Assembly: GCF_020889705.1 (NCBI RefSeq)
Contig: NZ_JACMYP010000005.1
Coordinates: forward strand, 1 to 64,000
Origin: Bradyrhizobium altum
GTDB lineage: Bacteria > Pseudomonadota > Alphaproteobacteria > Rhizobiales > Xanthobacteraceae
Length of the DNA: 64,000 nucleotides
Direction: 5' to 3'
Shown here one piece after another: positions 1 through 64,000 of this stretch (its first letter is position 1; every line of letters begins with the position of its first letter). The position numbers and the translations under genes are program-made. Below the pieces are notes generated by a model. The model ran no database searches. It worked only from the letters and a program-made list of their open reading frames with translations, and was not told the origin of the DNA.

Positions 1-308
1 CGCTGCTCTCACGAGAGACCGTCACCCCTCACCCGGCGCTGCGCGCGACCTCTCCCAAGGGAGAGGTGGGCTTCCGCTGCCGCGCCCAACTCGGCCAACC
101 TCGCGCGGATCGGACGGCTCGGCGCCATCCCCCGCTACCCGATTGTCGCAGCTCAGCTTTCGGAACTGAACGCGTGGTCTGCCGTTAACAAACGGCGGCT
201 TGGCCGCGTCAATTTCGCTTTATTTGAACAGCGAAGTGTTCACCGGTGAACGGCACTTTCCGATAGGGTCATCACCCATCCGCGCTGCCGTTTCATGAGG
301 ACCCCACC
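1..308. other. Intergenic region upstream of the fad operon
   Basis: No gene is visible. Bases 48-67 form an inverted repeat (ACCTCTCCC, AA, GGGAGAGGT) inside a dispersed-repeat-like segment at about 27-70. Nearer fadE, GTTCACCGGTGAAC at 238-251 is a perfect palindrome and is preceded by a TGAACA/TGTTCA inverted pair (225-230 and 237-242), which together look like a transcription-factor operator. A GAGGA ribosome binding site precedes the fadE ATG. The long minus-strand frame over this region and fadE is Arg/Ala-rich and reads as a shadow. Confidence 0.6.
225..251. promoter_or_regulatory. Candidate operator of the fad operon
   Basis: Three TGAAC/GTTCA half-sites are packed here. TGAACA and TGTTCA are separated by six bases, and the second half-site overlaps the perfect 14-bp palindrome GTTCACCGGTGAAC. 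The site lies 58-84 bases before fadE. Beta-oxidation operons are often controlled by TetR-type repressors that sense acyl-CoA and bind short palindromes, so a repressor site is a reasonable inference. No matching regulator gene is adjacent. Confidence 0.5.
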
Positions 309-2576
309 ATGAGCTTCCGCCGCGATTACCTGTCCAAGCCGATCTTCTCCTGGGCGCGTGGTGTGCTGCCGACCATGTCGGATACCGAGCGCGAGGCGCT
401 GGAAGCCGGCGACGTCTGGTGGGACGCCGATCTCTTCACCGGCAATCCCGACTGGTCGAAATTGCTGGCGTTCGCGCCGGCCAAACTGACCGACGAGGAG
501 AACGCCTTCCTGCACGGCCCGGTCGACGAGCTCTGTGCGATGCTCGACGAGTGGAAGATCAATTGGGAATGGCGCGATCTGCCGCCGGAGGTCTGGGCCT
601 TCATCAAGGCGACGAAGTTCTTCGGCATGATCATCCCGAAGGAATTCGGCGGCCTCGGCTTCTCGCCTTATGCGCATTCCGAAGTGGTGCGCAAGATTTC
701 CTCGCGCTCGCTGACCGCGGCCGTCACCGTGATGGTGCCGAACTCGCTCGGGCCGGGCGAACTCCTGATGCGCTTCGGCACCAAGGAGCAGCAGGACAGA
801 TGGCTGCCGCGCTTGGCCGCGGGCCAGGACATTCCCTGCTTCGGGCTGACCAGCCCGGAGGCCGGCTCGGACGCCGCCTCGATGATCGACACCGGCATCA
901 TCTGCAAGGGCAATTTCGAAGGCCGCGAGGTGCTTGGGCTGAAGCTGAATTGGCACAAGCGCTACATCACGCTGGGGCCAGTGGCGACGCTGCTCGGCCT
1001 CGCCTTCAAGGCCTATGATCCCGATCACCTGGTCGGTAGCGAGGACGAACTCGGCATCACGGTCGCGCTGATCCCTACCCATCTGCCCGGCGTCTCGATC
1101 GGCCAGCGCCATCTGCCGGCGATGCAGGTGTTCCAGAACGGCCCGAACTGGGGCCGCGATGTCTTCATCCCGCTCGACTACATCATCGGCGGCCAGGAGC
1201 GCTTGGGCCAGGGCTGGAAGATGCTGATGACGGCGCTCGCGGCCGGCCGCGGCATCTCGCTGCCGTCGCTGTCGGCCGCCGGCGCCGCCTACGCCGCGCG
1301 CACCACCGGCGCCTATGCCCGCATCCGCGAGCAGTTCGGTATCTCGATCTCGAAGTTCGAGGGCATCGAGGAGCCGCTCGCGCGCATCGCCGGCATCGCC
1401 TATCTGCTCGACGCCGCGCGGCGGCTGACCTGCGCCGCGCTGAACGAGGGGCATCACCCCGCGGTCATTTCAGGAATCATGAAGCTGCACGCCACCGAGC
1501 GGATGCGGATCGCGATCGACGATGCCATGGACATCCATGGCGGCAAGGCCGTGATCGACGGACCGCAGAATTATCTCGGCGGGCTCTACCGCTCGGTGCC
1601 GGTCGGCATCACGGTCGAGGGCGCCAATATCCTGACCCGCAATCTGATCGTGTTCGGGCAGGGCGCGATCCGCGCGCATCCGTATCTGCTGCAGGAGATG
1701 AATGCGCTCAGCGAGACCGATCGCGACAAGGGCCTGACTGCGTTCGACACCGCGTTCTGGAAGCATGTCGGTCACAGCTTCGCGACCATGTTCCGCGCCT
1801 GGGGCCGCAGCTGGACCTTTGGCCTGTTCGCACCGGCGCCGGATGCCGGCGACGCAACGGAGTTCTATCGCCAGCTCTCGCGCTATTCGTCGGCGTTCGC
1901 GCTGTGCGCCGACATGGCGCTGCTCACCCTCGGCGGCGCGCTGAAGCGCAAGGAAATGCTCTCGGCGCGGTTCGGCGACATCCTGTCCGAGCTTTACTTG
2001 CTTTCTGCCGCGCTGAAACGCTGGCAGGACGAGGGGCGGCAGAAGGCGGATCTTCCCGCGCTCCAATGGTGCATGGCATCCGGCTTCAAGACCATCGAGA
2101 ACCGCTTTGCGGAGATCCTCGCCAATCTGCCGAACCGCCCGGTGGCATGGATGCTGAAATTCCTGATCCAGCCGTTCGGCGCGCGCGTCACGGGGCCGTC
2201 TGATAGCGTCGTGCATCTCTGCGCACAGCTCGTGCTGTCGCCGTCGGCGGCACGCGACCGCCTGACGCCGGATCTCGCCTTTGTCGAGGACGACGGCGGC
2301 ATCGCGCGGCTGGAAAAGGCCTTCCGTCTCGTCACCGAGTCCGAGGATGCGGCCAAACAGCTGCGCGCGGCACGGCTGCATGACTGGAAGGAGGGGGTGA
2401 AGAAAGGCGTCATCACCGAGGCCGACGGCGAGAAGCTCGCCGCGGCCCATGAGGCCGTCGCCAAGGTCATCGAGGTCGATGATTTTGCGCCCGAGGCGCT
2501 GTCCCCGATTTACAAGAAAACCGCCGACGTGCATCAGTTCTTCCAGGAGCTTGGTGAGCAGAGGGCGGCGAGCTGA
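309..2576 (+). CDS. fadE: Acyl-CoA dehydrogenase, FadE type
   Basis: This flavoenzyme catalyses the first step of fatty-acid beta-oxidation, oxidising acyl-CoA to trans-2-enoyl-CoA and passing electrons to the electron-transfer flavoprotein. The 755-residue protein is of the long bacterial FadE class, longer than the roughly 380-residue mitochondrial-type enzymes. The FAD/substrate signature CFGLTSPEAGSDA is at residues 177-189, and the segment with VEGANILTRNL lies near residue 445. The ATG follows GAGGA at a good distance. The stop codon overlaps the ATG of the thiolase by one base, so translation of the operon is coupled. No damage is visible in the frame. Confidence 0.95.
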   Translation: MSFRRDYLSKPIFSWARGVLPTMSDTEREALEAGDVWWDADLFTGNPDWSKLLAFAPAKLTDEENAFLHGPVDELCAMLDEWKINWEWRDLPPEVWAFIKATKFFGMIIPKEFGGLGFSPYAHSEVVRKISSRSLTAAVTVMVPNSLGPGELLMRFGTKEQQDRWLPRLAAGQDIPCFGLTSPEAGSDAASMIDTGIICKGNFEGREVLGLKLNWHKRYITLGPVATLLGLAFKAYDPDHLVGSEDELGITVALIPTHLPGVSIGQRHLPAMQVFQNGPNWGRDVFIPLDYIIGGQERLGQGWKMLMTALAAGRGISLPSLSAAGAAYAARTTGAYARIREQFGISISKFEGIEEPLARIAGIAYLLDAARRLTCAALNEGHHPAVISGIMKLHATERMRIAIDDAMDIHGGKAVIDGPQNYLGGLYRSVPVGITVEGANILTRNLIVFGQGAIRAHPYLLQEMNALSETDRDKGLTAFDTAFWKHVGHSFATMFRAWGRSWTFGLFAPAPDAGDATEFYRQLSRYSSAFALCADMALLTLGGALKRKEMLSARFGDILSELYLLSAALKRWQDEGRQKADLPALQWCMASGFKTIENRFAEILANLPNRPVAWMLKFLIQPFGARVTGPSDSVVHLCAQLVLSPSAARDRLTPDLAFVEDDGGIARLEKAFRLVTESEDAAKQLRAARLHDWKEGVKKGVITEADGEKLAAAHEAVAKVIEVDDFAPEALSPIYKKTADVHQFFQELGEQRAAS

Positions 2577-3859
2577 TGGCGCGACCAGTCTTTATCGTCG
2601 ACGGCAGCCGGACGCCGTTCCTGAAGGCGCGTTCCGGTCCCGGCCCGTTCACCCCGGTCGATCTCGCCGTGCAATGCGGCCGGCCATTGCTGGCGCGGCA
2701 GCCTTTCGCACCCACCGCCTTCGACCAGGTCATCCTCGGCTGCGTCAACGTGATCGCCGACGAGATGAACCCGGCGCGGGTCGCGGCGCTCCGGCTCGGC
2801 ATGGGCGAGCAGATGGTCGCCTTCACGATGCAGATCAATTGCGGCTCCGGCATGCAGTCGATCGACACCGGCTATCGCTACATCCGCGAGGGCATCTCCG
2901 ACCTGATCCTCGCCGGCGGCGCCGAGGCGCTGAGCCACGCGCCGCTGGTCTGGCCCAATTCAGGCGTGCGCTGGTTTGCCGGCTTTGCCGGCGCCAAGGG
3001 GTTAGGGGCCAAGATCGCCGCGGCGCTGAAGGTGAGGCCGAGCTACTTCAAGCCGATCATCGGGCTCGAGCGCGGGCTGACCGATCCCATCACCGAGCTC
3101 AACATGGGGCAGACCGCCGAGAAGGTCGGCCATCTCTTCGGCATCACCCGTGCGCAATCCGATGCTTACGCCGCCGAGAGCCATCAGCGGCTGGCCAACG
3201 CGCAGAAGCAGGGCTTTCTGAAGGGCGAGGTCGAGACCGCGTTCTCCCGCGACGGCAAGTTCTACGACCATGACGACGGCGTCCGCCCGGACTCGACAGC
3301 CGAAACGCTGGCAAAGCTGAAGCCGGTGTTCGAGCGCCCGTGGGGTCAGGTCACCGCCGGCAATTCCTCGCAAATCACCGACGGCGCATCCTGGGTGATC
3401 CTGGCGTCCGAGACGGCGGTGGCAAAGCACGGGCTGACGCCAAGGGCCGTCATCCTCGACAGCCAGTGGTCGGCGCTCGATCCGTCGATCATGGGTCTCG
3501 GTCCGGTGCTGTCGGCGAGCGCACTGCTCAAGCGCAACGGGCTGACCTTGCAGGAGGTCGAGACCTGGGAGCTGAACGAGGCCTTTGCCACGCAGGTGCT
3601 CGGCTGTCTCGCCGCCTGGAACGACGACAAATTCTGCCGCGAGATTTTGGGACTCGACGGCGCGGCCGGCGAGATCGACCGCGCGAAGTTGAATGTCGAC
3701 GGCGGCGCCATCAGCCTTGGCCATCCCGTCGGCACCAGCGGCAACCGCATCGTCCTGCATCTGGTCAATGCGATGAAGCGGCTCGGCACCAGGCGCGGCG
3801 TCGCCACCGAATGCATCGGTGGCGGGCAGGGCGGCGCGATGTTGATAGAGACGGTGTGA
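2576..3859 (+). CDS. fadI: Acetyl-CoA acyltransferase (beta-oxidation thiolase)
   Basis: This enzyme performs the last beta-oxidation step, the CoA-dependent cleavage of 3-ketoacyl-CoA to acetyl-CoA and a shortened acyl-CoA. The protein has 427 residues. The nucleophilic cysteine is C89 in NCGSGMQS; the other active-site residues are H383 in SLGHPVGTSG and C413 in ECIGGGQGGAM. The length and the order (thiolase before the fused hydratase/dehydrogenase) fit FadI better than the roughly 390-residue FadA, so the symbol is a preference. It starts within the fadE stop codon, and its own stop lies 2 bases before the next ATG. Confidence 0.93.
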   Translation: MARPVFIVDGSRTPFLKARSGPGPFTPVDLAVQCGRPLLARQPFAPTAFDQVILGCVNVIADEMNPARVAALRLGMGEQMVAFTMQINCGSGMQSIDTGYRYIREGISDLILAGGAEALSHAPLVWPNSGVRWFAGFAGAKGLGAKIAAALKVRPSYFKPIIGLERGLTDPITELNMGQTAEKVGHLFGITRAQSDAYAAESHQRLANAQKQGFLKGEVETAFSRDGKFYDHDDGVRPDSTAETLAKLKPVFERPWGQVTAGNSSQITDGASWVILASETAVAKHGLTPRAVILDSQWSALDPSIMGLGPVLSASALLKRNGLTLQEVETWELNEAFATQVLGCLAAWNDDKFCREILGLDGAAGEIDRAKLNVDGGAISLGHPVGTSGNRIVLHLVNAMKRLGTRRGVATECIGGGQGGAMLIETV

Positions 3860-3861
3860 TC

Positions 3862-5958
3862 ATGGATTCACGGATCATGGACGTTCTCGCCGACCGCGTG
3901 CTCGAGCTCGGGCCGAAGCCGGCCGCCGACAGCCCGTACAAGAATTTCAAGCTGACGCGCGACGAGGACGGCATTGCCTGGCTGCTGTTCGACCGCGCCG
4001 GCACCAGCGCCAACACGCTGTCCGCCGATCTGCTCGAGGAGCTCGATGCCGTTGTCGCGGCGCTGGAGAACCAGCGGCCCACCGGCCTTGTGGTGCGCTC
4101 CGCGAAAAAGAGCGGCTTCGTCGCCGGAGCCGACGTCAATGAATTTCGCGGCGCCAGCGACCCGCGGGCGGTCGAGACCGAGATCGGCCGCGCGCATGCG
4201 GTGATCGACCGGCTCGAGGCGTCGCGCGTGCCGTCGGTCGCCGTGATCCACGGTTTCTGTCTCGGCGGCGGCCTCGAGGTCGCGCTGGCCTGCCAGATGC
4301 GGATCGCGATCGACGATGCGCGGTTCGGCTTCCCCGAGGTGATGCTCGGCCTGCATCCCGGCCTCGGCGGCACCGTGCGCTTCACCGAGCTGGTCAACCC
4401 GATGCAGGCGATGACCTTGATGCTGACCGGCAAGACGATCGACGCGCGCCGCGCCAAATCGCTCGGCCTCGTCGATGCCGTCACCCAGGAGCGCCACGTC
4501 CGCAACGCGGTGAAGGATGCTGTGTTCGGCCGGCTGAAGCGCGCCAAGCCGGGCGCGCTCAACGCGATCCTCAACCTTGGTCCGGTCCGGGGCTTGCTTG
4601 CCTCGCGGATGCGCAGCGAGGCGGAGAAGGCTGCGCCGCGCAAGCATTATCCGGCGCCCTATGCGCTGATCGAGCTCTGGGAGAAGCACGCCGGCAATCG
4701 CTCGGCGATGCTGAATGCGGAGAAGGCCTCCTTCGCCAATCTGATGGTGACGCCGACCGCGCAGAACCTGATCCGGGTGTTCTTCCTGCGCGAGCAGATG
4801 AAGAAGGCGGCCGGCAGCGGCAACAAGGTTGCGCACGTCCATGTCATCGGTGCCGGCGCGATGGGCGGCGATATCGCGGCCTGGTGCGCCAGCCAGGACA
4901 TGCGCGTGACGCTCGCCGACATGAAGGCCGAGCCGATCGCGGGCGCGATGAAGCGCGCCGCCGAGCTGTTCGGCAAGATCATGCGCAAGCGCACCGACCA
5001 GCGCGACGCGCTCGACCGGCTGATCCCCGACATGGACGGCGAAGGCGTCCGCAACGCCGATCTGATCATCGAGGCGGTCCCGGAAAAGCTCGAGCTCAAG
5101 CAGAAGGTCTATGCCGGGCTTGAACCGAAGATGAAGGCTGGCGCGATCCTCGCCACCAACACATCGAGCATTCCGCTGCAGGATCTACGCACCACGCTGG
5201 CACGGCCGGAGCGGCTCCTCGGCCTGCATTTCTTCAACCCGGTGTCGCGGCTGCAGCTCGTCGAGGTCGTCAGCCATGACGGCACCGACGCTGCGATGCT
5301 CAAGGAAGCGCGCGCCTTCGTCGGCGCCATCGATCGCCTGCCGCTGCCGGTGAAGAGCTCGCCGGGCTTCCTCGTCAACCGCGCGCTGACGCCCTACATG
5401 CTGGAAGCGATGATGATGCTGGACGAGAAGATCGACCAGCGCCTGATCGACGTGGCTGCGGTCGAGTTCGGCATGCCGATGGGCCCGATCGAGCTCGCCG
5501 ACCAGGTCGGCCTCGATATCTGCCTCGATGTCGGCGACATGCTGCGCTCGAAGTTCGGCGATACCCTGCCGCCGACGCCGGCCTGGCTGCGCGAGAAGGT
5601 TGCGAAGGGTGAGCTCGGCCGCAAGACCGGCAAGGGCTTCTACACCTGGAAGGACGGCAAGGCAGAGAAGGCGCCGCTGCCGGAGACCGGTCCGAAAGTC
5701 AGCGACGAGATGATCGACCACCTGGTGCTGCCGATCTCCAATGTCTGCATCGCCGCCTTGCGCGAGGGCATCGTCGACGACCCCGATATGGTCGACGGCG
5801 CGATGATCTTCGGCACCGGCTATGCTCCGTTCCGCGGCGGCCCGCTCAACTACGCGCGCACCCGCGGCGTCGAGGCTGTCGTATCCGCGCTGCGCGCGCT
5901 GGCGCAGAAATTCGGCGATCGTTTCGCACCCGATGCAGGCTGGGAGACCTTCAAGTGA
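3862..5958 (+). CDS. fadJ: Fused enoyl-CoA hydratase / 3-hydroxyacyl-CoA dehydrogenase
   Basis: This bifunctional 698-residue protein hydrates trans-2-enoyl-CoA and oxidises the L-3-hydroxyacyl-CoA with NAD, and it should form the multienzyme complex with the preceding thiolase. The N-terminal crotonase domain has the oxyanion-hole region GFVAGADVNEF (85-95) and the two catalytic glutamates E139 (FCLGGGLEVAL) and E159 (GFPEVMLGLHPGLGG). The dehydrogenase begins with the NAD-binding GAGAMGG near 330, followed by LGLHFFNPV. The open frame extends much further upstream, but the ATG at 3862, right after the thiolase stop, gives the family-length product. FadJ is preferred over FadB from gene order. 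Confidence 0.94.
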   Translation: MDSRIMDVLADRVLELGPKPAADSPYKNFKLTRDEDGIAWLLFDRAGTSANTLSADLLEELDAVVAALENQRPTGLVVRSAKKSGFVAGADVNEFRGASDPRAVETEIGRAHAVIDRLEASRVPSVAVIHGFCLGGGLEVALACQMRIAIDDARFGFPEVMLGLHPGLGGTVRFTELVNPMQAMTLMLTGKTIDARRAKSLGLVDAVTQERHVRNAVKDAVFGRLKRAKPGALNAILNLGPVRGLLASRMRSEAEKAAPRKHYPAPYALIELWEKHAGNRSAMLNAEKASFANLMVTPTAQNLIRVFFLREQMKKAAGSGNKVAHVHVIGAGAMGGDIAAWCASQDMRVTLADMKAEPIAGAMKRAAELFGKIMRKRTDQRDALDRLIPDMDGEGVRNADLIIEAVPEKLELKQKVYAGLEPKMKAGAILATNTSSIPLQDLRTTLARPERLLGLHFFNPVSRLQLVEVVSHDGTDAAMLKEARAFVGAIDRLPLPVKSSPGFLVNRALTPYMLEAMMMLDEKIDQRLIDVAAVEFGMPMGPIELADQVGLDICLDVGDMLRSKFGDTLPPTPAWLREKVAKGELGRKTGKGFYTWKDGKAEKAPLPETGPKVSDEMIDHLVLPISNVCIAALREGIVDDPDMVDGAMIFGTGYAPFRGGPLNYARTRGVEAVVSALRALAQKFGDRFAPDAGWETFK

Positions 5959-6402
5959 CCGACACCCAGGCGCCTGAAAACGCATGTTCACGTACCGCCG
6001 ATCAGCGGCAACGAGCCGCAGGGCGATCTCTGCATCCGCACGCTGGCGATGCCGGCCGACACCAACGCCAATGGCGACATCTTCGGCGGCTGGCTGCTCA
6101 GCCAGATGGACGTTGGCGGCGGCGTGTTCGCTTCCAAGCTGGCGAAGTCCCGCACCGTGACGGTTGCGATCGACGCGATGAACTTCCGCAAGGCGGTCTA
6201 TGTCGGTGATCTCGTGTCGGTGCACGCCAATCTCGTGCGCGTCGGCCGCACCTCGATCACGGTGCATCTCGAAGCCTGGGTGCTGCGCCGCCGCGAGCAG
6301 CAGTCGATCCTCGTCACCGATGGCAATTTCACCTACGTCTCGATCGACGATCAGGGCCGTCCGCAACCGATCCAGCGCGATGGTGCGACGATTTCGACCT
6401 GA
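5955..6402 (+). pseudogene. Acyl-CoA thioesterase, hotdog fold (frameshifted near 5977)
   Basis: This is a YciA-like cytoplasmic acyl-CoA thioesterase. The hotdog motif DTNANGDIFGGWLLSQMD is intact in the frame ending at 6402. A GTG start at 5955, overlapping the fadJ stop and preceded by GGGAG, reads MTDTQAPE in another frame. Removing one A from the AAAA run at 5977-5980 joins the two and gives MTDTQAPE-THVHVPPISGNEPQGD, a smooth protein of about 148 residues. As sequenced, only a product from the internal ATG at 6049 (117 residues) could be made. The cause is either a sequencing indel or a young pseudogene. Its place in the fad operon suggests control of acyl-CoA pools. Confidence 0.75.
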
Positions 6403-6568
6403 CGTCTTTCGCGCGAAGAGCGCCGCTGATTCGGCGCAAGAGAAAACGCGTCGAAACTGAGACAGGAGCGCGGCTCGATCGCAAAAGCGGCGCTTCGCTT
6501 CGCAAATAAACCGAGGAACAAACAGACGGTGATGCCGTTGTCGGCTCGGAATCAAACCGAGGCCGATA

Positions 6569-6763
6569 ATGTCTGACTGCTACGTCATCGAAGTGAGTTC
6601 ACAGACCGCGGGTATCGTGGTGCGCGATACCAAGGGTTACGCGTTTTTTGCAGCCTCGCACCGCTTCCAGGCCCTCGAAGGCCAGATCTTCCGCAACGCA
6701 CGCGAGGCCGAGCGCGCGGCGCGACGGCTTGTCACTGGGCAATATCTGCAGCTGGCCTCCTGA
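6569..6763 (+). CDS. Small conserved hypothetical protein (64 aa)
   Basis: This encodes a 64-residue protein beginning MSDCYVIEVSSQTAGIVVR. It reads like a compact alpha/beta fold, with two beta-rich stretches and then an Arg/Ala-rich helix (AREAERAARRL). There is no signal peptide or membrane segment. The ATG is preceded by GAGG at normal spacing and the codon pattern matches neighbouring genes, so I accept it as real. I cannot assign a function. About 165 bases without a gene separate it from the thioesterase. Confidence 0.65.
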   Translation: MSDCYVIEVSSQTAGIVVRDTKGYAFFAASHRFQALEGQIFRNAREAERAARRLVTGQYLQLAS

Positions 6764-6844
6764 CATCCGGCCTCGGCGGCGCGTCATTTGCGCGCGCCGC
6801 GAGAGTCTGTATTGATGCATCCGAACTCACGGAAACGTTTTCGG

Positions 6845-7519
6845 ATGTCGCAGACACAAGGTAAAGCACTGCTGTTCGATATCGACGGCACGCTCGCCGA
6901 CACCGATCCGCTGCATCTGGCGGCGTTCAACCGGGTGCTCGGCCCCCATGGACACAGCTTCGATCACGCGCGCTTCGGCAAGGAGCTGCAAGGCTTCTCC
7001 AATGCGTCGATCGGCGAGCGTTTCCTCGCCCACGAGCCGGCCGACCGCCGCGCCAGCATCCTTGGCGAGAAGGAGCGGATTTTCCGCGAATTGGTCTCCG
7101 GCCAGATCGTGCCGGTGCCCGGATTGATGGCGCTGCTCGACCGGGCCGATCGCGCCGGCGTGCCGATGGTGGCGGTGACCAACGCGCCGCGCGCGAACGC
7201 CGAACTGCTGCTCGCGGGACTGGGCATCGCGCACCGTTTCGAGGCGGTCGTGATCGGCGATGAATTGGCGCACGGCAAACCGCATCCCTTGCCGTATCTC
7301 GAGGGGCTGCGCCGCGCCGGCGCGTCGGCTCAGGCTTCGCTCGCGTTCGAGGATTCGCGCTCCGGCATTCAGTCCGCGACGGCGGCGGGCATCGCGACGA
7401 TCGGGATGCGAACCGGGCTCGGTCATGCCGATCTGCTCGCGGCCGGCGCGGTCGCCAGCGCGGCGGCATTCGATGATCCGGAATTGATTCGCCTGGTTGC
7501 ATCAGCCATGGCGTGGTGA
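6845..7519 (+). CDS. HAD-superfamily hydrolase (phosphoglycolate phosphatase-like)
   Basis: This is a 224-residue haloacid-dehalogenase phosphatase of the beta-phosphoglucomutase/phosphoglycolate phosphatase type. Motif I is LLFDIDGTLADTD, with nucleophile D12 and acid/base D14. The motif II threonine is in VAVTNAPRAN, the motif III lysine is in HGKPHPLPY, and motif IV is FEDSRSGIQSA. The helical cap between motifs I and II fits a small phosphorylated metabolite or sugar phosphate; the substrate cannot be read from the sequence. Alternative in-frame ATGs at 6788 and 6815 would add 19 or 10 residues outside the fold, so 6845 is preferred. Confidence 0.85.
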   Translation: MSQTQGKALLFDIDGTLADTDPLHLAAFNRVLGPHGHSFDHARFGKELQGFSNASIGERFLAHEPADRRASILGEKERIFRELVSGQIVPVPGLMALLDRADRAGVPMVAVTNAPRANAELLLAGLGIAHRFEAVVIGDELAHGKPHPLPYLEGLRRAGASAQASLAFEDSRSGIQSATAAGIATIGMRTGLGHADLLAAGAVASAAAFDDPELIRLVASAMAW

Positions 7520-7641
7520 GGGAACGGCGCGGTGAGGCATTGTGCCGAAACGTTGCCGGCTCGACATTGCTGCAACGCAGTCCTTAACCCCGGCGATGGT
7601 TGCTCGTTGACCTCCGTGCCGAACGGTCGCACCATGGGCCA

Positions 7642-7690
7642 GAGCACGATCCGGAAAAGTGGAAGCCGGCTTTCCGAAAAGATCGTGCTC
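7642..7690. repeat. Rhizobial dispersed palindromic element
   Basis: This 49-base element begins GAGCACGATC and ends with its exact reverse complement GATCGTGCTC. The inner part (CGGAAAAGTGG, then CCGGCTTTCCG) is also largely self-complementary. I recognise the pattern as the GAGCATGATCCGGAAAAGTGG-type palindrome scattered through Bradyrhizobium and related genomes. It lies just upstream of glpR and could fold in the glpR leader RNA. Confidence 0.75.
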
Positions 7691-7718
7691 CAACCGTCGC
7701 CGTTTCAAGGGGGCCGCC

Positions 7719-8549
7719 GTGGCCGGACTCTCCCATCGCCAGACTGAAATCCTCAACATCGCACGTGCATTCGGCCGGGTCATGGTCGAGGACCTTGCCA
7801 AGCGATTCGAGGTGTCGGCGCAGACCATCCGCAAGGACCTCAACGATCTCTGCGACGAGCGGTCGCTGACCCGCATCCATGGCGGCGCGATCATCGCCTC
7901 GGGTGTCGAGAACCTCGCCTATGAGGCGCGCCGCTTCGTCGCCGCCGAGGAGAAGAAGGCGATCGGCGCCGCCGCGGCCGCGCGGATTCCGAACGGCTGC
8001 TCGCTGTTCATCAATATCGGCACCACCACGGAAGAGGTCGCGAGCGCGCTGACCTCGCATGAGGACCTGCTTGTCATCACCAACAACCTCAACGTCGCGA
8101 TGCTGCTGTACCGCCATCCGCGCATCGAGGTGGTGGTGGCCGGCGGCACGGTGCGCCGCGCCGACGGTGCCGTGGTCGGCTCCACCGCGACGCAGTTGAT
8201 CGGCCAGTTCAAGGTCGATTACGCGATCATCGGCGCGTCCGCGATCGACGAGGAGGGCGCGCTGCTCGACTTCGACTATCGCGAGGTGCAGGTGGCGCAG
8301 GCGATCATCGCCAACGCGCGCAACGTGATGCTGGTGTCCGATGCGACAAAACTCCGCCGCAGCGCGCCGGTGCGGATCGCCCATATGAGCCAGATCCAGA
8401 CCTTCGTCACCGATTCGCCCTTGCCTGCGGGCCTCGCCAACATCTGCCACAGCCGCGGCATCGAGGTAGTCGTCGCGATGGACAAGCCGCAAGCCGATAT
8501 CGACGACAACGGCGCCGACGCCGCACCCGCGACGCTGCGCAGCGCGTAG
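7719..8549 (+). CDS. glpR: DeoR-family glycerol regulon repressor
   Basis: This 276-residue DeoR-type repressor probably senses glycerol 3-phosphate and controls the glp operon that follows. Residues 5-60 form the DeoR winged helix (LSHRQTEILNIAR, then VSAQTIRKDLNDL and RIHGGAI). The rest is the sugar-phosphate isomerase-like sensor domain, with FINIGTTTEEVA, VAGGTVRRADGAVVG and MLVSDATKL. The GTG start at 7719 is chosen because it lies 5 bases after AAGGGGG and gives the family N-terminus; an ATG 60 bases upstream lies within the palindromic element. The glp role is inferred from position next to glpD. Confidence 0.88.
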   Translation: MAGLSHRQTEILNIARAFGRVMVEDLAKRFEVSAQTIRKDLNDLCDERSLTRIHGGAIIASGVENLAYEARRFVAAEEKKAIGAAAAARIPNGCSLFINIGTTTEEVASALTSHEDLLVITNNLNVAMLLYRHPRIEVVVAGGTVRRADGAVVGSTATQLIGQFKVDYAIIGASAIDEEGALLDFDYREVQVAQAIIANARNVMLVSDATKLRRSAPVRIAHMSQIQTFVTDSPLPAGLANICHSRGIEVVVAMDKPQADIDDNGADAAPATLRSA

Positions 8550-8601
8550 GGCGAAGTCGCCCTGTCCGCGTCGGCGAGATAGCCGCGTCTTCTCTTCTAA
8601 T

Positions 8602-8759
8602 CCCGTCACCCCCGCGCAATGGCGTAGCCATTGTCGCTGGAGGAGCGCGTTGCGCGTGTCGAAGGGTCGACGGCCACCGACGGGGGCCGTGCCCCCTTCG
8701 AGGCTCGCTCCGCTCGCACCTCCAGCGACAATGGCTACGCCATTGCGCGGGGTGACGGG
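8602..8759. repeat. Long intergenic palindromic repeat
   Basis: The outer arms are long and almost perfectly complementary: the arm from CCCGTCACCC through CAATGGCGTAGCCATTG to GTCGCTGGAGG is mirrored at 8718-8759. The middle contains CGAAGGGTCGACGG and TTCGAGGCTCGCTCCGCTC, the latter shared with the repeats at 21390 and 28824. It fills the gap between glpR and the glpD control region. It may act as a transcription terminator or mRNA stabiliser, but its dispersed nature marks it as a repeat. Confidence 0.8.
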
Positions 8760-8853
8760 TTAAGTGATCGCGCGGGTCGGGTCGGGTGAACCTGTCCATC
8801 ATTCCGCACTCAATCCGCCCAAAAAATCCCCAGCTAAAGTTCCCCATTTTCAC

Positions 8854-8920
8854 TTTGCTTTCGTTTTCGGTTGTGATCTACTTCAATCCGAAAGTAAAAC
8901 CGTCAAAGCGAAAACGGTTG
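8854..8920. promoter_or_regulatory. Candidate GlpR operator cluster before glpD
   Basis: This region has repeated TTTCG elements and their complements: CTTTCG at 8858, TTTTCG at 8864, CCGAAAG at 8888 and GCGAAAAC at 8908. CTTTCGTTTTCGG and CAAAGCGAAAACGG form an imperfect inverted pair. TTTCG-type repeats are typical binding sites for DeoR-family GlpR repressors, and the cluster lies 17-83 bases before the glpD start, so it is a likely site of glycerol-responsive control. Confidence 0.6.
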
Positions 8921-8936
8921 CCGGGGGAAGCGTTCT

Positions 8937-10477
8937 TTGGACCGAATTTACGACCTCGCCATCATTGGAGGCGGCGTTAATGGCTGCGGCATCGCGCGCG
9001 ATGCGGCGGGCCGGGGCAATTCTGTTTTCCTCTGTGAAATGAATGATTTGGCCAGTGGAACGTCGTCCTGGTCGACCAAGCTCGTGCATGGCGGTCTGCG
9101 CTATCTCGAGTATTACGAATTTCGTCTGGTGCGCGAGGCGCTGATCGAGCGCGAGATCCTCTGGCAGATCGCGCCGCATATCATTCGTCCGCTGCGTTTC
9201 GTTTTGCCGCACCATTCGGGCCTGCGCCCGGCCTGGCTGCTGCGGCTCGGCCTTTTCCTCTACGACCATATCGGCGGCCGGCACCTGCTGCCGGCGACGC
9301 GCTCGGTCGACCTGACACGCGACGTGGTCGGCAAGCCGCTGATCCCCGGGCGCTACACCAAGGGCTTTGAATATTCCGATTGCTTCGTCGACGACGCGCG
9401 GCTGGTGGCGCTGACCGCGCGCGATGCCGCCGATCGTGGCGCCGAGATTCGCACCCGTACCCGCGCGGTCGAGATCAGGCAGATCGACGGCGTCTGGCAC
9501 GTCACGGTCGAGGACGGCGCCACCGGCGCCCGCGACACCATCAAGGCGCGCGTGCTGGTCAATGCCGGCGGTCCCTGGGTGGAGCAGGTGCTGGCCACCG
9601 GTGTCGGCGTCAACGCGCGGGCCAAGGTGCGGCTGGTGCAGGGCTCGCATATCGTCGTGCCGAAACTCTACGACCACGACCGCGCCTACATCTTCCAGAA
9701 TGCCGACGGCCGCATCATCTTCGTCATTCCGTACCAGAACGATTTCTCGCTGATCGGCACCACCGATCGCGACTATGACGGCGATCCGGCCGAGGTGAAG
9801 GCGACGCGCGAGGAGATCGAGTATCTCTGCGCCTCCGCCAGCGAATACCTTGCCAAGCCGGTGAAGCCCGAGGACGTGGTCTGGAATTACTCCGGCGTGC
9901 GTCCGCTCTATGACGACGGTGCGAGCGAAGCCAAGGCCGCGACCCGCGACTACGTGTTCGAGCTCGATACGCCCGGCGGTGCGCCGCTGCTGTCGATCTA
10001 TGGCGGCAAGATCACCACCTATCGCCGCCTCTCCGAAGAGGCGCTGGAGCGGCTGTCGCCCTATCTCCGCGGCGCGAAAGCGCAGGAGGGCTGGACCGGC
10101 AAGGCGCCGCTGCCCGGCGGCGACATGGTCGTCTCCGCGGTCGCGGCGCTGAGCGCCGAGCTGGTTCGCAACTACCCGTTCCTCGCGCAGTCCCACGCCA
10201 ACCGTCTCGCCCACGCCTATGGCACGCGCGCCAGCAAGGTCTTGGGCAATGCAGCAACGGCTGATGATCTCGGCCGCGCCTTCGGCGCCACCTTGACGGA
10301 GAGTGAAGTCCGGTACCTGATGGCAAACGAATGGGCGCGGACCGCGGACGATGTCGTCTGGCGACGATCCAAGCTGGGCTTGCGGATGACGGCGGGTGAA
10401 ATCGCCGCGCTCGACGAGTGGATGGTCGCCAACCGCGTGTCAGGTGAACGTCCCCTCCGCGAAGCGGGAGGACGGGC

Positions 10478-10481
<4 letters not shown>
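8937..10481 (+). CDS. glpD: Aerobic glycerol-3-phosphate dehydrogenase
   Basis: This 514-residue membrane-associated flavoprotein oxidises glycerol 3-phosphate to dihydroxyacetone phosphate and feeds electrons to ubiquinone. The FAD-binding dinucleotide fold starts at YDLAIIGGGVNGCGIARDAAGRG (5-27), and the family signature STKLVHGGLRYLEYYEF follows. Conserved motifs LVNAGGPWVE, IGTTDRDYDG and SIYGGKITTYRRL are present. Translation starts at a TTG at 8937, supported by GGGGGAAG eight bases upstream and the family N-terminus. Its stop overlaps the ATG of glpS (ATGA). It is the catabolic gene of the glp operon; no glycerol kinase gene is in this window. Confidence 0.95.
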
Positions 10482-11617
<1,136 letters not shown>

Positions 11618-11629
11618 GGGAGATGCCCG

Positions 11630-12715
11630 ATGGCTCGCATTGACCTCGTCGATCTGGCGCAATCCTACAGCGGCAATGACGCGCCGCCGGAATCCTTTGC
11701 GTTGAAACCGGTGACAATGACCTGGCGGCAGGGCGGCGCCTATGCGCTGCTCGGACCCTCCGGCTGCGGCAAGACCACGCTGCTGAACCTGATTTCCGGC
11801 ATCGTGACGCCGTCGCGCGGCAAGATCCTGTTCGACGGCCAGGACATCACGCCGCTGTCGACGCAGAAGCGCAACATCGCGCAGGTGTTCCAGTTTCCGG
11901 TCATCTACGACACCATGACGGTCGGGCAGAACCTGGCCTTCCCGCTGAAGAACCGCGGCATCGCCAAGGCCGAGGTCGATGCCCGGGTCAAGCAGATCGC
12001 CGATTTGCTCGACCTCACGCCGTACCTCAACCGCAAGGCGACGCGGCTCACTGCCGATGCCAAGCAGAAGATCTCGCTCGGTCGCGGCCTGGTGCGCTCC
12101 GACGTCGCCGCCGTGCTGTTCGACGAGCCGCTGACCGTGATTGATCCCGAGCTGAAATGGCAGCTGCGCTCCAAGCTGAAGGCGTTGCATCGCGAGCTCG
12201 ACCTCACGATGATCTACGTCACCCACGACCAGACCGAGGCGCTGACCTTTGCCGATACCGTCGTCGTCATGCATGACGGCCGTGTGGTGCAGAGCGGCAC
12301 GCCGGCCGAACTGTTCGACAAGCCCGCGCACACCTTCGTGGGCTACTTCATCGGCTCGCCCGGCATGAACATCGTGCCCGCCGAGGTCAGTGGCCACGAG
12401 GCGCGGATCGACGGCCATGTCATCGGCCTGCATCGAAACTATGGTGTCCTGCCGGCCGGCAAGAAGATCGAGATCGGCGTGCGGCCTGAATTTGTCGATG
12501 TCGCAGCACCCGCGTCGGGGCTGCTGTCGGCCACCATCGAGCGGATCGACGATCTCGGCCGCATCCAGTTCGCCCGCGTCCGGATCGGCAACACCAAACT
12601 CGCGGCGCGCGTGCCGCCGGGCTTCTCGATCTCCGGCGATACCGCCGGCCTGATCTTCAATCCCGCCAACGTCCACGTCTATGCCGACAGCCATTTGGTC
12701 GAAGGGGTCGCCTGA
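11630..12715 (+). CDS. glpT: Glycerol ABC importer ATPase GlpT (degenerate signature)
   Basis: This is the second ATPase subunit of the glycerol importer, 361 residues, not the unrelated GlpT antiporter of enterobacteria. Walker A is GPSGCGKT (42-49), Walker B ends in D165 and E166, and the H-loop is intact (VTHDQ, H199). The ABC signature, expected as LSGGQxQR, reads LTADAKQK at 140-147 and is clearly degenerate. The C-terminus carries the regulatory beta domain with GVRPEFVDV. It starts 12 bases after glpS, and its stop overlaps the start of glpP. With GlpS it should form a heterodimer with one canonical and one degenerate ATP site. Confidence 0.88.
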   Translation: MARIDLVDLAQSYSGNDAPPESFALKPVTMTWRQGGAYALLGPSGCGKTTLLNLISGIVTPSRGKILFDGQDITPLSTQKRNIAQVFQFPVIYDTMTVGQNLAFPLKNRGIAKAEVDARVKQIADLLDLTPYLNRKATRLTADAKQKISLGRGLVRSDVAAVLFDEPLTVIDPELKWQLRSKLKALHRELDLTMIYVTHDQTEALTFADTVVVMHDGRVVQSGTPAELFDKPAHTFVGYFIGSPGMNIVPAEVSGHEARIDGHVIGLHRNYGVLPAGKKIEIGVRPEFVDVAAPASGLLSATIERIDDLGRIQFARVRIGNTKLAARVPPGFSISGDTAGLIFNPANVHVYADSHLVEGVA

Positions 12716-13617
12716 TGGACAAGACCATCAACCAAAAAGCCTGGTTCCTGGTGCTGCCGGTGTTCCTGGTGGTGGCGTTCTCGGCGGTGCTGCCGCTGAT
12801 GACGGTGGTGAACTATTCGATGCAGGACACTTTCGGCAACAACCAGTTCTTCTGGAACGGCGTCGGCTGGTTCAAGGAGCTGCTCGATCCCTCGACCGAT
12901 CTCGGCGGCCGCTTCCTGGCCTCGCTCGGCCGCAACCTGTTCTTCTCCGCCGTGATCCTTGCGATCGAGGTGCCGCTCGGCATCATCGTCGCGCTGTCGA
13001 TGCCGCGCGAGGGCTGGAGCGTCGCGGCCTGCCTCGTCATCCTCGCGCTGCCGCTTCTGATTCCATGGAACGTTGTCGGCACCATCTGGCAGATCTTCGG
13101 CCGGCCGGATATCGGCCTGCTCGGCTATGTGCTGAACCACCTCGGCTTCAACTACAACTACGTCTCCAATGAGGTCGACGCCTGGGTCACTGTCATCGTG
13201 ATGGACGTCTGGCATTGGACCAGCTTGGTCGCGCTGCTCTGCTACGCCGGCCTGAAGTCAATCCCCGACGCCTATTACCAGGCGGCGCAGATCGACGGCG
13301 CCTCGCGCTGGGCGGTGTTCAAGGCGATCCAGCTGCCGAAGATGAACCGCGTGCTGCTGATCGCGGTGCTGCTGCGCTTCATGGATAGCTTCATGATCTA
13401 CACCGAGCCGTTCGTGGTCACCGGCGGCGGTCCCGGCAACTCGACGACCTTCGTCTCGATCGAGCTCGTCAAGATTGCGCTCGGCCAGTTCGACCTCGGC
13501 AAGGCCGCGGCGCTGTCGCTGGTCTACAATTTGATCATCCTGATCGTGTGCTGGGTGTTCTACACCGTGATGACCAATGCCGGCTCCGAGCGTCCGGTCA
13601 AGGAAGGAGCGGCGTGA
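12715..13617 (+). CDS. glpP: Glycerol ABC importer permease GlpP
   Basis: This 300-residue inner-membrane permease has about six hydrophobic helices, starting with WFLVLPVFLVVAFSAVLPLM near residues 10-29. The coupling helix motif is recognisable as YYQAAQIDGASRWAVFKAIQLPKM, matching the EAA loop of carbohydrate-uptake family permeases. Its ATG overlaps the glpT stop by one base, and its stop overlaps the start of the next permease gene, so the two permeases are probably made in equal amounts. It pairs with GlpQ to form the channel. Confidence 0.9.
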   Translation: MDKTINQKAWFLVLPVFLVVAFSAVLPLMTVVNYSMQDTFGNNQFFWNGVGWFKELLDPSTDLGGRFLASLGRNLFFSAVILAIEVPLGIIVALSMPREGWSVAACLVILALPLLIPWNVVGTIWQIFGRPDIGLLGYVLNHLGFNYNYVSNEVDAWVTVIVMDVWHWTSLVALLCYAGLKSIPDAYYQAAQIDGASRWAVFKAIQLPKMNRVLLIAVLLRFMDSFMIYTEPFVVTGGGPGNSTTFVSIELVKIALGQFDLGKAAALSLVYNLIILIVCWVFYTVMTNAGSERPVKEGAA

Positions 13618-14423
13618 TGCATTCGATCCCCGGCCGCCGCCTGATCATGGCGCTGTTCCTGATCTTCCTGCTGTTGCCGATCTACTGGCTCGTCAACATG
13701 AGCTTCAAGACCAACGCCGAGATCGTCTCGACGATGACGCTGTGGCCGCATACGCCGACGCTGCAGCACTACCGGCGCATCTTCACCGACGAGAGCTGGT
13801 ACTCGGGCTACATCAACTCGCTGGAATATGTCGTGATCAACACCGTGATCTCGATCGCGGTGGCGTTGCCGGCGGCCTATGCGTTCTCGCGCTACCGCTT
13901 CCTCGGCGACAAGCACCTGTTCTTCTGGCTATTGTCCAACCGCATGGCGCCGGCGGCGGTCTACGCGCTGCCGTTCTTCAACCTGTATTCGGCGATCGGC
14001 CTGTTTGATACGCCGTGGGCGGTCGCGCTCGCGCATTGCATCTTCAATGTGCCGCTGGCGGTGTGGATCCTCGAAGGCTTCGTCTCCGGCGTGCCGCGCG
14101 AGATCGACGAGACCGCCTTCCTCGACGGCTATTCGTTCCCGCGTTTCTTCATCAAGATCCTGGTGCCGCTGATCGCGAGCGGTATCGGCGTCGCCGCCTT
14201 CTTCTGCTTCATGTTCTCATGGGTCGAACTGCTGCTGGCGCGCACGCTGACCTCGGTGCAGGCCAAGCCGATCGCGGCGATCATGACGCGCACGGTCTCG
14301 GCTGCCGGCATGGACTGGGGCCTGCTTGCCGCGGCCGGCGTGCTCACCATCATCCCCGGCGCACTCGTGATCTGGTTCGTCCGCAATTACATCGCGCGCG
14401 GCTTCGCGCTCGGCCGGGTCTAG
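13617..14423 (+). CDS. glpQ: Glycerol ABC importer permease GlpQ
   Basis: This is the second permease subunit, 268 residues, of the MalG type. The first membrane segment is LIMALFLIFLLLPIYWLVNM near residues 9-28, and the EAA loop reads REIDETAFLDGYSFPRFFIKI. The frame stays open upstream, but the ATG at 13617 overlaps the glpP stop (TGATG) and gives the expected short cytoplasmic N-terminus. It is unrelated to the enterobacterial glycerophosphodiesterase that shares the name. Nine bases separate it from glpU. Confidence 0.9.
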   Translation: MHSIPGRRLIMALFLIFLLLPIYWLVNMSFKTNAEIVSTMTLWPHTPTLQHYRRIFTDESWYSGYINSLEYVVINTVISIAVALPAAYAFSRYRFLGDKHLFFWLLSNRMAPAAVYALPFFNLYSAIGLFDTPWAVALAHCIFNVPLAVWILEGFVSGVPREIDETAFLDGYSFPRFFIKILVPLIASGIGVAAFFCFMFSWVELLLARTLTSVQAKPIAAIMTRTVSAAGMDWGLLAAAGVLTIIPGALVIWFVRNYIARGFALGRV

Positions 14424-14432
14424 GAGGCGCTC

Positions 14433-14759
14433 ATGGACAGCATCGCATGGATGGCATGGACCTGGCCCACTGCGGTCTTCTTCGTGCTGCTTGCCTCTAC
14501 GCTCTGGATGATGACCTGGCTCGCGATCGCCTATCCCGAGGCGGAGCGGGTCGGCGTGCTGCGCATTCCGACCACGCGCGGCGACCGTCTGTTCGTCTCG
14601 CTGGTGCTGGCGGCGGTGATCCACCTGCTGTGGGTCGGCCTCGTCGGCACCGATCCGATTTTCACCCTGCCGATCGGGGAGGGCGTCGAGATTTCGAGCC
14701 TGTGGCTCGGAACGGTAATTTCGCTTCTTTCAGCCGTGGTGATTTTTCGCACCGTCTGA
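14433..14759 (+). CDS. glpU: Small membrane protein GlpU (DUF2160 type)
   Basis: This 108-residue protein has three hydrophobic stretches (WTWPTAVFFVLLASTLWMM, FVSLVLAAVIHLLWVGL and a C-terminal LGTVISLLSAVVIF). It sits between the permease genes and the binding-protein gene, as in other rhizobial glp operons. The ATG follows GGAGG closely. Its role in glycerol uptake is not known; it may be a small accessory subunit of the permease complex. A short hairpin (CCGGG, five-base loop, CCCGG at 14781-14795) lies between this gene and glpV and could help set a higher level of the binding-protein message. Confidence 0.8.
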   Translation: MDSIAWMAWTWPTAVFFVLLASTLWMMTWLAIAYPEAERVGVLRIPTTRGDRLFVSLVLAAVIHLLWVGLVGTDPIFTLPIGEGVEISSLWLGTVISLLSAVVIFRTV

Positions 14760-14828
14760 AGAACGCGAAAAAGAGCAGATCCGGGGTCTACCCGGGCCTG
14801 ATTTAGTCGCTGCAACCGGAGGAATCTA

Positions 14829-16610
14829 ATGCGACATTTACGAATGACTAAAGATAAGCTTTTGACGATGACCAGCGCGGTCGCGCTCGTCGCAGCATCG
14901 GTCACTCTTGTCGCGCCGGCCCGCGCCGACGAGGCGGCCGCGAAGAAGTGGATCGACAGCGAATTCCAGCCGTCGACCCTCTCCAAGGACGACCAGATGA
15001 AGGAGATGCAGTGGTTCATCAAGGCCGCTGCCCCCTTCAAGGGCATGGAGATCAATGTCGTCTCCGAGACCCTGACGGTGCACGAATACGAATCCCGCAC
15101 GCTCGCCAAGGCGTTCGAGGAGATCACCGGCATCAAGGTCAAGCACGACATCATCCAGGAAGGTGACGTCGTCGAAAAGATCCAGACCCAGATGCAGTCC
15201 GGCAAGAACGTCTATGACGGCTGGATCAACGACTCCGACTTCATCGGCACCCACTTCCGTTACGGCCAGGCCGTCGACCTGACCGAGTGGATGAAGGGCG
15301 AAGCCAAGGACGTCACCGATCCGATGCTCGACGTCGACGACTTCATCGGCAAGTCGTTCACGACCGCACCGAACGGTCACCTCTATCAGCTGCCCGACCA
15401 GCAGTTCGCGAACCTCTACTGGTTCCGCTACGACTGGTTCACCAACCCGGAATACAAGGCCAAGTTCAAGGCCAAGTACGGCTACGATCTCGGCGTGCCG
15501 GTGAACTGGTCGGCCTATGAAGATATCGCCGACTTCTTCACCAACGACATCAAGGAGATCAGCGGCGTCAAGGTCTACGGCCATATGGACTATGGCAAGA
15601 AGGACCCCTCGCTCGGCTGGCGTTTCACCGACGCCTGGCTGTCGATGGCCGGCAACGGCGACAAGGGTCTCCCGAACGGCCTGCCGGTCGACGAATGGGG
15701 CATCCGCATGGAAGGCTGCCGTCCGGTCGGCTCGTCGGTCGAACGTGGCGGCGACGTCAACGGTCCGGCGTCGGTCTATTCGATCGTCAAGTATCTCGAC
15801 TGGATGAAGAAGTATGCTCCGCCGCAGGCGCAGGGCATGACCTTCTCCGAGTCGGGCCCGGTGCCTTCGCAGGGCAACATCGCCCAGCAGATCTTCTGGT
15901 ACACCGCCTTCACCGCCGACATGGTGAAGCCGGGGATTGCCGTGATGAACGCGGACGGTACGCCGAAGTGGCGTATGGCTCCGTCGCCGCACGGCTCGTA
16001 CTGGAAGGACGGCATGAAGCTCGGCTACCAGGACGTGGGTTCGGCCACGCTGCTGAAGTCGACCCCGGTTGATCGCCGCAAGGCGGCCTGGCTCTACCTG
16101 CAGTTCATCGTCTCCAAGACGACGAGCCTGAAGAAGAGCCAAGTCGGTCTCACCTTCATCCGTGAATCCGACATCTGGGACAAGTCGTTCACCGAGCGCG
16201 CGCCGAAGCTCGGCGGTCTGATCGAGTTCTACCGTTCGCCCGCGCGCGTGCAGTGGACCCCGACCGGCAACAACGTGCCTGACTATCCGAAGCTCGCTCA
16301 GCTCTGGTGGCAGAACATCGGCGATGCGTCGTCCGGTGCGAAGACGCCGCAAGCTGCGATGGACGCGCTCGCCGCGGCCCAGGATTCGGTGATGGAGCGT
16401 CTTGAGAAGTCCGGTGTGCAGGGTGCCTGCGGACCGAAGCTGAACAAGAAGGAAACTGCCGAGTACTGGTACAAGAAGGCCGAGAAGGACGGCACCATCG
16501 CTCCGCAGCGCAAGCTCGCGAACGAGAAGCCGAAGGGCGAAACGATCGACTACGACACGCTGATCAAGTCGTGGCCGGCGAGCCCGCCGAAGCGCGCCGA
16601 AGCGAAGTAA
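14829..16610 (+). CDS. glpV: Periplasmic glycerol-binding protein GlpV
   Basis: This 593-residue extracellular solute-binding protein delivers glycerol to the permease. The N-terminus is a Sec signal peptide with a basic start, a hydrophobic core (MTSAVALVAASVTLVA) and a likely signal peptidase site after ARA at residues 31-33. The mature part has the layout of family 1 binding proteins, for example EEITGIKVKHDIIQEGDVVEKIQTQ. It is much longer than usual sugar-binding proteins, as reported for this subfamily. A strong AACCGGAGGAA ribosome binding site precedes the ATG. The codon use is more biased than in its neighbours, which suggests high expression, and a terminator follows. Confidence 0.9.
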   Translation: MRHLRMTKDKLLTMTSAVALVAASVTLVAPARADEAAAKKWIDSEFQPSTLSKDDQMKEMQWFIKAAAPFKGMEINVVSETLTVHEYESRTLAKAFEEITGIKVKHDIIQEGDVVEKIQTQMQSGKNVYDGWINDSDFIGTHFRYGQAVDLTEWMKGEAKDVTDPMLDVDDFIGKSFTTAPNGHLYQLPDQQFANLYWFRYDWFTNPEYKAKFKAKYGYDLGVPVNWSAYEDIADFFTNDIKEISGVKVYGHMDYGKKDPSLGWRFTDAWLSMAGNGDKGLPNGLPVDEWGIRMEGCRPVGSSVERGGDVNGPASVYSIVKYLDWMKKYAPPQAQGMTFSESGPVPSQGNIAQQIFWYTAFTADMVKPGIAVMNADGTPKWRMAPSPHGSYWKDGMKLGYQDVGSATLLKSTPVDRRKAAWLYLQFIVSKTTSLKKSQVGLTFIRESDIWDKSFTERAPKLGGLIEFYRSPARVQWTPTGNNVPDYPKLAQLWWQNIGDASSGAKTPQAAMDALAAAQDSVMERLEKSGVQGACGPKLNKKETAEYWYKKAEKDGTIAPQRKLANEKPKGETIDYDTLIKSWPASPPKRAEAK

Positions 16611-16648
16611 GAAGGCGTACCAGCCCACGCCATCCGCAAACTGCAAAA

Positions 16649-16674
16649 GGCCGGGAGCAATCCCGGCCTTTTTT
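16649..16674 (+). terminator. Intrinsic terminator of the glp operon
   Basis: GGCCGGGA and TCCCGGCC form a perfect 8-bp stem around a GCAA tetraloop, followed directly by TTTTTT. It lies 38 bases after the glpV stop and is one of the two clearest Rho-independent terminators in the window. Confidence 0.93.
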
Positions 16675-16778
16675 GCTGGGCCGACAGCGGTGGAGACCGG
16701 TTCAGGATTGTGCTCAAATGACGCGATGAGGTCATATGCGTCTCCTTGTCATCGCATCATGACCTCCGGAGTTTCCTC

Positions 16779-17489
16779 ATGCGCATGACTTTTCGCTGCG
16801 ATCCGCGGCTCGCCGATCATCTGCCGCGGCCGTTCCCGGCCCGCACTGCGTTGCCCGATTGGCTGCGCGCGATGCCGGCGAAGGCGCATTCCGACATCCA
16901 CGACCGCGAGATCCGCACGGTCAAGCAATGCCCGCCCTTCGTCGATGCGATGGCTCATGGGGTCATGATCCCGCTGCCCTGCGATGTCAGGGTCGAACGC
17001 GGCGCCTTCGCCTGGGACTGGGACATTCCGGAGCCCGCAACGCAGGGCCATCCGCGCGCGCCGCTCAGCTTCCATCCCGTCGCGCAGTTCGCCGGCGCGC
17101 CGTTCGCCAACGGGCAGGCTGCGCTGAAATTCAACAGCTTCTGGACCATCGAGCTCGAGCCGGGCTGGTCGCTGTTCGCGACCCATCCGGTCAATCGCGA
17201 CGACCTGCCGTTCCGCGTGATCTCGGGGCTGGTCGATGCCGACCGGTTTCACGACGGCGGCATCAATTTCCCGGCGGTCTGGACCCAGCCTGATTTTGCC
17301 GGTGTGTTGCCGAAAGGGACGCCGGTCGTGCAATGCTTCGCGGTGCCGCGCGGGGCCCCCGAACTGGTGTTCGAAGCCTTCGACGACGCGCATCGCGAAG
17401 CCTATTCGAAGGTCGTCGGCGAGGTGTTGGCCGCACCCAACGTCTATCGCAAGCATTTCCGCGCCACGCGCGGCCGGCTAGTGACCTAG
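16779..17489 (+). CDS. Conserved hypothetical protein (DUF6065-like?)
   Basis: This 236-residue soluble protein starts MRMTFRCDPRLADHLPRPFP. It has well-kept motifs such as LPDWLRAMPAKA, VKQCPPFVDAM, FAWDWDIPEP, LKFNSFWTIE, THPVNRDDLPFRVISGLVDADRF and the C-terminal NVYRKHFRA. I recall this pattern from an uncharacterised bacterial family, possibly DUF6065, but the name is uncertain. There is no signal peptide or membrane helix. The ATG at 16779 follows CTCCGGAG; an upstream in-frame ATG at 16746 is less likely. Its last 12 bases overlap the convergent TPR gene. Confidence 0.75.
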   Translation: MRMTFRCDPRLADHLPRPFPARTALPDWLRAMPAKAHSDIHDREIRTVKQCPPFVDAMAHGVMIPLPCDVRVERGAFAWDWDIPEPATQGHPRAPLSFHPVAQFAGAPFANGQAALKFNSFWTIELEPGWSLFATHPVNRDDLPFRVISGLVDADRFHDGGINFPAVWTQPDFAGVLPKGTPVVQCFAVPRGAPELVFEAFDDAHREAYSKVVGEVLAAPNVYRKHFRATRGRLVT

Positions 17490-18290
17490 CGCTGCGCGCA
17501 GCGCGCGCTCATCGAGCCACAGCCGGCCGTGCGGGGCCGAGGTCAGCGCCATCGCGATCGATCCGAACAGGTGTGGCCGCAAGGCATAGGCGCGCGCGAA
17601 GGCCTGCATCGCGGCGTCGGGCTCGCCGCTCTCCTGCAGCGTGATCCCCAGATTGAGTGCCGCTTCGGCGTAATCCGGCTTGATCTCGAGCGCCTTGCGA
17701 TAGGCGCGTGCGGCGCCGTCGTGATCGCGCAAATCCTGCTTTGCGACACCGAGATCGAACCACACCGAGGCCGGCGCCGCGCTTGCAACAGCGCGCTCGA
17801 GCAAGCTCACCGCAGCGACGAGGTCGCCATCCTCCCAGGCCAGCCGGCCAAGTCTTGCGTTGGCTTCCTGATGCTCCGGGATGGCCTTGAGGATCGCCTC
17901 CCAGGCCTCGCGGGCCTGTGCCTTGCGGCCGGCCAGCTCCAGCGTGCGTGCCTTCTCGACGAAGGCTTCGCGTTGCGGCTTGAGTGCGACGGCGCGGTCG
18001 AGATGCGTCAGTGCGGCGTCGAATTCGCCGCCGCTGCGGGCGAGGCGCGCCGCGAGCAGCCGCGCCCCCGCATTGTCCGGGCGCCGCGCCAGGCTGGTCT
18101 CGATATGCCTGCGGGCCGGCGCGATCTCGCCTTTGGCGAACAATACGGCAGCGAGCAGATGGCTCAGCATCGGCTCGCCGGGCTGGCGCGCGAGGCCGCG
18201 CTCGCAGAGCTCGATCGCCTCGCCATGCCGGCCGCCGTTGAATGCGGCGGTGGCGCGTCGAACGATATCCTCGGCGTTGTCCTTGCTCAT
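17478..18290 (-). CDS. Tetratricopeptide-repeat protein
   Basis: This 270-residue protein is made of about six TPR units, with recurring A/G/L/Y/A spacing such as GEPMLSHLLAAVLFAKGEIAPARRHIE and PDYAEAALNLGITLQESGEPDAAM. There is no signal peptide or catalytic domain, so it is probably a cytoplasmic scaffold or adaptor. The ORF ends inside the 3' end of the convergent hypothetical gene (12-base overlap). It is preceded on its own strand by the nemA terminator-like hairpin, so it is likely transcribed separately. Confidence 0.85.
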   Translation of the reverse strand: MSKDNAEDIVRRATAAFNGGRHGEAIELCERGLARQPGEPMLSHLLAAVLFAKGEIAPARRHIETSLARRPDNAGARLLAARLARSGGEFDAALTHLDRAVALKPQREAFVEKARTLELAGRKAQAREAWEAILKAIPEHQEANARLGRLAWEDGDLVAAVSLLERAVASAAPASVWFDLGVAKQDLRDHDGAARAYRKALEIKPDYAEAALNLGITLQESGEPDAAMQAFARAYALRPHLFGSIAMALTSAPHGRLWLDERALRAALGH

Positions 18291-18443
18291 TCCCGTGCGC
18301 GACCGTCTTCAGGTTAGCTCGTTACGGTCCATGCTATGCGGCGCCGGAGATCATGACCAGCGCTTACCGCGGCGCGGAGTCGCCGGCTGCCGCGCGCATC
18401 TGCATGGGCATAAGAATCCGGAGCACGGCACGCAACGAACAAA

Positions 18444-18464
18444 GGCCGGGGAGCGATCCCGGCC
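18444..18464 (-). terminator. Probable terminator downstream of nemA
   Basis: GGCCGGG and CCCGGCC form the stem of a hairpin very like the glp terminator. On the minus strand it is followed by TTTGTT, so it fits termination of the nemA transcript. The U-tract is weak. Confidence 0.55.
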
Positions 18465-18475
18465 TTGTTGCCTTC

Positions 18476-18562
18476 CGTCATTGCGAGGAGCAATAGCGAC
18501 GAAGCAATCCATGCTTCCACGTATGCGGTTCCATGGATTGCTTCGCTCCGCTCGCAATGACG
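18476..18562. repeat. Palindromic repeat, CGTCATTGCGAG family
   Basis: The element starts CGTCATTGCGAG and ends with its exact reverse complement CTCGCAATGACG. The inner arms GAAGCAATCCATG and CATGGATTGCTTC also pair. The same outer arms occur at 59504-59585. Confidence 0.8.
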
Positions 18563-18581
18563 ATGATGAGGAAGCGAGGCC

Positions 18582-19685
18582 TTACTCCGCCGCCTCGGTC
18601 GCCTTCAGCGACGGATAATCGGTGTAGCCCTTGGCGCCGCCGCCGTAGAAGGTCGCCTTGTCCCAGTCGTTGAGCGGGGCGCCGGCCTTGAGCCGCTCGA
18701 CCAGATCGGGATTCGAGATGAACGGCTTGCCGAACGCGATCAGGTCGGCAGCACCTGCCTCCAGCACCTTCTCCGCCAGCGCGAAGTCGTAGCCGTTGTT
18801 GGCGACATAGGTCTGCTTGAAGCGCTTGCGCAGCGAGGCGTAGTCGAACGGTGCGATGTCGCGCGGGCCGCCGGTCGCGCCCTCGATGACGTGGACATAG
18901 GTCAGCTTCAGCGCATTGAGCTGGTCAACGATGTAGTCGAACAGCGGCTGCGGATTGCTGTCGGAGACGTCGTTGGCCGGCGTCACCGGCGAGATGCGGA
19001 TGCCGGTACGCTCGGCGCCGGCCTCCTTGGCGACGACCTTGGAGACCTCCAGCATCAGCTGGGCGCGTTTCTCGATCGAACCGCCATAGGCGTCGGTGCG
19101 CTTGTTGCTGCTGTCCCTGGCGAACTGGTCGAGCAAATAGCCGTTGGCGCCATGGATCTCGACGCCGTCGAAGCCGGCCGCCAGCGCATTCGCGGTGCCG
19201 CGCTTGAAGTCCTCGATGATCCCCGGGATTTCCGACAGTTCGAGCGCGCGCGGCTCGGACACGTCGGCGAAGGTGCCGTTCACGAAGGTCTTGGTCTTGG
19301 CGCGGATTGCGCTCGGCGCCACCGGCGCGCCGCCGTTCGGCTGCAGCGAGGTGTGCGAAATACGGCCGACATGCCAGAGCTGGATGAAGATGTGGCCACC
19401 GCGCTCATGCACGCGATCGGTGACCTTGCGCCAGGCCGCGACCTGTTCCTTCGAATAGATGCCGGGCGTGTCCTGATAGCCCTGGCCCTGCTGCGAGACC
19501 TGGCTCGCCTCGGTGATCAGAAGGCCGGCGGAAGCGCGCTGGCCGTAATAGTCCACCGCGAGCGGGTTTGGCACCATGCCGGGCGGCACCGCGCGGTTGC
19601 GCGTCAGCGGCGCCATCACGAAGCGGTTCGGCAGCGTCAGCGGGCCAAGCTTGTAGGGCTCGAGAAGTTTGGTCGGTTGGCTCAT
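18582..19685 (-). CDS. nemA: Old-yellow-enzyme alkene reductase (NemA-like)
   Basis: This 367-residue FMN-dependent ene-reductase reduces activated C=C bonds of electrophiles such as N-ethylmaleimide, enones or nitrate esters with NAD(P)H. The TIM-barrel start MAPLTRNRAV is present. The substrate-binding H178 and N181, with Y183, lie in VEIHGANGYLLDQF, followed by GGSIEKRAQLMLEV. The length matches bacterial OYE proteins. Divergent spacing of 87 bases separates it from the SDR gene upstream. No dedicated regulator is adjacent. Natural substrate unknown; detoxification is the usual role of the family. Confidence 0.9.
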   Translation of the reverse strand: MSQPTKLLEPYKLGPLTLPNRFVMAPLTRNRAVPPGMVPNPLAVDYYGQRASAGLLITEASQVSQQGQGYQDTPGIYSKEQVAAWRKVTDRVHERGGHIFIQLWHVGRISHTSLQPNGGAPVAPSAIRAKTKTFVNGTFADVSEPRALELSEIPGIIEDFKRGTANALAAGFDGVEIHGANGYLLDQFARDSSNKRTDAYGGSIEKRAQLMLEVSKVVAKEAGAERTGIRISPVTPANDVSDSNPQPLFDYIVDQLNALKLTYVHVIEGATGGPRDIAPFDYASLRKRFKQTYVANNGYDFALAEKVLEAGAADLIAFGKPFISNPDLVERLKAGAPLNDWDKATFYGGGAKGYTDYPSLKATEAAE

Positions 19686-19772
19686 GTGAAACGGTTCCAG
19701 ACAATGATCGATGAGGGAGATTTGTGCATTGCCGCGACGAGCGCAATGGCCGGGATATGCCCAGTTTGCAGG

Positions 19773-20630
19773 CTAGCCGCGCACAATTCCGCCCATGTGG
19801 CCGGCATCGAGGAACAAAGTGTGCGCGTTCACATAGGAGGATTCATTCGAAATCAGGAACAGCGCAGTATAGGCGACCTCCCAGCCGGTGCCCTGGCGGC
19901 CGAAAGGCACTGTCACGGCGCGGTCCGATCGCCTGCGGCTGGCATCTCGGCCCATCGGCGTATCCATGAAGCCGGGCGCGATCACATTGCAGCGAATGCC
20001 CTTGTCCTCGCCGGCCCGCGCGATCGCCCGTCCGAGCGCGATCTGCGCCGCCTTGGAGGATTCATAGGCCGGGTTGCGGCCGCCGGCGCGCTGGCTCGCC
20101 ATCGAGGAGATCAGGATGATCGCGCCGCCCGGCGCCATCACCTCGAGCGCCTGCTGCGCAAACAGCATGTGGCTGCGCACATTGACGGCGTAGTCGCGGT
20201 CCCAGGCCTCGGCCGTCATCTTGGGCAGCGACAGGCCGGAGGAAATGCCGACATTCAGCGCCAGCCCGTCGAGCCCGCCGAGCTTTTGCGCGCAGCGTTC
20301 GACCGCGGGCGCGATCGCCGCGACGTCGGAGACATCGACCACATCCGTGAAGGCCGTGCCGCCTTCGCCTGTGATCTGCGCGACGGTGTCGTCGGCGGCG
20401 TCCTTGTTGACGTCGAGGCAGGCGACCGCGGCGCCCTCGCGCGCGAACAGCACGCTCATGGCGCGCCCATTGCCGATCGGCGGCGCTTCATCCACGGTTG
20501 TGCGCTGTCCCGCACCGACCACGATGATGCGCCGTCCGGTGAGGCGGCCGTGGTTCTTCGCCAGCCCCAGCGATTCCGCATGCAGCGAGGCGGACGGATC
20601 GATGGCTTTCGGTGCGTGGGTCGTCGGCAT
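19773..20630 (-). CDS. SDR-family oxidoreductase
   Basis: This 285-residue NAD(P)-dependent short-chain dehydrogenase has the catalytic serine in ILISSMAS (175-176) and the YxxxK pair Y189/K193. The nucleotide loop is unusual: the glycines are split as VVGAGQ (38-42) and GNGRA (53-57), with about ten extra residues between them, so the normal TGxxxGxG is expanded. The C-terminal CNVIAPGFMDTPM is standard. It also has an N-terminal extension of about 30 residues. The substrate is unknown. It may be co-transcribed with nemA, which lies 87 bases downstream. Confidence 0.85.
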   Translation of the reverse strand: MPTTHAPKAIDPSASLHAESLGLAKNHGRLTGRRIIVVGAGQRTTVDEAPPIGNGRAMSVLFAREGAAVACLDVNKDAADDTVAQITGEGGTAFTDVVDVSDVAAIAPAVERCAQKLGGLDGLALNVGISSGLSLPKMTAEAWDRDYAVNVRSHMLFAQQALEVMAPGGAIILISSMASQRAGGRNPAYESSKAAQIALGRAIARAGEDKGIRCNVIAPGFMDTPMGRDASRRRSDRAVTVPFGRQGTGWEVAYTALFLISNESSYVNAHTLFLDAGHMGGIVRG

Positions 20631-20751
20631 GGCGTGCTCCCTGACGTCTTGTTGTTGTCAGGGAGCAGTAGCACGGCTGTGCGTGCGAGGCGACTTGTCG
20701 CGCCGAAGCCTTGGCGAGAGGTGAGAAAATCCCGCCGCGGGGAATATCGCG

Positions 20752-21255
20752 TCAGCTGACGCCGAGGAAGTCGCGCTTGCCGATCTCGACACCGTTGTGG
20801 CGCAGGATGCCGTGCGCGGTGACGGCGTGGAAGTAGAAGTTCGGAAACGAGAAGGCGCTGACGAATTGCTGGCCCTTCAGGGTCATGGTTCGATCTGCGC
20901 CGATCGGGAAGGTGACGTCCTTGGCGTCGGCGCCGTCGAACTGCTCCGGCTTGAACGATTTCACATAGTCGATCGTCTTCGCCAGCCGCTGCTTCAGTTC
21001 GCCGAAGCTCTTCTCGGTGTCGGGCGTCGACGGCACCTCGCTATGCGTCAGCCGCGCGCAGCCGCGTGCGGCGTGATCGCAGACCAGTTGCACCTGCTTG
21101 GTCAGCGGCAGCATGTCCGCATAGAGCCGCGATCCCAGCAGCACCTCGGGCGCGATCTTCTTCGCTTCGCAATGCGCCTCGGCCTTGGTCAGCTCGCCGG
21201 TGAGGCTGTTGAGGATCTGCAAGTACGCGGGGACGACGGCGTCATAAAAGGACAT
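20752..21255 (-). CDS. DUF1993-family protein
   Basis: This 167-residue protein starts MSFYDAVVPAYLQILNSL and carries the DUF1993 pattern: an N-terminal helix with LLGSRLYADMLPLTKQVQ, a middle TFGELKQR-like segment, and FPNFYFHAVTAHGILRHNGVEIGKRDFLG at the end. The fold is expected to be a DinB-like four-helix bundle; the histidines near the C-terminus could bind a metal, though function is unknown. The open frame extends to 21459, but the extra N-terminus lies in a dispersed repeat, so the ATG at 21255 is used. Confidence 0.85.
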   Translation of the reverse strand: MSFYDAVVPAYLQILNSLTGELTKAEAHCEAKKIAPEVLLGSRLYADMLPLTKQVQLVCDHAARGCARLTHSEVPSTPDTEKSFGELKQRLAKTIDYVKSFKPEQFDGADAKDVTFPIGADRTMTLKGQQFVSAFSFPNFYFHAVTAHGILRHNGVEIGKRDFLGVS

Positions 21256-21389
21256 GTGGATGCTCTTTGTTCTGATGAAATCCGGATCTGCCGAACGGCG
21301 ATGCTGCACATGGGGCCGCGAAGGGAAGAATACAACTGCGGACGTCTGTAACACTTGGTCAATTATTTCTCGCGGTGCCGCTCTAAGTC

Positions 21390-21497
21390 CCGTCATCCTG
21401 AGGTGCGAGCCTCTTCGGCGAGCCTCGAAGGATGCACGGCCCCGATGTGGCCGATTCATCCTTTGAGGCTCGCTCCGCTCGCACCTCAGGATGACGG
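21390..21497. repeat. Palindromic repeat, CCGTCATCCTGAGG family
   Basis: The first 20 bases, CCGTCATCCTGAGGTGCGAG, are matched by their perfect reverse complement at 21478-21497. The interior contains CTCGAAGGATGCACGGCC and GGCCGATTCATCCTTTGAGG. A sister copy lies at 28824-28951. Confidence 0.85.
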
Positions 21498-21511
21498 ATC
21501 ACCAGAGTCTG

Positions 21512-21594
21512 CGTAGCCCGGATGGAGCGCAGTCCGATCCGGGGGCCGCGTCGGTTGTCCTCCCGGATTTCGCTTCGCTCCATCCGGGGCTACG
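21512..21594. repeat. Palindromic repeat, CGTAGCCCGGATGGAGCG family
   Basis: CGTAGCCCGGATGGAGCG at the left end pairs with CGCTCCATCCGGGGCTACG at the right end with one unpaired G; the inner GTCCGATCCGGG and CCCGGATTTCGCTTCG also pair partly. It is a separate repeat family from its neighbour. Confidence 0.75.
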
Positions 21595-21710
21595 GAAATT
21601 GAGCAGCGAGACCGCTACTGGTGGCCGTCGGCCCTTCGAGACGCGCTACGCGCTCCTCAGCGTGACGGTTCAAAAGCACTGCTAGGTACGCAGAAAGCCC
21701 GACGACATCC

Positions 21711-23057
21711 CTACCGCGTCGGCGGCATCGCGGCGTCCGCGGCCGGCTGCGTGCGGCCACCGCCGCGCATCCGCGCCAAAAGCTCCGCGGTCGGCCAGGA
21801 GTCCGCCGGCAGGCCGTATTTCATTTGCATCGCTTTCACCGCGCTGCGGCTCGCCTGGCCGAGCACGCCGTCGATCTTGCCGACATCGTAGCCGGCGCGC
21901 GCCAGCAGCGATTGCAGCTCCTTGATTTCGTTGAACGGCAGTTGCGCGACCGGTGCGTGCGGCCGCTGCATCGGCGGTGCGCCCGCGATGCGGCCGGCGA
22001 GATAGCCGGCGGTGGTCGAGTAGATCAGCGAGTTATTCCACTCGGTGTAGGCGGCGAAGTTTGGATAAGCGAGGAAGGCTGGTCCCATCCGGCCCATCGG
22101 CAGCAGCAGCGAGGCCGGCATCTCGTCATTGGCGAGCGGCTTGCCGTCGGTCAAGGTGACGCCGAGCGCTGCCCATTTCGAGCGCGGCAGCTTGATGGTG
22201 AGGTCGGCCTGGTCCCAAGGAAAATTCGCAGCCTGCGGCACGCGCACCTCCTGCAGCCACGGCTCACCGCGCCGCCACTTCAATCCGTTGGCGACGTAAT
22301 TTGCGGTCGAGCCGATCACGTCGGGGCCGCTGGCGAGCAGATTGCGATGGCCGTCGCCGTCATAGTCGACGGCATAGTTGAAATAGTGCGTCGGCAAAAA
22401 TTGCGTCTGGCCGAGCTCGCCCGCCCACGAGCCAATCATCTCGTCGGGCGTCAGGTCGCCGCGCTCGATGATCTTCAGCGCCGCGATGGTCTCGCCCTGG
22501 AACATCTCCGAGCGGCGGCAATCATAGGCCAGCGACACCAGCGATTTCAGCGTCGGCAGATTGCCCATCTGGACGCCGAAGTCGCTCTCCAGTCCCCAGA
22601 ACGCGGCGATCACCGCCGGCGGCACGCCATACTCCTTCTCGGCGCGCGCGAACGCGGCCGCGTAGGTCCGGATGTATTGCTGGCCCTGCTGCATCCGGTA
22701 GTTCGCAGCCATGCGGCCGGCGAACTGGGTGAAGATCTGCCCGAACACGCGCTGGCCGCGGTCGCGGTTGACGATGCCCTGGTCGTAAACCAGGTAGGGC
22801 GCGGCCTCCGCGATCGTGCGCTGCGAGACGCCGGCGGCGGCCGCCTTCTGCTTCAGCTCGGCGAGGAAGCGATCGAAGCTCTGCCCGTTGTGGCAGGACG
22901 CAGCCCTTGGCGAGGCCACCGCGGCCGGGCGCGGCCTGACCGGGGCGGAGCCTGCGGGATTGGGCAGCGGCTGCTGCGCCAATGCAGGGGAGGAGAGCGC
23001 CAGCACTCCCGCGATCGCTGCGAACATGATCGGGGCGCGAAGGGAGGATGCTGGCAT
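21711..23057 (-). CDS. Lytic murein transglycosylase, MltB type
   Basis: This 448-residue periplasmic enzyme cleaves peptidoglycan glycan strands to 1,6-anhydromuropeptides. Residues 1-27 form a signal peptide ending SSPALA. The SLT_2/MltB domain spans about 56-355, with catalytic E157 in AAFWGLESDFG and GELGQTQFLPTHYFNYAVDYDGDG further on. A peptidoglycan-binding domain lies at about 375-435 (LQSLLARAGYDVGKIDG). There is no lipobox, so it is probably soluble. The frame is open 23 codons upstream, but the ATG at 23057 gives a proper signal peptide. Confidence 0.9.
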   Translation of the reverse strand: MPASSLRAPIMFAAIAGVLALSSPALAQQPLPNPAGSAPVRPRPAAVASPRAASCHNGQSFDRFLAELKQKAAAAGVSQRTIAEAAPYLVYDQGIVNRDRGQRVFGQIFTQFAGRMAANYRMQQGQQYIRTYAAAFARAEKEYGVPPAVIAAFWGLESDFGVQMGNLPTLKSLVSLAYDCRRSEMFQGETIAALKIIERGDLTPDEMIGSWAGELGQTQFLPTHYFNYAVDYDGDGHRNLLASGPDVIGSTANYVANGLKWRRGEPWLQEVRVPQAANFPWDQADLTIKLPRSKWAALGVTLTDGKPLANDEMPASLLLPMGRMGPAFLAYPNFAAYTEWNNSLIYSTTAGYLAGRIAGAPPMQRPHAPVAQLPFNEIKELQSLLARAGYDVGKIDGVLGQASRSAVKAMQMKYGLPADSWPTAELLARMRGGGRTQPAADAAMPPTR

Positions 23058-23311
23058 CGATGTCACCGGCTGGGATAGGGGGATCAAGGCACATCCTGCA
23101 TACACCAGGGCGACACCGGGCAACAACGGGGGGAGGCCTGTTAGACCAATTGGGCTTCGGGGGCTACGGACTCATCCGGGCTACGGCAACCGACATGACC
23201 AATCGTTAATCCGCGCCGCGTCGCTGCGACGCACGCCTTCCTTCAGCGGCAAAATCCCTACCTCAGCGGCGTCAGTTGTGGCAGCATTCCGCTCGCCGTG
23301 AGGGAACCACG

Positions 23312-24244
23312 ATGAACTATTTCCGCACCGCGCTCCTGCTTGCCGGCCTCACTGCGCTGTTCATGGGCGTCGGCTATCTGATCGGCGGCGGCACCGGCGC
23401 CGTGATCGCGCTGATCGTTGCGGTTGCGACAAATCTGTTCACCTACTGGAATTCCGACCGCATGGTGCTGTCGATGTACGGCGCCCATCAGATCGATGCG
23501 CGTTCGGCGCCGGACCTCACCAATCTCGTCGCCGAGCTCGCGCAGCGCGCCGCGCTGCCGATGCCGCGCGTGTTCGTGATGGACGAGGCGCAGCCGAATG
23601 CATTCGCGACCGGCCGCAATCCGGAGAATGCGGCGGTCGCCGTTACCACTGGATTGATGCAGCAGCTCAGCCGTGAGGAGCTCGCCGGCGTGATCGCGCA
23701 CGAGCTCGCGCATATCAAGCATCACGACACGCTGACCATGACGATCACCGCGACGATCGCCGGCGCGATCTCGATGCTGGCGCAGTTCGGCATGTTCTTC
23801 GGCGGCAACCGCAACAACAACGGCCCGGGCATCGTCGGCTCGATCGCGATGATGATCCTGGCACCGCTCGGCGCCATGCTGGTGCAGATGGCGATCAGCC
23901 GCACCCGTGAATACGCCGCCGACAATTTCGGCGCACGCATCGTCGGCCAGCCGATGTGGCTCGCGTCCGCGCTCGCGAAGATCGAGAACGCCGCGCATCA
24001 GGTCCCGAACATGGAAGCGGAGCGCAATCCGGCCACCGCGCACATGTTCATCGTCAACCCGCTGTCGGGCCACGGTGTCGACAATCTGTTCGCCACCCAC
24101 CCCTCGACCGCGAACCGCATCGCCGCGCTGCAGCAGCTCGCCGCCGAGCTCGGCACCCAAACGGCGCCACGCCCGGCCGGCGCCGGCACTCCGCCGCGCA
24201 GCCCGTGGGGCGGAGCATCGGGCCAGCGCGGGCCGTGGGGTTAG
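23312..24244 (+). CDS. htpX: Membrane zinc metalloprotease HtpX
   Basis: This 310-residue M48B peptidase takes part in quality control of inner-membrane proteins, complementing FtsH. Two N-terminal membrane helices ([19 protein letters not shown] and [17 protein letters not shown]) precede the HELAH zinc motif at 130-134; the third ligand is expected in SRTREYAAD near 202. The start at 23312 follows GAGGGAACCACG and gives the canonical [10 protein letters not shown]. The C-terminus after GTQTAPRP is proline- and glycine-rich. A second, more divergent M48 peptidase is encoded at 62014-63282. Confidence 0.93.
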
Positions 24245-24644
24245 GCGGGGTGAAATAGTCGCCGCAAAGCCCGGTCCGCTCCCGTTCCCCGTTTTTACGG
24301 GTGAGGGCTGTCTCCGCAGTTACGGCGATAGCTGCATTCGCGGAGGCTCCCCCTCACCCGGAATGCAACTGGCGATGCATTCCGACCTCTCCCCCGCACG
24401 CGGCAGGGCAATTGCATATGGCTACGGCCACGTCCCATCGCGCGGGGTGAGGCGCGCCTGCGTAGTTTCTGGATAATAGAATAATGCCGCTGATTTGCCC
24501 GACATGTCAAGTTGCCGTGTCGAATGCCGGCACGCGGCCGGCTACTTTGCATGGGGTTGTTTTCAATATTTTGGCAGTGCGCCCCTGCGGAGGCAGGCCA
24601 TATGCGATAGCCCTGCCGCACGCGGGGCGAGGTGAAGTCGGCCG
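24245..24644. other. 400-base intergenic region with dispersed repeats
   Basis: No gene is visible. At about 24299-24360 GGGTGAGGG and CCCCTCACCC flank an inner hairpin (TCTCCGC and GCGGAGG). Bases 24484-24575, containing GATTTGCCCGACATGTCAAG and TTTGCATGGGGTTGTTTTCA, resemble a relic sequence that I recall as dispersed in Bradyrhizobium genomes. Its function, if any, is unknown. Confidence 0.55.
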
Positions 24645-25595
24645 CTACGCGCTCGCGGCGTCCAGCCGCTCAACCTGCCCCTTGTTCAGCTCGAGCTTCG
24701 CCGCCGCGACAAGCGTCGCGACCTGCTCGGGCTTGGTTGCGCTCGCTATCGGTGCGGTGATGCCGGGCTTGGCCATCAGCCAGGCGAGCGCAACCGCGGC
24801 CGGCTCTGCGTGAGTCTCCGCGGCGACCTCGTCGAGGCCGGCGAGGATCCGCATGCCGCGCGGGTTCATGTATTTTGGAATGCTGCGCGCGCCGCGCGGG
24901 CTCTTGGTGAAGTCGCTCTCCGAGCGATATTTGCCGGTCAGGAATCCTGCGGCGAGGGAGAAGAACGTGATCACGCCGACGTCGTTCTCTTCGCAGACGC
25001 GTTGCAGCGCGCCCTCATAGCTCGACCGCTCCGCCAGGCTGTATTCGGGCTGCATGCTCTCGTAGCGCGGCAGCCCATTCGCCCTGGAAATATCCAGCGC
25101 GCTCTTGAGCCGCTCCGCCGAGAAATTCGAGGCGCCGATCGCCCTGATCTTGCCGGCCTTGATCAATTTGTCATAGGCCGCGAGCGTTTCTTCCTGCGGT
25201 GTGGTCTCATCGTCCTTATGGGACTGGTAGAGATCGATGTGGTCGGTCTGCAGCCGCCGCAGCGAGTCCTCGACGGCGCGCGCGATGTAGTCCGGCTTCA
25301 GGCCGACATTGCCGTCTCCCATGTCCATGCCGACCTTGGTGGCGAGGATGATGCGGTTGCGGTTGCCGCGCGCCTTCATCCATTTGCCGATGATCGTCTC
25401 GGACTCGCCGCCGTGATGACCCGGGACCCAGCGCGAATAGACGTCGGCCGTATCGAGGAACGTCAGTCCATGCTCCAGCACGGTGTCGAGCAGCCGGAAA
25501 GATGCGGTCTCGTCCACCGTCCAGCCGAACACATTGCAGCCGAAGCAGAGGGGAGGGACGGTGATGCCGGAGCGGCCGAGCGCGCGATGCTTCAT
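24645..25595 (-). CDS. Aldo/keto reductase
   Basis: This 316-residue NADPH-dependent reductase has a TIM-barrel fold and probably reduces aldehydes or ketones. The catalytic tetrad is visible as D48 and Y53 (LTFLDTADVYSRW), K87 (IILATKVGMD) and H in YQSHKDDETTP. The NADPH-binding end includes IASATKPEQVATLV. It belongs to the general AKR5/AKR11-like bacterial group with GVITFFSLAAGFLTGKY. The frame is open 82 codons upstream into non-coding sequence; the ATG at 25595 gives the normal start MKHRALGRSG. The substrate cannot be predicted. Confidence 0.9.
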   Translation of the reverse strand: MKHRALGRSGITVPPLCFGCNVFGWTVDETASFRLLDTVLEHGLTFLDTADVYSRWVPGHHGGESETIIGKWMKARGNRNRIILATKVGMDMGDGNVGLKPDYIARAVEDSLRRLQTDHIDLYQSHKDDETTPQEETLAAYDKLIKAGKIRAIGASNFSAERLKSALDISRANGLPRYESMQPEYSLAERSSYEGALQRVCEENDVGVITFFSLAAGFLTGKYRSESDFTKSPRGARSIPKYMNPRGMRILAGLDEVAAETHAEPAAVALAWLMAKPGITAPIASATKPEQVATLVAAAKLELNKGQVERLDAASA

Positions 25596-25988
25596 GAGTG
25601 TTCTTTCTCTTGTTCTTGACGGGAGGCGCGGGACACTGAGGCAGATTGCCCCTGTTTGCAAGGCACCGCGCCGGCCGCAACGACCGGAGGCGAATCCGGA
25701 AATGATCGATTGGAAGGAATGATGCAGGCCGCGCGTCAGGTCAGCTTCGCTGCCCCTCAGTCTGCGTCTTCGGGCGATTTCGTCGCACCGCAGGATTTCA
25801 TTCGCAGGACGTTTGATGTAGATTGTCGCGCGAGCTGCCACCGGTCACGCCGAATTCCGGAGAATGAGCGGCAGCGCAACTGGCCATCGGCAGGCCGCTT
25901 CTTCCTCATTTCAGTACGAAATCTTCTTCTGCCCGGGCCGCGCTCGGGTGAACGCTTTTTTCATTCCCAGCCAAGTGGAGGGATTGCC
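25596..25988. other. 393-base intergenic region
   Basis: This divergent region separates the aldo/keto reductase and GYD genes, so it should hold a promoter for each. I see no convincing gene, repeat, terminator or strong palindrome in it. An open frame crosses it in phase with the GYD gene, but its composition is unlike a protein domain. Confidence 0.5.
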
Positions 25989-26324
25989 ATGCACTTCTGC
26001 CTCTCAGGGGAATACACGCCACGTTCCATCAACAGCATCATGGAGAACCCGACAACCAATCGGCTTGAGGCGGCCAAGAAGTTGATCGAGACGGCCGGCG
26101 GCAAATTGATTTCGATGTACAGCATGGCGGCCGATGGCCCCGGCGTGATGGTGATCTTCGACGTGCCGGATCCGACCGTCGCACCCGCCATCACCGGCGT
26201 GGTCGTCGCGTCCGGCGCCATCCAGAATGTGAAGCTGGTCCGGCTGTTCACGCAGGACGAGATCAAGGTGGTGCGTCAGCACGCGAGCAAGCTCAAGGCT
26301 GCCTACTCGCCTCCAGGAAGTTAG
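25989..26324 (+). CDS. GYD-domain protein
   Basis: This 111-residue protein has the GYD-family layout: MHFCLSGEYTPRSINSIMENP, then a helix (RLEAAKKLIETAGGKLISMYSM) and VMVIFDVPDPTVAPAITGVV. The fold is a small alpha/beta ferredoxin-like barrel known only from uncharacterised bacterial proteins. The start at 25989 follows GGAGGG. There is no signal peptide. The function is unknown. Confidence 0.85.
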   Translation: MHFCLSGEYTPRSINSIMENPTTNRLEAAKKLIETAGGKLISMYSMAADGPGVMVIFDVPDPTVAPAITGVVVASGAIQNVKLVRLFTQDEIKVVRQHASKLKAAYSPPGS

Positions 26325-26591
26325 CGGGCACGGACGACGAAACGCGGCGCAGATCGATCTGATGACCGCTGTCCCTCGCGCGCGGCGGCGCTTCGCAGCG
26401 TCCCGCGCGGAGGCGAGGACCGTTGCGCGCCGCAGATCCGGGGCGCGTTCAACGGATGGGCAGTCGCTCAGGCGGATGTCGCGCGCGCATGCTGGCTCGC
26501 ATAGCCCCGGCCGGTTGTGCCGTCGCATGACGTCCGCCGCCTCGTTCAGCACGTCTTCGGCGCGGCGATCGCGGCACCACGCCACCGCCGC

Positions 26592-27007
26592 TCACGAGGG
26601 CGGAGAGTCCAAATACACGTAAAGCGCCGCGAGCTTGCCGTCCCGCGCGATGATGAAATCCACGCCGGTATGGACCGGTGTTTCGCCTTTCGGCCCGGAG
26701 CCCCACGCCAGGCGCCCGGAATTGTGCAGCGCCTGCGGCGCGCCATGCGGCGCATAGACATAGTGCGCTGATGCGTCGCGCGGAGATCGCCGGCGAACTT
26801 GTCGAGTGCGTCGCGGCCTACGAGAACGCCCGGCGGCGCGTGGAGCACGCAGTCCGCGGTGTAGAGCTCTTCAGTTGCGGCCCTTCGGCGCACCGGATTG
26901 CCTTCGCCGAAAACCTCTGGAAGGTTTCGGGTCAGCAGCGTTTCGATCACGCCCACATCTGCGCCCGCGGAGGGGGCGACACTCGTCTTGCTGGCATGCT
27001 CGTTCAT
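26592..27007 (-). pseudogene. NTF2-like (SnoaL) protein, frameshifted near 26771
   Basis: This encodes a nuclear-transport-factor-2-like protein of about 139 residues. The first part, from the ATG at 27007 (MNEHASKTSV, then LPEVFGEGNP, YTADCVLHAPPGVLVGRD and DKFAGDLRATH), is in one frame. The second part, YVYAPHGAPQALHNSG, then TPVHTGVDFIIARDGK, ending LYVYLDSPPS and a stop at 26592, is in another. Adding one base to CATCAGCGCAC (for example CATCCAGCGCAC) restores ATHPAHYVYAPHG. As sequenced, the product would run into Arg-rich nonsense. The cause is a sequencing deletion or a recent pseudogene. The substrate is unknown. Confidence 0.75.
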
Positions 27008-27329
27008 CTGAGACCTCCATGTGATATCTGAAATCATGTGGTCGCAGCCGCCGTTGCGAAACGGCAATGATGGAAGGTCATCGTTTCACATTTTGATGCA
27101 TCGACGTGACGGCGTTGCGGGCGAAAGCGCTTTGGCGCGCCTCATCGTACGTCGAGCCCTCTTCAGCCACCCTTCAGTGCGGTGTATCTACAAACGTTGC
27201 CGCCAAGCGATTTGCGCGGCGGCGTTGAAGGGCAGGCGCTTGGGGTCTGCGGGTTGGGGTCTGAAGGTGCATCACTTGGCTTCGATGTTGGGCGCGGCGT
27301 CGGCAGCGCGCGCGGGATTGCCTGTCCGC
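27008..27329. other. 322-base divergent intergenic region
   Basis: The region separates the NTF2-like and trypsin-like genes and must carry both promoters. I see CCACATGATTTCAGATATCA close to the NTF2 start but no clear operator, terminator or repeat. Open frames crossing it in all phases are typical GC-rich shadows. Confidence 0.45.
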
Positions 27330-28075
27330 ATGGTCCGGCTGGCCTGCGGAATTGCGATCGGTTGCGCCTGATTGGCTTCGCGCCGCAACGCGCGGCGGCG
27401 CAGGTGCCATTCTCCCCGTTTCAACCAGTGCGACAGATGGAGGCTGCGAAGCCGCTGGCGCGTGACGTCACTGGTCCGCCGGCCGCCAGCCAGCGGCTCG
27501 ACGGCACTGCGTTCTTTGTCGACGATCTCGGCCACATGCTGACCGCGCGGCATGCGGTCGCGGATTGCGCCCGGATTGTCGTCAGCAAGGAGGGCCGGGC
27601 CGTCGCGGCGCGCGTGGTGGCGCTGGCCGCGAGCGACATTGCATTGATCAAGGTGCCGCGCACGCTGGGTCTCGCAGCGGTATTTCCGCGCGCCAACACG
27701 TCCGTTGCCAACGACATGGTGTTTGCCGAGGCCTATGACCGCCTGAAGCCGATGCTCGCGCATGGCGGATCGCTCGGCAATGCGTTCGTCGATACCATCC
27801 TGCGCGATCCCGAGCACCTCGTGCTGCGCTCGAATGTCACCTTCGGCACCAGCGGTGCGCCGGTGCTGGATTCCCGCGGCCTCGTCGAAGGCGTGGTGAG
27901 CCGTAGGACCACGGTCGATCGCGTGCTGGCGGTCGATGCCGTGCACGCCAAATCCTTTCTTGCCGCGCATGGCGTGCGCTTCCAGGAGGACGACCGGCCG
28001 CAGATGAGCGGCACTGCGTCACGCGCGCATCGCGCCGCCAGCATCTCGGCACGCGTCACATGCCTGCAACAATGA
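27330..28075 (+). CDS. Trypsin-like serine protease family protein (signal peptide out of frame)
   Basis: This is a periplasmic trypsin-like protein with the triad visible: H in MLTARHAVADC, D in AASDIALIKV and S in FGTSGAPVLDSRGLVEG. No PDZ domain follows. In the frame of the catalytic domain only poor starts exist (an ATG at 27182 or a TTG at 27362). In the next frame an ATG at 27330 opens an excellent signal peptide, MVRLACGIAIGCA, that runs into LIGFAPQRAAAQ if one C is added to the CC at 27367-27368. I therefore place the ancestral start at 27330 and regard the gene as frameshifted or misread there. The catalytic part is intact. Confidence 0.65.
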
Positions 28076-28154
28076 GCGACTAGTTGCTGCAAGCGCTAAT
28101 ATTCTCGCGTTGCCTTGTCAGCCTGCTGTCCGCGGTCAACCCTTGTCCAGAACC

Positions 28155-28586
28155 ATGCTCATCTTGCGGGGCACGCTCGTGCTCTCGTTCGGCCTCTTGA
28201 TCCTGTCCCCAGCGCCGGGCCACGCTCAAGACGCCAACTTTCGCAATCCGGAACAGGCGCCGCCGTCATGGGCGCAGTTCGCCAAGCTGGTGAAATACCG
28301 GTTCGAGGAATGGATCGCGGCCGACGAGACGGTTGCCAATCGCTTCCGCAACTGGGTCATCGAGCATTCCGGCAAGGAGAACGGCTCGCCGCCGACGCTC
28401 GTGGTGCGCGCCTGGCTCAATCCGGACGGCACCGTCGAGCGCGTCGCGTTTCCGGCCTTCAATGACGCCGGCGCGACCGAGGACCTGCGTACCATCCTGA
28501 AGCGCGGCAATGTCGGCGAGGCCCCGCCGCCGGAGATGTTGCAGCCGCTCAACCTGCGCTTCTCGCTCAATCTGCGCAAACCCTGA
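28155..28586 (+). CDS. Exported protein with TonB-like C-terminus
   Basis: This 143-residue secreted protein has a signal peptide at residues 1-24 (LVLSFGLLILSPAPGHA). The mature part includes PPSWAQFAKLVKYRFEEWIA and a C-terminal segment, LVVRAWLNPDGTVERVAFPAFND, followed by LNLRFSLNLRKP, that resembles the TonB C-terminal/energy-transducer fold. No membrane anchor other than the signal is visible, and no exbB/exbD genes are nearby. The start at 28155 is chosen because it begins the signal peptide; the frame is open 15 codons upstream. A function as TonB is uncertain. Confidence 0.7.
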   Translation: MLILRGTLVLSFGLLILSPAPGHAQDANFRNPEQAPPSWAQFAKLVKYRFEEWIAADETVANRFRNWVIEHSGKENGSPPTLVVRAWLNPDGTVERVAFPAFNDAGATEDLRTILKRGNVGEAPPPEMLQPLNLRFSLNLRKP

Positions 28587-28615
28587 GCGGGTTCGGTCGC
28601 GCGTTCGTATTCCTT

Positions 28616-28779
28616 CGTCATTCCCCGGTGCGCAATTGCGCACCTGAGCGCTCGCCAACGGGTCGCGCGAACGCGCGCCCGATGACAGGCTCCGCGAGAA
28701 CCCGGAATCCATTTCGCCACTTGTCTTGTGGTGCAATGGATTCCGGGCTCAGCCCTTCGGGTTGCCCCGGAATGACGAG
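28616..28779. repeat. Palindromic repeat with TGCGCAATTGCGCA core
   Basis: The ends CGTCATTCCCCGG and CCCCGGAATGACG are nearly complementary. GGTGCGCAATTGCGCACC inside is a perfect palindrome, and inner GGAATCCATT and AATGGATTCC pair. The core recurs at 55848 and, with one change, at 60169. Confidence 0.75.
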
Positions 28780-28823
28780 AAGATAGAGCTAGGCCCTGCC
28801 ACTGAGTGTATGATCAAGTCAGT

Positions 28824-28951
28824 CCCGTCATCCTGAGGAGCGCGAAGCGCGTCTCGAAGGATGCACGGCCTCCTCTCGGGCCGATTCATCCTTCGAGGCT
28901 CGCTCCGCTCGCGCCTCCAGCGACAAAGGCAAAGCCTTTGGGGATGACGGG
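28824..28951. repeat. Palindromic repeat, CCCGTCATCCTGAGG family
   Basis: The left end CCCGTCATCC pairs with the right end GGATGACGGG. The interior has CTCGAAGGATGCACGGCC and GGCCGATTCATCCTTCGAGG. It is a sister of the element at 21390-21497, and its right side CCTCCAGCGACAAAGGC resembles that at 8602-8759. Confidence 0.8.
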
Positions 28952-28986
28952 ATTTGGACTGCTGTTGGCTGTCGTCTCGGGCGCAG

Positions 28987-29094
28987 GCCGGGACCCATAA
29001 CCACAAATGATCATTGTTGTGCGGTGATGGAACGACGAGTCCCGTTTACAATGCCTGTCGCGGAGTACGGGTCCCGGCTTTCGCCGCGACGACG
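28987..29094. repeat. Palindromic repeat, CCGGGACCCATAACCAC family
   Basis: GCCGGGACCC on the left pairs with GGGTCCCGGC on the right. The segments CCCATAACCAC and the terminal CGCGACGAC are shared with the elements at 55848 and 60169. Confidence 0.7.
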
Positions 29095-29109
29095 CATGGG
29101 GTGAACACC

Positions 29110-29367
29110 ATGGCCAAACAACAGTGCGAGCGTTCGCGGCGCGCCTTCGTCGGCGCCGCCATCGCAGGAATTCCCGCATCGCTTCTGCTGCGCACCGCCG
29201 CGGCCTCCGACAGAATGACCAGGCTGCAAGCGGAATACCAGGACACGCCGAACGGCATCTATTCCTGCCGGCTGTGCACGCTGTTCGTCGCGCCCGACGG
29301 CTGCAAGGTGGTGGAGGGCGCTATCAGCAAGGATGGCTGGTGCAAGGCCTTTGCGGCGGTGGATTGA
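29110..29367 (+). CDS. High-potential iron-sulfur protein (HiPIP) with Tat signal
   Basis: This 85-residue precursor encodes a small periplasmic electron carrier. The four cluster cysteines are C53, C56, C65 and C78, the CxxC...C...C spacing expected for a [4Fe-4S] HiPIP. The N-terminus has a twin-arginine motif (SRRAF, R10-R11) and a hydrophobic stretch (VGAAIAGIPASLLL), so it should be exported folded. The ATG at 29110 gives this signal; the longer frame starts inside a repeat. Neighbours do not include a reaction centre or a known partner, and the partner is unknown. Confidence 0.85.
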   Translation: MAKQQCERSRRAFVGAAIAGIPASLLLRTAAASDRMTRLQAEYQDTPNGIYSCRLCTLFVAPDGCKVVEGAISKDGWCKAFAAVD

Positions 29368-29375
29368 ATGTAAGC

Positions 29376-30818
29376 CTACAACTCCCGCGCATTCGAGAAT
29401 GCGAACGACGACACCCGCCGCGTGGTCTCGTCCAGGATCAGGGTGCGCGTGATCGGCGGCTCGGCACGCTGGCTGCAGTTCTCGCGCTCGCAGAGCCGGC
29501 AGTTGACGCCGATCGGCGTGCCCTCGACCTTCTCCAGATCCATGCCGGTCGCATAGACGAGCTTTGCCGCATGACGGATTTCGCAGCCGAGCCCGATCGC
29601 AAAGCGCGGCTGCGGCTGCGGATAGGGCGCTACCGGCCGCCGCACCGTCTGCGCGATCGAGAAGTAGCGCGTGCCGTCCGGCAGCTCGATCACCTGGCTC
29701 AGCAGGCGGTCGGGCATGTCGAAGGTCGAATGCACGTTCCAGAGCGGGCAGGTGCCGCCGAATTTGGAGAACGGGAAGGTGCCCGAGGAAAACCGCTTCG
29801 ACACGTTGCCGGCATTGTCGACGCGCAACAGGAAGAACGGCACGCCGCGCGCGTTCGGCCGCTGCAGCGTGGTGAGGCGGTGGCAGACCTGCTCGAAGCC
29901 GGCATTGAAGCGCTGCGCCAGCACGTGGACGTCGTAGCTCAGGGCCTCGGCCGCGGAATGAAATGCCTGGTAGGGCATCATCGCGGCCGCCGCGAAATAA
30001 TTGGCGAGCGTGATGCGGTACAGCCGGCGCGCGGTGTCGTCGAGCGGGCCGGCGCGGCTAACGATCGCGTCGATCGCGGCGCCGCATTCGACAAAGCCGA
30101 TCTGCAGCGCGAGCTGGAAGCTGCGGCCGGCACTGTCGACCAGTTCGGAGATCAGCAACTGCCGGCGATGGCGGTCGAAACGGCGCAGGGTCTCGCGCAT
30201 CACGTCGACCGGCATGACGCGGGTGACGATCGAATGTTTTTCGCGCAGGCGCGTGGCGAGTGCCGTGAACAGGCCTTCGGTCGGCACGTTGAGCTCGTCG
30301 CGCAGATTTTCCGCCGCGGTCTCGAGCTCCGGAAAATAGTTGCGGTTGGCCTCGATCAGGTCGCGCACCCGCTCGATCGGGTTGGCGTCGAACTGCGAGC
30401 CTTCGCGATCGGCCATCTGCGCCGCCACCAGCGTCTCGCCGCGGCGCGCCTCGGTATAGGCGGCGTAGAGCCGTTGCAGCGCATGCGTCACGCCGGGGCA
30501 CAGCTCGGCGAGATCACGCAGTTCCTGCTTCGGCACGTCGATCTGGCGGAACAGGGGATCGGAGAAGATCTCGTTGAGTTCCGCGAAGAAGCGGTCCTCG
30601 TCGGCGGTGGCGAGGTCACGCAGATCGAGGTCGTAGGTCTCGGCCAGCCGCAGCAGGATCTGCGCGGTCACCGGGCGCTGGTTGCGCTCGATCAGGTTGA
30701 TGTAGGAGGGCGAGATGCCGAGCCCCTCGGCGATCTGGGTCTGCGACAGCCCCAATTGCTGCCGGATCCGCCGAAAGCGCGGACCGACGAACAGCTTCTT
30801 TCCGGACTCGCCCGGCAT
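29376..30818 (-). CDS. XRE-family regulator with DUF2083 Cys-containing C-terminus (ScfR/RamB-like)
   Basis: This 480-residue regulator has an N-terminal helix-turn-helix at about 12-66 (LGLSQTQIAEGLGISPSYINLIERNQRP). A middle domain of the IrrE/ImmA-like peptidase relatives follows, then a C-terminal DUF2083-type domain with the cysteine cluster C440, C443 and C448 (VNCRLCERENC). Proteins of this family (RamB, ScfR, MccR, PrpQ types) respond to short-chain fatty acid or acyl-CoA signals and control glyoxylate or methylcitrate genes. No such target is adjacent here. The gene has an AT-rich upstream region with a palindrome. The assignment to the family is firm; the target is not. Confidence 0.85.
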   Translation of the reverse strand: MPGESGKKLFVGPRFRRIRQQLGLSQTQIAEGLGISPSYINLIERNQRPVTAQILLRLAETYDLDLRDLATADEDRFFAELNEIFSDPLFRQIDVPKQELRDLAELCPGVTHALQRLYAAYTEARRGETLVAAQMADREGSQFDANPIERVRDLIEANRNYFPELETAAENLRDELNVPTEGLFTALATRLREKHSIVTRVMPVDVMRETLRRFDRHRRQLLISELVDSAGRSFQLALQIGFVECGAAIDAIVSRAGPLDDTARRLYRITLANYFAAAAMMPYQAFHSAAEALSYDVHVLAQRFNAGFEQVCHRLTTLQRPNARGVPFFLLRVDNAGNVSKRFSSGTFPFSKFGGTCPLWNVHSTFDMPDRLLSQVIELPDGTRYFSIAQTVRRPVAPYPQPQPRFAIGLGCEIRHAAKLVYATGMDLEKVEGTPIGVNCRLCERENCSQRAEPPITRTLILDETTRRVSSFAFSNAREL

Positions 30819-31059
30819 GACAGCCTTACTGACCCATTTTGTGACAATATTTACAAATCGACATTTATTACAAGTTCAGATGTTACATAACATCACCAAT
30901 AAAAAACAAGGCGTCTGTACGAACTTCCCGCTTTCGCGTTTATCTCCTGACACGCGCTTCGCGATGCTCTGTCAAGAATGTCGATACGGCGAGTAGGTCG
31001 CGGGGATCAGAATTCAGGCGGCTGAGCAAGGGCAGCAGGACTTTTAGAGGAGACTGACG
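30819..31059. promoter_or_regulatory. AT-rich divergent promoter region with palindrome
   Basis: The first 100 bases upstream of the regulator are strikingly AT-rich for this genome. GATGTTA-CA-TAACATC at 30879-30894 is a perfect 7-bp inverted repeat, and TTTACAA and ATTACAA stretches surround it. This is a good candidate for autoregulation of the XRE gene. The rest leads to the DUF4170 gene, whose ribosome binding site is AGAGGAG. Confidence 0.6.
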
Positions 31060-31269
31060 ATGAGCAAGGGCAGCAATTTCTGGGTGATCGGCGGCGAGTT
31101 CGGCTCGATGAACTTCCACAAGCTCGTCGAAGGCTCGGCCCAGGTCCGCGGTCCGTTCAAGACCCGCAAGGAAGCCGAAGAGTGCTGGAAGGAAGTCTCG
31201 GAAGAGAGCCGCCACAAGGCCGGCGTGCGCTTCTCGATCGTCGAGGAGCCGTCCCGGGTTTCGGCCTGA
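31060..31269 (+). CDS. DUF4170 protein
   Basis: This 69-residue protein starts MSKGSNFWVIGGEFGSMNFH and matches the short alphaproteobacterial DUF4170 family. It has FKTRKEAEECWKEVSEESRH in the middle and VRFSIVEEP at the end. It is preceded by a strong AGAGGAG site. The function is unknown. A strong hairpin follows (31306-31340). Confidence 0.85.
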   Translation: MSKGSNFWVIGGEFGSMNFHKLVEGSAQVRGPFKTRKEAEECWKEVSEESRHKAGVRFSIVEEPSRVSA

Positions 31270-31305
31270 CACCAAAATTACCTGAGCTAAGAAACGTCCA
31301 AGGAC

Positions 31306-31340
31306 GGCGGCCCCATCCGGTTCATCCGGGTGGGGTCGAC
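31306..31340 (+). terminator. Hairpin after the DUF4170 gene
   Basis: CGGCCCCATCCGG and CCGGGTGGGGTCG form a long stem around TTCAT. The run of T bases is short (CTTTT some six bases on), so it may be a terminator or an attenuating structure. Confidence 0.5.
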
Positions 31341-31479
31341 CGCTTTTGGGACAGTGCCGGGATCTTTCATCTGGGGATAAGTGGCCACCTAAGTGCTTGG
31401 GAACCAACGTGCTTTGCGGACGTCATGGTTGCTGATAGGTTAATGGGTAAGGCAACCCGTCACCACGAGGCCGTAAGGC

Positions 31480-32055
31480 ATGTCCGATCCGCAGAACACC
31501 GGCAGCGAGGCGCGCGAGATGCGGCCGACGCTGCGAGAGGCGCTGCGGCGGGCGCGGATCGAGGCGGCCGATCGCACCGGCGTCGTCGTCGAGTTGCGCG
31601 ATGCCGAAGTGGCTCGGCTCGAGATCCTCAACGACGCGCTCGATCCCTTGTTTGCGCAGGTGCCGGAGAAGGTCGATCTGTTCGACCGCGGCATCAGCCA
31701 GGGCGAGACGCCGCGGCTGTGGATCGACGTGGTCGCGCATGTACTGATGGGCCGCGACAAGCGCATCTACCGCTTCGTGCAGGACACGAGATTCGGCCGC
31801 ATCGTGCTTGCCGAATCGCACGACGTGGCCGTGATGGTCGATGCGGTCACCGACTATGTCGCGCGGCGCATGATCGAACGCGAGCATGCGATGGTGGCAA
31901 CGCCGCTTCCGGTTGCCGAGTCGCCGGCTCCGCCGCCGGTGCCGGTGGTGGCGCCGAAGCGCCGCGGCGGGATCGGCATGTTCGTGCTCGGCTTCATCCT
32001 GGGCGGGCTGGCGCTGTTCGGCTTCGCGCTGCTGGCGAGCTTGCAGAACTTCTAG
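31480..32055 (+). CDS. Conserved hypothetical protein with C-terminal membrane anchor
   Basis: This 191-residue protein has a soluble N-terminal domain (about 1-140, including LFDRGISQGETPRLWIDVVAHVL), a proline-rich linker (ESPAPPPVPVVAPK) and a single C-terminal membrane helix (IGMFVLGFILGGLALFGFALL) followed by only a few residues. It should therefore be tail-anchored in the inner membrane with the N-terminal domain in the cytoplasm. The ATG follows TAAGGC. The next gene begins 22 bases downstream and likely belongs to the same operon. I do not recognise the function. Confidence 0.7.
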   Translation: MSDPQNTGSEAREMRPTLREALRRARIEAADRTGVVVELRDAEVARLEILNDALDPLFAQVPEKVDLFDRGISQGETPRLWIDVVAHVLMGRDKRIYRFVQDTRFGRIVLAESHDVAVMVDAVTDYVARRMIEREHAMVATPLPVAESPAPPPVPVVAPKRRGGIGMFVLGFILGGLALFGFALLASLQNF

Positions 32056-32077
32056 CCGCTGACCGGCGGGGGGCATC

Positions 32078-32860
32078 GTGGTCGTAACTCCCGCCTCGGC
32101 ATTTTTCGGCATTCTGGCGGCGGCCGCGGTGGTCGGCAGCGCCGTGCTGTTCGGCAAATGGCAGACGCTGCGGCGCGCCGAATATATCCGCACCTTCAAG
32201 TGGCCGGCGGGCCTATTGGCCCGGCTCGAGAAGCATCACCCCGGCTTCGCCCGCAAGGACAGTGCGCTGGTGTCGCGCGGCCTGCGGCAGTTCTTCCTCG
32301 CCTATCTGATGAGCGGCAAGCGTTACGTCTCGATGCCGTCGCAAGCGGCCGACGACCTCTGGCACGAATTCATTCTCTACACCCGCGAATACGACGCGTT
32401 CTGCCGCCGGGCCTTCGGATCCTTCCTGCATCACACGCCCGCGGTCGTGCTGGTGAAGGAGCGGCGCCGGAGTAATGAAGGGCTGCGGCGGGTCTGGTGG
32501 TACTGCTGCAAATACGAGAACATCGATCCGGTCAGGCCGACGCGGTTGCCGCTGTTGTTCGCGCTCGACGCCAAGCTCAGCATCGCGAACGGCTTCATCT
32601 ATCACACCGACTGCGAGGCACTGCGCCGCAGCGGCATCAGTGGCAGCAGTCCGTATTGTGGCGGCGATTTCGCCGACTCGTCGATCGACGGATCGTCGGC
32701 GGGTTTTGGCGATGCCGGCAGTGACGGAAGCCATGGCGGCCATGGTGGCGACGGGGGTGGCCACGGCGTCGGTGATGGAGGTGGTGGCGACGGTGGCGGT
32801 GGCGGCGACAGCGGAGGCGGCTGCGGCGGTGGATGTGGCGGCGGCGGTGGCGGTGATTAG
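32078..32860 (+). CDS. Glycine-rich-domain (GRDP-like) membrane protein
   Basis: This 260-residue protein has an N-terminal membrane helix (residues 8-27) and a domain with DDLWHEFILYTREYDAFCR, which resembles the WH..ILFTREYDxFC motif of the GRDP/DUF1399 family best known from plants. A CxxK-free Cys-containing region precedes it. The last 60 residues are almost pure Gly with Ser, Asp, His and Cys (GGGGDGGGGGDSGGG, then CGGGCGGGG), likely disordered and possibly metal-binding. It starts with GTG at 32078, after GGCGGGGGGC. Its 3' end overlaps the convergent phosphoesterase by 4 bases. Function unknown. Confidence 0.7.
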   Translation: MVVTPASAFFGILAAAAVVGSAVLFGKWQTLRRAEYIRTFKWPAGLLARLEKHHPGFARKDSALVSRGLRQFFLAYLMSGKRYVSMPSQAADDLWHEFILYTREYDAFCRRAFGSFLHHTPAVVLVKERRRSNEGLRRVWWYCCKYENIDPVRPTRLPLLFALDAKLSIANGFIYHTDCEALRRSGISGSSPYCGGDFADSSIDGSSAGFGDAGSDGSHGGHGGDGGGHGVGDGGGGDGGGGGDSGGGCGGGCGGGGGGD

Positions 32861-33744
32861 GATAGCCGCACTTGTTTCAGCTCGCGAATGCCGTCGTGAG
32901 CGCCGAGGCCGCGCACGGTTTGCTCGCAGCGCCAGCCATTGCCGTCGCGCTCGATCGAGAACAGATTGTAGGCCGCCGCCGGATAGTGCTTGCGCGCCAG
33001 CGCCGACGCCGACGGCACGCCGATCGCCGGGATCTTCCGCTCGGGGCCGTCGAACCACATCGTCGAATGGATGTGGTCATGGCCATGCAGCACCAGCTCG
33101 ACGCCGTGTCGCTTGAGCAGCGCCAGCAGCTGATGCGAATCGGTCAGCCGTTTGGCGCGCCCGTCGGAGTGCAGCGGGTGATGCACCAGGAGGACGCGAA
33201 AGGCCTCCTCCCGCGACAGCTGCGCGAGGATCGTATCCAGCGCAGTGAGCTGGGCATGGCCGAGCCGGCCGGTCGCCATCAGCGGCGGCGTCGGCACCGC
33301 CGAGGAGACGCCGATCAGCGCCACCGGGCCGCGGCGGCGCACGAACGGAAAATGCGACGCCGCGCCATCGGCGTCGCCGCGCAGATAGTCGCCGAAGTGA
33401 CTGACGAAGCGATGCCGGGTCGCGCGCACGTAGGCGTCGTGATTGCCGGGGACCACGGTGACGTCGGCGGCACCGCCGACACCCTCGAGCCATTGCCGCG
33501 CCGGATTGAACTCGGCATCCAGCGCCAGATTGACGAGATCGCCGGTCACGGCGACGTGGTCCGGCTGCTGTTCCTGCATGTCCGACACCAGCGTGTCGAG
33601 CACGTCGCGGCGATGATATTTGTGACGGTTGCGCGTCCAGTTCAGGTAGCCGAAGGCGCGCTTGCCGGCGAGGTCGCGCAGCCGCGCCGCCGGCAGCGGC
33701 GGCAGATGCGGATCCGACAAATGCGCGAGACGGAACACCGCCAT
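32857..33744 (-). CDS. Metallophosphoesterase (calcineurin-like)
   Basis: This 295-residue enzyme has the full set of dinuclear-metal motifs: D11 and H13 in HLSDPHL, AVTGDLVNLA, VPGNHDAY, LLVHHPLHSDG and LHGHDHIH. It is similar to cyclic-nucleotide phosphodiesterase-like or nuclease-like phosphoesterases, but the substrate cannot be read. The frame continues 44 codons upstream, but the ATG at 33744 gives the usual MAVFRLAHLSD start. There is no signal peptide, so it is cytoplasmic. Confidence 0.87.
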   Translation of the reverse strand: MAVFRLAHLSDPHLPPLPAARLRDLAGKRAFGYLNWTRNRHKYHRRDVLDTLVSDMQEQQPDHVAVTGDLVNLALDAEFNPARQWLEGVGGAADVTVVPGNHDAYVRATRHRFVSHFGDYLRGDADGAASHFPFVRRRGPVALIGVSSAVPTPPLMATGRLGHAQLTALDTILAQLSREEAFRVLLVHHPLHSDGRAKRLTDSHQLLALLKRHGVELVLHGHDHIHSTMWFDGPERKIPAIGVPSASALARKHYPAAAYNLFSIERDGNGWRCEQTVRGLGAHDGIRELKQVRLS

Positions 33745-33891
33745 CACGCGATTCCCTTCGGATTGTCGGTGAAAAGTGGCCGGCAGCCGGTCATGTCGTG
33801 CTATCCCGAACGTCCTGCCCTGTATTGGCAAGAGCTGCGCAGGCGCGCAAGGATCAAAGCACGGATCAAGCACCATGATGTCGAGGGTTCA

Positions 33892-34380
33892 GTGACGGTC
33901 CTGCTCGATTTACGCAAGCGCTACGAGCCGCAGATCAGGTGGGTGTTTCATCTCTACTGGCGGCTGGCCCGCAGCATGACGCTCGGGGTCCGCGCCGTGG
34001 TGCTCGACGCCGACAACAAGGTGTTCCTGGTCAAGCACAGCTACGTCCAGGGCTGGTATCTGCCCGGCGGCGGGGTCGAGGTTGGTGAAAGTTTTATCGA
34101 AGCGCTGCGGCGCGAGCTCGAGGAGGAAGGGCGGATCGAGCTCGACGGCACGCCGGTGTTGCACGGCATCTTCCACAACAGCCACGTCTCGCCGCGCGAT
34201 CATGTCGCGGTCTATGTCGTCAGGAACTACCGGCAGGACCGGCTGCCGGAGCCGAATCGCGAGATCGTGGCCTGCGGCTTTTTCGACCCGGCTGATCTGC
34301 CAGATGACACCACCCCCGGTACGCGGCTGCGGATCGCGGAGGTGCTCGAGGGCAAGCCGCCGCCGGCGACATGGCGGTGA
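33892..34380 (+). CDS. NUDIX hydrolase
   Basis: This hydrolyses a nucleoside diphosphate linked to some other moiety. The NUDIX box, GxxxxxExxxxxxxREUxEExGU, is seen as GGGVEVGESFIEALRRELEE followed by EGRI. The substrate is unknown. The start is uncertain: the GTG at 33892 (162 residues) gives the family-like TVLLDLRKRYEPQIRWVFHLYW, while an ATG at 33793 would add 33 Arg-rich residues. I prefer GTG. It reads away from the divergent phosphoesterase gene, and a GNAT gene follows 39 bases later. Confidence 0.85.
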   Translation: MTVLLDLRKRYEPQIRWVFHLYWRLARSMTLGVRAVVLDADNKVFLVKHSYVQGWYLPGGGVEVGESFIEALRRELEEEGRIELDGTPVLHGIFHNSHVSPRDHVAVYVVRNYRQDRLPEPNREIVACGFFDPADLPDDTTPGTRLRIAEVLEGKPPPATWR

Positions 34381-34419
34381 TGGACCGCGCCCGCGCCAGA
34401 TGCTATCCCGCGCCCCACA

Positions 34420-34932
34420 ATGACAGAACTGTCCCTGACCATCCTGCCCGAGACCCCGAAAGACGCCCAGGCGATCGAGCGCCTGCACGAGCGCACCTTC
34501 GGGCCCGGCCGCTTCGCGCTCAGCGCCTACCGGTTGCGCGAGCATGTCGATCATCTGCTCGACGTCTCCTTCACGGCGCGGATCGGCACGCTGCTGGTCG
34601 GCTCGGTGCGCCAACTCCCGGTCACGATCGGCGATACGCCGGCCCTGATGCTCGGGCCGTTGACGGTCGAGCCGCCGTTCCGCAGCCGCGGCGTCGGCCG
34701 CGCGCTGCTCGAGCGTGCGATCAACGACGCCCGCGCCAAGGGCCATCGGCTGATCGTGCTGGTCGGTGACGCGCCGTATTATTCGCGGGTCGGCTTCAAG
34801 CCGGTCCCGAAGGGACGGATGACGATGCCCGGCCCCGTCGACTACAGTCGCCTGCTTGTCATGGAACTGGTCGACGGCGCTGCCGAGGGCGTGTCCGGGC
34901 CGATCCAGCCGGACTGGAGCAAGGCGATCTGA
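34420..34932 (+). CDS. GNAT N-acetyltransferase
   Basis: This 170-residue acetyl-CoA-dependent transferase has the pyrophosphate-binding motif A as FRSRGVGRALLERAI (Q/RxxGxG/A) in the second half and ALMLGPLTVEPPF before it. The product belongs to the family with LVGDAPYYSRVGFKPV, which is close to uncharacterised YhbS-like acetyltransferases. The acceptor is unknown. It follows the NUDIX gene closely in the same direction, which suggests co-transcription. Confidence 0.85.
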   Translation: MTELSLTILPETPKDAQAIERLHERTFGPGRFALSAYRLREHVDHLLDVSFTARIGTLLVGSVRQLPVTIGDTPALMLGPLTVEPPFRSRGVGRALLERAINDARAKGHRLIVLVGDAPYYSRVGFKPVPKGRMTMPGPVDYSRLLVMELVDGAAEGVSGPIQPDWSKAI

Positions 34933-35046
34933 CATCCGCGCGAGCGTCGCCCGGAACGGTTGCGCGCTATCGGAAACTGAAGCACAGTTGAGGCAAGCGC
35001 CGGGACAAGACCGGCGCATGTCATATCAACAGGGAGAGTGCGCGCC

Positions 35047-35364
35047 ATGATCAAGGTCAGTGTGATGTATCCGAACAATCCAGGCGCACGCTTTGATCAC
35101 GAGTATTATCGCGACAAGCACATGCCGCTGGTGAAGGCGCGCCTCGGCGACGCCTGCAAATACTACACCGTCGACAAGGGTCTCGCCGGCGGCGCGCCGG
35201 GGACGCCCGCAACCTATGTCGGGATGTGCCACATCTTCTGCGATTCGGTTGAGGCTTTCGCGACCGGCATGGGCAAGCACGCCCAGGAGATCATGGGCGA
35301 CATTCCGAATTACACCGATCTGCAGCCGGTGATCCAGATCAGCGAAGTCGTCGTCGGTCACTGA
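35047..35364 (+). CDS. EthD-family protein
   Basis: This 105-residue dimeric alpha+beta barrel protein has the EthD signature: IKVSVMYPNNPGARFDHEYYRDKHMPLVKARLGD. EthD was named for a cofactor-free role in ethyl tert-butyl ether degradation, but most family members have no known substrate. The ATG at 35047 follows AGGGAG; an ATG nine bases upstream gives three extra residues. A convergent TonB-dependent receptor gene ends 59 bases downstream, with a hairpin in between. Confidence 0.85.
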   Translation: MIKVSVMYPNNPGARFDHEYYRDKHMPLVKARLGDACKYYTVDKGLAGGAPGTPATYVGMCHIFCDSVEAFATGMGKHAQEIMGDIPNYTDLQPVIQISEVVVGH

Positions 35365-35387
35365 ACGGCGCGGACGTAGAGCATGAT

Positions 35388-35411
35388 CCCTCTGCCGTTG
35401 ATGGCAGAGGG
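35388..35411. terminator. Hairpin between convergent genes
   Basis: CCCTCTGCC and GGCAGAGGG form a perfect 9-bp stem around GTTGAT. It lies between the convergent EthD and receptor genes and could end both transcripts, though no T-run is attached on either side. Confidence 0.55.
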
Positions 35412-35422
35412 ACACGCTTGTC

Positions 35423-37801
35423 TCAGAACTTCAGATTGGCGAAGGCCCGCACGCCGAGGCCCGGCATCAGCACCTCGTCCTTGGTGTAGGACACCGAGTT
35501 GCGGATGTTCTGGTTGAGCAGATTGTTGCCGACCAGACCGAGCGTCATCTCGCGCGCGCCGATCCATGACTGACTGAGCTTGGTGTTGTAGGTGACCTCC
35601 GCATTCAGCAGATTAAAGCCCGCGGTCGGGGTCTCGCCGATGACAGCGATGTCGCTCTGCGCGAAGGCGTGCACCAGATTGATGCGGGTGAACCAGTTGC
35701 TGTCGCGCCAGTAGACGCCGCCGCCGAGCCGCACCGGCGGAATCCGCGGCACGTTGCTGCCGTCGGTGAAGGTGGCGCGCACCACGTCGAACTGGTTCTC
35801 GATGCCCCAGATCCCGCCATTGAGCGGGCCGATGTCGAGCTGGCTCTGGAACTCGGCGCCGCGGAAGATCGCGTCACGCTGCGCGTATCTCGCCTGGTTC
35901 AGCTCAAGCTGGTCCGGATTGGCTATGTCCACGCAAGCCGCACTGTCGCACGTGTTGCCAGTCAATTGGCGGTAGATAAAGCCGTTGAACTTCGTGTAGT
36001 AGCCGGTGAGTTCGAATCGCAACGGCCCCGTCGCCCGCCGTAATCCCACCTCGATCGATTTTGCCGTCTCGATGCCGAGATTGGGATTGCCGATGTCGAA
36101 GGTGGCGGTCGCATCATGGGCGCCGCGCGAAAACAGCTCTGCCGGTTTCGGCGCGCGTTCCACGTATTGACCGGTAATGCTCGCAACCAGATCCCACGGC
36201 AGGTTCTGGATCAGGCCAACGCTCGCACTTTTCGGCGTGAAGCGCGGATTGCGCTGCGTGGCGGGACCAACACTGGCAGGGTCGATGTTGACGTCGAACA
36301 CGTCAGGTATGAATGCCGGCGTTGTCCCGGAGAGGTTGACGTGCTCGATGCGCCCGGCGATCTGCGCCTTGGTGGTCTCGCTGAATTTCAGCTCATTGAA
36401 GACGTAACCGGCGACCCTGTTGTTGTTGTTAGGGTCCCACAATCCGTTGAGCGGGCTGCCTGGATCGTCCGGACTTGGGGCCGTCAATTCCTGATGACCG
36501 GCCTGCAGGCCGAACGCCGTCGTCACGGCCGCGAAGCGCGCGTTGAACGGCATCATTTGCACTTCGAGCCTGGCTTCTTGCTCCTTGTTGGTAAAAGTCT
36601 GCCGCACGCCGTCGCTGGTCAGGTCGGTCGGATCGGCGAGGCCGAGCTCGTTGTGGCGATAGTCGGTCGCGCCGACCCAGAACCGCACGGCGTCGATCGC
36701 CGCGGCATCGGGGCGGTACTCGCCCTTGACGGCGATCTTGGTCTGGTGCGCGTCGATCCGGGTCTGGTGATCGGCGCCGTCGATGCCGGGGATGTGGTAG
36801 AGCGAGTCGTTCTGGGTGATCGCCGCGCCGATAAAGCCGCCCTGGAAGAAATAGGAGGCGCCGACTGAAGCGCCATCCGACTGCGTGGCGGAGTTCGGCT
36901 GGCGGCCATTAATCGGCTGGCCGGGCACAAACAGATACGGATAGCTCGGGATGCTGTAGTCGCTGGTGGTGCGGCCGTAGACATCGGCATGCACCGCGAC
37001 GTTGTTGCCGCCGGCGTCCAGCAGCATGCCACCCTCGACGCCGCGATTGACCGAGCTCACCGAGGTGCGGGTCTCGACATTGAGGCAGCCCGGGCCGCCG
37101 GCATCGGCGAGCGGCGCCTTCACCGGCAAGCCGTAGCTCCGGAACGGCGTCGCCGCGCAGGTCGGCATCGCGTCGGGAATGCGGTTGTTGGTGGCGCTCA
37201 CCACGCCGCCGATCGAGGTCGAGCCGTAGCGCAACGCGGCAGGTCCCCGCACCACCTCGATCTGGTTGGTCGAGAACGGATCGATCGGCACGAAATGATC
37301 TTCGCCGAGATCCGAGGCGCCGCCGCCGCCGAGGCCGTTCTCGACGATGCCGACGCGATTGACGTCGAGGCCGCGGATGATCGGCCGGCTCGATGCGCCG
37401 GGCGCGAAGCTCGAACCGGTGATGCCGGGTTTCGAGAACAGCAAATCGCCGAGCGTGGCGCCGCCGGAGCGCCGCAGTTCCTCATTGGGCACCACGGTGA
37501 CGGTTGCGAACTGGTCGGTGACGACGGGCAGCACGCCCTGCTGTGGTGCCGGCGCCGGTGGAGCGGGCGCCGGTTGCGCCGCGGCGGTGCGTTCGCGGTT
37601 GCGGCTCGGCGCAGCCCGGACAACGTGAGTCGGCGTGCGCGTCGGCGCGGTTCGGTGCCGCTGGATCGGGCTCGGCGCCGTCACGGTGATGTCAGGCAGT
37701 TGCGTCGGCGTATCCTGGGCGATCGCGCCGCTACTCATTGCGCCCAGCAATAGCCAGCTCGCGCTCCCGATGTGGAATGCTCGTTTCTTCTGAAGTGTCA
37801 T
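35423..37801 (-). CDS. TonB-dependent outer-membrane receptor (zinc-type, ZnuD-like)
   Basis: This 792-residue outer-membrane barrel has a signal peptide (residues 1-28, ending SSGAIAQ), a basic Pro-rich stretch (45-90), a plug domain from about 105 with LRRSGGATLGDLLFSKPGIT and IEVVRGPAALRYG, and a 22-strand barrel ending LMPGLGVRAFANLKF. The C-terminal F is the usual outer-membrane signature. The upstream DUF2946 gene and a Zur-like box suggest zinc as the cargo, but copper or another metal is possible. The start at 37801 is the first ATG that gives a signal peptide; the frame is open 34 codons upstream. Confidence 0.87.
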   Translation of the reverse strand: MTLQKKRAFHIGSASWLLLGAMSSGAIAQDTPTQLPDITVTAPSPIQRHRTAPTRTPTHVVRAAPSRNRERTAAAQPAPAPPAPAPQQGVLPVVTDQFATVTVVPNEELRRSGGATLGDLLFSKPGITGSSFAPGASSRPIIRGLDVNRVGIVENGLGGGGASDLGEDHFVPIDPFSTNQIEVVRGPAALRYGSTSIGGVVSATNNRIPDAMPTCAATPFRSYGLPVKAPLADAGGPGCLNVETRTSVSSVNRGVEGGMLLDAGGNNVAVHADVYGRTTSDYSIPSYPYLFVPGQPINGRQPNSATQSDGASVGASYFFQGGFIGAAITQNDSLYHIPGIDGADHQTRIDAHQTKIAVKGEYRPDAAAIDAVRFWVGATDYRHNELGLADPTDLTSDGVRQTFTNKEQEARLEVQMMPFNARFAAVTTAFGLQAGHQELTAPSPDDPGSPLNGLWDPNNNNRVAGYVFNELKFSETTKAQIAGRIEHVNLSGTTPAFIPDVFDVNIDPASVGPATQRNPRFTPKSASVGLIQNLPWDLVASITGQYVERAPKPAELFSRGAHDATATFDIGNPNLGIETAKSIEVGLRRATGPLRFELTGYYTKFNGFIYRQLTGNTCDSAACVDIANPDQLELNQARYAQRDAIFRGAEFQSQLDIGPLNGGIWGIENQFDVVRATFTDGSNVPRIPPVRLGGGVYWRDSNWFTRINLVHAFAQSDIAVIGETPTAGFNLLNAEVTYNTKLSQSWIGAREMTLGLVGNNLLNQNIRNSVSYTKDEVLMPGLGVRAFANLKF

Positions 37802-37913
37802 TGTCCCGATCCAGGCCCGTCGAAATGACGGATCGATTCCGATTTGCCCTGGTGGAGTTTCGCCGCAAGTGTGACGCGGCAGTCGGCTCAGGGCGTGCAG
37901 CAATCAGTCGATG

Positions 37914-38336
37914 TCAGGACAGGGGAGGGGCACGGGAGTGAAAGGCCGCGGGCGCCGACTTCAGATGGATGAATTCGGCATTGGTGGTGCGGAACAGGAG
38001 CTCGATGGCTTCCGGCAGCAACAACACTGGCGGCGCCGTGAACAGCATGCTGCTCGCGAGCGAGATGACGGTGCAGATCGCGCAATGATCCGCCGGATGC
38101 CGGTCGTTGTCGTGCCTCGTGGGCGGCTCGGTCCCGGTCACCGGGACCGCGAGGTCCGGCGTCGCCGAGGTCCCGATATAGGCGAGATCGAGCAGCGACA
38201 GGCCGGTCTGGACCGCGGGCGCCGCTTGCGCGGCCGCAATGGGGTGGAAGTGCCCGAACGACAGCACGAACTGGACGGCGAGCGCGAACAGCGCCAGCCG
38301 CGAGCCAGTCTTGATGTGCTTCCGGAACCAGTCCAT
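37914..38336 (-). CDS. DUF2946 protein
   Basis: This 140-residue protein has a hydrophobic N-terminus (LALFALAVQFVLSFGHF) and a middle region with His and Cys: HDNDRHPADHCAICTVISLA. The CxxC plus His motif, and the ending FHSRAPP, are features of DUF2946 proteins, which typically accompany TonB-dependent receptors for metals. It is 112 bases upstream of the receptor and in the same direction, so the two are likely co-transcribed. The role is unknown; metal handling in the periplasm is a plausible inference. Confidence 0.82.
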   Translation of the reverse strand: MDWFRKHIKTGSRLALFALAVQFVLSFGHFHPIAAAQAAPAVQTGLSLLDLAYIGTSATPDLAVPVTGTEPPTRHDNDRHPADHCAICTVISLASSMLFTAPPVLLLPEAIELLFRTTNAEFIHLKSAPAAFHSRAPPLS

Positions 38337-38377
38337 GCCGATTGAGCCCCACCATCGGACCGGCTCTACCCAGTCGC

Positions 38378-38400
38378 CCGATGTTACATTATAACATCGG
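38378..38400 (-). promoter_or_regulatory. Zur-box-like operator
   Basis: CCGATGTTA-CATTA-TAACATCGG is a perfect inverted repeat with 9-base arms and a 5-base spacer. The core TGTTACATTATAACA differs by one base from the rhizobial Zur consensus TGTTATATTATAACA that I recall. It lies 42-64 bases upstream of the DUF2946 start, within its promoter. Confidence 0.8.
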
Positions 38401-38507
38401 AGGGCGACGGTGATGTCAACGGTGGTTCAGACACACTGTATCGATCCGTTGCTGGTGTGTGATTGCAGCAACGGGGTGTCGTTGAACATCGGGAGTGTGG
38501 GCCGGTC

Positions 38508-40571
38508 TCAGCGTCCCTCGCGCAGCCAGGTTGCCGCGAATGCACCGAGCAACAGCAGCAGGCCGACCAGGCCGGCGAACATCGGCAGCACGCCGACGCC
38601 CTTCACGACGCTGGCGTCGCGCATCTTGACGCCGAGCCAGCCGTCGCCGCGGAAGATCGTCGACGCGCGCACCGGCACGATGCGCGGCATGTCGAGGCTC
38701 GATCCGTCGACGATGCGCCGTGCGTCGCCGCCGGTCGCCTGCGAAAGCGGCTTCAGCATGTCGGTGGTCGAGGTGACTTCCGAGAATTCCTTCGGGTTGG
38801 TCGGGCCGACATTGATCAGCGCCTTCAGCGTCCCGTCCGTGGCCTGCCACAGACCGAGCTCGCTCGCGGGCAACGTGGCGCGCCACTCGCCGGGATCGCC
38901 TGCGGTCAAGGTCAGTTCATGCGTGGCGCCGCTCGGCGACGTCACGGTGACCGGCGCGACGGTGTCGGACATGGTCTGCCGCACCACCATGAGGTCCTTG
39001 CCCTGTACCTGCATGCGCAGCGCCTCTTCGTCGAGGTCCGGCTGCTTCATCAGCCAGTGCGACACCCGCCGCAACAGATCGAGATGCGGTCCGCCGCCTT
39101 CATAGCCGCGCGCCCACAGCCAGATCTGGTCGGAGAGCAGCAGCGCCACGCGGCCTTCGCCGAACCGCGACAGCAGCAGCAGCGGCTTGCCGTCGGCGCC
39201 GGTCATGACCGGTGGGTTGATCGCGTTGCGGGTGTCGACGGTGCGGAAGAACCGGCTCCAATGCGGCGGCTCGGCATTCGAGCCTTCCAGCCCGCGTGTC
39301 ACCGGATGGCGTTTCCCGGCATCGCTCAAATGCGCATAGAACGGCTTCTCGGTCACGCCGACCGGCTCGGCCGGCAGCACCGAATCCAGCGGCGTGCGCC
39401 AGATGCTGGTGGTCGAGGCGTAATCGGGACCGGCCGAGACCAGCACTGCGCCGCCGGAGCGGACATAGCGCGCGATGTTGTCGAAATAGGCGATCGGCAG
39501 CACGCCCTGGCGGGCGTAGCGGTCGAAGATGATCAGCTGGAATTCGTTGATCTTCTGCTGGAACAGCTCACGGGTCGGAAACGCGATCAGCGACAGCTCG
39601 TTGATCGGCGTGCCGTCCTGCTTCTCCGGCGGACGCAGGATGGTGAAGTGGACGAGATCGACGCTGGGGTCGGACTTCAACAGATTGCGCCAGGTGCGCT
39701 CGCCGGCATGCGGCTCGCCGGACACCAGCAGCACGCGCAGTTTGTCGCGCACGCCGTCGATCGCCACAACGGCGCGGTTGTTGACCGGCGTCAGCTCGTT
39801 CTCGAGCGGCGAGGCCTCGATCTCGACGATGTTAGGACCGGCATGCTTGATGTCGATGTCGACGCTCGAGGTCTGGCCGCTGGTCAGCGTGCGCTCGTTG
39901 ATCACCTCGCCGTCGCGGCGGATCGTGACCTTGGCGCGCTCGCCGGTGACGCCCTGGTCGTCGAGCCGGTAGGTGATGGTCTGGGTCTGGCCGACGATGC
40001 CGAAGCGCGGCGCTGCCGTGATCGCGATGCGGCGGTCGCGCTCGTCCTTGCGGCCGGTGATCAAGGCGTGCACCGGCGCCTGGAAGCCGAGCGCCTGCGC
40101 GTTGGCGGGAATATCGTGCACGCGGCCGTCGGTGATCATGAACGCGCCGGCGACGCGCTCGACCGGAACGTCCGACAGCGCCGATGTCAGCGCGCCGAAC
40201 AGTTTGGTGCCGTCGGTTTCGCCGTCGGCCTGGCCGGCCTCGACGACGCGGACCTCGAGGCCCTTGATCTGCTTCAGGCTGTCGACCAGCGCCTGCCGTG
40301 CCTTGTCGGTCTCCTGGTTGCGGGTGCCGAAATTCTGGCTCGGGCTCTTGTCGACCACCACGGCCGCGACCGACGATAGCGGCTCGCGGTCCTCGCGGGT
40401 GAAGGAGGGATTGGCCAGCGCGAGCAGGATCAGCGCCAGCGCGGCGACACGCACCGCGGCGCCGCGCGCGCGCGACAGCAACAGCAGCACCGCGATGACG
40501 ACGATCGCGCCGAGCGCGATCCACAGCACGATCGAGGGAACCAGCGGTGTGAACGCGATACCGTAGTTCAT
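38508..40571 (-). CDS. Membrane protein with glutamine-amidotransferase-like domain
   Basis: This 687-residue protein has two N-terminal membrane helices (IVLWIALGAIVVIAVLLLL and VRVAALALILLALANPSF) and a C-terminal one (LPMFAGLVGLLLLLGAFAATWL). Between them is a vWA-like region starting SVAAVVVDKSPSQN and a GATase1-like fold with FQLIIFDRYARQGVLPIAYFDNIARYV. It is the last gene of the MoxR-DUF58-DUF4159 operon and starts one base after the DUF4159 stop. The family is often annotated as hypothetical. Its role is likely in envelope-linked chaperone or activation work with the MoxR ATPase. Confidence 0.8.
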   Translation of the reverse strand: MNYGIAFTPLVPSIVLWIALGAIVVIAVLLLLSRARGAAVRVAALALILLALANPSFTREDREPLSSVAAVVVDKSPSQNFGTRNQETDKARQALVDSLKQIKGLEVRVVEAGQADGETDGTKLFGALTSALSDVPVERVAGAFMITDGRVHDIPANAQALGFQAPVHALITGRKDERDRRIAITAAPRFGIVGQTQTITYRLDDQGVTGERAKVTIRRDGEVINERTLTSGQTSSVDIDIKHAGPNIVEIEASPLENELTPVNNRAVVAIDGVRDKLRVLLVSGEPHAGERTWRNLLKSDPSVDLVHFTILRPPEKQDGTPINELSLIAFPTRELFQQKINEFQLIIFDRYARQGVLPIAYFDNIARYVRSGGAVLVSAGPDYASTTSIWRTPLDSVLPAEPVGVTEKPFYAHLSDAGKRHPVTRGLEGSNAEPPHWSRFFRTVDTRNAINPPVMTGADGKPLLLLSRFGEGRVALLLSDQIWLWARGYEGGGPHLDLLRRVSHWLMKQPDLDEEALRMQVQGKDLMVVRQTMSDTVAPVTVTSPSGATHELTLTAGDPGEWRATLPASELGLWQATDGTLKALINVGPTNPKEFSEVTSTTDMLKPLSQATGGDARRIVDGSSLDMPRIVPVRASTIFRGDGWLGVKMRDASVVKGVGVLPMFAGLVGLLLLLGAFAATWLREGR

Positions 40572-40572
40572 G

Positions 40573-43385
40573 TCATTGTCCCAGCCGCTCGATCAGGGCA
40601 GGCGCGTGCACCTGGTCGGCCTTGTAGTTGCCAGTCAGCGTGTACATCACGATGTTGACGCCGGCGCGGAAGGCGAATTCGCGCTGGCGCGGCTCGCCCG
40701 GGGTCAGCGGCAGCATCGGCTGCCCGTCGGGACGGATCGCCCAGGCGCCGGCGAGGTCGTTCGACGTGATGATGATCGGCGAGACGCCATCGCCGCCGCG
40801 TGCCGGGCGCTGCGCGGCCTCCTCGTCGTCCTCGCGCGGCAGCGCCTCGACCCAGCTCTGGCCCGAGTTGAAGCGGCCGGGGAAGTCGCGCAGCAGATAG
40901 AACGTCTTGGTCAGCACGTGCTCGCGCGGCACCGGCTCGAGCTCGGGCACGTCGAGGGTCGACAGCAATTCGCGCAGCGTCTGCATGCCCGGCGTCTGCG
41001 ACGCGCCATTGTCGCCCGGCGGCGCCTCGACAGCGTCGCGGGTGTCGAAGATCACGGTGCCGCCCTGCTTCATATAGGCGTCGATCTTGTTGATGGCGTC
41101 CTGCGCCGGCTTCGGCGCGCCCGGCACGATCGGCCAGTAGATCAGCGGGAAGAATGCCAGCTCGTCGCGCGCGGGATCGATGCCGACGGGATCGCCGGCT
41201 TCCAGTGCGGTGCGCTGCCCGAGGAACAGCGTCAGGCCGGACATCCCGGCCTTGACGATGGAATCGACGTCGGCATTGCCGGTCACGACATACGCCAGCC
41301 GCGTCTGCGACACCGCCTTGATGGCGAAGTCGTCGCTGCTGGCGTTCTGGGCGCGCGTCGGCGACGGCACCATCATGGTGGCAAGGACGAAGGCCAAGGC
41401 AAGCACCGCCAGCGCGGCGCGCCGCCGGATCAGCGCGGCAAGGCCGCCGCCGAGCATCGCCACCACGATCGCATCGAGCAGGAACAGCGCCAGCGCCGTC
41501 GACAGCATGATGCCGCGCAGGTCACGCGGCTCGCTGTTGGTGTAGGTCGCATGCTTCGCGCGCAGGCCGGAGGTGTCGAGCGGCGCAATGCGGTCGGCGG
41601 AGGCCAGCGTGTTGACCGCGATCGGGCTCTCGGCGGTGCCGTAGAAGCCGGGCGGATGGTCCGCGGTGCCGCGGTCGCGATAGTCCGCCGACATCGGCTT
41701 GGCGGTCGACGGCGGCGGGCCGAACGCGCCGAAGCCATCGAGCGTGCGCAGCGGCGCGACCGTCTCGGCATTGGGATCGCTGGCGACGCCGGGGCCGGGC
41801 TTCGAAGTGTAGCCGGACATGTCGATCAGCCGGCGCAGCATCTCGACGAAGGTGCCGGACATCGGCAGGTCGGACCAGCGCATGTCGCGCCGACATGGAA
41901 CAGGCTGACCACGCCCTTGCCGCGATGCTCGCCGGTGACGAGCGGCGTGCCGTCCTCGAGCGAGGCCCAGCTCTTGGTCGCGAGCACGGCGTCGGGCTCG
42001 GCCAGCACCTGGCGGCTCACGGTGATGTCCTTCGGCACGGTGAGGCCCGTGAACGGGCCATCGGCGGCGAACGAGGCCATGTGTTGCGGCTTCTCCCAGG
42101 TCAGGCTGCCGCCGAGCGTGCGTCCGCCGCGGCGCAGCTTGACGGGAACGAGGTCGTCATCGGCCTGCGCGAGGCGAGGGCCTGCGAAGCGCACCAGCAC
42201 GCCGCCTTGCTCGATCCAGGCATTGAGGCGGTCGCGGATCTCCGGCGACAGCGTGCCGACGTCGGCCATCACGATCATCGGCAGCCGCTGGTCGAGGAAT
42301 TGTCCGATCACCTGCTGCGGCGCGCCGCGATCGCCGAGCCTGACGTCGGCGAAGGGCGACAGCGCGCGGGAGAGATAGAAGGTCGAGGCCAGCAGCGGCT
42401 GTGCGGTGTCGTTGCTCGCACCCGAGACCACGCCGATGGCGCGGCGGCGCCAGCGCCGGTCGAGCAGCTGCACGGCGCCGGCCGAATGCTCACCGGAAAT
42501 TTCGAGCCGCGCGATGTCGTTGCGCAGTTCGACCGGAAGATCGAAGGCAGCTTCGGTCTCGCGCTCCTGCGGGCCGAATGCGTAGCGGGCCTCGCCGATC
42601 GGCGAGCCCTTGGCGTCGACCGCGCGCACCGTTCCCGCCGCGATGCCGCTTTCGGTGCGCAGGACCTTCACGGTCATCTTGGCGGCGGCGTTCTCGGCCG
42701 CGACCAGTGCCTGCGCGGATTGCGCGCCGCCGGTATAGATCGTCAGATTGCGGCTCTCGATCACCTTGCCGAGACCTTCGGTGAATTCGCTGCCGCGGCC
42801 GGTGTCGACGCCGTCGGACAGCCAGGCGATGTCGCAGTCGCCGGTCGATTTGAGGAAACGTTCCAGCGTCGCCAGGGTTTCAACGCGATCGATCGAGTAG
42901 GGTTTTGGCGCAAGCTGGCGCAGCGCGACGCGCGCGGCGCCGGCCGGCATCAGCGTGATGTCGCGCGTCGGCTCGGACAGCGGCACCAGCGCGACGCCGC
43001 GGCGGTCGCTGTCGGCATTGGTGACCAGCTCGTCCGCGGCCTTGATCCGCGCATCCCAACTCGAGGCCGCGCTCCAGCCGTCGTCGAGCAGGATCACCAG
43101 CGGCTGCTTGCCGGCGGCAACGCCGGTCTGCGGATTCCAGATCGGTCCGGCGGCGGCGAAGATGACCAGCGCGGCGGCGGCGAGCCGCAGCAGCGTCAGC
43201 CACCACGGCGTGCGCGACGGCGTCTCCTCCTTGGGCGCGATGTCGAACAGCAGCCGCGTCGGCGGGAATTCGATCCGGCGCGGCCGCGGCGGCATCACGC
43301 GCAAGAGCCACCACAGCACCGGCAGGCTGACCAGCCCCAATAGCAGCAATGGTTCGGCGAAGGAGAGCGGGAGGCCTGCGATCAT
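40573..43385 (-). pseudogene. DUF4159/BatA-N membrane protein, frameshifted near 41887
   Basis: The full-length product would have about 937 residues: a BatA-like N-terminus with two membrane helices (PLLLLGLVSLPVLWWLLRVM, then WWLTLLRLAAAALVIFAAAG), a vWA-like region (LVILLDDGWSAA) and a C-terminal DUF4159 domain. As sequenced, two frames are used. The first (43385 to about 41890) ends HVGATCAGPT, and the second resumes with MRWSDLPMSGTFVEML. Adding one C to give GCC-GAC restores FHVGADMRWSDLP. Total length mod 3 also fits one missing base. The ATG overlaps the DUF58 stop. Because this is a conserved operon core gene, a sequencing error is the simplest reading. Confidence 0.8.
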
Positions 43386-44326
43386 GCGCTGCGTCCCGCT
43401 TTGACGGTCGAGCGGCCGCCGCCCTTGCTCACCATCATGCCCGCGTGCAGGAACAGCAGCAGTTCGGCCGCGGAGCGGCTGGTGGTGTGGGTCGAGAACA
43501 GCCAGTCGAGCCGGTTGGTCTCGGCACGGATCTGCTCGCGATGCAGCGCGACGCGCGCGACATAGTCGCTGGCCCAGCTCTCGGCACGGCCCGCGGTGAT
43601 GACGCTGCCGGCCTCCGGCTCGACGAATTCGACGCGACCGGAATAGGGGAAGATCTCTTCGGCGGGATCGACGACCTGGATCATCGTGCCGTGCGCGCCC
43701 GACGAGGCGAGCCCGGCCAGCATGGTCGTGATCTCTGCGATCGGCGACCAGAAATCCGACAGCACGACGACTTCGGCCAGCGACGACGGGACGAAGGACG
43801 GCGGCAGGCTCGCGCGCGTCGTCTCGTCGTGCAACATCGCTTCCGCCATCTTGTCGATCACGTTGAGGCTTGCGGTCGGGTTCAGCAGGCCGGGAATGCC
43901 GACGCGTTCTCCGCCCGCAACGAGCAGCTCGGCAAGCGCGAAGGCGACGATCAGTCCGCGCTCCAGCTTGCTGTCGCGGGCTTCGCGCGAGGCAAAGGCC
44001 ATCGAGGACGAGCGGTCGGGCCAGATCCACACCGTGTGCGCGGCCTCCCACTCCTGCTCGCGGACATAGAGATGGTCATCGCGCGCCGAGCGGCGCCAGT
44101 CGACGCGCTGCGACGGCTCGCCGGAGACGAAGCGGCGGTATTGCCAAAAATTCTCGCCCGAGCCGGCGCGGCGGCGGCCGTGCAGGCCATGGATGACGTT
44201 GGCGGCGACACGGCGGGCCTCAAGCACAAGACGCGGCAGCGATGCGGCGAGCGTTCGGCTTTCGCCATCGGCACGTCGAACCGCCAGGATCTCCTCGTTC
44301 TGGTGCCTGTTGTCTGCCGCCATCAA
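43382..44326 (-). CDS. DUF58-family protein
   Basis: This 314-residue protein has the DUF58 signature FWQYRRFVSGEPSQRVDWRRSAR and REQEWEAAHTVWIWPDRSSSM, the latter being the start of a vWA-like fold with the metal-site DxSxS pattern (DRSSSM). No membrane helix is seen. Its start overlaps the MoxR stop by 4 bases and its stop overlaps the DUF4159 start, so the operon is translationally coupled. The partner MoxR ATPase probably acts on it or on a vWA substrate; the molecular role is unknown. Confidence 0.87.
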   Translation of the reverse strand: MMAADNRHQNEEILAVRRADGESRTLAASLPRLVLEARRVAANVIHGLHGRRRAGSGENFWQYRRFVSGEPSQRVDWRRSARDDHLYVREQEWEAAHTVWIWPDRSSSMAFASREARDSKLERGLIVAFALAELLVAGGERVGIPGLLNPTASLNVIDKMAEAMLHDETTRASLPPSFVPSSLAEVVVLSDFWSPIAEITTMLAGLASSGAHGTMIQVVDPAEEIFPYSGRVEFVEPEAGSVITAGRAESWASDYVARVALHREQIRAETNRLDWLFSTHTTSRSAAELLLFLHAGMMVSKGGGRSTVKAGRSA

Positions 44327-45327
44327 CCGATCCGCGTCTTCAGCTGCTTGATCACGTCAGGAATGGTGCGGCCCTCGGCGCGCGCCGAGAAGGTCAGCGC
44401 CATGCGGTGCTTGAGCACGGGCTCGGCGAGATCGAGCACGTCGTCGATCGACGGCGCGAGCCTTCCGTCGAGCAGCGCGCGGGCGCGGACCGCCAGCATC
44501 AGCGACTGGCTGGCGCGGGGACCGGGTCCCCAGGCGATCAGCTTGCCGGCTTCTCCGCCCTCGGTGCCGGGGCGGGCGGCGCGCACCAGCGTCAGGATCG
44601 CCTCGACCACGGAATCGCCGACCGGCAGGCGGCGCACCAGGCGTTGCGCGGTGATCAGCGTCTCGGCGTCCATCGACGCCTTGGCGAGCGTCTCATCGGC
44701 ACCGGTGGTTTCGAACAGGATGCGCCGCTCGGCGTCGCGATCGGGATAGTCGACGTCGATTTCCATCAGGAAACGGTCGAGCTGCGCCTCGGGCAGCGGA
44801 TAGGTGCCTTCCTGCTCGAGCGGATTCTGTGTCGCGAGCACGTGGAACGGCTTCGGCAAATCGTGTCGCGCGCCGGCAATGGTGATGTGCTGCTCCTGCA
44901 TGGCCTGCAGCAGCGCCGATTGGGTGCGCGGGCTGGCGCGGTTGATCTCGTCGGCCATCAGGAGCTGCGCGAACACCGGACCCGAGATGAAGCGGAACGA
45001 GCGCTTGCCGGCGGAACTCTCATCGAGCACTTCGGCGCCGAGAATGTCCGACGGCATCAGGTCGGGCGTGAACTGGATGCGCTTGGCGTCGAGCCCGAGC
45101 GTGACGCCGAGCGTCTCGACCAATTTCGTCTTCGCAAGGCCGGGGACGCCGATCAGCAGCGCGTGGCCGCCGGACAGGATCGTCACCAGGGTGTTTTCGA
45201 TCACCTGGTCCTGGCCGAAGATGACGGTGGCGACCGCTTCCTTGGCAGCCTTGATCTGGCCCGCGACCTGCTCGGCCGAGCGGACGATCACATCTTCCAG
45301 TTTTTCGACGCTGTCTGCACCGGCCAT
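44323..45327 (-). CDS. MoxR-family AAA+ ATPase
   Basis: This 334-residue AAA+ ATPase is a chaperone-like remodeller of the MoxR group. Walker A is GVPGLAKT (60-67) and the Walker B region is LLMADEINRASPRTQSALLQAM, followed by FHVLATQNPLEQEGTYPLPEAQLDRFL and the sensor motifs. The typical partner of MoxR is a vWA protein, and DUF58, DUF4159 and the GATase-like membrane protein follow. It is the first gene of the operon, with the divergent promoter region 45328-45556 upstream. Confidence 0.92.
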   Translation of the reverse strand: MAGADSVEKLEDVIVRSAEQVAGQIKAAKEAVATVIFGQDQVIENTLVTILSGGHALLIGVPGLAKTKLVETLGVTLGLDAKRIQFTPDLMPSDILGAEVLDESSAGKRSFRFISGPVFAQLLMADEINRASPRTQSALLQAMQEQHITIAGARHDLPKPFHVLATQNPLEQEGTYPLPEAQLDRFLMEIDVDYPDRDAERRILFETTGADETLAKASMDAETLITAQRLVRRLPVGDSVVEAILTLVRAARPGTEGGEAGKLIAWGPGPRASQSLMLAVRARALLDGRLAPSIDDVLDLAEPVLKHRMALTFSARAEGRTIPDVIKQLKTRIG

Positions 45328-45556
45328 TCGATCCGCTCCTTCTTGACGATGCGCTCGATTCTCGCGTCGTCACCACATGGGCTGCATGCTAAACCTATGC
45401 GAAGGCCATGTATTCGTTGAATTAAACTATCCCCACCTTATCGGTATTTCAGGGTATGAACGGCATCACGATGTGGCGAGAATGACATCCCGACCACATC
45501 TCAGGATACGTGCACCAATTGTGCCAGATTGAGGGTTGGAAACTTCAGGGCAAACA

Positions 45557-46213
45557 ATGGCGAAGCAAGGGCAGAGCGATTCCGGCAGTGAAACTACGGG
45601 GCTCGAAACGAAGGCCCTCGGAGGCAAGGGCCTCGAAGGGCTGACCACTGCCGCCAATCAAGCCGCGGCATCGGCTCCGGCCGGACGCAAGGGCCTGCCG
45701 CCGGTTCATCTATGGAATCCGCCGTTCTGCGGCGATCTCGACATGCGAATCGCGCCCGACGGCACCTGGTTCTACATGGGAACGCCGATCGGACGCCCCG
45801 CGCTGGTGCGGCTGTTCTCCACGATTCTGAAGCGCGAGGACGGCAAGCACTTTCTCGTGACACCGGTGGAGAAGGTCGGCATCCGCGTCGATGACGCGCC
45901 GTTCCTTGCGGTGGAAATGCAGACCGAGGAAGACGCGCGCGGCCGTTTGCTCAGGTTCCGCACCAATGTCGACGACTGGGTCGATTGCGAGAAGGGCCAC
46001 GGCCTCAGATTCAAGGCCGCCGAGGACGGCGGATTGACGCCCTATCTGCATGTCCGCGCCGACCTGTGGGCCAAGGTCACCCGCGCGCTCTACTACGATC
46101 TGGTTGACATGGGCGAGGAGCGGATGGTCGATGGTCAGGAGATGTTCGGCATCGAGTCCGGCGGCGAGTTTTTCGCGATGGCCGATGCCAGCCAGGTGAG
46201 GGGCGCACTTTGA
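45557..46213 (+). CDS. DUF1285 protein
   Basis: This 218-residue protein has an Ala/Gly-rich N-terminus (1-45) and the DUF1285 fold from about 48, with HLWNPPFCGDLDMRIAPDGTWFYMGTPIGR and LVRLFSTILKREDGKHFLVTPVEKVGI. The function is unknown. The ATG at 45557 is used; an in-frame ATG at 45536 would add seven residues. Its TGA overlaps the TTG start of the next gene. It is the first gene of a four-gene operon ending in cca. Confidence 0.87.
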   Translation: MAKQGQSDSGSETTGLETKALGGKGLEGLTTAANQAAASAPAGRKGLPPVHLWNPPFCGDLDMRIAPDGTWFYMGTPIGRPALVRLFSTILKREDGKHFLVTPVEKVGIRVDDAPFLAVEMQTEEDARGRLLRFRTNVDDWVDCEKGHGLRFKAAEDGGLTPYLHVRADLWAKVTRALYYDLVDMGEERMVDGQEMFGIESGGEFFAMADASQVRGAL

Positions 46214-46881
46214 ACGAGCCGTTGCTGAAGGTGAAGCCGGCGACGATCAGCTCGACGGAATTCTTCGCGCGAGCCCGCACGCGGCTCGATTTCGAAGTGC
46301 CGCCGGGGCTGGTCGATCCGCATATCATTCCGCGCACTGGGGATTCCGGCAACGATCGCATGCTCGAGATCGTGGCGCAGGAGCAGCCGGTGCGGCCGGC
46401 CGCGGTGCTGATCCCGGTGGTCGATCATCCCGAGCCGACCGTGCTGTTGACGCAGCGCTCGCCCAATCTGTCGAGCCACGCCGGTCAGATCTCGTTTCCC
46501 GGCGGCAAGATCGACGCCACCGATGCCTCGCCGCTCGATGCGGCGCTGCGCGAAGCCTGCGAAGAAGTCGGGCTGAAGCGGGAATTCATCGACCCTGTCG
46601 GCTATCTCGACCTCTATGGCACCGCGTTCGGCTTCCGCATCCTGCCGACGGTCGCCAGGGTGAGACCGGGATTTACCTTAGAGATCAACGAGGCCGAGGT
46701 CGTCGATGCGTTCGAGGTGCCGCTCGCTTTCCTGATGAACCCCGAGAATCATCAGATCCACACCAAGGAATTCCGCGGCATGGACCGGTCCTACTACGCG
46801 ATGCCGTTCGCCGAGCGCTACATCTGGGGCGCGACCGCCGGCATCCTGCGGGTGCTGTACGAGCGGATCTACCTGTCATGA
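46210..46881 (+). CDS. NUDIX hydrolase, CoA pyrophosphatase type (NudL-like)
   Basis: This 223-residue protein probably hydrolyses CoA and its derivatives to 3',5'-ADP and phosphopantetheine. The UPF0035 motif precedes the NUDIX box as LLTQRSPNLSSHAGQISFPGG, and the box (98-120) ends with REACEEVG (114-121). It starts with TTG inside the stop codon of the DUF1285 gene, a coupled arrangement. Its stop overlaps the next ATG. Confidence 0.88.
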   Translation: MNEPLLKVKPATISSTEFFARARTRLDFEVPPGLVDPHIIPRTGDSGNDRMLEIVAQEQPVRPAAVLIPVVDHPEPTVLLTQRSPNLSSHAGQISFPGGKIDATDASPLDAALREACEEVGLKREFIDPVGYLDLYGTAFGFRILPTVARVRPGFTLEINEAEVVDAFEVPLAFLMNPENHQIHTKEFRGMDRSYYAMPFAERYIWGATAGILRVLYERIYLS

Positions 46882-47141
46882 TCCGCACGGTGTTGACCGA
46901 GGTCGGAATCTTCCTGATCCCTTTCGCGGTCTATGCCATCTTCCTCATCGCGACGCGGTCCGGCGTGACGCTGCCGACATCCTGGCCGCTCGACATGATC
47001 GCGAAGCTGACGCTGGCGGCGCTGGTGCTGGTCATCGTGAGCTTCGTACTGCTCGCCGAATTGACCGGCGCGCCGCCGAACTCCACCTACGTTCCCGCCC
47101 ATATCGAGAACGGCAGGCTGGTGCCGGGAGCTGAGAAATGA
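46878..47141 (+). CDS. DUF6111 small membrane protein
   Basis: This 87-residue protein has two membrane helices (residues 9-26, VGIFLIPFAVYAIFLIAT, and about 45-65, KLTLAALVLVIVSFVLLAEL) and a short hydrophilic C-terminus with TYVPAHIENGRLVPG. Members of the family are found next to cca in alphaproteobacteria. It overlaps both neighbours by 4 bases (ATGA). The function is unknown. Confidence 0.85.
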   Translation: MIRTVLTEVGIFLIPFAVYAIFLIATRSGVTLPTSWPLDMIAKLTLAALVLVIVSFVLLAELTGAPPNSTYVPAHIENGRLVPGAEK

Positions 47142-48394
47142 GCGAGGTGCGCCTGTTGTCCGACGCGCCATGGCTCGCTTCGGGGCCCGCGGCGCGCGTG
47201 CTCGGCTTGCTCAATGCCGACGGCGAGGAAGCGCGGGTGATCGGCGGCGCCGTGCGCAACGCGCTGATGCGGATTCCGCTCGCCGACATCGACATCGCCA
47301 CCACGGCAGTGCCGGAGGAGGTGATCCGCCGCGCCAAGCGGGCGGCCATCAAGAGCGTGCCGACCGGCATCGAGCATGGCACGGTGACCCTGGTCGTCGA
47401 CGGCCATCCCTTCGAGGTGACGACGCTGCGCGAGGACACCGAGACCTATGGCCGCAAGGCCAAGGTGGCGTTCGGGCGCGACTGGGTGCGCGACGCCGAG
47501 CGGCGCGACTTCACCATCAACGGCCTGTCGGTCGACGCCTCCGGCGTCGTGCACGATCACGTCGGCGGTCTCGCCGACATCGAAGCGAGGCGCGTGCGCT
47601 TCATCGGCGATCCCGCGCAGCGGATTGCAGAGGATTATCTGCGCATCCTGCGCTTCTTCCGCTTCCACGCCGCCTATGGCGCAGGCGAGGTCGATCGCGC
47701 CGGCTATCTCGCCTGTATCAGCGGGCGCGCCGGACTTGCCGGCCTCTCGGCCGAGCGCATCCGCATGGAGATGCTCAAGCTCGTGGTCGCGAACGGTGCC
47801 GCCGGCGCGGTGGTCGCGATGGGCGATGGCGGATTGCTGCTGCCGCTGTTCGGCGGCGTCGCCTATACCGGGCCGTTCGCGGCGATGATCGAGATCGAGC
47901 AGCTGATGGCGCTTAAGCCGAGCGCGACCCGCAGGCTGGCCGCGCTGACGGTCGCCGTGACCGAGGACGCGCGGCGGATCGCGAGCCGGCTGCGGCTCTC
48001 CAACGCCGAGGCCAAGGCGCTCGACTCGATGGGCCATCGCTGGTGGCGCCTGCCCGGCATGGACGAGGCGCGCGCCAAGCGCAGGCTCTACCGGCTCGAC
48101 GAGGAGCCCTATCGCGATCGGCTGCTGCTCGCCTGGGCGCGAACCGGCGCGAACCGCGACGTCGATCAGTGGCGCGCACTCGCCACGCTGCCGCAGCGCT
48201 GGCGCGCCCCTCACTTTCCGTTGCGGGCGTCGGATTTCATCGCGCGCGGGATTGCCGAGGGACCGGCGCTGGGGCACGTCCTGACCCTCGCCGAGGATGC
48301 TTGGCTAGCGGCGGATTTCCCGCTCGATCCGCAGGTGTTGTCTGGCATCGCCGACCAGACCGTTTCCCGTTTCACCCGCGACCATCGGCTCTAG
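47138..48394 (+). CDS. cca: CCA-adding tRNA nucleotidyltransferase
   Basis: This 418-residue class II nucleotidyltransferase adds or repairs the 3'-CCA end of tRNA. The nucleotide-binding GGAVR motif is at 36-40, the catalytic carboxylates D50 and D52 are in LADIDIATTA, and RRDFTINGL and the RRxRRxY-type helical region follow. The C-terminal half is the helical body/tail. The ATG is within the stop of the preceding gene. In the last quarter the sequence is Arg/Leu-rich but intact. Confidence 0.93.
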   Translation: MSEVRLLSDAPWLASGPAARVLGLLNADGEEARVIGGAVRNALMRIPLADIDIATTAVPEEVIRRAKRAAIKSVPTGIEHGTVTLVVDGHPFEVTTLREDTETYGRKAKVAFGRDWVRDAERRDFTINGLSVDASGVVHDHVGGLADIEARRVRFIGDPAQRIAEDYLRILRFFRFHAAYGAGEVDRAGYLACISGRAGLAGLSAERIRMEMLKLVVANGAAGAVVAMGDGGLLLPLFGGVAYTGPFAAMIEIEQLMALKPSATRRLAALTVAVTEDARRIASRLRLSNAEAKALDSMGHRWWRLPGMDEARAKRRLYRLDEEPYRDRLLLAWARTGANRDVDQWRALATLPQRWRAPHFPLRASDFIARGIAEGPALGHVLTLAEDAWLAADFPLDPQVLSGIADQTVSRFTRDHRL

Positions 48395-48480
48395 ATTTTC
48401 TTGCCGGGTATCTTGCCGGATTTTCTTGCCGGCATCTCGATGCCGCCGGCATCTGCCAGGCAGCATCGCGCCAACAGATC

Positions 48481-48759
48481 TCAAGCCGCCTTACGCTTCT
48501 TCTTGCGATCGCCGTCGTCGTCCTCGTCTTCGTCGTCCTCTTCTTCCTCGTCGTTGTCTTCGTCCTCGTCGTCTTCCTCTTCATCGTCTTCCGGATCGAT
48601 TTCGGCCGACTCGAGTGCGACGAGCGGCAGGGTTTCGCGAAACAGGTCGCCGTCCGTGCCCATCCACAGGCACTCGACCTTGTCTTCGTCGACTTCCACC
48701 ACCGTGATCGGATGGCCGCCGGATTTCAGCATGACGACATCGCCTGGTTTCAGTTCCAT
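48481..48759 (-). CDS. DUF2158 (YodC-like) protein with acidic tail
   Basis: This 92-residue protein starts MELKPGDVVMLKSGGHPITVVEV, the small beta-barrel DUF2158 domain also found in YodC. Residues 56-84 are nearly all Asp and Glu (EDDEEEDDEDEDNDEEEE and similar), and the end is basic (DRKKKRKAA). The tail is likely disordered and might mimic nucleic acid. The coding strand is a run of GAC/GAG codons, which explains the many open frames on the other strand. No neighbour suggests its role. Confidence 0.82.
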   Translation of the reverse strand: MELKPGDVVMLKSGGHPITVVEVDEDKVECLWMGTDGDLFRETLPLVALESAEIDPEDDEEEDDEDEDNDEEEEDDEDEDDDGDRKKKRKAA

Positions 48760-48870
48760 GATTTTCCCTCCGCGCTGGATGACGCGGACGGCAAGCTAGC
48801 GACCGGTGATGACAGTGCGATCACGGCCGGCGCCTGGCGCTGTGGATTTGCGGTGAAAACAGAAGCTGCG

Positions 48871-49610
48871 TTATTTCGGCGCGGCCGGAACCAGTTCGGT
48901 CAGCGAGCGGATGATGCGGTCGGGCTTGATCGTCGATCCCGGCGGCAGCCCGACACCGTGCACGTCCATCCAGATCGCGTAGATGCCAAGCCGCTGCGGC
49001 GCCACGACTTCCCACTCCAGATTGTCGCCGATCATCCAGGTATCCGATGCGGTGACGCCGAGTGCCTGCATCGCGTGCAGATAGGCGCGCTCCTCCGGCT
49101 TGCCGAAGCCGTGCTCGCCCTCGATCTGGATGTGATCGAAGCGATGGCCGAGCGCGAAGCGCTCGACCTTGGCGCGCTGCATGTCGGCGGCGCCGTTGGT
49201 GACCAGTGCGAGCTTGATGCCGAGCGCCTTGAACGCATCGATCGCTTGATGCGCGCCGGGGAACACGAACATCTCCTCCTCGCGATAGGCGGTGAAGCGA
49301 TCGGCGATGCGGTCCGCGAGATCGTCCGGCAGCGTACGATGGCCGGCCGCTGCAAGCTGAGCGAAGCCGCCCTTCACGGTCAGCCGCCGCGCCTCGCCGA
49401 GCTTGATCCGCCAGATCGGCTCGGCGTCGACCAGAACTGCCGTGCATAGGCCAAGAGCGCCGTCGCGACCATGTCCGGCGGCAGGGGAGCGAGCTCTGCG
49501 GCGAACTCGGTGGTAATCGTGTTCCAGGCGATCTCGGGACGTCCATAGGCCGACAGGATGGTGTCATCCATGTCGATCAGCATCGCTCGCGGCAGATCAG
49601 TCACGGCCAT
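48871..49610 (-). pseudogene. HAD-superfamily hydrolase, frameshifted near 49428
   Basis: This encodes a HAD phosphatase of about 246 residues. The start [24 protein letters not shown] (with the DxD of motif I) is in one frame and runs to LLAYARQFWSTPS, after which it would end quickly. The rest, DAEPIWRIKLGEARR, LTVKGGFAQLAAAG, LALVTNGAAD, FGKPEERAYLHAM and WMIGDNLEWEVV, is in the next frame. Adding one base between TGGTC and GAC restores FWSDAEPIWR. The total length is consistent with one missing base. Its start overlaps the 3' end of hemF by 10 bases. It may be a sequencing deletion or a young pseudogene. Confidence 0.8.
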
Positions 49611-50497
49611 TTCACCTCCGGCGGCAGCGACGACAGGATCGAATCGACATTGCCGCCGGTCTTCAGGCCGAAGATGGTGCCGCGATCGTAGAGCAGGTTG
49701 AATTCGACATAGCGCCCGCGGCGGATCAGCTGCTCGTCGCGATCCTCCGCGCTCCAGTCGGCCTCGAAATTGCGCCGCACCAGGTCGGGATAGATCTTCA
49801 GGAAGCTGCGCCCGACGTCCTGGGTGAAGGCGAGATCGGCCTCCCAGTCGCCGCTGTCGTGCCAGTCATAGAAGATGCCGCCGATGCCGCGCGCTTCCTT
49901 GCGGTGTGGCAGATAGAAATAGTCGTCGCACCATTTCTTGTACTTGTCGTAGTCGGCGACGCCGTTCGGTCCGCTGCAGGCCTCTTTCATCGCGGCATGG
50001 AAGGCGACCGTATCGGGGTCTTCCTGGGTGCGTCGCCGGTTCAGCACCGGCGTCAAATCGGCGCCGCCGCCGAACCAGGCTTTGGTGGTGACGACGAAGC
50101 GGGTGTTCATGTGCACGGCGGGCACGTTGGGATTGCGCAAGTGCGCGATGAGCGAAATCCCCGACGCCCAGAACCTCGGATCGTCGGCGGCGCCGGGAAT
50201 CTGCGCGCGGAATTCGGGGGCGAACTCGCCATGCACGGTCGAGCAGTGCACGCCGACCTTCTCGAACAGCCGCCCCTTCATGATCGACATCACGCCGCCG
50301 CCGCCGGGCTTGCCGGTGTGATCGGTGCGATCCCAAGGCGTGCGCACGAAGCGGCCAGCGTTGCCGGGATGGAGTGCGGCGGGGGCATCGTCCTCAAGCG
50401 TCTCGAAGGCCGCGCAGATGTCGTTGCGCAGCGCCTCGAACCAGCCGCGCGCACGCGTCTTGCGGTCCTCGATGATGGCGGGGTCTGTTGGGAGCAT
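49601..50497 (-). CDS. hemF: Oxygen-dependent coproporphyrinogen III oxidase
   Basis: This 298-residue enzyme oxidatively decarboxylates coproporphyrinogen III to protoporphyrinogen IX in haem biosynthesis. Signature residues include [43 protein letters not shown] and [20 protein letters not shown]. The enzyme uses molecular oxygen, so an anaerobic hemN partner elsewhere is expected in a facultative organism. It starts 2 bases after the queD stop and is part of the minus-strand operon beginning with trmL. Confidence 0.95.
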
Positions 50498-50499
50498 GA

Positions 50500-50865
50500 C
50501 TAACCTTGCGGGCCGAAATAGGTGCAGCTTTCGTTGCAGCTGTCGCGATGGACGCTGACGCGGCTCAGCCGGCCTGCGTGCTGCAACCGCTCCCAGATGA
50601 AGCGCGAGAGATTCTCCAGCGTCGGCACGCCGATTGCTTCGATCTTGTTGAGAAACTTGTGGTCGAGCGTCTTTTGCACCTCGGCCATCGCGCGTTCGAG
50701 CAGGCCGAGATCGATCACCATTCCGGTTTTCGGATCCGGTATGCCGCGGACGGTAACCTCGGCTCGAAACGAGTGACCGTGAATCTCCTCGCTGGCGCTA
50801 CCAAAGGTCGTTCCGGACAGCGCATGCGCAGCCTCGAACCGAAACGCTTTCGTCAATTCCCACAT
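50500..50865 (-). CDS. queD: 6-carboxytetrahydropterin synthase-like protein (QueD) without the usual catalytic Cys
   Basis: This 121-residue protein has the QueD/PTPS fold: [26 protein letters not shown]-like [12 protein letters not shown], and the end [14 protein letters not shown]. It should make 6-carboxy-5,6,7,8-tetrahydropterin for queuosine (preQ0) synthesis, next to QueE. The zinc-binding histidines are in place, but the standard CxxxHGH motif reads SEEIHGH, so the catalytic cysteine is a serine. Glu residues just before HGH recall the Glu-containing PTPS-III subgroup. A TTG at 50874 is an alternative start. The enzymatic activity should not be assumed. Confidence 0.78.
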
Positions 50866-50891
50866 CTCTCTCAAAATCCAGTTCAGTTAGT

Positions 50892-51524
50892 TCATCTGAT
50901 GCCGAGCGTCTTGTGCGTCTGCACGCTGAGGCGCCATTGCGGGTGCTTCAGGCAGTACGCGATCGCAAGCTCGGTATTCTCGATCACGTCGGGGCCGTCC
51001 ATCGGCTGCAGCGAGAAGCGCTCGAAGGAAAGTCCCGCAAAATCCTCCGGTGCGTTCTCCGGCTGCGGATAGACCAGTTTGAGCTCGTGTCCCCTGAGCA
51101 CTACGAGCTCGGATGCGGCCTTGGGGCTGACGCAGATCCAGTCGAGCCCGTCGGGCGGGGCGATGGTGCCGTTGGTCTCGATCGCGATCGCAAAGCCGTG
51201 GCCGTGCAGCGCATCGATCAGCGCCGTATCGACCTGCAGCAGCGGTTCACCGCCGGTCAGGACCACGTAGCGGTCGGCCTCGCCCCCGGTCCATTGCGCG
51301 GCGATGGTGCCGGCGAGCTCGCTGGCGGTCGCATAGCGGCCGCCGAGTGTGCCGTCGGTGCCGACGAAATCGGTGTCGCAGAACCGGCAGACGGCCCCAG
51401 TGCGGTCCTGCTCGCGGCCGCTCCAGAGGTTGCAGCCGGCGAAGCGGCAGAACACGGATGCGCGGCCCGCATGGGCGCCTTCGCCCTGCAGGGTGAGAAA
51501 GATCTCCTTGACCGCGTAGCTCAC
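50892..51524 (-). CDS. queE: 7-carboxy-7-deazaguanine synthase (radical SAM)
   Basis: This 210-residue radical SAM enzyme makes 7-carboxy-7-deazaguanine for queuosine biosynthesis. The cluster cysteines appear in the stretched arrangement CRFAGCNLWSG...AVCRFC that is typical of alphaproteobacterial QueE. The motif LTGGEPLLQ (SAM binding) and ETNGTIAPPDGLDWICVSPK are intact. Translation starts at the GTG at 51524, preceded by AAGGG; the frame is open upstream into trmL. It lies 10 bases after trmL and 26 bases before queD. Confidence 0.92.
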   Translation of the reverse strand: MSYAVKEIFLTLQGEGAHAGRASVFCRFAGCNLWSGREQDRTGAVCRFCDTDFVGTDGTLGGRYATASELAGTIAAQWTGGEADRYVVLTGGEPLLQVDTALIDALHGHGFAIAIETNGTIAPPDGLDWICVSPKAASELVVLRGHELKLVYPQPENAPEDFAGLSFERFSLQPMDGPDVIENTELAIAYCLKHPQWRLSVQTHKTLGIR

Positions 51525-51534
51525 CAAAAATCCC

Positions 51535-51996
51535 TTAAGTTGCCGGACCAGAACCGGTCTGCCGCAGCGCCTCACCGACGGCCATGGCCACCGTGACGGC
51601 CACATTGAGCGAACGCATGGTCGGCTTGATCGGAATCAGCAGCCGCGCATCCGCGGCAGCCACCACCGCCTCGGTTACCCCTGCCGTCTCGCGCCCGAAC
51701 AGCAGGACATCGGAGGCCGTATACGCGAAATCAAGGTAGGATTTCGCCGCCTTGGTCGTGAACAGGACCAGCCGGCATCCGGCCTCGACGCGCCATTCCT
51801 CGAATTTCGACCATGAGTCGTGACGCTTCAACCGCACATGGTCGAGATAGTCCATACCCGCCCGGCGGAAATTCCGGTCCGAGGCGTCGAATCCCGCCGG
51901 TTCGATGATATGGGCTGATACGTCCAGGCAGGCGCAGAGGCGCAGAATCGTCCCTGTATTCTGGGGGATGTCGGGCTGGAACAGCGCGATCTGCAT
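51535..51996 (-). CDS. trmL: tRNA (cytidine(34)-2'-O)-methyltransferase TrmL
   Basis: This 153-residue SPOUT methyltransferase modifies the wobble base of tRNA-Leu. The knotted SAM-binding region is visible in LLFGRETAGV and LLIPIKPTMRSLNVAVTVAMAVGEAL. It opens the minus-strand operon trmL-queE-queD-hemF-HAD, which links two tRNA wobble modifications with haem synthesis. Upstream is the divergent bc1 promoter region. Confidence 0.93.
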   Translation of the reverse strand: MQIALFQPDIPQNTGTILRLCACLDVSAHIIEPAGFDASDRNFRRAGMDYLDHVRLKRHDSWSKFEEWRVEAGCRLVLFTTKAAKSYLDFAYTASDVLLFGRETAGVTEAVVAAADARLLIPIKPTMRSLNVAVTVAMAVGEALRQTGSGPAT

Positions 51997-52273
51997 AGTG
52001 CGGACGACCTGTGAAATCGGGATGAAATTGTCTCAATAAAACATCGCTCGGCGCGGATTTCGTGCATTGCACGTGTGCGAGCCGATAGCGGGCTTGCGCT
52101 CGTCCGGCAAGGGTGCCAATAGAACGATTCTGGACTGCTGTTCCGCCATTTGGGGTGGGGAATAGCGGTTTTCTGCCGCCGCGGGGGCCGCGGGCGCCGG
52201 CAGCCTTTCTTGGGGCGCGTTCTGCGTCTCCGGGGCGGTTCCACCGGCTGCAGAAAAGAAAGGGCTAGGAATC
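51997..52273. other. Divergent intergenic region of trmL and petA
   Basis: This 277-base region must carry the promoters for trmL and the cytochrome bc1 genes. It includes GTGCATTGCAC near 52060 as a short palindrome and a run of GGGGCCGCGGGCGCCGG. Nothing resembling an FNR/FixK site (TTGAT-N4-ATCAA) is visible. Confidence 0.4.
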
Positions 52274-52804
52274 GTGACGACAGCGTCTTCGGCGGACCAT
52301 CCGACACGCCGTGATTTTCTCTTTGTTGCAACCGGAGCTGCCGCCGTCGTCGGCGCAGCCGCGACCGTTTGGCCGCTGGTTGCCCAGATGAACCCGGATG
52401 CCGCGACGATCGCGGCCGGCGCGCCGATCCAGGTCGATCTGACGCCGATCGCCGAGGGCCAGGACATCAAGGTCTTCTGGCGTGGCAAGCCGATCTACAT
52501 CAGCCATCGCACCAAGAAGCAGATCGAGGAGGCCCAGAAGGTGCCGCTCTCGAGCCTGCCCGATCCGCAGCCCGACTCGGCCCGCGTCAAGGCAGGCCAC
52601 GACCAGTGGCTGGTCGTGATCGGCATCTGCACCCATCTCGGCTGTATCCCGATCGCCCATGAGGGCAATTACGACGGCTTCTTCTGCCCCTGCCACGGCT
52701 CGCAGTACGACTCCTCCGGTCGTATTCGCCAGGGGCCGGCGCCCGCCAACCTGCCGGTGCCGCCCTACGCCTTCCTTACCGACACCAAAATCCAGATCGG
52801 CTAA
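52274..52804 (+). CDS. petA: Cytochrome bc1 Rieske iron-sulfur subunit
   Basis: This 176-residue subunit carries the [2Fe-2S] cluster of ubiquinol:cytochrome c reductase. The ligands are C119 and H121 (CTHLGC, with disulfide C124) and C138 and H141 (CPCHGS, with disulfide C140). The N-terminus has a twin-arginine signal (TRRDFLF, 11-17) and a membrane anchor (VATGAAAVVGAAATVWPLV), as expected for bacterial Rieske proteins. It starts with GTG at 52274 after AAGGGCTAGGA. The gene is also called fbcF. The fused cytochrome gene follows after 72 bases. Confidence 0.95.
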   Translation: MTTASSADHPTRRDFLFVATGAAAVVGAAATVWPLVAQMNPDAATIAAGAPIQVDLTPIAEGQDIKVFWRGKPIYISHRTKKQIEEAQKVPLSSLPDPQPDSARVKAGHDQWLVVIGICTHLGCIPIAHEGNYDGFFCPCHGSQYDSSGRIRQGPAPANLPVPPYAFLTDTKIQIG

Positions 52805-52876
52805 GTCCCGGACCCTCCGGGATTTCGGCTTCCCCTTGGACCCATCGCGTCGTTTTTCTTCTTCAGGATCGCATCA

Positions 52877-54949
52877 ATGAGCGGACCATCTGATTTTCAA
52901 CCGAGCAACCCCGCCTTGAAGTGGATCGAACGGCGCCTTCCGATCTTCGGCCTGATCCACTCCTCGTTCGTGGCCTATCCGACGCCGCGCAACCTGAACT
53001 ACTGGTGGACCTTCGGCGCCATCCTTTCGATGATGCTGGCGCTGCAGATCCTGACCGGCGTGATCCTGGCGATGCACTACACGCCGCACGCCGATCTCGC
53101 CTTCAAGTCGGTCGAGCTGATCGTCCGCGACGTCAATTACGGCTGGCTGCTGCGCAACATGCATGCCTGCGGCGCGTCGATGTTCTTCTTCGCGGTCTAC
53201 ATCCACATGTTCCGCGGTCTCTATTACGGGTCCTACAAGGAGCCGCGCGAGGTGCTGTGGATCCTCGGCGTCATCATCTACCTCCTGATGATGGCGACCG
53301 GCTTCATGGGCTACGTGCTGCCGTGGGGCCAGATGAGCTTCTGGGGCGCCACCGTCATCACCAATCTGTTCTCGGCCGTGCCGTATTTCGGCGAGAGCAT
53401 CGTGACCCTGCTGTGGGGCGGCTATTCGGTCGGTAACCCGACGCTGAACCGCTTCTTCTCGCTGCACTACCTGCTGCCGTTCGTGATCGCCGGCGTGGTT
53501 GTGCTGCACATCTGGGCGCTGCACGTCGCGGGTCAGAACAACCCGGCCGGCGTCGAGGCAAAGACCGAGAAGGACACCGTTCCGTTCACGCCGCATGCGA
53601 CGATCAAGGACGCGTTCGGTGTGTCGTGCTTCCTGATCTTCTTCGCCTGGTTCATCTTCTACATGCCGAACTACCTCGGCGACGCCGACAACTACATCCC
53701 GGCGAACCCCGGCGTGACCCCGGCGCACATCGTGCCTGAATGGTACTACCTGCCGTTCTACGCGATCCTGCGTTCGATCCCGAACAAGCTCGCCGGTGTC
53801 GCGTGCATGTTCGGTGCGATCATCGTCCTGGCATTCCTGCCCTGGCTCGACAACGCACGAACCCGTTCGTCGAAGTATCGTCCGCTGGCCAAGCAGTTCT
53901 TCTGGATCTTCGTGGTGGTCTGCATCCTGCTCGGCTATCTCGGCTCGCAGCCGCCGGAAGGCATCTATGTGATCGCCGGCCGGATCCTGACGGTGTGCTA
54001 CTTCGCCTACTTCCTGATCGTGCTGCCGCTGCTCGCCCGTATCGAGACGCCGCGCCCGGTGCCAAACTCGATCGCCGACGACGTGCTGGCGAAGAGCAAG
54101 GGCAGGGCCGCGACCGCAGCCTCCGTCATGCTTGCGCTGGTGGTGGCTGGCGGCCTGTTCGCCGGCAGCACCCAGAACGCCAAGGCCGAGGAGGGCGGCG
54201 ACACCCCGCCGGCCCAGAGCTGGTCGTTCTCCGGCCCTTTCGGCAAGTATGACCGCGGCTCGCTGCAGCGTGGCCTGAAGGTCTACAAGGAAGTCTGCTC
54301 GGCCTGCCACGGCCTGAACTACATCGCGTTCCGCAACCTCGCCGATGCCGGTGGCCCCGGCTATTCGGAGGCGCAGGCGGCGGCTCTCGCGGCCGAGTAC
54401 AAGATCAAGGACGGCCCGAACGACCAGGGCGAGATGTTCGAGCGCCCGGGCCGCCCGGCGGATTATTTCCCGGCGCCGTTCCCGAACGAGCAGGCCGCGC
54501 GCGTGGCCAATGGCGGCGCGGCACCGCCGGACCTCTCGCTGATCACCAAGGCGCGGTCCTACAAGCGCGGCTTCCCGCAGTTCGTGATCGACTTCTTCAC
54601 CCAGTACCAGGAGCAGGGACCCGACTACGTCGACGCCGTTCTGCAGGGCTTCGAGGACAAGGCTCCGGCCGGCGTGACGATCCCGGAAGGCTCGTACTAC
54701 AATAAGTATTTTCCCGGCCACGCCATCAAGATGCCGAAGCCGCTGTCCGACGGTCAGGTGACCTTCGACGACGGTTCGCCGGCGACGGTCAAGCAGTATG
54801 CGCACGACGTCACCACGTTCCTGATGTGGGCGGCCGAGCCGCGCATGGAAGAGCGCAAGCGGATCGGCATGCAGGTGTTCTTCTTCCTCGTGATCTTCGC
54901 CATCCTGATGTACTTCACCAAGCGCAAGGTCTGGGCCGACGCTCACTGA
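52877..54949 (+). CDS. fbcH: Cytochrome b/c1 fusion protein
   Basis: This 690-residue protein contains both cytochrome b and cytochrome c1 of the bc1 complex. The N-terminal part (1 to about 405) is cytochrome b with its eight helices and haem-ligand histidines, including [16 protein letters not shown] and the Qo motif [12 protein letters not shown] hydrophobic signal-like segment (about 412-435, [15 protein letters not shown]) links to cytochrome c1, whose haem motif is CSACH with C474, C477 and H478. A membrane anchor near the C-terminus ([13 protein letters not shown]) finishes the protein. The precursor is cleaved after synthesis in Bradyrhizobium. The frame is intact. Confidence 0.96.
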
Positions 54950-54974
54950 CCTCGGGTATGGTATCGCGCGTTTG

Positions 54975-54999
54975 AAAAAGCCCCTTCGGGGGCTTTTTT
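54975..54999 (+). terminator. Intrinsic terminator of the bc1 operon
   Basis: AAAAAGCCCC and GGGGCTTTTT form a strong stem around TTCG-like GTTCGG bases, followed by a T-run (TTTTTT). It is 25 bases after the fbcH stop. Confidence 0.92.
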
Positions 55000-55152
55000 G
55001 TTTTGTGCGTGTTCAAGCCCCGGTTCGCGAGAAAGGCGTTTGTGCTTCCGCAGTTATGACGAGTGCGCGAGCGCGCCGCAGGGCGATTGCGTCCGTCACC
55101 GAGTACGGACAAAATGCCGGCCAATCGGCGGGCAAACTTCGCGGAGGAACTC

Positions 55153-55827
55153 ATGGGTACCAGCATCAACTTCAAGCGTCCGGACGGCAAGGAAGCATCA
55201 GGCTATCTCGCCAACGCAGCGCGCGGCAACGCGCCCGGGGTCGTCGTGATCCAGGAATGGTGGGGGCTGCAGGACCAGATCAAGGGAATGTGCGACCGCT
55301 TCGCGCGGGCCGGTTTCGATGCGCTGGCGCCCGATCTCTACAAGGGCAAGGTGGTGCCGTATCACGACACCGACGCGGCCGGCAAAGAGATGAACTCGCT
55401 CGACTTCATGGACGCCACCACGCAGACGGTGCGCGGCGCCGCGCAATATCTCGGCAAGAACGGCGCCAAGGTCGGCCTGACCGGCTTCTGCCTCGGCGGC
55501 GCGGTGACCATCATCGGCGCCACCAAGATCCCGGAGCTGACCGCCGGTGTGGTGTTCTACGGCATTCCGCCGGAGCAGGCGGCCAAGCCGGCCGACGTGA
55601 GAATTCCGCTGCAGGCCCATTTCGCCACCAAGGACGACTGGTGCACGCCGGCACTGGTCGATGGTTTTGAGAAGGCGATGAGGGCCGCCGGCAAATCGCT
55701 GGAGCTGTACCGCTATGACGCCGAGCACGGTTTCGGCAACGAGCAGCGCCTGTCGGTGCACGACCGCCAGTGCGCGGAACTGGCCTGGGACCGGGCGACG
55801 GACTTCTTCAAGAAGCATCTGGGGTAG
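55153..55827 (+). CDS. Dienelactone hydrolase family protein
   Basis: This 224-residue alpha/beta hydrolase has the dienelactone hydrolase layout: catalytic cysteine in LTGFCLGGAV, aspartate in ATKDDWC and histidine in YDAEHGFGN. An EWWGLQ motif near the start (VVVIQEWWGL) is diagnostic for the family. It hydrolyses a lactone or ester, and the natural substrate is unknown. The ATG at 55153 follows GCGGAGGAA; the frame is open 30 codons further upstream. It follows the bc1 terminator and is likely independently transcribed. Confidence 0.9.
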   Translation: MGTSINFKRPDGKEASGYLANAARGNAPGVVVIQEWWGLQDQIKGMCDRFARAGFDALAPDLYKGKVVPYHDTDAAGKEMNSLDFMDATTQTVRGAAQYLGKNGAKVGLTGFCLGGAVTIIGATKIPELTAGVVFYGIPPEQAAKPADVRIPLQAHFATKDDWCTPALVDGFEKAMRAAGKSLELYRYDAEHGFGNEQRLSVHDRQCAELAWDRATDFFKKHLG

Positions 55828-55847
55828 TTGCGTCCTCAAGCGAGATG

Positions 55848-55981
55848 TCGTCCCTGCCGAGTGCGCAATTGCGCATGGGAGCAGGGACCCATACGCCGCG
55901 GCCGCGGCAATGGGCACATTGGCGGTTATCTCCCACGCAACTACGCCCTGTGGTTATGGGTCCCTGCTTTCGCAGGGACGA
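55848..55981. repeat. Palindromic repeat with TGCGCAATTGCGCA core
   Basis: TCGTCCCTGC and GCAGGGACGA are perfect complementary ends. GTGCGCAATTGCGCA and AGCAGGGACCCATA occur on the left, with TATGGGTCCCTGCT on the right. It separates the convergent dienelactone hydrolase and dioxygenase genes. Confidence 0.82.
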
Positions 55982-55988
55982 CGGAGAG

Positions 55989-56987
55989 CTAGTTCTCCGC
56001 CTTCACCCCGTCCCACCACGGACAGGTCCCCGACATCAGCTTGAAATTGCCTTCCAGCACCTGCACCGGCGCGCGCTTGCCTTCCGAGGCGGCGCGCATC
56101 CGCATCTCGCGTGCGACGGCGCGATTCTCCGCTGACAGCCAGACGCGCTCGTGGCCCCACAGGCTCGGGCCGTCATGCATCTCGAACGGCGTCCAGTTCG
56201 CGGGATCGATCTCGCGGCCGCCCCAGCCGCACTCGACCATGAAGGCTGACGGCGACTTGGCGTAGAACGAGGTCATCAGGTCGTTGGTGTGGCGGCCGAG
56301 CGTGACGTTGACCCGGTCTTCCTTCATCGCGATGTCGTAGGCCTGACCGACATCGTCGAGCGAGAACAGCTCCACCATCAGATGATGCATGCCGTTCGTG
56401 CCGGTCTCGATCAGCGCCAGCGAATGGTGGCGCGCATTGACGTGGAAGAAATAGGCGCGGAATGGTTTTTCGATGTAGTCGCTGAGGCCGAAGCCGAGCA
56501 CGTCGACATAGAAGCTCATCACAGGCGCGATGTTCTCGACGGTCAGCACCGCATGGCCGAGCCCGAGCGCGCCGGTGCGGAATCCGGAGATCGAGCGCCC
56601 CGGCCGGAACGGCGTGTCGTCGATCTCGGGGCCATGAAATGCCTCCAGGCGGTTGCCGGCCGGATCCCGAAACGAGATCAGGCCGTGCACCCGCCTGCTA
56701 TCTGCGAGCGCCTGCGGCTCGGCGGTCACGGCGACGCCGGCGCGCTCCAGCCGCGCCGCCAGCGCGTCCAGCGCCGCGGCATCCGCCACCTCCCAGCCGA
56801 AGAACCTTGTCCCTTCGCCCTGCGCACGGTCGATCACGATGCGCTGCTTGCGGTCGTCCATCCGGAAGGCGAGCAGCGAGTTGCCGCGCTCGATCGCCTG
56901 CAGCCCGACCAGGCCGGTGCCGAATTGCCGCCAGTCGTCGAGCGCGTCGGAGCCGAAGCCGGCATATCCGAGACCCAAAAACGCCAT
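55989..56987 (-). CDS. VOC-family extradiol dioxygenase-like protein
   Basis: This 332-residue protein has two vicinal-oxygen-chelate domains. The N-terminal domain (about 1-115) is MAFLGLGYAGFGSDALDDWRQFG, and the catalytic domain from about 120 has LGLGHAVLTVENIAPVMSFYVDVLG, FHVNARHHSLALIETG and AFMVECGWGGREID. The H, H and E metal ligands expected in 2,3-dihydroxybiphenyl dioxygenases are visible (GHAVL, HHSLAL, MVECG). It should cleave a catechol-type ring next to the hydroxyls. The ATG at 56987 is chosen because GGAGG lies five bases upstream, though 57002 is possible. No ring-hydroxylating genes are nearby. Confidence 0.82.
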   Translation of the reverse strand: MAFLGLGYAGFGSDALDDWRQFGTGLVGLQAIERGNSLLAFRMDDRKQRIVIDRAQGEGTRFFGWEVADAAALDALAARLERAGVAVTAEPQALADSRRVHGLISFRDPAGNRLEAFHGPEIDDTPFRPGRSISGFRTGALGLGHAVLTVENIAPVMSFYVDVLGFGLSDYIEKPFRAYFFHVNARHHSLALIETGTNGMHHLMVELFSLDDVGQAYDIAMKEDRVNVTLGRHTNDLMTSFYAKSPSAFMVECGWGGREIDPANWTPFEMHDGPSLWGHERVWLSAENRAVAREMRMRAASEGKRAPVQVLEGNFKLMSGTCPWWDGVKAEN

Positions 56988-57131
56988 CTGCGCCTCCACC
57001 ATCTGTCTGTTTTTTGGGCGGCTGACCGGCCGCCATTTCAACAAATCCTACGCGGTTTCCGGTCGCTTCAAACCCCGAAAATGCCTTCCAAGAGGGCGTC
57101 CAGGATTGGGGCAGGGGTGTTGGGCGATCCC

Positions 57132-57160
57132 TTGACACGGCCCGCGCCCGGTGGTGAGTA
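57132..57160 (+). promoter_or_regulatory. Candidate promoter of trpL-trpEG
   Basis: TTGACA at 57132-57137 is a perfect -35 element; 17 bases on, TGAGTA at 57155-57160 is a weaker -10. The transcription start would fall at about 57167, exactly at the trpL ATG. This fits a leaderless trpL transcript, as described in Sinorhizobium. Confidence 0.65.
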
Positions 57161-57166
57161 GCGGCC

Positions 57167-57217
57167 ATGAGCACCGTTGCCAGTCCATCCCGTCGTTGGT
57201 GGCCCACCTTCTCATAG
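57167..57217 (+). CDS. trpL: trp leader peptide
   Basis: A 16-residue open frame, MSTVASPSRRWWPTFS, ends with TAG and has two tandem Trp codons (57197-57202) close before the stop, the hallmark of a trp attenuator. It is far too short for the usual gene finders. No ribosome binding site is needed if the RNA starts at the ATG. It lies about 110 bases upstream of trpEG. In Sinorhizobium and Bradyrhizobium, the trpL message (rnTrpL) also acts as a small RNA and its peptide has its own regulatory effects. Confidence 0.85.
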   Translation: MSTVASPSRRWWPTFS

Positions 57218-57282
57218 GTGGCCGGTGCGTTTTCATTTCTCAAAAACGTCGAAGGTCGCCATCGCAGTGCGACGGTACCTTC
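57201..57282 (+). promoter_or_regulatory. trp attenuator region
   Basis: Two hairpins follow the Trp codons. The first joins GG-CCACC (57201-57208, one bulged C) and GGTGGCC (57217-57223), includes the leader stop codon and precedes a T-rich stretch. The second joins GAAGGTCGC (57251-57259) and GCGAC...ACCTTC (57269-57282), about 115 bases from the transcript start. Either could be the attenuator terminator; which one is not settled by eye. Confidence 0.6.
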
Positions 57283-57329
57283 CTTTGTCCTGTGTGGCGC
57301 TCTCTTCCCAAGTCTCGTAAGAGGATCAC

Positions 57330-59495
57330 ATGAACAGGACAGTCTTCTCCCTGCCGGCCAAGAGCGAATACCTCACCAATGGTGGCCTTGCGGTTGCGCG
57401 CGTGGTCGAGCAGTTCACCGGCGGCGCCAACCGCCTCGACGACCTGATCGCGCTGCTGGACCGCCGCCGCGGCGTGGTGCTGTCCTCGGGCACCACCGTG
57501 CCGGGCCGCTACGAGAGCTTTGACCTCGGCTTTGCCGATCCGCCGCTGGTGCTGGAAACCTCCGGCACCGACTTCTCCTTGCAGGCGCTGAACCCGCGCG
57601 GCGAGGTCCTGATCGCCTTCCTCGGCGACGTGCTGCGCGAGCCCTGCGTCGTGATCTCCGAGCGCACTGCGACGCGGCTCGCCGGCCACATCATCCGCGG
57701 CGCCGCGCCGGTCGAGGAAGACCAGCGCACCCGCCGCGCCAGCGTGATGTCGCTGGTGCGCGACATGGTGGCGGCATTCACCTCCAATGCCGATCCGCTG
57801 CTCGGCCTGTTCGGCGCCTTCGCCTATGATCTCGTGTTCCAGATCGAGGACATCGTGCAGAAGCGTGCCCGCGAGGCCGACCAGCGCGACATCGTGCTCT
57901 ACGTGCCGGACCGGCTATTGGCCTATGACCGCGCCACCGGCCGCGGCGTGGCGCTCAACTACGAGTTCTCCTGGAAGGGCAAGTCCACAGCGGGCCAGTC
58001 GCACGAGACCGCGCCGAGCCTCTACGCCAAGACCGGGCGGCAGGGTTTTGCCGATCACGCCCCGGGCGAATACCAGGCGACGGTTGAAGTGGCGCGCGCG
58101 GCGTTCGCCCGCGGCGACCTGTTCGAGGCAGTGCCCGGGCAGCTGTTTGCCGAGCCCTGCGAGCGCTCGCCGGCGGAAGTGTTCCAGCGGCTCTGCCGCA
58201 TCAACCCGTCGCCCTATGGCGCGCTGATGAATCTCGGCGACGGCGAGTTCCTGGTCTCCGCCTCGCCGGAGATGTTTGTGCGCTCCGACGGCCGCCGGGT
58301 CGAGACCTGCCCGATCTCGGGCACGATCGCGCGCGGTTCGGACTCGATCGGCGACGCCGAACAGATCCGCAAGCTGTTGAACTCGGAGAAGGACGAGTTC
58401 GAGCTCAACATGTGCACCGACGTCGACCGCAACGACAAGGCGCGGGTCTGCGTGCCCGGCACCATCAAGGTGCTGGCGCGGCGCCAGATCGAGACCTACT
58501 CAAAGCTGTTTCACACCGTCGACCACGTCGAGGGCATGCTGCGGCCAGGCTTCGATTCGCTCGACGCCTTCCTGACCCATGCCTGGGCCGTGACGGTGAC
58601 GGGCGCGCCGAAATTGTGGGCGATGCAGTTCGTCGAGGACCATGAGCGGTCGCCGCGGCGCTGGTACGCCGGCGCGATCGGCTGCGTCAATTTCGACGGC
58701 AGCATCAACACCGGCCTCACCATCCGCACCATCCGCATGAAGGACGGCCTCGCCGAGGTGCGCGTCGGCGCGACCTGCCTGTTCGACTCGGATCCCGCCG
58801 CCGAAGACCGCGAATGCCAGGTCAAGGCCGCGGCGTTGTTCCAGGCGCTGCGCGGCGATCCGCCTAAGCCGCTGTCGGATTTCGCGCCTGACGCCACCGG
58901 CTCGGGCAAGAACGTGCTCTTGATCGATCACGACGACAGCTTCGTGCACATGCTGGCGGATTATTTTCGCCAGGTCGGCGCCAACGTCACCGTGGTCCGG
59001 CATATCCATGCCCAGGACATGTTGAAGCAACGCGGCTGGGACTTGCTGGTGCTGTCGCCCGGGCCGGGTCGCCCGGAGGATTTCGGCATCGCGAAGACCA
59101 TCGACACTGCGCTCGAGAAGAAGCTGCCGATCTTCGGCGTCTGCCTCGGCGTGCAGGCGATCGGCGAGTATTTCGGCGGCCAACTCGGCCAGCTCGGCCA
59201 GCCCGCGCATGGCCGTCCGTCGCGCGTCCAGGTGCGCGGCGGCAGGCTGATGCACAATCTGCCCAATGAGATCGTGATCGGCCGCTATCATTCGCTCTAT
59301 GTCGAGCGCGACAGTGTGCCCGAGGTGCTGGCGGTGACCGCGACCACCGAAGACGGCGTCGCGATGGTGATCGAGCACAAGACCCTGCCGGTCGGCGGCG
59401 TGCAATTCCATCCGGAGTCGCTGATGTCGCTCGGCAACGAGGTGGGCCTGCGCATTGTCGAGAATGCATTCCGGCTTAACCCGGGGACAAATTGA
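57330..59495 (+). CDS. trpEG: Anthranilate synthase, fused TrpE-TrpG
   Basis: This 721-residue protein makes anthranilate from chorismate and glutamine in tryptophan synthesis. TrpE covers about 1-520, with FRLCRINPSPYG-like RLCRINPSPYGAL, ISGTIARG, EFELNMCTDVDRNDKARVC and GCVNFDGSINTGLTIRT. The glutamine amidotransferase TrpG follows from about 528 (VLLIDHDDSFVHML), with LSPGPGRPED and the catalytic C605 in FGVCLGVQAIGEYFGG, then HSLYV and FHPES. The fusion is typical of Rhizobiales. It is regulated by the upstream leader. There is no damage. Confidence 0.96.
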   Translation: MNRTVFSLPAKSEYLTNGGLAVARVVEQFTGGANRLDDLIALLDRRRGVVLSSGTTVPGRYESFDLGFADPPLVLETSGTDFSLQALNPRGEVLIAFLGDVLREPCVVISERTATRLAGHIIRGAAPVEEDQRTRRASVMSLVRDMVAAFTSNADPLLGLFGAFAYDLVFQIEDIVQKRAREADQRDIVLYVPDRLLAYDRATGRGVALNYEFSWKGKSTAGQSHETAPSLYAKTGRQGFADHAPGEYQATVEVARAAFARGDLFEAVPGQLFAEPCERSPAEVFQRLCRINPSPYGALMNLGDGEFLVSASPEMFVRSDGRRVETCPISGTIARGSDSIGDAEQIRKLLNSEKDEFELNMCTDVDRNDKARVCVPGTIKVLARRQIETYSKLFHTVDHVEGMLRPGFDSLDAFLTHAWAVTVTGAPKLWAMQFVEDHERSPRRWYAGAIGCVNFDGSINTGLTIRTIRMKDGLAEVRVGATCLFDSDPAAEDRECQVKAAALFQALRGDPPKPLSDFAPDATGSGKNVLLIDHDDSFVHMLADYFRQVGANVTVVRHIHAQDMLKQRGWDLLVLSPGPGRPEDFGIAKTIDTALEKKLPIFGVCLGVQAIGEYFGGQLGQLGQPAHGRPSRVQVRGGRLMHNLPNEIVIGRYHSLYVERDSVPEVLAVTATTEDGVAMVIEHKTLPVGGVQFHPESLMSLGNEVGLRIVENAFRLNPGTN

Positions 59496-59503
59496 TTTGG
59501 ACC

Positions 59504-59585
59504 GTCATTGCGAGCGCAGCGAAGCAATCCACGCCTCCTCCGCGGAGAGGTGTATTGCTTCGTCGCTTGCACTCCTCGCAATGAC
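59504..59585. repeat. Palindromic repeat, CGTCATTGCGAG family
   Basis: CGTCATTGCGAG on the left and CTCGCAATGACG on the right are exact complements, as at 18476-18562. It sits between trpEG and apt and overlaps the upstream part of apt. Confidence 0.8.
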
Positions 59586-59609
59586 GATGCGGAAAAAGGC
59601 GAGAGACCA

Positions 59610-60149
59610 ATGACCTTCGACCACGACATCAAGGCGACCGTTCGCACCATCACGGACTACCCGAAGAAGGGCATCCTGTTCCGCGACATCACGACGCTGC
59701 TCGCCGATGCCCGCGCCTTCCGCCGCGCGGTCGATGAGCTGGTGCATCCCTGGGCGGGGGCGAAGGTCGACAAGGTCGCGGGGATCGAGGCGCGCGGCTT
59801 CATCCTTGGCGGCGCGGTGGCGCATCAGCTCTCCGCCGGCTTCGTGCCGATCCGCAAGAAGGGCAAGCTGCCGCACACCACGGTGCGGATCGCCTACTCG
59901 CTGGAATACGGCATCGACGAGATGGAGATGCATGCCGACGCCGTGCAGCCCGGCGAGCGCGTGATCCTGGTCGACGATCTGATCGCGACCGGCGGCACCG
60001 CGGAGGGCGCGGTGAAGCTGCTGCGCCAAATCGGCGCCAATGTGGTCGCGGCCTGCTTCATCATCGACCTGCCCGATCTCGGCGGCGCCGCCAAGCTGCG
60101 CGCGATGGACGTCCCGGTGCGCACGCTAATGGCGTTCGAAGGGCATTAG
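59610..60149 (+). CDS. apt: Adenine phosphoribosyltransferase
   Basis: This 179-residue purine-salvage enzyme makes AMP from adenine and PRPP. The PRPP-binding motif is [19 protein letters not shown], and [10 protein letters not shown] and [17 protein letters not shown] are standard. The start at 59610 avoids an upstream in-frame extension that lies in the palindromic repeat. Its Pfam length and motif set are normal. Confidence 0.94.
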
Positions 60150-60168
60150 CGGCAATTTTTTCACCTGC

Positions 60169-60307
60169 GTCGTCCCGGCCTAGTGCCCAATTGCGCACGG
60201 GAGCCGGGACCCATAACCACGAATAGTGATTGTGGAACGACGCTATAGCCCCAGCCTTCGCCAAACGCATAGCGGTGGTTGTGGGTCCCGGCTTTCGCCG
60301 GGACGAC
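60169..60307. repeat. Palindromic repeat, GGGACCCATAACCAC family
   Basis: GTCGTCCCGGC and GCCGGGACGAC form perfect 11-base outer arms. Inside are CCCAATTGCGCACGGG and GCCGGGACCCATAACCAC, with GTGGTTGTGGGTCCCGGC on the other side. It separates the convergent apt and ATPase genes. Confidence 0.82.
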
Positions 60308-60309
60308 AG

Positions 60310-60978
60310 TCATCCCCGCTGCAGCAGCATGCTCAGCTCGAGATCGCGGAACGTGGTGTAGTTCTTCCGGATCCACTGATGCAGCTCGGTCGATGAGTCC
60401 TTCTCCTGGCGCAGATAGCCGGTGAAGGAGAAGGTCAGCCGGTCGATATAGGTCTTCAGGAACACCGGCAGCGCGCGGAAGCGCAGCACCCGGCTGCCGG
60501 TCATGACGGGCGGCAGCTCGCCGCGCACCACGAATTCATTGTCGATGACGATGAGCGCGTTCGGCGGGATCATGCCCTGCAGCGTCTGGTAGCCGTGCAC
60601 CGAGGCGCGGTCGGTATCCGCCACATACAGGATCACAGGCGAGACGCGGCGGCGCAGCGCCTCTTTCATCAGCCCGATCTGGTCGACCATTTTGAAGAAT
60701 TCGTCGAAGGCGTGGTAGCCGAGGTCGATCACCTTGACGATGCCGTCATTGACGATGACGCGGTCCATCAGCTGCATCTTGCCGTAGGTGTCGATCACGT
60801 CGGCGGTTTCGGTGATCCGTGGCAGATAGTCGAGCAGCGACGGCTCCTTCAGATTGATGTCGTAGCAGACGACGTCGCCGTTCTTCAGCAGCAGGAATTC
60901 GCCGAGCAGCCGCGCGATCAGCGTCTTGCCGACCTGCGGGCGGGGCGAGCAGATGATGTAAACGGGCGTGGACGACAT
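60310..60978 (-). CDS. MinD/ParA-like P-loop ATPase with degenerate signature
   Basis: This 222-residue protein starts MSSTPVYIICSPRPQVGKTL. The P-loop, RPQVGKT, keeps the GKT lysine (K18) but lacks the ParA-family signature lysine at position 13 (Arg here), so nucleotide use may differ. It aligns in register with the neighbouring ParA-like protein: LLDYLPRITETADVID here against LKRFHPDITEIVDMTT, and VKVIDLG here against VTVIDVR there. No DNA-binding domain or membrane helix is visible. It lies 128 bases downstream of its paralogue on the same strand, with four repeats between. The function is unknown. Confidence 0.72.
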   Translation of the reverse strand: MSSTPVYIICSPRPQVGKTLIARLLGEFLLLKNGDVVCYDINLKEPSLLDYLPRITETADVIDTYGKMQLMDRVIVNDGIVKVIDLGYHAFDEFFKMVDQIGLMKEALRRRVSPVILYVADTDRASVHGYQTLQGMIPPNALIVIDNEFVVRGELPPVMTGSRVLRFRALPVFLKTYIDRLTFSFTGYLRQEKDSSTELHQWIRKNYTTFRDLELSMLLQRG

Positions 60979-61032
60979 CGCCCGCTATATCAGGCCAAAT
61001 TTTCGCCCAATCCAGCCCCATCGCCGCCCTCC

Positions 61033-61120
61033 GGCGCGATTTTTTTCGCTGCCGGGCGCGACTCTTTCGCTGCCCGGGCGGGACTTTTCGCCCCCTGCGC
61101 GCGCGACTATTTTTCGCCCT
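61033..61120. repeat. Four tandem imperfect 20-25-bp repeats
   Basis: Four units occur at 61033-61053, 61054-61075, 61076-61095 and 61096-61120 with the rough consensus GGGCGCGACT-N-TTTCGC-TG-CCC. The last unit overlaps the stop codon of the ParA-like gene, and the rest fill the gap to its paralogue. They look iteron-like or centromere-like, but slippage or a disordered coding relic cannot be ruled out. Confidence 0.6.
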
Positions 61121-61850
61121 TGGCCGACTTGGCGCCGACCAGGTCGGTCAGCTTGATCCGGTCGAACTCGCTCCAGACATTGGCGAGCCAGTGCCGGACA
61201 TAGCCGCGCAGCACGAAGGAGTAGTTCGCGGCGTCGTCGTTGATGCCCTTGTTGGCAACGAATTTCAGGAACGGAACCGAGGAGACCTCGACCTGCTCGT
61301 AGGCCATTTCGTTGAGCTTCGGGATGGTGAGGTCCACGGCATCCTTGATGCGGTGGAAGTAGGAATTGTAGGTCGCCTGGTCCCACTGGAAGAACTGGGT
61401 GTCGTTGATGAAGTTCTTCACCAGGAAATACTTCGCGCCGCTCATGAAGTTGGCGGTCTCGGCGATCTCGTCCAGCGAGGCGATCGAGGGGCCGAGGATG
61501 TGGAACACGGCGAAGGTGATCTGGCCGGAGCGCGCGGCGTCGAGGAAGCCGATGTCGCGCAGCGAGGCCAGCGCGGGCGACAACAGGCCGGCGCGGACGT
61601 CGATCACGGTGACCGAGGAACCGGCGTTCAGCGTATCGAAGATCTTCATCTGGTCCGCGGTCGTCGTCATGTCGACGATCTCGGTGATGTCGGGGTGGAA
61701 GCGCTTCAGCGTGCCGCGCGGCGACTCGGTGTCGAACGCCCGGGTCTGTACGTTGTTGGCACTGAAATAGTCCAGGAGCGTCCGCGAGACGGTGGTCTTG
61801 CCGACCCCGCCCTTGTCAGCGCCCACCACGATCACAACCGGCTTTGCCAT
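61107..61850 (-). CDS. ParA/MinD-family ATPase
   Basis: This 247-residue protein has the deviant Walker A ADKGGVGKTT with signature lysine K13 and P-loop lysine K18. A switch-type region (VTVIDVRAG) and a helical C-terminal half follow. No ParB, MipZ partner or chromosome-partitioning gene is nearby, so it is not an obvious plasmid-type par system. It may be an orphan positioning or polar-localisation ATPase that works with its degenerate paralogue. The gene starts with ATG at 61850, and its 3' end overlaps the last repeat unit. Confidence 0.8.
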   Translation of the reverse strand: MAKPVVIVVGADKGGVGKTTVSRTLLDYFSANNVQTRAFDTESPRGTLKRFHPDITEIVDMTTTADQMKIFDTLNAGSSVTVIDVRAGLLSPALASLRDIGFLDAARSGQITFAVFHILGPSIASLDEIAETANFMSGAKYFLVKNFINDTQFFQWDQATYNSYFHRIKDAVDLTIPKLNEMAYEQVEVSSVPFLKFVANKGINDDAANYSFVLRGYVRHWLANVWSEFDRIKLTDLVGAKSAKGEK

Positions 61851-62013
61851 GGAAGTCCCTTAAAGCGCGCTCCCGACCGCGATGGCGATCGGCAAGTCCC
61901 CACACTGCTTTGGGCGCGAACATGGCAGAAACGAGGGAGAATTCAATTCCTTAAGGTGCCCATGACCGGCTTGGTGGGGATTTCCTTAATGGACTGAGTG
62001 GTCTAGGGCACGA
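61851..62013. other. Intergenic region between ParA-like gene and M48 peptidase
   Basis: This 163-base stretch, upstream of the ParA-like gene and downstream of the M48 peptidase gene on the minus strand, contains CCTTAA three times (61858, 61951 and about 61983). No terminator or other clear element is visible. Confidence 0.35.
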
Positions 62014-63282
62014 TCAGCGGTGCCGGCCCCAAGGGCCTTGAAGTGGGCCTTGAAGCGGGCCTTGCAGAGGATCCAGCGGTCCCAATGGTCCCTGTGCGGG
62101 GCTGGTGCCCGGCAGCGGCGGCGGATTGTTCGGTTGTGCAGGCGGCGTGTCGCTCCAGGGGCCGTGGGTCACAGGCGGAGGCTGATCGCCCGACACCGAC
62201 GGCTGTTCCGGCGTTTCCGTCGCCTCCGATGTCTCATCCGGCAGCGCCAGCGGTCCGGGATCGTGGCCGCCGGCGTATTTCACCAGGGCATCGACCCGGG
62301 ACTTCACCGACGGATGGGTGGCAAACAGGTCGGCAAAGCCCTCGCGCGGATTGTCGACGCAGAGTTCCATCACCGCCGAGGTGGCGCCCGGCAACTCGCC
62401 GCGGTTCTCGATCTTGCGCAGCGCCGAGATCATCGCATCGGGATTCTTCGTCAGCTCGACCGATCCGGCATCGGCGAGAAATTCGCGCGACCGCGACAGT
62501 GCGAGCTTGACCACCTGCGACAGCAGCCAGGCCAGCATGATGAGCGCGACCGCGACGACGATGACGATGATCGCGCCGCCGCCCGAGCCCTTGCTGTCGC
62601 GGTCCGAAGAGGATGATGACGATGAGGAGGATGACGACGACGACCAGCCGCCTCCGCGGCGGCTGCCGCCGCTCCACGACAGATTTGTGAACACGCGGAA
62701 GAACAACTCGCCGAAGAAGCCGACCACGCCGGCGATGATCACGGCGACCACCATCAGCTGCACGTCGCCATTCTTGATATGGGTGAGCTCGTGGCCGAGC
62801 ACGGCCTCGATCTCCTGGTCGTTCAGTGCCCTCAACAAGCCCGTGGTGACCGTGATGGCGTATTGCCGCGGATTCAGTCCGGTCGCGAACGCGTTCAGCG
62901 CCGGACTGTCCATCACCTTCAGCTTCGGCATCGGAATGCCGCGCGAGATGCAGAGGTTTTCCAGCAGATTGTAGAGCCGCGGCTGCTGCTGCCGTGTCAC
63001 GCTTTCGCCGCCGGTGACGGCGTCGATCATCTTCTGGTGGAAGAAATAGGCGATTACGATCCAGGCCCCCGCCGCGATCGTCGCCCATGGGAAGGCCGAG
63101 ACCAGATCGCGCGAGGCATGGGTCAGGTAATAATCGGCCGTGCGGCCGCTATCGATCATGACCTCCGCGACCAGCGCGCCGCCATAGACCAGCACGTAGA
63201 TCAGCAGGAACAGGCCGGCGAGCAGCAGCATCGAACGAAACTTGTTCGATGCGATATGCGTGTAGAGACCGTAGGCGGCCAT
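62014..63282 (-). CDS. M48 peptidase with Ser-rich linker and PLQG repeats
   Basis: This 422-residue membrane protease has a zinc motif HELTH (H164, E165, H168), three or four membrane helices (about 16-39, 67-81, 176-195 and 236-258) and third-ligand region SRSREFLADAGSVEL. Between helices lies a 13-serine run (214-226) next to GGSRRGGGW, and the C-terminus is long and Pro-rich with repeats of GPLQ (GPLQGPLQGPLQGP). The upstream co-directional LemA gene is the known companion of this family. It is longer than HtpX and probably acts in membrane-protein quality control. Confidence 0.87.
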   Translation of the reverse strand: MAAYGLYTHIASNKFRSMLLLAGLFLLIYVLVYGGALVAEVMIDSGRTADYYLTHASRDLVSAFPWATIAAGAWIVIAYFFHQKMIDAVTGGESVTRQQQPRLYNLLENLCISRGIPMPKLKVMDSPALNAFATGLNPRQYAITVTTGLLRALNDQEIEAVLGHELTHIKNGDVQLMVVAVIIAGVVGFFGELFFRVFTNLSWSGGSRRGGGWSSSSSSSSSSSSSDRDSKGSGGGAIIVIVVAVALIMLAWLLSQVVKLALSRSREFLADAGSVELTKNPDAMISALRKIENRGELPGATSAVMELCVDNPREGFADLFATHPSVKSRVDALVKYAGGHDPGPLALPDETSEATETPEQPSVSGDQPPPVTHGPWSDTPPAQPNNPPPLPGTSPAQGPLGPLDPLQGPLQGPLQGPWGRHR

Positions 63283-63316
63283 GACGGAGCGGCCTATTGC
63301 CGGCGCGCGTTGCGCC

Positions 63317-63877
63317 TCAGAACTTCACGCTCGGTGCCGCCTCGACCTCCGTGCGGCTGGCGCCGAGGTCGAAGAAATCCTTGCGGGTGAAGCCGAACAT
63401 GCCGGCGAACAGCGCGGCCGGCATCTGCTGGATGCCAGTGTTGTATTCCTGGACCGCGTTGTTGAAGAAGCGGCGGCTGGCGGCGATCTTGTTCTCGAGA
63501 TCGGAAAGCTCGGAGGCGAGCTGCTGGAAATTGGCGTTGGCCTTGAGGTCCGGGTAGGCTTCCGACAGCGCGATCAGCCGGCCGAGCGCGCCGGAGAGCT
63601 GGTTCTCCGCCGCCGACACCTGGGCCGGCCCCTGAGCAGAGATCGCCGAATTGCGTGCCTTGATGACGTCGTCGAGCGTGCCGCGCTCATGTGCGGCATA
63701 GCCTTTCACGGTCTCGACCAGGTTCGGGATCAGGTCGTGGCGCTGCTTGAGCTGCACATCGATGTCGGCAAAGGCCTGGCTGACGCGCTGGCCGAGCGCG
63801 ACGAGGCGGTTGTAGGCGCCGAACGCAAACAGCACGAGAAGGACGATGACGCCGATGACGATCCAGCTGGTCGACAT
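63317..63877 (-). CDS. lemA: LemA-family membrane protein
   Basis: This 186-residue protein has an N-terminal membrane helix (WIVIGVIVLLVLFAFGAY, residues 5-22) and the LemA coiled-coil domain with NRLVALGQRVSQAFADIDVQLKQRHDLIPNLVETVKGYAAHE. LemA proteins are found throughout bacteria in tandem with M48 or TPM-domain proteins. The start at 63877 gives MSTSWIVIGV; the frame continues upstream but with an unlikely composition. It is 34 bases upstream of the M48 gene, in the same operon. The last 120 bases of the window hold no gene. Confidence 0.9.
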   Translation of the reverse strand: MSTSWIVIGVIVLLVLFAFGAYNRLVALGQRVSQAFADIDVQLKQRHDLIPNLVETVKGYAAHERGTLDDVIKARNSAISAQGPAQVSAAENQLSGALGRLIALSEAYPDLKANANFQQLASELSDLENKIAASRRFFNNAVQEYNTGIQQMPAALFAGMFGFTRKDFFDLGASRTEVEAAPSVKF

Positions 63878-64000
63878 GACAGGGCAGCTCCTGATGGACG
63901 AGACGGCGGCACCGTAGCCCAGGATTGGGGCGCAGGGCAGCCCGCCGCGAAAAGGTGGGCATGAATTGGTCGGCACAGAACCAAGATTGGTTCAACATTC
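63878..64000. other. Window-end intergenic stretch
   Basis: No gene, repeat or terminator is visible in these final bases, which should contain the promoter of the lemA-M48 operon. Confidence 0.4.

Follow-up and report, generated by a model that had tools for sequence, protein, structure and literature searches.

ATPases of the ParA/MinD type are usually described as symmetric homodimers, and the positioning of cargo is a common job of this class. Cfd1-Nbp35 and Ffh-FtsY are known heterodimers among these NTPases, with Fe-S and signal recognition roles, respectively, and their fold resemblance to the two proteins described here is remote only. The TraL/StbB/MobD family (NF010461; RP4 TraL, R388 StbB) consists of small ParA-like ATPases of about 240 aa, and the six TraL regions of plasmids compared here have a single TraL gene, which in 5/6 of them is flanked by genes of the TraK and TraM types. 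StbB-like proteins fall into a group with the motif KGGxxK and a group in which the signature lysine is replaced, SGxxGK[TS], and loss of stbB from R388 abolishes conjugation, the plasmid molecules then being mostly excluded from the poles (PMC3098194, in excerpt). In the sandwich dimers of ParA the signature lysine enters the active site of the partner and stimulates hydrolysis (PMC5393062, in excerpt). McdA (SGGQGKT) and BcsQ (RGGVGTT, with R at the place of the signature lysine) are ParA-family proteins without this lysine (PMC9178275, in excerpt), and McdA is nevertheless reported to be a more than 200-fold more active ATPase than plasmid ParAs (PMC6328274, in excerpt), so that a protein of this family can stay active when the signature lysine is gone.

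The two genes analysed here, A and B, lie in a window of 64,000 nt, which is the whole stretch of DNA under study from Bradyrhizobium altum, in a genome of 9.76 Mb distributed over 613 contigs. A first-pass annotation had described them as tandem ParA/MinD-like genes, and both open reading frames were recovered on the minus strand with the lengths and the spacing listed in Table 1. Their products are here regarded as ancient paralogues that together make up a two-protein ATPase module, which belongs to the ParA/MinD (SIMIBI) class and has its closest relatives in the TraL/StbB branch, a reading to which a probability of roughly 0.5 is given. Understood in this way the A-B pair is a real two-subunit variant of ParA/MinD-type ATPases and, if true, it would give Bradyrhizobium and its relatives a further two-protein module for their cell biology; moreover, with one subunit carrying the trans-acting lysine and the other never doing so, the contribution of each half of the sandwich would be measurable without engineering. 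A description of the pair was not found in the papers searched among the open-licence PMC literature, a scope that does not show its absence in print.

Table 1. Features of the A-B locus, with positions in the window and conservation among aligned members
Feature	Position	Strand	Conservation
Gene A, ParA/TraL-type ATPase with complete deviant Walker A motif, 247 aa	61107..61850	-	
Gene B, paralogue without signature lysine, 222 aa	60310..60978	-	
A-B intergenic gap, 128 bp	60979..61106	.	
Imperfect 21-22 bp tandem repeat, 2.3-2.5 copies, inside the A-B gap	61033-61091		
A residues 10-20, GADKGGVGKTT, signature K13 and Walker K18	61791..61823	-	K13, K18 in 36/36
A residues 40-46, DTESPRG	61713..61733	-	D40, E42, P44, G46 in 36/36
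A residues 84-88, DVRAG	61587..61601	-	D84, A87, G88 in 36/36
B residues 10-20, CSPRPQVGKTL, R13 replacing signature lysine, K18 kept	60919..60951	-	no K13 in 40/40, K18 in 38/40
B residue D85, Walker B-like aspartate	60724..60726	-	D in 40/40
LemA gene, upstream of the pair, same strand	63317-63976	-	
M48/HtpX-type protease gene, upstream of the pair, same strand	62014-63282	-	
Adenine phosphoribosyltransferase gene (apt), beyond B	59508-60149	+	

Distinct proteins were collected for A (49) and for B (48), the B protein of locus L051 being set aside as ambiguous. Alignment A1 contained 36 of the 49 A proteins, and alignment A2 contained 39 of the 48 B proteins together with that of L051. The rows left out were near relatives and locus L025, in which the A match of the genome has a stop and B has C at position 18. 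The B protein of a lineage with swapped gene order, f52, was included only in the motif comparison and in the tree.

The product of A carries K13 and K18 with the residue numbers that the first-pass annotation had assigned to them, and the entire KGGxGK[ST] signature (K13, G14, G15, G17, K18, T19) is present in 36/36 aligned members. Two further conserved stretches are residues 40-46, which we take to be Walker A'/switch I-like, and residues 84-88, presumably Walker B/switch II-like. Scores against described families stay below their cut-offs, with 24.8 bits against 25.4 for Pfam CbiA (PF01656), 13.0 bits against 20.7 for Pfam MipZ and 14.0 bits (E 0.025) against 360 for the TraL model NF010461. 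B has no match to CbiA at the curated cut-off, and at E 0.1 this model matched 36/36 A members and 7/40 B members. Among phage families, A weakly matched the ParA-like phrog_164 (E 2e-7), and nothing was found for B up to E 1.

In B, the arginine at position 13 reported in place of the signature lysine is found within SPRPQVGKT, and the 40 aligned members have R in 31, Q in three, H in two and L, N, A and S in one case each. The description of its P-loop as degenerate was accurate in part; the signature lysine and the next two glycines are gone (the glycines occur in 2/40 and 1/40 members), but the Walker A Gly-Lys-Thr is intact in the B protein of the window. ATP-binding residues are retained (K18 in 38/40, T19 in 40/40, D40 in 39/40, D85 in 40/40 members), and the switch residues are unconserved (P44 in 10/40, G46 in 11/40, A88 in 3/40, G89 in 4/40). 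With the signature lysine and the switch residues gone and K18 and the aspartates kept, B has thus lost the parts that act across the dimer and kept those for binding its own nucleotide. In some lineages the Walker lysine is lost too, being replaced by T and V in 2/40 members, by C in L025 and by R in f52, the B of which reads SERGGEGRT. This suggests that hydrolysis by B itself may be dispensable at least where the Walker lysine is missing (f52, L025, L044, L045).

Compared with three congeners, A had a dN/dS of 0.08-0.13 and B one of 0.27-0.36, values that point to purifying selection on the two genes. The mean column identity was 69% for A and 40% for B, as calculated from similar, not identical, sequence sets, and the faster evolution of B would also fit an adaptor or a loosely constrained partner.

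The designation of A and B as paralogues was borne out, since they are reciprocal best non-self matches in the genome (E 6.7e-4 and 2.2e-4) although 13 other places in it score above the CbiA cut-off; one further genomic match of B (E 0.17) contains a stop and was taken as noise, which leaves each protein as the sole credible relative of the other found in the genome. When the two family alignments (36 A and 40 B proteins) were compared with each other, they matched with an E of 4.2e-31 over 230 columns at 17% identity, so that the two are homologous over their full length. The proposed alignment in register is gapless from residue 1 through ITEIVDM of A and ITETADV of B, and the VTVID and VKVID segments pair as well after one single-residue gap, with D84 of A opposite D85 of B. 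One branch of the joint tree, with support of 98/92, parts A (36 rows) from B (41 rows), which is consistent with a single old duplication behind both proteins; B of f52 sits on a very long branch, the placement of which is unsure according to the warning of the tree program.

Confident AlphaFold models were obtained, with a mean pLDDT of 87.2 for A and 91.2 for B. Among the fold matches listed, the top match of the A model was dimeric MipZ (Z 15.6, 3.2 Å rmsd, 210 aligned residues) and that of the B model was TP228 ParA (Z 16.6, 3.1 Å, 190 aligned residues), followed at a distance of up to about three Z units by chains of MinD, FleN, HypB, Cfd1 and NifH type. Judged by these models, A and B are both of the ParA/MipZ fold. 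Among proteins of solved structure, MipZ is also the one that the A profile matches best in sequence (E 0.0016), and A has all motifs of the MipZ, ParA and MinD proteins, but in sequence A and B score far below the cut-offs of these families and they are two unequal paralogues.

The fold matches of B to Cfd1 (Z 15.3) and HypB (Z 14.9) lie close behind ParF, and Cfd1-Nbp35 is a heterodimer of the same class. The pair might accordingly be a maturation or assembly ATPase of the HypB, CooC, Cfd1/Nbp35 or Get3-like kind, loading metal, cofactor or protein and unrelated to positioning. This is considered improbable, since TraL scores higher with the B profile than do all other ParA-type proteins of the panel described below, the listed invariant columns of A and B are devoid of Cys and include a single His (H117 of A), and no shared enzyme neighbour was seen in the 47 loci of the neighbourhood set.

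Linkage of the two genes was determined in a family sample of 61 genomes, drawn evenly from a larger number, with cut-offs of E 1e-3 for A and E 1e-5 for B. Both genes were present in 39 genomes, A alone in two (G009, G053), B alone in none and neither gene in 20 (Fisher p 4e-14, phylogeny uncorrected). Unlinked genes in relatives, named in the first-pass annotation as an observation that would speak against the pair, are not the rule; B lies directly downstream of A on the same strand at 40/43 A loci of these genomes, and the matched stretches are 23-727 bp apart at the 40 adjacent loci. The three A loci without adjacent B are those of G009 and G053 and an extra A in G004, and extra B genes without adjoining A occur in G004 (contig C489) and G021 (contig C74).

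Order-wide, 25 of 297 genomes carry A or B, 10 within the family and 15 in six other families. Both genes were found in 21 of these carriers, B only in G127, G193 and G266, and in G181 an A that sits 215 bases from a contig start. The genes are adjacent in 20 of the 21 carriers of both, G191 and G337 of these being at contig breaks; in G082 they are on different contigs. The order is swapped in f52 (genome G111, locus L198), with a B-like gene followed by A, and the product of the former matched the B profile with E 1.6e-18 compared with 7.4e-11 for the A profile when this one sequence was searched (E 6.6e-14 in its genome). A possible 26th carrier, G294, was discarded, its weak match being a TraL protein (NF010461, E 6e-64) beside genes that by eye are maybe Trb-type. 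In 385 genomes of the class, two matches were obtained at E 1e-10, and this genus accounts for the two. In all of these family, order and class searches the candidates scored per genome were limited in number and came from a loose prefilter, so that very divergent members of A or B may be missed. Among the best 80 relatives of A (out of at least 473 loci), 78 are titled Bradyrhizobium, and the top two show 100% identity.

Genomes with A only (G009, G053) or B only (G127, G193, G266) mean that neither gene strictly needs the other. Such single-gene genomes and the unpaired extra copies are what would be expected of simple tandem duplicates with separate functions, kept together by chance or by co-transcription. 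That explanation is given very little credence, because adjacency also extends to other families of the order, in which B identity is down to 22-28%, and both this and the swapped order in f52 are hard to explain by chance. From their distribution, A and B have mostly been passed on as neighbours in a single bacterial order and probably work together, and it is considered likely that they form a co-functional module.

Several observations on individual loci were made. The B genes without A in G127, G193 and G266 (loci L199, L204 and L206) belong to one genus and are adjoined by small genes of cluster 26; the same gene family also follows B in L208, an A-B relative of that genus. In the congener G229 a second copy of the pair (L255, 5183-6720) is disrupted, with A and B each split over several frames, which looks like joint decay. 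A second A-B pair of another congener, G024 (L195, 9528-11048) is located about 6 kb from a putative type III secretion export gene; the surroundings, which were assigned by eye, comprise this presumed type III secretion export protein-like gene and, between it and the pair, genes that we take to be peptidase-like, which suggests a symbiosis-type island. Fusions of A and B in L013 and L024, where long frames surround B, were rejected because A is in another frame. Gene 71, which lies beside A in G009 and G053, was dismissed as a replacement of B since by eye it is another protein, presumably dihydroorotate dehydrogenase-like.

A competing explanation takes A as an ordinary ATP-sandwich homodimer and places B outside the dimer as a former ATPase that now acts as adaptor or regulator and connects A with the cargo, like ParB or McdB. 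It agrees with the retention of every motif of a self-sufficient ATPase in A (36/36), with the survival of A without B in G009 and G053, with the faster evolution of B and with the loss of its Walker lysine in some lineages (2/40 members, L025 and f52). K18 in 38/40, D40 in 39/40 and D85 in 40/40 B proteins would be needless for a pure adaptor, however, and B alone persists in three genomes, so that an adaptor role of this kind is regarded as rather unlikely, if the strongest of the alternatives, in comparison with a two-protein ATPase module.

Neighbouring genes were compared in 47 loci, i.e. the window, six named genomes and forty further stretches, some of which were chosen for a single A or B. 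Open reading frames were called with a GC3 score, a crude procedure that missed A and B of L190 and single genes elsewhere; the A/B cluster was thus called in 46/47 loci, the exception being L190, where profile searches place both genes. The next most widespread clusters were HtpX and LemA with 18 loci each. Both lemA and htpX stand beside the pair, or beside A, in 17/47 loci from 11 genera, including the window, and are absent in others; a functional link to lemA-htpX was therefore rejected in favour of a local neighbourhood. From genus to genus the genes around the pair change, but A and B stay next to each other. As no neighbour cluster comes near the frequency of the A/B cluster, a dedicated cargo protein, if there is any, is probably encoded elsewhere.

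The evolutionary distances of A and B in 16 loci were correlated with r 0.95, which is barely above the 0.88-0.91 for correlations with the neighbouring HtpX and LemA. The partial correlation of A and B in these loci was 0.78 given one control and 0.64 given both controls, the latter being equal to that of A and HtpX given LemA (0.64).

In the window, five neighbours were scanned, namely apt, trpE(G), an extradiol dioxygenase gene, the HtpX-type gene and lemA. All belong to families other than ParB, in agreement with the first-pass annotation, and the pair thereby differs from a ParAB-parS partition system; MinE and transfer genes (TraK, TraM, relaxase) were likewise not found among these five neighbours. 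A promoter scan gave 0 sites and a terminator scan gave 2 sites, with no clear excess over shuffled sequences.

The relationship to TraL was assessed with a profile panel that comprised seven TraL proteins as well as the frames surrounding the fifteen CbiA-type matches of the genome, with Z set to 1000. The B profile matched 7/7 TraL proteins (E 8e-11 to 3e-4) above all panel proteins except A and B, a comparison that somewhat favours TraL because TraL was first suggested by the B profile itself; a panel of seven is also small. The A profile matched 7/7 TraL proteins weakly (E 1e-5 to 0.02); its best three outsiders were TraL proteins (E 1e-5 to 3e-4), and other ParA-type proteins were interspersed among the remaining four. 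With hhalign, TraL was matched by B with E 2.4e-13 and by A with E 4e-9. By profile, the closest known relatives of A and B are the TraL/StbB conjugation ATPases, at a remote distance and below the NF010461 cut-off. In contrast to TraL, A and B are two unequal paralogues, and transfer genes are lacking among the scanned neighbours.

As TraL is the nearest family, the pair could represent a conjugation ATPase of TraL/StbB type that was captured and continues to function in the DNA transfer of integrative elements. We hold this to be highly improbable, since transfer genes are absent from the five neighbours scanned in the window, 72,556 plasmid records contain no match to A or B, and it is lemA-htpX, not transfer genes, that the pair or A adjoins in the 17 loci mentioned above.

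The first-pass annotation had suggested a heterodimer in which ATP is hydrolysed by only one subunit. The reasoning behind this is doubtful, because the signature lysine acts in trans, so that in an A-B dimer K13 of A would complete the site of B, and the expected asymmetry would be the reverse of one in which A hydrolyses and B does not. The signature lysine is also lacking in McdA and BcsQ, for which, in contrast to B, the excerpts of PMC9178275 and PMC6328274 mention no lysine-bearing paralogue as partner. For a physical heterodimer of A and B, the odds are put at about even.

In the proposed mechanism, A would bind ATP and pair with B through the usual sandwich face; alternatively, A would pair with itself and then recruit B. 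K13 of A would complete the site in B, and the site in A would receive R13 of B and cycle slowly, which would give a built-in asymmetric switch. The ATP-bound form might hold or place some cellular cargo, and hydrolysis would set this cargo free. This full version, a cargo-serving ParA-type heterodimer of unequal paralogues from one alphaproteobacterial order that is polarised in such a way that the lysine of A serves the site of B and R13 of B slows that of A, is put forward tentatively, with the balance of probability against it.

A cargo positioning role for A and B is an assignment that we infer from family resemblance only, as is the term positioning system. With regard to candidate targets, matches to FliM were divided into a strong class (E 1e-57 or better), here termed canonical, and a weak class with E 1e-22 to 1e-29. 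A canonical FliM was present in 34/41 genomes with A and in 6/20 without A (p 1e-4, phylogeny uncorrected), and any FliM in 34/41 and 14/20, respectively (p 0.32). The flagellum was rejected as the sole target, since 7/41 genomes with A have no FliM match of any kind and any FliM is not associated with A. TadE of the Tad pilus was present in 40/41 genomes with A and in 11/20 without it (p 8e-5), a difference open to phylogenetic confounding.

Finally, positions 60202-60307 of the window form part of a REP-like palindromic element that contains TCCCGGCTTTCGCCGGGACGAC. With up to two mismatches, this sequence occurs in 94 copies per genome strand, compared with 0 for the reversed control. The copies often form inverted pairs about 95-100 bp apart and show paired changes, e.g. 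TCCTGG...CCAGGA.
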